DNA of 13,530 bases from Zetaproteobacteria bacterium. Lineage in GTDB: Bacteria; Pseudomonadota; Alphaproteobacteria; Micavibrionales; Micavibrionaceae. This document shows positions 1-13,530 of the stretch, piece after piece; the first letter of the stretch is position 1, and every line of letters starts with the position of its first letter. Below the pieces are notes generated by a model. It saw nothing but the letters and a program-made list of their open reading frames with translations, did not search any database and had not been told where the DNA came from. The position numbers were made by a program, and so were the translations under genes. The stretch lies in assembly GCA_002747015.1 (NCBI GenBank), contig NVXI01000013.1, forward strand, positions 30,213-43,742, read 5' to 3'.

Positions 1-741
1 AATAATGGCATCAGTATTATAATTTAAAAGTTTTTCCATGCGGACCTTGAAATCAACCTCTTTGTCTCCCCAGAAAAACCATTCAGTAAAAGCAATTTCG
101 ATTCCGGCCTTTTTAGATTCTCTAAGAAGGGCTTTGTGATTAGATCGTCCCCAACCTGTTTTTTCTAAAAAAAGAATAATGTTCTTATAGCCACGCTCTT
201 GTGCTTTCTGAATAAAAAATGGGGCAGCATCTGCATCACGTACAGATAAGCGAAACACGTAATTGGGATCATAACCATTATCAACGATCGGAGTTCCTGC
301 AGCCCAAGCCCCTAGATATGGAATTTTATGTTCATGGATTTTGGGTAATTGTTCCAATGCTACAGGCGTGTGTACTCCGCCAATAATTGCCAGTATATCT
401 TTATCCTTAGCAATTTGTTCAATATTAAAAATACCGCGAGCAGGGTTGGCGCGATGGTCAAAAATTTTTAGTCCCAATTTTATGCCATTGATACCACCAG
501 ATCCATTAATCTCTTTCAGTGCAAGCTCAATCCCGCGCTTTAAAGATTTGCCCGCATCTTTCGTATTACCTGACATATCCGCATCTAGCGCTAGATATTT
601 AATGGGCGCACTGGCGGCATCAGCTTGCGCGCTTGGTATCCATAGAAAACTTAAAATGAGACACAGAATAAAAACGTAAGATCGGAGCATCTCTATAGAA
701 ATTCTTCGCAACGTATTGATCATTAATATATTTCTAAACAT
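1..741 (-). CDS. Periplasmic substrate-binding protein of an ABC transporter (branched-chain amino acid type), C-terminus outside window
   Basis: The frame is open from 741 down to base 1 (247 codons) and continues past the window edge. The mature part begins APIKYLALDADMSGNT and continues with SLKRGIELALKEINGSGGI and an IIGGVHTPVALEQLPKIHE segment. This is the N-lobe pattern of type I periplasmic binding proteins (Peripla_BP_6, LivJ-like), which capture a small ligand in the periplasm for an ABC importer. A signal peptide is clear: MLRSYVFILCLILSFLWIPS then AQA and cleavage before D. Three in-frame ATGs are possible, at 741, 723 and 690. The 741 start has a GAGA upstream, but the 690 start gives the more typical 23-residue signal peptide. 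The gene is divergent from the tsx-like gene and has a sigma-54-type promoter at 790-805. The ligand cannot be told from the sequence. Confidence 0.8.
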   Translation of the reverse strand, partial: MFRNILMINTLRRISIEMLRSYVFILCLILSFLWIPSAQADAASAPIKYLALDADMSGNTKDAGKSLKRGIELALKEINGSGGINGIKLGLKIFDHRANPARGIFNIEQIAKDKDILAIIGGVHTPVALEQLPKIHEHKIPYLGAWAAGTPIVDNGYDPNYVFRLSVRDADAAPFFIQKAQERGYKNIILFLEKTGWGRSNHKALLRESKKAGIEIAFTEWFFWGDKEVDFKVRMEKLLNYNTDAII

Positions 742-789
742 ATTTTTATCTCATTTCATGTTTATCATTGTGGTCTATAAAAGAAATAA

Positions 790-805
790 AGCAAGAAGCA
801 TACCT
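790..805 (-). promoter_or_regulatory. Sigma-54 (-24/-12) type promoter for the substrate-binding protein
   Basis: Read on the minus strand the 16-mer is AGGTATGCTTCTTGCT. It has GG and GC separated by exactly ten bases and a TTGCT -12 box, matching TGGCAC-N5-TTGCW at the key positions. The predicted start of transcription is near 779, about 38 bases before the 741 ATG. It closely resembles the element upstream of the VanZ gene. A perfect 6-bp inverted repeat (ATTTTC/GAAAAT, 821-837) lies just upstream and might bind a regulator. Confidence 0.5.
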
Positions 806-864
806 GTGTATTATACGTGCATTTTCTTCTGGAAAATCAACGCAAAGTATATCATGGTAACGGC

Positions 865-1617
865 ATGATATATACGCGCCGTTCACTTTATTTTTTTTCT
901 TTATTATGTGGCATTTTTGTTCTTACTTTCCAGACCGCTTGGGCTGGAGATTTTGTTCAGTTTCATACCACTAATATTCAGGCATTGCGCGGGAACCATT
1001 ATGAATTGGGGCCTAAAAAGCGAACGATTATAACGTTGGAACATGCCAGTGGGTGGAGTTTTGGTGATTTATACACGTTCTGTGATCTCTCTCTAAAAGA
1101 AGGCGATAGTAATGATGATCTTTATTGTGAGTTTACGCCGCGCCTGTCATGGAATAAAATAACCGGTAGGGACATATCCTATGGCATTCTCAAGGATATA
1201 TTATTAGCAGCTCAAACTGAGCAAGGTGAAGACGGTTTGGCACGCTATAGCTATGGTCTCGGGATTGATCTTAACTTGCCTTATTTTAAATTTTTCAAGG
1301 TCAATAATTTTATTCGCAATAATCCAGACCGAGAGGATAAAACTTTTCAGATTTATACAGCATGGAATTTGCCGTTTGAAGCCGTAGGCGCAAAATTTGT
1401 TTTTGAAGGGTTTGCAGATGTTTTTGGTGAAGAGGGTGGTACAACTGTACCCAGTCAATTGACACAGCCGCGCCTTCTTTTAGATATCGGTGATCTGCTT
1501 TGGAACAAACAAGGACAGTTCTTTACTGGTGTAGAATACCAGTACTGGCATAATAAATTTGGCGTAGACGGGGTTACAGAATCCACTCTACAAGCCCAGA
1601 TTAAATGGGTTTTTTAA
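865..1617 (+). CDS. Tsx-family outer-membrane channel protein
   Basis: The 250-residue product starts with a signal peptide (MIYTRRSLYFFSLLCGIFVL, then TFQTAWA, cleavage before G28). It has no hydrophobic helices after that and ends in WVF, the terminal aromatic signature of outer-membrane beta-barrels. The segments ASGWSFGDLYTF, EFTPRLSWNKITGRDISYG, NNPDREDKTFQIYTAWNLPF and GVEYQYWHNKFGVDG fit the Tsx nucleoside-channel family and its DUF5020-like relatives, which pass small solutes across the outer membrane. The frame is open from a GTG at 817, but the ATG at 865 gives a normal signal peptide and is preferred, although its ribosome binding site is weak. The gene is divergent from the binding-protein gene, so the two could serve uptake of the same solute. 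A nucleoside substrate is not proven. Confidence 0.78.
   Translation: MIYTRRSLYFFSLLCGIFVLTFQTAWAGDFVQFHTTNIQALRGNHYELGPKKRTIITLEHASGWSFGDLYTFCDLSLKEGDSNDDLYCEFTPRLSWNKITGRDISYGILKDILLAAQTEQGEDGLARYSYGLGIDLNLPYFKFFKVNNFIRNNPDREDKTFQIYTAWNLPFEAVGAKFVFEGFADVFGEEGGTTVPSQLTQPRLLLDIGDLLWNKQGQFFTGVEYQYWHNKFGVDGVTESTLQAQIKWVF
1592..1615 (+). terminator. Possible Rho-independent terminator overlapping the end of the tsx-like gene
   Basis: AAGCCCA (1592-1598) can pair with TGGGTTT (1606-1612), with one G-T pair and a seven-base loop. A run of six T's (1610-1615) follows directly. The stem is short and lies inside the last codons, so this is a moderate call. It would separate tsx from the VanZ gene, which has its own promoter. 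Confidence 0.35.
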
Positions 1618-1646
1618 GCTCTCTATCACGAAAAACATGAAAATTC

Positions 1647-1662
1647 AGGTACGTTCTTTGCA
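1647..1662 (+). promoter_or_regulatory. Sigma-54 (-24/-12) type promoter for the VanZ-like gene
   Basis: The 16-mer AGGTACGTTCTTTGCA has the invariant GG-N10-GC spacing and a perfect TTTGCA -12 box. The -24 box is AGGTACG rather than TGGCACG. The predicted transcription start is near 1673, giving a very short leader that still contains the AAAAGGGAG ribosome binding site (1673-1681). No palindromic activator site like those of the two downstream promoters was found upstream. Confidence 0.5.
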
Positions 1663-1688
1663 TTCCTTCCTTAAAAGGGAGAAAAAAC

Positions 1689-2078
1689 ATGGATTCATTC
1701 TTAAAATGCGAGAAGTTGCCATTACAGAGAAAATATAAAACGTGGCTGCTTATAATAATCGGTGTTTTAGCCGGCGCTGCGTTCTTTGTTCCACCAGGCT
1801 TTTGCAAACCCTATATTGATCTTTGTAAAGAGTTCGAGTTTTTCATACATTTCGACAAAGTTTTTCATTCCATGTTTTTTACAGGCTTAGCGTTGAACAT
1901 ACCGTTAACTAGAAATATGTTTGGAAGAATCTTGGCCTTTATACTACTTATAGCATTGGGTTTCAGTATTGAGGTCGTACAATATTACATTCCTCACAGA
2001 AGCGCCAGTTTGTATGACCTAATCGCCAATATTATAGGCGTTCTTTTTGGCTTCATGTTGAGAGCTTTGTCTCGTTAA
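1689..2078 (+). CDS. VanZ-like small integral membrane protein
   Basis: The 129-residue protein has hydrophobic segments at roughly residues 19-37, 62-75, 78-97 and 111-127. It carries the VanZ-like motifs DKVFH (56-60) and IEVVQYYIPHRSASLYDLIAN (94-114), with E95, Q98, R104, D110 and N114 in their usual places. VanZ relatives are inner-membrane proteins. VanZ itself gives low-level teicoplanin resistance, but most homologues have unknown roles and many sit in exopolysaccharide or envelope gene clusters. The ATG has a strong AAAAGGGAG Shine-Dalgarno sequence. The gene stands alone behind its sigma-54-type promoter, 240 bp before the acetyltransferase gene, which has another promoter of the same class. 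Family call is confident; function unknown. Confidence 0.82.
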   Translation: MDSFLKCEKLPLQRKYKTWLLIIIGVLAGAAFFVPPGFCKPYIDLCKEFEFFIHFDKVFHSMFFTGLALNIPLTRNMFGRILAFILLIALGFSIEVVQYYIPHRSASLYDLIANIIGVLFGFMLRALSR

Positions 2079-2103
2079 ATTTTGTGTTACCCAAATCAGG
2101 ATT

Positions 2104-2129
2104 AAAGAGGCTCTTTTAAATTGAAAGAG
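2104..2129 (+). repeat. AAAGAG / CTCTTT / AAAGAG alternating hairpin sequence
   Basis: AAAGAG at 2104-2109 and at 2124-2129 flank CTCTTT at 2111-2116, so either copy could pair with the middle one. There is no T-run after it, so it is not a convincing terminator. It may be a protein binding site or chance in AT-rich DNA. Confidence 0.2.
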
Positions 2130-2177
2130 GAAATAATAGTCGATAAACGTACGCCACAGTATTTAGATATTCACGAA

Positions 2178-2204
2178 TTCTCATATTGTGAAAAATTATA
2201 AGAA
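2178..2204 (+). promoter_or_regulatory. Palindromic activator (enhancer) site A upstream of the acetyltransferase promoter
   Basis: TTCTCATA (2178-2185) and TATAAGAA (2197-2204) form an 8-bp inverted repeat with one mismatch. The centre contains ATTGTGAAAAATTAT. The centre of the site is about 65 bp upstream of the -24 GG, a normal distance for a sigma-54 activator site. A second copy matching at 24 of 27 positions lies at 3447-3473 before the aceB promoter. The identity of the binding protein is unknown. Confidence 0.5.
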
Positions 2205-2254
2205 TATCCGTTGTTATGTTTCTATATAATTGTTTATTTTCAATGTCTTATCTC

Positions 2255-2270
2255 TGGCGCACCCTTTGCA
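2255..2270 (+). promoter_or_regulatory. Sigma-54 (-24/-12) type promoter for the acetyltransferase gene
   Basis: TGGCGCACCCTTTGCA matches TGGCAC-N5-TTGCW at every position except A5, with GG and GC exactly ten bases apart. The predicted transcription start is near 2282, about 37 bases before the 2319 ATG. This is one of the two best matches in the window. Confidence 0.62.
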
Positions 2271-2318
2271 CCTTATTAAACTACAGAATATCAATGTCAT
2301 TAAAGGGAAGCCAAAGAG

Positions 2319-3071
2319 ATGAACCTTATCATGAGACTCAAAAACCGAATTAAAGTACGAGATACGGCACTGACAAAGTTTCTATATACGCTTGCCAAGG
2401 GGATTTTAACGTTCAACATGCCGCCGATCTGGTATATTCACAAACCGCTTCATATGGTGATTTCATCTGCCATTAATGTTGTTCTTTTCATTATTCGTAC
2501 ACTTTATTGGAAACCGGTTTTTATAATGCAACTGCGTAACAAACCGCGCCGGATGTGCTTTGAAGGTATTGGTATTCCTTTCCGCGTAGGGCCGCTGGAT
2601 ATTACAATTGGTGATGATTGTCGCATTGCTGCCCGTATTGCGCTGATTGGCCGGGCAGCAAGCAAGGAAACACCGCAACTTATCATTGGCGATAATGTTG
2701 GTATAGGGTGGCGCAGCGGCATTTATGTAGGAACCAAAATAATCATTGGCAATAATGTACGTATCGCTGGAGAGGGAAAACTCTCAGGCTATGCAGGACA
2801 TCCCCTAGATGCAAAAGAGCGAGCGGATGGTAAACCGGATATGGACTCTCAGGCTAAAGATATTATTTTGGAAGAGGATGTTTGGCTTGGAACTGGCGTT
2901 GTTGTTAATGGTGGTGTAACGATCGGAAAAGGCACAATTGTCGGTGCAGGCAGCGTTGTTACTAAAGACCTCCCTCCCAGTGTTTTGGCAGGCGGTGTGC
3001 CGGCGCGTGTTATTCGCAAGCTTGAACCTGAAGAGAAAGAATGTGAGACCATCCTGGAGGTTGTGTCTTGA
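2319..3071 (+). CDS. Hexapeptide-repeat (left-handed beta-helix) acyl/acetyltransferase
   Basis: The 250-residue protein has a hydrophobic N-terminal part (about 25-70). From about residue 90 it shows imperfect hexapeptide repeats typical of the left-handed beta-helix (ITIGDDCRI, LIIGDNVGIG, IIIGNNVRIAG). The C-terminal coil block includes DVWLGTGVVVNGGVTIGKGT and ends SVLAGGVPARVIRKL, as in the WcaF / maltose O-acetyltransferase group. The loop GYAGHPLDAKERADG carries H161, at the place of the family's catalytic histidine. Such enzymes move an acetyl group from acetyl-CoA to a sugar or similar acceptor, often in polysaccharide or glycolipid synthesis. It overlaps the next frame by four bases (TTGA), so the two were meant to be co-translated. 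An ATG four codons in (2331) is an alternative start. Acceptor unknown. Confidence 0.82.
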   Translation: MNLIMRLKNRIKVRDTALTKFLYTLAKGILTFNMPPIWYIHKPLHMVISSAINVVLFIIRTLYWKPVFIMQLRNKPRRMCFEGIGIPFRVGPLDITIGDDCRIAARIALIGRAASKETPQLIIGDNVGIGWRSGIYVGTKIIIGNNVRIAGEGKLSGYAGHPLDAKERADGKPDMDSQAKDIILEEDVWLGTGVVVNGGVTIGKGTIVGAGSVVTKDLPPSVLAGGVPARVIRKLEPEEKECETILEVVS

Positions 3072-3460
3072 TAGGTGCGCCAGTTATAATTTTGGGGGGG
3101 TATTCTGCAGCGCTTGATATTGCTCGGCGCCTTGTGCAGAAAGACATTGATATTTATATCCACGATCTTGCGCCTGATGCGATTGCTCTTTTATCCCGCT
3201 CGGCAGGTCCATTATTTGAGCATGAAGGTAAGCTTTATCGTCCGGCCCAAGACGCGAAGGAACGCTACGGTTTTGGCCTTGATATCAATGAAGTATTACA
3301 GCTTACTCCTAAAAAATACTGTGAACGTATTATCGAAAGGATCATACCGGATTCCGACATATATGACATTTATGGTATCCATACGTTTAGCAGTGCCGGT
3401 GGCCTGAGTTGTGTCGATTTTATTCAGGGTGTAAGTTTGAAATTTATTCTCAAATTGTGA
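3068..3460 (+). pseudogene. Probable gene remnant: ATP-grasp-like N-terminus joined to a GINT1_N-like C-terminal fragment
   Basis: Translation can start at TTG 3068 behind a strong GGAGG, overlapping the acetyltransferase stop, and gives 130 residues. Residues 1-34 (APVIILGGYSAALDIARRL onward) resemble the first strand-loop-helix of ATP-grasp ligases or another nucleotide-binding fold, which would normally be followed by several hundred residues. From about residue 38 the sequence changes to SAGPLFEHEGKLYRPAQDA, then YGFGLDINEVLQLTPKKY and IYGIHTFSSAGGLSCVD. I recognise this as the end of the sugar-binding-like domain found at the N-terminus of GINT1-type glycosyltransferase proteins. The last codons (KFILKL, stop) are encoded inside the palindromic activator site at 3447-3473, so the frame simply runs into regulatory DNA. 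A run of seven G lies near its start (3094-3100). Both family matches are from memory and moderate; an intact small fusion protein is the alternative. Confidence 0.5.
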
Positions 3461-3473
3461 AAAATTATGAGAT
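3447..3473 (+). promoter_or_regulatory. Palindromic activator (enhancer) site B upstream of the aceB operon
   Basis: It shares TTCTCA, the 15-base core ATTGTGAAAAATTAT and the AGA of the right arm with site A, identical at 24 of 27 positions. TCTCA (3448-3452) and TGAGA (3468-3472) form the arms. It lies about 119 bp upstream of the -24 GG of the aceB promoter. A further inverted TTGTGAAAA (as TTTTCACAA, 3510-3518) lies between the two and may be a secondary half-site. Confidence 0.5.
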
Positions 3474-3577
3474 TTTTCTCTTCTTATGTGCAGGGCACTT
3501 TAAGATTTGTTTTCACAAAAATACATTAAGTATCTGAAAAGAATAAACTTTATTAGTTATAATAATAATTTTTCTTC

Positions 3578-3593
3578 TGGCATTTCCTTTGCA
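3578..3593 (+). promoter_or_regulatory. Sigma-54 (-24/-12) type promoter for the aceB-aceA-glmM operon
   Basis: TGGCATTTCCTTTGCA has a TGGCA -24 box, ten-base GG-GC spacing and a perfect TTTGCA -12 box. The predicted transcription start is near 3605, 28 bases before the aceB ATG. An AAAGGA ribosome binding site lies at 3619-3624. The region between 3474 and 3577 is very AT-rich, as is common between a sigma-54 promoter and its enhancer, where the DNA must bend. Confidence 0.62.
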
Positions 3594-3632
3594 TTATGTA
3601 ATTAAAGGATTTCTCAGTAAAGGAAAAATGAA

Positions 3633-5324
3633 ATGTATACTCAAATTAACCTTCAGAAAAATATAACGGCGCCAATGCCGATTATGAACCATGTTGCCAA
3701 GAAAGAAACATGTGAATTGCTCGTGCAGGAAACTTCTCAAACACAGAAGGTTTTTAGCAAAGAGGCTTTAGCATTTCTTTTTGATCTGGAACAAAAATTT
3801 GGCCCTACGCGCAAAGCGTTGCTTGAGACCAGAAAAACGCGTCAACGACACTATGATGATGGCGAGTTTCCAGATTTTAATTCCGAAACAGCACATATCC
3901 GCGAAAACAACTGGACCATTGACCCTGTGCCCGAAATTTTACAAGATCGCCGTGTAGAAATTACCGGTCCAGTTGATCGTAAAATGATGATTAATGCCTT
4001 GAATAGCGGCGCCAAAGTTTTTATGGGTGATTTTGAGGATGCCACAACTCCTACATTTGAGAATATATTAAACGGCCAAATCAATGTGCAGGACTACGCA
4101 AGCGGCACACTTGAATATACCGATATCAAAACTGGAAAAAATTATCAGGTTAATAATAAGCCTGCCTTAATGATGATCCGACCGCGCGGCTTGCATCTGG
4201 AGGAAGCACATCTTGAAATTGATGGTGCGCCATTATCGGCCAGCTTGGTTGATTTCGGACTGCATATTTTTCACACCGGAAAAACTCTGGCTGAAAAGGG
4301 GCTTGGGCCATTCTATTATCTTCCAAAATTGGAAAGTCATATGGAGGCACGGCTCTGGAATGATATTTTTGTCTATGCGCAAGACTGCTTAGGCATCCCA
4401 CAAGGAACGGTCAAAGCAACCGTCCTGATTGAAACACTGCCTGCTGCTTTCGAAATGGATGAAATCCTATATGAGCTCCGTCATCATGCAGCTGGTTTGA
4501 ATTGTGGACGTTGGGATTATATTTTCAGCTATATAAAAACCTTGCGCAATCATCCTGAATTTATTCTACCCAACCGTGCCTATGTCACGATGGATAAGGA
4601 ATTTCTAAAAGCCTATAGTGTGCTTCTTATTAAGACATGCCATAAGCGCCATGCGCATGCAATGGGCGGTATGGCGGCGCAAATTCCGATTAAAAATGAT
4701 GAATTGGCCAATGCCAAAGCCATTCAAAAAGTTCGCGCTGACAAAGTTCGTGAGGCCGAGTTATATCATGATGGTACATGGGTTTCGCACCCGGCGCTTA
4801 TCAAACCCGCTATGGACGTTTTCAACATGTCGATGCCGCGCGCCAATAATTTACATAGAGAGTGTAGAGAGAAAATGCCAACGGCATTGGATATGCTTTG
4901 CCCGCATGATGGGAATATTAGCGAACACGGTGTGCGTACAAATGTGGCTGTGGCTCTGGAATATATCACGGCTTGGTATGGTGGACGCGGCGCAGTACCA
5001 ATTAACAACTTAATGGAAGATGCTGCTACAGCAGAAATTTGCCGGGCTCAGCTTTGGCAATGGTTAAGGTTTAATTGTCCTTTAACGGCTGATGAAAACC
5101 ATTATGTGGATAAATCGCGCGTTATTACTATGACTGCATCATTTTTCAAATGTGTTTTACAGGACGAATTTGAAAAACTGAAATGTTTGATTGATGATAA
5201 TCAAGTACAGCAGGATAATCTGGAAGCCGCAAAAAATACCCTTGAAGAAACTGTTTTATCGGATGAGTTCCAGGATTTTCTTACTCTTCCAGCCTACTCT
5301 TGTTTAACGAAACGAAGCGTTTAG
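3633..5324 (+). CDS. aceB: Malate synthase A
   Basis: The product condenses glyoxylate with acetyl-CoA to malate, the second step of the glyoxylate shunt, in the cytoplasm. The 563-residue length is slightly above the usual 530-550 of the A isoform and far from the roughly 720 of malate synthase G. Diagnostic segments are GDFEDATTPT (132-141), RPRGLHLEEAH (183 onward), PKLESHMEARLWND, the family signature GLNCGRWDYIFS (288-299) and NNLMEDAATAEICRAQLWQW. D463 in LMEDA is the expected catalytic base and R183 the expected glyoxylate-binding arginine. The start ATG follows AAAGGA by eight bases. It is the first gene of an operon with aceA, 27 bp downstream, and is preceded by a sigma-54-type promoter and a palindromic upstream site. 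Confidence 0.96.
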   Translation: MYTQINLQKNITAPMPIMNHVAKKETCELLVQETSQTQKVFSKEALAFLFDLEQKFGPTRKALLETRKTRQRHYDDGEFPDFNSETAHIRENNWTIDPVPEILQDRRVEITGPVDRKMMINALNSGAKVFMGDFEDATTPTFENILNGQINVQDYASGTLEYTDIKTGKNYQVNNKPALMMIRPRGLHLEEAHLEIDGAPLSASLVDFGLHIFHTGKTLAEKGLGPFYYLPKLESHMEARLWNDIFVYAQDCLGIPQGTVKATVLIETLPAAFEMDEILYELRHHAAGLNCGRWDYIFSYIKTLRNHPEFILPNRAYVTMDKEFLKAYSVLLIKTCHKRHAHAMGGMAAQIPIKNDELANAKAIQKVRADKVREAELYHDGTWVSHPALIKPAMDVFNMSMPRANNLHRECREKMPTALDMLCPHDGNISEHGVRTNVAVALEYITAWYGGRGAVPINNLMEDAATAEICRAQLWQWLRFNCPLTADENHYVDKSRVITMTASFFKCVLQDEFEKLKCLIDDNQVQQDNLEAAKNTLEETVLSDEFQDFLTLPAYSCLTKRSV

Positions 5325-5351
5325 AATTAATTTTAAAAGGAGATTAAAGCC

Positions 5352-7067
5352 ATGTGCAAAAAACAATCGTATAAACAAATTTTTCAAGATGTGCAAACCC
5401 GTTATCAGGGGACGCATACACCAGGTGGTATCGCAGTCGAACATATAACACAGCTTAAGATACAAAATACGTATGAAACACATCTGGACATTGCCAAAAC
5501 TATGGCAAAGGTTATGCGTAAAGATATGGCAGCGTATGATAAGGATTCATCACAATTCACTCAATCACTGGGGTGTTGGTCCGGTTTTCATGCCCAGCAA
5601 ATGATTAAATCCGTTAAACGCATGAAGGGCACATCCAAGGGTACCTATGTGTATTTAAGTGGCTGGATGGTTGCCGGTCTACGTAACAGTTTTGGTCATC
5701 TTCCAGATCAAAGCATGCATGAGAAAACGGCGGTCACTGATCTTATTCATGAAATTTACACCTCACTACGTCAAGCCGATGAGGTTGCCCTTAATGACTT
5801 GTTCAATGCGCTTAAAATCGCGCGTGAAACTGGCGACGAGCCACGTGAAATTGAAGAAATTATCATGAAAATCGATAGCTTTGAATCTCATGTCGTACCA
5901 ATTATTGCCGATATTGATGCTGGATTTGGGAATGAGCATGCTACCTATTTGCTTGCTAAAGAACTTATCAAAGCTGGTGCTTGTTGTATTCAAATTGAAA
6001 ATCAGGTTTCCGATGCCAAACAATGCGGTCATCAGGACGGCAAAGTTACTGTGCCGCGTGAAGAGTTTATCGAGAAGCTCCGCGCTGTACGTATGGCCTT
6101 TGAAGAACTAGGCGTTGATGATGGTGTTATTGTAGCGCGCACAGATTCGCTTGGTGCAGGCCTTACACAAAAAATTCCAGTTTCTACAATGAGAGGTGAT
6201 TTAGCCTATGAATATATTAAATGGCTGGAGACTGAGGATATTACGCAGGAAAATCCATTGCAAGACGGCGAAGTGGCTCTGCAATTTAATGGCAAGCTTG
6301 TTCGTCCAGTTCGTATGCCTAGTGGCCTTTATAAATTTAAGGAAGGATCAGGCCGTGACCGTGTGGTTGAGGACTGTATTGCCAGCCTGACACTTGGCGG
6401 TGCAGATCTCCTCTGGATTGAAACAGCGACGCCAGATGTTAAGACGATTGGCAGTATGGTTTACGACATCAGGAAAGTCGTACCAGATGCCAAGCTGACC
6501 TATAATAATTCTCCTTCCTTTAACTGGACATTGAAATTACGTCAACAAATTCGCGCTGAATGGGCGGAAAGTGGTGAACATATGGTGCATTTCTATCCTC
6601 AGGACATTGGCCTTATGGATGAAAAATTTGATGATGATCCTTTGGGACAGGAAGCTGATTGCCGACTGCGTAATTTCCAGGCTGATATAGCAAGAGAGGC
6701 TGGTGTGTTCCACAATCTTATTACGCTGCCGACTTTTCATCTGACAGCCAAAGCGATGGATGATTTGTCTCGTGGGTATTTCGGAGAGGATAAAATGTTG
6801 GCTTATGTGAATAATGTGCAGCGCGAAGAAATTCGCGCAGGCGTCAGCGCCGTCAAGCATCAGCACGAAGTTGGTTCCAATATTGGCGACAGTTTCAAGG
6901 AAATGGTTGCCGGAGCACGCGCCCTTAAAGCTGGAGGAGAGCATAACACAATGAATCAATTTGAGATGAAAAAGCCTAAACCTGAAACATCTGATTCTGA
7001 TGAGATTACCTTTATAGATCATTCGTCTCAAACGCTCAACGGTCACGTAATAGCTGCGGCAGAATAG
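5352..7067 (+). CDS. aceA: Isocitrate lyase
   Basis: The enzyme splits isocitrate into succinate and glyoxylate, the first step of the glyoxylate shunt needed for growth on acetate or fatty acids. The 571 residues include SQFTQSLGCWSGFHAQQM, VYLSGWMVAGLRN, PIIADIDAGFGN, IQIENQVSDAKQCGHQDGK with catalytic Cys225 in KQCGH (223-227), VIVARTDSLGAG, YNNSPSFNWTL and HLITLPTFH. The KQCGHQDGK form and extra length place it with the longer, Pseudomonas aeruginosa-like isocitrate lyases rather than the shorter E. coli type (KKCGH). About 40 residues at the C-terminus, after NTMNQFEMKK, are low-complexity and acidic. AAGGAG precedes the ATG. No isocitrate dehydrogenase kinase gene (aceK) follows, so flux control must come from expression or elsewhere. 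Confidence 0.97.
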   Translation: MCKKQSYKQIFQDVQTRYQGTHTPGGIAVEHITQLKIQNTYETHLDIAKTMAKVMRKDMAAYDKDSSQFTQSLGCWSGFHAQQMIKSVKRMKGTSKGTYVYLSGWMVAGLRNSFGHLPDQSMHEKTAVTDLIHEIYTSLRQADEVALNDLFNALKIARETGDEPREIEEIIMKIDSFESHVVPIIADIDAGFGNEHATYLLAKELIKAGACCIQIENQVSDAKQCGHQDGKVTVPREEFIEKLRAVRMAFEELGVDDGVIVARTDSLGAGLTQKIPVSTMRGDLAYEYIKWLETEDITQENPLQDGEVALQFNGKLVRPVRMPSGLYKFKEGSGRDRVVEDCIASLTLGGADLLWIETATPDVKTIGSMVYDIRKVVPDAKLTYNNSPSFNWTLKLRQQIRAEWAESGEHMVHFYPQDIGLMDEKFDDDPLGQEADCRLRNFQADIAREAGVFHNLITLPTFHLTAKAMDDLSRGYFGEDKMLAYVNNVQREEIRAGVSAVKHQHEVGSNIGDSFKEMVAGARALKAGGEHNTMNQFEMKKPKPETSDSDEITFIDHSSQTLNGHVIAAAE

Positions 7068-7076
7068 GGGGGGGGG
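7067..7076 (+). repeat. Run of ten G at the aceA stop codon
   Basis: The G of the TAG stop is followed by nine more G's, about 37 bases before the glmM start. A tract of this length is prone to slippage. It is non-coding, so length changes would alter only the aceA-glmM spacer and mRNA structure. It could also be a sequencing or assembly uncertainty. Confidence 0.85.
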
Positions 7077-7113
7077 CTGTACACGAAATAAAATTTAAAA
7101 TAGGAAGAGATAA

Positions 7114-8481
7114 ATGAGTAATGAAAAGCAATATTTTAAAACCGACGGTATTCGCGGTAAAGCGAACCAGTTTCCGATGACAGCAGAAATCGCCATGAAA
7201 GTTGCTATGGCCACAGCCTATGTTATTAGGCAGAAACACAATAAATGCGAACGCACAAACCGCGTTGTTATCGGCAAGGATACACGACTTTCTGGCTATA
7301 TGTTTGAACAAGCCATTACCGCCGGATTTCTATCTATGGGGATGGATGTAATTCAGGTCGGGCCAATTCCTACGCCTGGCATTGCTATGCTAACCCGCTC
7401 TATGCGTGCGGACTTAGGCATAATGATCACTGCTTCTCACAACAAATTCCAAGACAATGGTTTGAAGCTTTTTGGAGCAGACGGGTTTAAGCTATGCAAC
7501 GAAACGCAAAAGGATATAGAAGCTTTGATAGAAACGGATTTTACTGATCATCTATCGGCACCTGAAGACTGCGGTAAGGCTAAACGCTTAGACGATGCGT
7601 TGGGACGTTATGTTGAGCATGTTAAATCCAGCTTCCCAAGAGGTAAGACTCTTGCTGGCATGAAAATTGTTCTCGATTGTGCCAATGGTGCGGCTTATAA
7701 GGTTGCACCGCAAATATTCTGGGAACTGGAAGCAGAAATTATTACAATTGGCACACAGCCCAATGGCCGTAATATCAATCAGGATTGTGGTGCGACTGAT
7801 CTTAAAGCCTTGCAATGTAAAGTCATTCAAGAAGACGCCGATATAGGCATTGCACTGGATGGTGATGCGGATCGCCTGATTGTGGTTGATGAAAGGGGGC
7901 AGATTTTAGACGGTGATCAACTCACAGCGTCTCTTGCGCTGGCGCTAAAACAATCTGGGACATTGGGCGATAATACTGTGGTCGCTACGGTCATGTCCAA
8001 TATGGGTATGGAAGCCGCGTTGGTGGCTCAAGGCATTGAAGTAGTGCGCACTGCTGTTGGTGATCGGGCCATTATAGAGGAAATGCGCAAGAGTGGTTTT
8101 TCTCTTGGTGGTGAGCAATCCGGTCATATTATTATGAGTAAATACAGCACGACTGGCGATGGTATCTTGGCAGCCTTACAAATTTTAGCGATTCTTAAGG
8201 AAACAGACAAGCCAGCAAGCGATGTACTAAATGTTTTCACCCCTTATCCGCAGATCCTTAAAAATGTTCAGGGTGTTACGGGGAAGACCCTGAGAGAAAA
8301 GGCAGTACAAAACGCAATCCATGCAGCACAGGATAATCTTGCAGATCAGGGACGCATTCTTGTGCGTCCTTCCGGTACTGAACCGCTCATTCGTGTCATG
8401 GTCGAAGGTCAGGACCTATCCCTTATTGGACAAATTGCCAGTGATTTATGTCAGGTTATTGAGGGTAGTGCTCATGCCTAA
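7114..8481 (+). CDS. glmM: Phosphoglucosamine mutase
   Basis: It converts glucosamine-6-phosphate to glucosamine-1-phosphate on the way to UDP-N-acetylglucosamine, the precursor of peptidoglycan and lipopolysaccharide. At 455 residues it has the normal family length. All four active-site elements of the alpha-D-phosphohexomutase family are present: ITASHN with phospho-acceptor Ser108, the metal-binding DGDADR (249-254), the sugar-specificity loop GEQSGH (333-338) and the phosphate-binding RPSGTEP (418-424). The N-terminal FKTDGIRGKAN and the SHNKFQDNGLKLFG segment favour GlmM over phosphomannomutase. AGGAAGAG precedes the ATG. It follows aceA by 46 bp on the same strand with no visible terminator, so it is probably co-transcribed with the glyoxylate genes. 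Its usual neighbours in proteobacteria are folP or ftsH, so this context is odd. Confidence 0.93.
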   Translation: MSNEKQYFKTDGIRGKANQFPMTAEIAMKVAMATAYVIRQKHNKCERTNRVVIGKDTRLSGYMFEQAITAGFLSMGMDVIQVGPIPTPGIAMLTRSMRADLGIMITASHNKFQDNGLKLFGADGFKLCNETQKDIEALIETDFTDHLSAPEDCGKAKRLDDALGRYVEHVKSSFPRGKTLAGMKIVLDCANGAAYKVAPQIFWELEAEIITIGTQPNGRNINQDCGATDLKALQCKVIQEDADIGIALDGDADRLIVVDERGQILDGDQLTASLALALKQSGTLGDNTVVATVMSNMGMEAALVAQGIEVVRTAVGDRAIIEEMRKSGFSLGGEQSGHIIMSKYSTTGDGILAALQILAILKETDKPASDVLNVFTPYPQILKNVQGVTGKTLREKAVQNAIHAAQDNLADQGRILVRPSGTEPLIRVMVEGQDLSLIGQIASDLCQVIEGSAHA

Positions 8482-8569
8482 AGCCCGTCAAGCATCCCTT
8501 GCTTTGACCCGCAAAACCCAACGTTCTTTAGCGAAAATAATGGAGCTGATAATCTGGAAGAGTTCATAA
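8474..8569 (+). CDS. Possible small overlapping ORF or remnant after glmM (31 residues)
   Basis: An ATG at 8474 overlaps the glmM stop by eight bases and has GAGGG about eight bases upstream, a good translational-coupling layout. The product, MPKARQASLALTRKTQRSLA and eleven more residues, is basic and matches nothing I recognise. It may be a leftover start of a lost downstream gene; thiD, whose protein can begin MPKAR, follows glmM in some alphaproteobacteria. It may also be chance. Confidence 0.25.
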   Translation: MPKARQASLALTRKTQRSLAKIMELIIWKSS

Positions 8570-8745
8570 ATTAAATATTCTCATAGAGGTATATTTTATA
8601 ATGTTCATTTTCCTCAGAACTATTCCTATATATAATTTAACTTCTGCTAAGGGCGCTTAGCGGTTATTTATAACCATAGACTGATCTTAAGCCCAGCTAA
8701 AGCATTATAATTGCACTCATTTCTATTATTCCAGTTGATGCCTTT
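8570..8745. other. AT-rich intergenic stretch with small palindromes, no gene seen
   Basis: No convincing gene is visible on either strand between 8570 and 8745. The stretch holds GCTAAG-GGCG-CTTAGC (8646-8661), a perfect 6-bp hairpin, followed at once by GGTTAT-TT-ATAACC (8662-8675). Neither has a T-run. It also holds a sequence at 8578-8604 with the same outer arms and spacing as activator site A. The left boundary of the mobile region probably falls in or just after this stretch. Confidence 0.4.
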
Positions 8746-8783
8746 TTACATTCGAGCTAACCTACTCACGTGAATGTAATTTT
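8746..8783 (+). terminator. Probable Rho-independent terminator downstream of the aceB-aceA-glmM operon
   Basis: TTACATTC (8746-8753) pairs perfectly with GAATGTAA (8772-8779), and GAG (8754-8756) can pair with CTC (8765-8767) inside. TTTT follows (8780-8783). The T-run is short, so the call is moderate. Confidence 0.5.
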
Positions 8784-8790
8784 GCATTCT

Positions 8791-8968
8791 CCGGGGCTTT
8801 CAAACCCTGCGTTAAGCGGTTGATATCGCCGTTATGATGTCGCCTTTCGGTCTTATGATCGGGAGGCGGCGATGTATGTCCAAGCCTCGCGGCTAAAGAT
8901 CGTCGCGGTTGTCTTAACGCAACTTTGAAACTCCCGGTCACCAGAGCGTAATGCTCCGGTGACTTTTT
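8791..8968 (+). ncRNA. Candidate structured RNA with long closing stem and terminal terminator
   Basis: The two ends pair over about 20 bp. CCGGG (8791-8795) pairs with CCCGG (8933-8937), TTTCAAA (8798-8804) with TTTGAAA (8924-8930), and GCGTTAAG (8809-8816) with CTTAACGC (8913-8920), with only small internal loops. Inside, ATCGCCG (8825-8831) pairs with CGGCGAT (8867-8873), enclosing a CGGTC-TTAT-GATCG hairpin, and two CGCG repeats near 8888-8907 can form another stem. The terminator hairpin at 8937-8968 stacks directly on the closing stem. The arrangement fits an independent small RNA of about 180 nt or a leader controlling the lipoprotein gene that starts at 8991. It is not tmRNA, RNase P or SRP RNA by their conserved sequences, and I do not recognise its family. 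Strand is inferred from the terminator. Confidence 0.5.
8937..8968 (+). terminator. Rho-independent terminator at the end of the structured element
   Basis: GTCACCAGAGC (8937-8947) pairs with GCTCCGGTGAC (8953-8963) with a single A-C mismatch and a five-base loop. TTTTT follows (8964-8968). It stands only 22 bp before the next start codon, so it ends an upstream transcript or acts as an attenuator of the lipoprotein gene. Confidence 0.75.
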
Positions 8969-8990
8969 ATTAGATTGAAGGGAGTTTAAG

Positions 8991-9617
8991 ATGACCAAAC
9001 CAACAAAAACCATATTACCTCTATTAGCACTAGGCACATTAACTGCGTGCGTATCAACAAGTTGGAATGCCACTAACCATTACGATGATTTTACGGATAT
9101 CAAAAGTTGTCGTGTAGAGCAGGGGACGCAGGCCGGACGGGATTTTGCACGTGGATTTACGGGCATTTATTTCACCCAACAGTTCTATGCTGAAAACCAT
9201 AATGGCGAAATTCGCGTAGGTGTGCGTACAGAGCCGCCATTACCAATTGGCGGTGATATTCAGATTAAGGTCGGGGCAAGGCTCTATACTTTAACATCAC
9301 AAGATACGCCGATTGATGTCGCGCCCACAGGATTCACGAACACAGATGCGATGGAAAAAACTATGGGTAAAGAATATGCGGATTCCATAAAGGCCATGAC
9401 GAAAAACATTCAACAATTAAGCTCCCCATACCGTGCCTATACAGGCAAGAAAGCCGAAGCATTGCTGCGTGATATTACCGACACATCAGGCGAAATCAAG
9501 TTCCGCGTGATTGGTGTTAACAGCGTTACATCCGGTACAGGGGCCTTTACAGTAGGCGAGGATTTTAAACGCGCATTGCAGGCCTGTAATATCAAACTTC
9601 AAGGATTATCCGAATGA
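8991..9617 (+). CDS. Putative lipoprotein of unknown function
   Basis: The 208-residue protein begins MTKPTKTILPLLALGTLTAC, a classic lipoprotein signal with the lipobox LTAC. Cys20 would be lipidated and the protein exported to the periplasmic face of a membrane. The mature part has two further cysteines, in KSCRVEQ and QACNIKL, that could form a disulfide. It has a central beta-rich stretch (GEIRVGVRTEPPLPIGGDIQ) and no transmembrane helix after the signal. I do not recognise a family. GAAGGGAG precedes the ATG, and the stop overlaps the start of the GIY-YIG gene (ATGA), so the two are translationally coupled. A lipoprotein in such an island could be a surface-modifying or phage-exclusion factor, but this is only a guess. 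The terminator just upstream means expression depends on read-through or on a promoter within 8964-8990. Confidence 0.75.
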   Translation: MTKPTKTILPLLALGTLTACVSTSWNATNHYDDFTDIKSCRVEQGTQAGRDFARGFTGIYFTQQFYAENHNGEIRVGVRTEPPLPIGGDIQIKVGARLYTLTSQDTPIDVAPTGFTNTDAMEKTMGKEYADSIKAMTKNIQQLSSPYRAYTGKKAEALLRDITDTSGEIKFRVIGVNSVTSGTGAFTVGEDFKRALQACNIKLQGLSE

Positions 9618-10420
9618 TTACACTTCAAACAATATTAAGTTCCCAAAGCCCTATACTGGATAATGCCAAAGTTAAACTGGTGCGACATAAAGACAGTCGT
9701 GAGCAATATCGTGATGTGATTAAAGATAAACATGCACTAATTGCGTATCAAAAAGAACAGGGCAAAGATGTTTTTAAGGGCTGTGACTATATTATTTCTT
9801 TTATAGGTCTGGAAATGAAGCGTTCTTTATTCTTCGGTGTGTTCAAGGTGAATGGAGTAAAAACCAGTAATCGTAAATATTACTATGACCTCGAATATGT
9901 TTCCGAATTTGATGATCTGGTTGATCGATTGATAATTAATTGGGGCGCGGCTGCAAGGAATTGGCATCAATGGTACGATATGCAACCCAAGGAAGTGGTG
10001 GAAATATTGCCACAGGGCTATATCGGCAGCTTCCCCGGTCTGTTGAATTTTGTTCTTGAATTTGACGAACTTAAAAGATTAACCAATAATCCCACTGCCA
10101 ACTATGAATGGCGAAATCAACTCTCTGCCGTAAACGGTATTTATTTAATTTTGGACAGCAAGACAGGCCAACAATATGTCGGCAGCGCAAACGGCAAAGG
10201 TGGGGTTTGGCAACGCTGGAGCGAATATGCCGCTAATTACACTGGTGGCAATAAAGAGCTAATCGCGTTTATCAAAAAAGACCCGCATTATTACCGTCAT
10301 TTCCGATATTCAGTTTTACAAACACTGCCAAGTAACATCACACAACGTGAAATCGTCGCTATTGAGAATCTGTATAAAGATAAACTCGGTTCGAAAGCCC
10401 ATGGTCTGAACGTGAACTAA
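9614..10420 (+). CDS. GIY-YIG nuclease family protein
   Basis: The 268-residue protein has a C-terminal GIY-YIG domain from about residue 172. The first motif is GIYLI (175-179), the second YVG (188-190), the conserved arginine is R201 in WQRWSEY and the metal-binding glutamate is E251 in AIENLYKDKL. All catalytic positions are therefore present. The N-terminal 150 residues, with FFGVFKVNG, YYYDLEYVSEFDDLVDRLII and WHQWYDM, look like a separate domain that may select the target. GIY-YIG proteins cut DNA in homing, repair, restriction or transposition. It overlaps the lipoprotein gene by four bases and has AAGGA upstream. The target, and whether it acts for the island or against rivals, cannot be told. 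Confidence 0.85.
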   Translation: MITLQTILSSQSPILDNAKVKLVRHKDSREQYRDVIKDKHALIAYQKEQGKDVFKGCDYIISFIGLEMKRSLFFGVFKVNGVKTSNRKYYYDLEYVSEFDDLVDRLIINWGAAARNWHQWYDMQPKEVVEILPQGYIGSFPGLLNFVLEFDELKRLTNNPTANYEWRNQLSAVNGIYLILDSKTGQQYVGSANGKGGVWQRWSEYAANYTGGNKELIAFIKKDPHYYRHFRYSVLQTLPSNITQREIVAIENLYKDKLGSKAHGLNVN

Positions 10421-10460
10421 CATAGCCGATTTGACAGCCACAAAAGTTTCATGTAACTGT

Positions 10461-10652
10461 GAGAGTGCTTAGGAGAGAGAGTACCTTTAACAAGGTCAGC
10501 CCTAATGCTGGTGGCAGTCCAGGACTAAGCCGGTGAAAACCTAAACGTGGTGGTTTTCTTAATGCTAACGTAGCACCTTAATTGATAAGGTCTAACCATA
10601 CAGCACCGACATTTAAGCAATCGTTTTTAACGAGCGCTGAATGTCGGTTTTT
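10461..10652 (+). ncRNA. Candidate multi-hairpin RNA or leader upstream of the methyltransferase
   Basis: The 290-bp gap before the methyltransferase has no gene but dense pairing. GTGCT and TAG (10465-10472) close onto CTA and AGCAC (10565-10576). Inside are ACCTT-TAAC-AAGGT (10483-10496), CAGC-6-GCTG (10497-10510) and GAAAACC-10-GGTTTTC (10535-10558). After it come ACCTTA-ATTGA-TAAGGT (10575-10591) and a terminator at 10605-10652. An alternative pairing, GCTTAG (10467-10472) with CTAAGC (10525-10530), is also possible, as expected for a switch. It fits a small RNA of about 190 nt ending at its own terminator, or a regulatory leader. I do not recognise its family. Strand is inferred from the terminator. 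Confidence 0.42.
10605..10652 (+). terminator. Rho-independent terminator before the methyltransferase gene
   Basis: ACCGACATT (10605-10613) pairs perfectly with AATGTCGGT (10640-10648), followed by a run of T's to 10652. The loop is long (26 bases). Its right arm can also pair with CCGACAT at 10690-10696, which would act as an antiterminator. Confidence 0.65.
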
Positions 10653-10689
10653 GTTTGGCCAATTTTCATTCATTTTTCGATATTCAGCT

Positions 10690-10717
10690 CCGACATATAA
10701 GGAGAAAAGAAATGTCG
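10690..10717 (+). promoter_or_regulatory. Possible translation-control hairpin at the methyltransferase start
   Basis: CGACAT (10691-10696) can pair with ATGTCG (10712-10717), which is the start codon and second codon. The AAGGAG ribosome binding site would then sit in the loop. The same sequence pair is used in the terminator just upstream, so the four copies could exchange partners. Confidence 0.35.
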
Positions 10718-12007
10718 AGACATAACCAACTACAGATGGAATATCTGAACCCGCGTGAATTGAAGGACCCTGTCCGTCAACTACGCAAACCAACTGATCA
10801 ACAAATACCTAAAACCAAGAGAATTATTGATGAAGGCGGGATACTGCCGATCATTATTGATACGAATAACTACATCATCGCAGGTTGGCATATGGCTGAA
10901 GCCGCCAGACAGATGAAAATAGAATCTGTACCTGTCATTCGTTTTGATCACCTTACTAAAGATCAAGTCCGTACCCTGCGCATTGCCTATGACCGTGTTG
11001 CCGAAGAGGCGGAATGGGATAAGGAAGTGCTTGCTGCAGAATTTTTAGAACTTCAAATTCTTGTACCGGACTTAACCATTACAGGGTTTGAGTTAGATGA
11101 AATCAATCTGGTTCTTGATATACTGCCGGACACCGATCCAAATGACATTGCACCGGCGGTGGCAGAAGGATCTGCTATAACGCAGTTAGGTGACCTTTAT
11201 ATAATGGGTGATCATAAGTTGCTCTGTGCGGATTCATTGGAGGAAGATAGCTACAAATCCTTACTTGGTGATGAGGTCGTGCAGATGTGCTTCGTCGATA
11301 TGCCCTACAACGTAAAAATTGATGGGCACGTTGGTAATTCCGGCGATACAAAACACCGTGAATTTGCGATGGCCAGCGGTGAGATGAGCGAGGATGAGTT
11401 TGCTCGTTTTCTTGAAACAGCTCATGAGAATATCGCTGCGCATCTTCAAGGTGGCGGGATAACGTTTTCGTGTATGGACTGGCGTCATATGGGGGAAATG
11501 CTGGGCGCTGGTGCACATGCAAAAATGCATCTCATTAATATGTGCGTGTGGGCTAAGGATAATGGTGGGATGGGTAGTCTCTATCGCTCTCAGCATGAAC
11601 TAGTCTTTGTATTTAAGAAGGGCAAAGCCAAACACATTAACAATGTGTCTCTAGGCTCAAACGGCCGCTATCGCACCAATATTTGGCAATACCCCGGCGT
11701 CAACTCCTTCGGGGGTGGACGCATGGATGAGCTAAAGCTCCATCCAACGGTCAAACCAACTGCCATGGTTGCCGACGCGATTAAGGATTGTTCAAAACGC
11801 AGTGGGATCATTCTTGATCCGTTCGGTGGCTCCGGTACAACGCTGATTGCAGCTGAAAATACAGGGCGTAAGGCCCGTTTAATTGAACTCGACCCTCATT
11901 ATTGCGATGTCACAATTCGTCGCTGGCAAGAGCTTACAGGGCTGAACTCTGTTCACGCTGAAACAGGCAAAACTTTCAATGAAACACTAACAGATGGAGA
12001 AAAATAA
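10712..12007 (+). CDS. ParB-domain DNA methyltransferase (N6-adenine / N4-cytosine type, beta order)
   Basis: The 431-residue protein starts with a ParB/Srx-like domain (about residues 8-85) that includes GILPIIIDTNNYIIAGWHMA and VPVIRF. It ends with a methyltransferase domain. The catalytic motif IV is DMPYNV (196-201) and comes before the SAM-binding motif in DPFGGSGTT (369-377), which is the beta-class order. HPTVKPTAMVADAI precedes the latter. It would methylate an amino group of adenine or cytosine in a short DNA site using S-adenosylmethionine. No restriction gene is adjacent, so it is probably an orphan methyltransferase protecting the element or changing regulation. The start at 10712 is chosen over the upstream 10655 because AAGGAG lies just before it. 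The usual DPPY or DLPY is DMPY here. Its stop overlaps the next start by one base. Confidence 0.9.
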   Translation: MSRHNQLQMEYLNPRELKDPVRQLRKPTDQQIPKTKRIIDEGGILPIIIDTNNYIIAGWHMAEAARQMKIESVPVIRFDHLTKDQVRTLRIAYDRVAEEAEWDKEVLAAEFLELQILVPDLTITGFELDEINLVLDILPDTDPNDIAPAVAEGSAITQLGDLYIMGDHKLLCADSLEEDSYKSLLGDEVVQMCFVDMPYNVKIDGHVGNSGDTKHREFAMASGEMSEDEFARFLETAHENIAAHLQGGGITFSCMDWRHMGEMLGAGAHAKMHLINMCVWAKDNGGMGSLYRSQHELVFVFKKGKAKHINNVSLGSNGRYRTNIWQYPGVNSFGGGRMDELKLHPTVKPTAMVADAIKDCSKRSGIILDPFGGSGTTLIAAENTGRKARLIELDPHYCDVTIRRWQELTGLNSVHAETGKTFNETLTDGEK

Positions 12008-12867
12008 TGAGTGATGACAACAACAAAAAAGACTATGACGTTGGCTACGGCAAGCCACCTAAAAGCACGCGCTTCGGTGCCACAGATGGAAACCCTGGAA
12101 ATACAAAAGGGCGTCCGCCGGGGCGTAATGTTTTGGAGTTTGATCGCCTTTCCGAAGAGGCCTTATGGCACTGCTTCCACGAATCCGGGCAAAAACCGGT
12201 GTCTATCCGTGAAGACGGAAAAGAACTTGTTATCCCGCTAATTATGGCTATTGCCAAGGGTATGGCTACAGATGCGGCAAACGGAGATAAACACGCCAGA
12301 AGGGATTATTTGCGCTATCTTGAAAAAGCCGTCAAAGGTAAAGACAAGGTTCTTTCTGAAGTGCATTCAATTTTGGCTGATTACCGCGAACGCAAGCTTT
12401 CTGCCATGCAGAATCCGGGGTCATTGGAATGTGTTAATACGTTCTATGAGTGGTTTATGATCAAAAAAAACCTTCGTGCAATGGATGGTGAAGATCGTTG
12501 GCCTTATGAAGATGGCGAACCTGTCACGGATGAAGACTGGTTAGTCTTTATTGAAAAATACGAGTTGTTGAAAGAGAACTCCGATTATCAAGTGTCATGG
12601 CCGCTGAAATACGCCGATGATCTTGAAGCTGAGCGTATTGAAGGTATGACCCGCAAAGAGCTCGCGCAAGAGCGTCTGAGAGTATTTAAACATAGAAAGG
12701 AAATGCGCGAAAAAGAAGGCGCTCTCAAATGGCCGTTCCTAATAGAAGAACCGGTTGATGGGGAAGACTGGGAGAATTTAGAGCAATATATCCAGGACAT
12801 TTTAGATGGCAAAGAAAGTTCCGCACCATGGCCTCCATCTTATTGGGATGACGATCCAGAAGAGTAG
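12007..12867 (+). CDS. DUF5681 domain-containing protein
   Basis: Residues 10-40 (VGYGKPPKSTRFGATDGNPG, then NTKGRPPGR) match the basic, glycine-rich start of DUF5681 proteins, which are common in alphaproteobacterial phages and islands next to ParB-methyltransferases and whose role is unknown. The following helical region ends near residue 115 with RRDYLRYLEKAVKGKDK. The C-terminal half is acidic and tryptophan-rich and contains a motif twice: WPYEDGEPVTDEDW (165-178) and WPFLIEEPVDGEDW (242-255), each followed by a short helix-like stretch. Two shorter WP motifs (SWPLKY, PWPPSYWDDDPEE) are also present. A charged stretch (about 205-238) rich in E, R and K lies between the repeats. It is coupled to the methyltransferase gene (TAATG). 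DNA binding by the basic N-terminus is plausible but inferred. Confidence 0.8.
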   Translation: MSDDNNKKDYDVGYGKPPKSTRFGATDGNPGNTKGRPPGRNVLEFDRLSEEALWHCFHESGQKPVSIREDGKELVIPLIMAIAKGMATDAANGDKHARRDYLRYLEKAVKGKDKVLSEVHSILADYRERKLSAMQNPGSLECVNTFYEWFMIKKNLRAMDGEDRWPYEDGEPVTDEDWLVFIEKYELLKENSDYQVSWPLKYADDLEAERIEGMTRKELAQERLRVFKHRKEMREKEGALKWPFLIEEPVDGEDWENLEQYIQDILDGKESSAPWPPSYWDDDPEE

Positions 12868-12902
12868 TCTTTCGACTGGACTTCCATCGCACAGCAAGCG
12901 TG

Positions 12903-12936
12903 TATGGCCCTAACGTTAATAAACGAAAGGGCCATA
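12903..12936 (+). promoter_or_regulatory. Hairpin covering the ribosome binding site of the DUF2924 gene
   Basis: TATGGCCCT (12903-12911) pairs with AGGGCCATA (12928-12936). The right arm contains the AAAGGG that serves as Shine-Dalgarno for the TTG start at 12941. It could be a terminator of the methyltransferase-DUF5681 unit, but the following TTCTTT is a poor T-run, so a translation-control hairpin is equally likely. Confidence 0.45.
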
Positions 12937-12940
12937 TTCT

Positions 12941-13336
12941 TTGCAGGAATTATCAATCAATGAGCTTAGGCAGCGCTGGACCGAAGCATGGGGGCAACAG
13001 CCACATATTCGGGTCGGGCGGGTGATGCTGGAGAAAAGTCTTGCTTATAAGCTTCAGGGAAATTTGAAGTCAGAACAGCAGGCGCGGCTGGATCAACTGA
13101 TTAAAGAGTATAAGCGCAATCCAGCCTGCTTTGACGAACGTGTGGGTGCACTAAAGCCCGGAACGCGGTTGGTGCGCATATATAACGGCAAAAAGCATAA
13201 TGTTCTGGTGAAGAGTGATGGGTTTGAATATCGAGATCAGACATACAGTAGCCTTTCAAAAATCGCTAATGACATCACTGGATCACGATGGAATGGCTGG
13301 CTGTTTTTCGGTATAAAGAAAGCGGGGACATCATGA
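12941..13336 (+). CDS. DUF2924 family protein
   Basis: The 131-residue protein has the DUF2924 layout: [20 protein letters not shown] near the start, [14 protein letters not shown] (28-40), then [20 protein letters not shown] and a closing [24 protein letters not shown]. The last block resembles small DNA-binding modules of phage recombination regions. The family is unknown in function but is nearly always encoded just before a large serine recombinase, and that is the case here, with a four-base ATGA overlap. It is therefore probably an accessory factor for integration or excision. No ATG suits the N-terminus. The TTG at 12941, nine bases after AAAGGG, is chosen; an internal ATG (residue 29) would remove conserved sequence. 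Confidence 0.82.
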
Positions 13337-13530
13337 AAAAGATTTGCGCGATATATACCCGTAAATCTACAGACGAGCGCCTGGATATGGAATTCAATAC
13401 TCTGGATGCGCAGCGTGAATCTTGCGAGGCCTATATTATTAGCCAGAAGTCGGAAGGGTGGAGGCCATCTCCAACGCAATACGATGATGGCGGGTTTTCG
13501 GGGGGAACACTTGATCGGCCAGCGCTTAAC
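13333..13530 (+). CDS. Large serine recombinase (site-specific integrase), C-terminus outside window
   Basis: Only the first 66 residues are present. [18 protein letters not shown] contains the resolvase-family active site YTRKS with catalytic Ser12. [12 protein letters not shown] and the [17 protein letters not shown] block are the usual next motifs of the catalytic domain. Large serine recombinases join attachment sites on phage or island DNA and the chromosome through a covalent phosphoserine link. The ATG overlaps the DUF2924 stop (ATGA), so the two proteins are made together. The recombinase and zinc-ribbon domains should lie in the following 400-500 codons. Confidence 0.92.

Follow-up and report, generated by a model that had tools for sequence, protein, structure and literature searches.

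A 27-bp near-palindrome upstream of putative sigma-54 promoters may place a glyoxylate shunt operon in an exopolysaccharide regulon

Described systems and their likeness to the locus

Passages of PMC3162934 describe sigma-54 as a regulator of the cell exterior in bacteria, and a PEP-CTERM gene in Aquincola is RpoN-dependent (PMC9850573). The passages of Haft 2006 (PMC1569441) on the PrsK/PrsR PEP-CTERM system already describe PrsR-type enhancers ahead of PEP-CTERM genes, the spacer between activator motif and sigma-54 site averaging 62.8 nt (32–92). For the glyoxylate shunt, an influence of RpoN on isocitrate lyase is reported from Pseudomonas aeruginosa (Hagins 2010). Passages of PMC10370305 describe a Paracoccus denitrificans operon in which malate synthase and isocitrate lyase lie together and whose activator RamB, a member of the ScfR family, binds upstream of the gene for malate synthase; in these passages no sigma-54-type enhancer appears.

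The window analysed here (the whole stretch of DNA, 13,530 nucleotides from an uncultured alphaproteobacterium) resembles the PrsK/PrsR system, as those passages present it, in having sigma-54 sites with an upstream activator motif before exopolysaccharide-associated genes. The distances from the end of the motif to the TGGC of the sigma-54 site are 51 nt (acyltransferase) and 105 nt (aceB), and in a related genome, G474, a receiver–AAA+–Fis regulator lies near polysaccharide genes. The PrsR motif, compared by its description in the same source, has 17 nt and ends in TTTACA, whereas the window carries a TCTCA/TGAGA palindrome, and in place of PEP-CTERM genes the putative targets are the acyltransferase gene and aceBA/glmM. 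Malate synthase and isocitrate lyase stand together as in the RamB-controlled operon, likewise with an enhancer-like element upstream, and the possible connection between RpoN and the glyoxylate shunt recalls that reported for P. aeruginosa. Among the listed open-licence papers, judged by titles and abstract openings, there was no report of such a coupling between acylation and the glyoxylate shunt.

Putative sigma-54 promoters and a common near-palindrome

The features of the window are as follows (plus strand unless stated).
1–741, minus strand: periplasmic binding protein gene (domain match, PF13458), incomplete in the window
790–805, minus strand: weak GG-N10-GC match upstream of the binding protein gene, AGGTATGCTTCTTGCT (matrix score 11.4, rank 6)
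1647–1662: sigma-54 promoter-like site of the VanZ-like gene, AGGTACGTTCTTTGCA (15.2, rank 2)
1689–2078: VanZ-like membrane protein gene (domain match, PF04892)
2177–2203: enhancer-like near-palindrome 1, upstream of the acyltransferase promoter, ATTCTCATATTGTGAAAAATTATAAGA (repeat search)
2255–2270: sigma-54 promoter-like site of the acyltransferase gene, TGGCGCACCCTTTGCA (17.3, top of the window)
2319–3071: hexapeptide-repeat acyltransferase gene (domain and family profile matches)
3068–3460: ORF130, partial GINT1_N-like, overlapping the acyltransferase stop codon
3446–3472: enhancer-like near-palindrome 2, upstream of the malate synthase/isocitrate lyase promoter, overlapping the ORF130 stop codon, ATTCTCAAATTGTGAAAAATTATGAGA
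3578–3593: sigma-54 promoter-like site of the malate synthase/isocitrate lyase genes, TGGCATTTCCTTTGCA (14.8, rank 3)
3633–5324: malate synthase A, aceB (TIGR01344, 725.9 bits, cut-off 594.5)
5352–7067: isocitrate lyase, aceA, PRK06498 type (NF005074, 872.8 bits, cut-off 446)
7114–8481: phosphoglucosamine mutase, glmM (TIGR01455, 594.6 bits, cut-off 447.55)

The acyltransferase is a probable modifier of surface polysaccharide, and glmM, which follows aceA after a gap of 46 nt, is probably in one operon with it. ORF130 reached 24.7 bits against PF24793 in the domain search, under the cut-off of 27, and apart from itself its sole relative was P0122. The VanZ-like, Tsx-like and binding proteins gave no tblastn match at 1e-6 among the fetched loci; in the window, Rfam returned 0 matches and ARAGORN 0 genes.

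An earlier note had proposed four GG-N10-GC elements just 5′ of start codons, suggesting one coordinated sigma-54 regulon that joins envelope or polysaccharide functions with acetate metabolism. All four elements are present, 26–48 nt from plausible starts at 741 (minus), 1689, 2319 and 3633. Both strands of the window were scanned with a sigma-54 weight matrix written by hand, and the sites at 1647, 2255 and 3578 gave the three highest scores. In each, 10 nt separate the GG and GC elements and the –12 box is TTGCW-like. All three fall within the 4.7% of positions counted as lying ahead of a gene start by 100 nt or less; at least three sites at ≥14.7 occurred in 0 of 300 shuffles. The 790 site matches the promoter letters, yet it does not score above chance, and it is unremarkable because seven sites scoring ≥11 were observed against 3.15 expected in the window. 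The bare rule GG-N8-TTGCW is weak evidence, with nine window matches against a shuffle mean of 4.71 and nine reached in 4 of 200 shuffles.

The two copies of the near-palindrome are identical at 25 of 27 bases, and each scores 19/20 as a palindrome, whereas none of 300 shuffles exceeded 17. They define TTCTCAWAWT-N7-AWTWTGAGAA, a concrete and testable candidate binding motif, in which the start of TTCTCA precedes the TGGC by 77 nt at site 2255 and by 131 nt at site 3578. Judged by sequence, both copies are placed like enhancers of a sigma-54 activator, and because the two promoters carry a nearly identical 27-base element, one regulator may switch on both. The sigma-54 case for these two sites is stronger than that originally made, since both have the palindrome. 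No copy was found within 220 nt upstream of the VanZ site at 1647, and the 790 site is likewise without one. A single regulon of all four sites is accordingly very unlikely: the VanZ site does hold the second score of the window, but 790 is at chance level and neither site has the palindrome. What survives of the coordinated regulon is the pair at 2255 and 3578, with 1647 possible only, its good score lacking an enhancer, so that the VanZ gene may be sigma-54 dependent; sigma-54 control connected with envelope and polysaccharide functions is supported for the acyltransferase gene and the aceBA operon but not for the binding protein gene.

The palindrome could instead be an operator for a conventional sigma-70 regulator, the sigma-54 matches being incidental. 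RamB at paired boxes can govern alphaproteobacterial glyoxylate operons (passages of PMC10370305), and a 10/12 sigma-70-like match occurs at 3534–3563. However, sigma-70-like matches were at shuffle level (11 versus 9.0, sd 2.9) and the palindrome accompanies sigma-54 sites in G474 too, which makes this explanation quite unlikely.

Counterparts in related genomes

G474 encodes RpoN. Its acyltransferase orthologue (72% identity; 58% for that of G223) lies in a different gene neighbourhood and is preceded by a counterpart of the sigma-54 site, TGGCGTGACATTTGCA, and by a matching palindrome with 0 mismatches. With up to three mismatches, the palindrome occurs at three places in G474 against 0 for the control: at the acyltransferase gene, at glmM, and within an ORF without a sigma-54 site. 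A palindrome inside glmM (L164) was ruled out, its location being upstream of the gene. The G474 glmM is 73% identical to that of the window, and its promoter aligns with the window aceB promoter with a score of 153, a value that none of 500 shuffles reached (mean 79.7, sd 8.5), TTCTCA and TGGC being 131 nt apart in both. By this alignment the two promoters are homologous, while a malate synthase A match was not obtained in G474. Against a shared activator, the G474 glmM site has ATGCA at –12 instead of TTGCA. Furthermore, glmM is usually essential, so that control by sigma-54 alone would be unusual, which counts against its inclusion.

Among nine distant relatives of the acyltransferase, three (in G223, G289 and G176) have upstream sigma-54-like sites scoring 14.0–15.4, the highest being that of G289; a weaker site precedes the G047 relative (12.2, TTGAA at –12). 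The G223 acyltransferase promoter is without TCTCAWWTT, one half of the palindrome in degenerate form, which also counts against a shared activator. Across the order of the host, 97 of 142 genomes contain a palindrome match with up to two mismatches, but the motif is not general in the order because counts in many of those genomes are near the reversed-pattern control. Of 20 loci in the order that carry malate synthase, L185 (match by a contig end) and L195 (a fragment) were left out; upstream of aceB in the other 18 there was no palindrome at ≥15/20 and no sigma-54 site ≥13 within 300 nt. A palindrome/sigma-54 pair at L148 resembles chance (score 11.0, no TTGCW).

The degenerate sigma-54 pattern matched G474 157 times, against 57 for the reversed control. 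Twenty regions were sampled from the higher scorers, not strictly the top 20, drawn from 56 among the 100 matches listed; 18 of these sites lie within open frames of at least 483 nt, the exceptions being L199, ahead of a flagellar-hook-like ORF, and L206. A pattern match by itself thus says little. This result, like the many matches that the bare GG-N10-GC rule yields, would suit chance as the source of the window sites, but their positions, their scores, the common palindrome and the conservation in G474 make that highly improbable.

A half-site motif and the candidate activator

TCTCAWWTT precedes sigma-54 sites near a LuxO-like regulator gene in both G474 and G479, as a half-site or short form rather than as the 27-bp palindrome. 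In 2.05 Mb of fetched loci, counted with overlapping copies, TCTCAWWTT lay 60–140 nt ahead of a site scoring ≥13 in six distinct elements against ~0.4 expected, the motif and distance range having been fixed after the sites were known. All six are in the window, G474 or G479, and they represent 6 of 172 distinct sites scoring ≥13; in nine more distantly related genomes, no such composite occurred at the regulator loci. The G474 gene belongs to an exopolysaccharide locus with polysaccharide export genes, and its product has the features of a sigma-54 activator (PF00158, 231.8 bits; a GAFTGA loop read in the translation). LuxO, the Vibrio quorum-sensing sigma-54 response regulator, is the best NCBIfam match of the candidates in G474 and G223, yet their scores (610.5 and 562.1, NF041946) are below its cut-off of 800, and unlike LuxO the candidates have polysaccharide genes nearby. 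Against PrsR (TIGR02915) they reach 378.7 and 347.2, below the cut-off of 502.6.

We consider it rather probable that the acyltransferase gene and aceBA, possibly with glmM, have sigma-54 promoters and enhancers served by one activator, most likely LuxO/PrsR-like. Such an activator would bind the common palindrome at both promoters, the intervening DNA (77 or 131 nt counted from TTCTCA to TGGC) would loop, and ATP hydrolysis would open the promoter. The best candidate would be a response regulator (receiver, AAA+, Fis-type) of an exopolysaccharide system, presumably encoded in the genome of the window as well, and acylation of polysaccharide, acetate assimilation through AceB and AceA and the supply of amino sugars by GlmM would then increase in concert. 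More tentatively, a LuxO/PrsR-like activator acting through this new 27-bp enhancer perhaps brings the glyoxylate shunt, and with it glmM, into an exopolysaccharide regulon. If so, a common enhancer would tie matrix building directly to the acetyl-CoA economy, and a central-metabolism operon would belong to such a regulon in a little-known alphaproteobacterial lineage.

Alternatively, another sigma-54 activator, such as an NtrC- or AtoC-like sensor of nitrogen or carbon, could bind the palindrome, leaving the exopolysaccharide regulator uninvolved. G474 has two further strong activators, one FlbD-like and one closest to AtoC, and a carbon sensor would suit a glyoxylate operon. This is nevertheless unlikely, given that the LuxO-like gene of G474, and that of G479, is flanked by sigma-54 sites with TCTCAWWTT ahead of them, and that the G223 acyltransferase gene adjoins a related regulator, 48% identical to the G474 LuxO-like one.

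Sigma-54-like sites and a shared palindrome

The window comprises 13,530 bases (G+C 42.9%), and the proteins it encodes are found on a contig of 43,742 bases. Its genes run in the order binding protein (minus strand), Tsx-like channel, VanZ-like protein, hexapeptide acyltransferase, ORF130, malate synthase A (aceB), isocitrate lyase (aceA), phosphoglucosamine mutase (glmM) and a mobile-element-like part:

817-1617, channel protein of the Tsx type (PF03502), encoded divergently to the binding protein
3068-3460, ORF130, overlapping the acyltransferase stop codon by 4 nt

The earlier note had placed sigma-54 promoters ahead of the binding protein, VanZ-like, acyltransferase and aceB genes, and all four GG-N10-GC sequences are present (790-805 on the minus strand, 1647-1662, 2255-2270 and 3578-3593). 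With a hand-written sigma-54 weight matrix, on which the scores in this analysis rest, 2255, 1647 and 3578 were the window's top three sites, and 790 ranked sixth, at chance level. Three sites scoring at least 14.7 occurred in none of 300 shuffles of the window; all three have a gene start no more than 100 nt downstream, which is true of 4.7% of positions.

The acyltransferase and aceB promoters share a 27-nt near-palindrome (2177-2203 and 3446-3472; 25/27 identical), with TTCTCA starting 77 nt before the 2255 site and 131 nt before the 3578 site. Both copies match 19 of the 20 scored positions (maximum 17 among 300 shuffles), and no comparable element occurs in the 220 nt upstream of 1647. 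PrsR enhancers have been described (PMC1569441), and RpoN dependence has been demonstrated for one gene of this kind (PMC9850573). The predicted window arrangement is alike in kind to these PrsR enhancers, whereas its motif and targets differ.

Promoters in related genomes

Of 142 genomes searched from the order, just two encode the acyltransferase at E 1e-20 or better. The G474 genome encodes a 72% identical protein behind different upstream genes (two electron-transfer-flavoprotein-like ORFs, by eye), preceded by the sigma-54-like site TGGCGTGACATTTGCA and, with TTCTCA 86 nt ahead of it, the palindrome TTCTCAAATTATTACGAATTTTGAGAA, which has no mismatch to the pattern. Judged by this comparison, the acyltransferase promoter is conserved between the window and G474. 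Among 385 genomes sampled from the class, an acyltransferase match came from 10, namely G474 and nine more distant relatives, three of which (G223, G289 and G176) carry upstream sigma-54-like sites of 14.0-15.4; that of G047 is weaker.

Malate synthase A gave no match in G474 at E 1e-60. The glmM of this genome is preceded by a palindrome relative (17/20 positions) and the sigma-54-like site TGGCACTAATCATGCA, which has a poor -12 box and stands at a spacing of 131 nt, equal to that of the window aceB promoter. This glmM promoter (locus L164 775-956, G474 C47) gives an alignment score of 153 with the aceB promoter (500 shuffles: mean 79.7, sd 8.5, none that high), and the two have TGCATTATGTAATTA in common immediately behind the -12 box. 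Because they align, it is probable that one lineage used this promoter for glmM and the other for aceBA-glmM, through aceBA insertion or loss. In the window, intergenic gaps of 27 and 46 nt lead us to infer that aceBA and glmM would form one operon. None of 18 malate synthase loci examined in the order had the palindrome at 15/20 or a sigma-54 site of at least 13 within 300 nt. In Pseudomonas, RpoN is reportedly linked to isocitrate lyase.

Candidate regulator and motif specificity

G474 encodes RpoN and three strong sigma-54 activators: one FlbD-like, one nearest AtoC and one nearest LuxO (610.5 bits against a LuxO cut-off of 800). The LuxO-like gene lies with a SLBB polysaccharide-export protein, a SpoIIE-type phosphatase and a receiver protein, and TCTCAWWTT, a half-site or short form of the palindrome, occurs there 83 nt upstream of the sigma-54 site of a STAS-domain gene and 73 nt upstream of that of the receiver gene. 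The G479 genome has a 77% identical regulator and keeps this arrangement at its receiver gene (75 nt), with no obvious polysaccharide locus in the regulator's neighbourhood. In G223, a regulator with 48% identity to that of G474 comes after the acyltransferase; the surrounding genes encode a polysaccharide flippase, a Wzy-type ligase/polymerase and a glycosyltransferase, and upstream lies a PAS histidine kinase. TCTCAWWTT is absent at this locus.

Across 255 partly overlapping sequences (2.05 Mb), TCTCAWWTT occurred 99 times. In six distinct elements, against about 0.4 expected, it stood 60-140 nt ahead of a sigma-54 site scoring at least 13; all six come from the window, G474 and G479, and 6 of 172 distinct sites of that strength carried the motif; these enrichment figures overstate the surprise because the motif was defined after the sites were seen. 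Regulator relatives also occur in nine more distant genomes, none of which gave such a composite, and the putative binding motif therefore seems lineage-specific.

Two secreted proteins adjoin LuxO-like regulators (L175 1373-2251 and L173 6228-7187); their C-termini look PEP-CTERM-like by eye, and an NCBIfam search of the two gave no match. In G474, a strong sigma-54 site (17.3; L199 1021-1036, C1:54020) lies 60 nt ahead of a flagellar hook-associated-like ORF and is presumably an FlbD target.

Gene neighbourhood and flanking features

Among the best 120 of 5,603 relatives of the acyltransferase and the best 120 of 7,999 scored for malate synthase, at least five contigs besides the window's appear in both, paired by equal size and source (638,682, 114,631, 29,433, 9,400 and 4,409 bases), which strongly suggests that this neighbourhood recurs elsewhere. 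ORF130, perhaps what is left of a larger protein of the GINT1_N type, has a single relative besides itself, P0122, on a contig of the same size (339,219 bases) as that of the acyltransferase relative P0018. P0122 ends in KFILKL, the same residues that the window encodes across the second palindrome, a hint that the palindrome may be kept there too.

Downstream, 3' of glmM, the window is mobile-element-like in appearance:

8991-13530, mobile-element-like part, including a GIY-YIG protein (PF01541, barely above cut-off)
10655-12007, ParB/DNA-methylase-like protein
13334 on, large serine recombinase, beginning only, identified by eye

The top match to the window GlmM among 385 sampled genomes is 62%; G474, which belongs to the order of the top matches, reaches 73%. 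By GlmM comparison, the window falls within Alphaproteobacteria.
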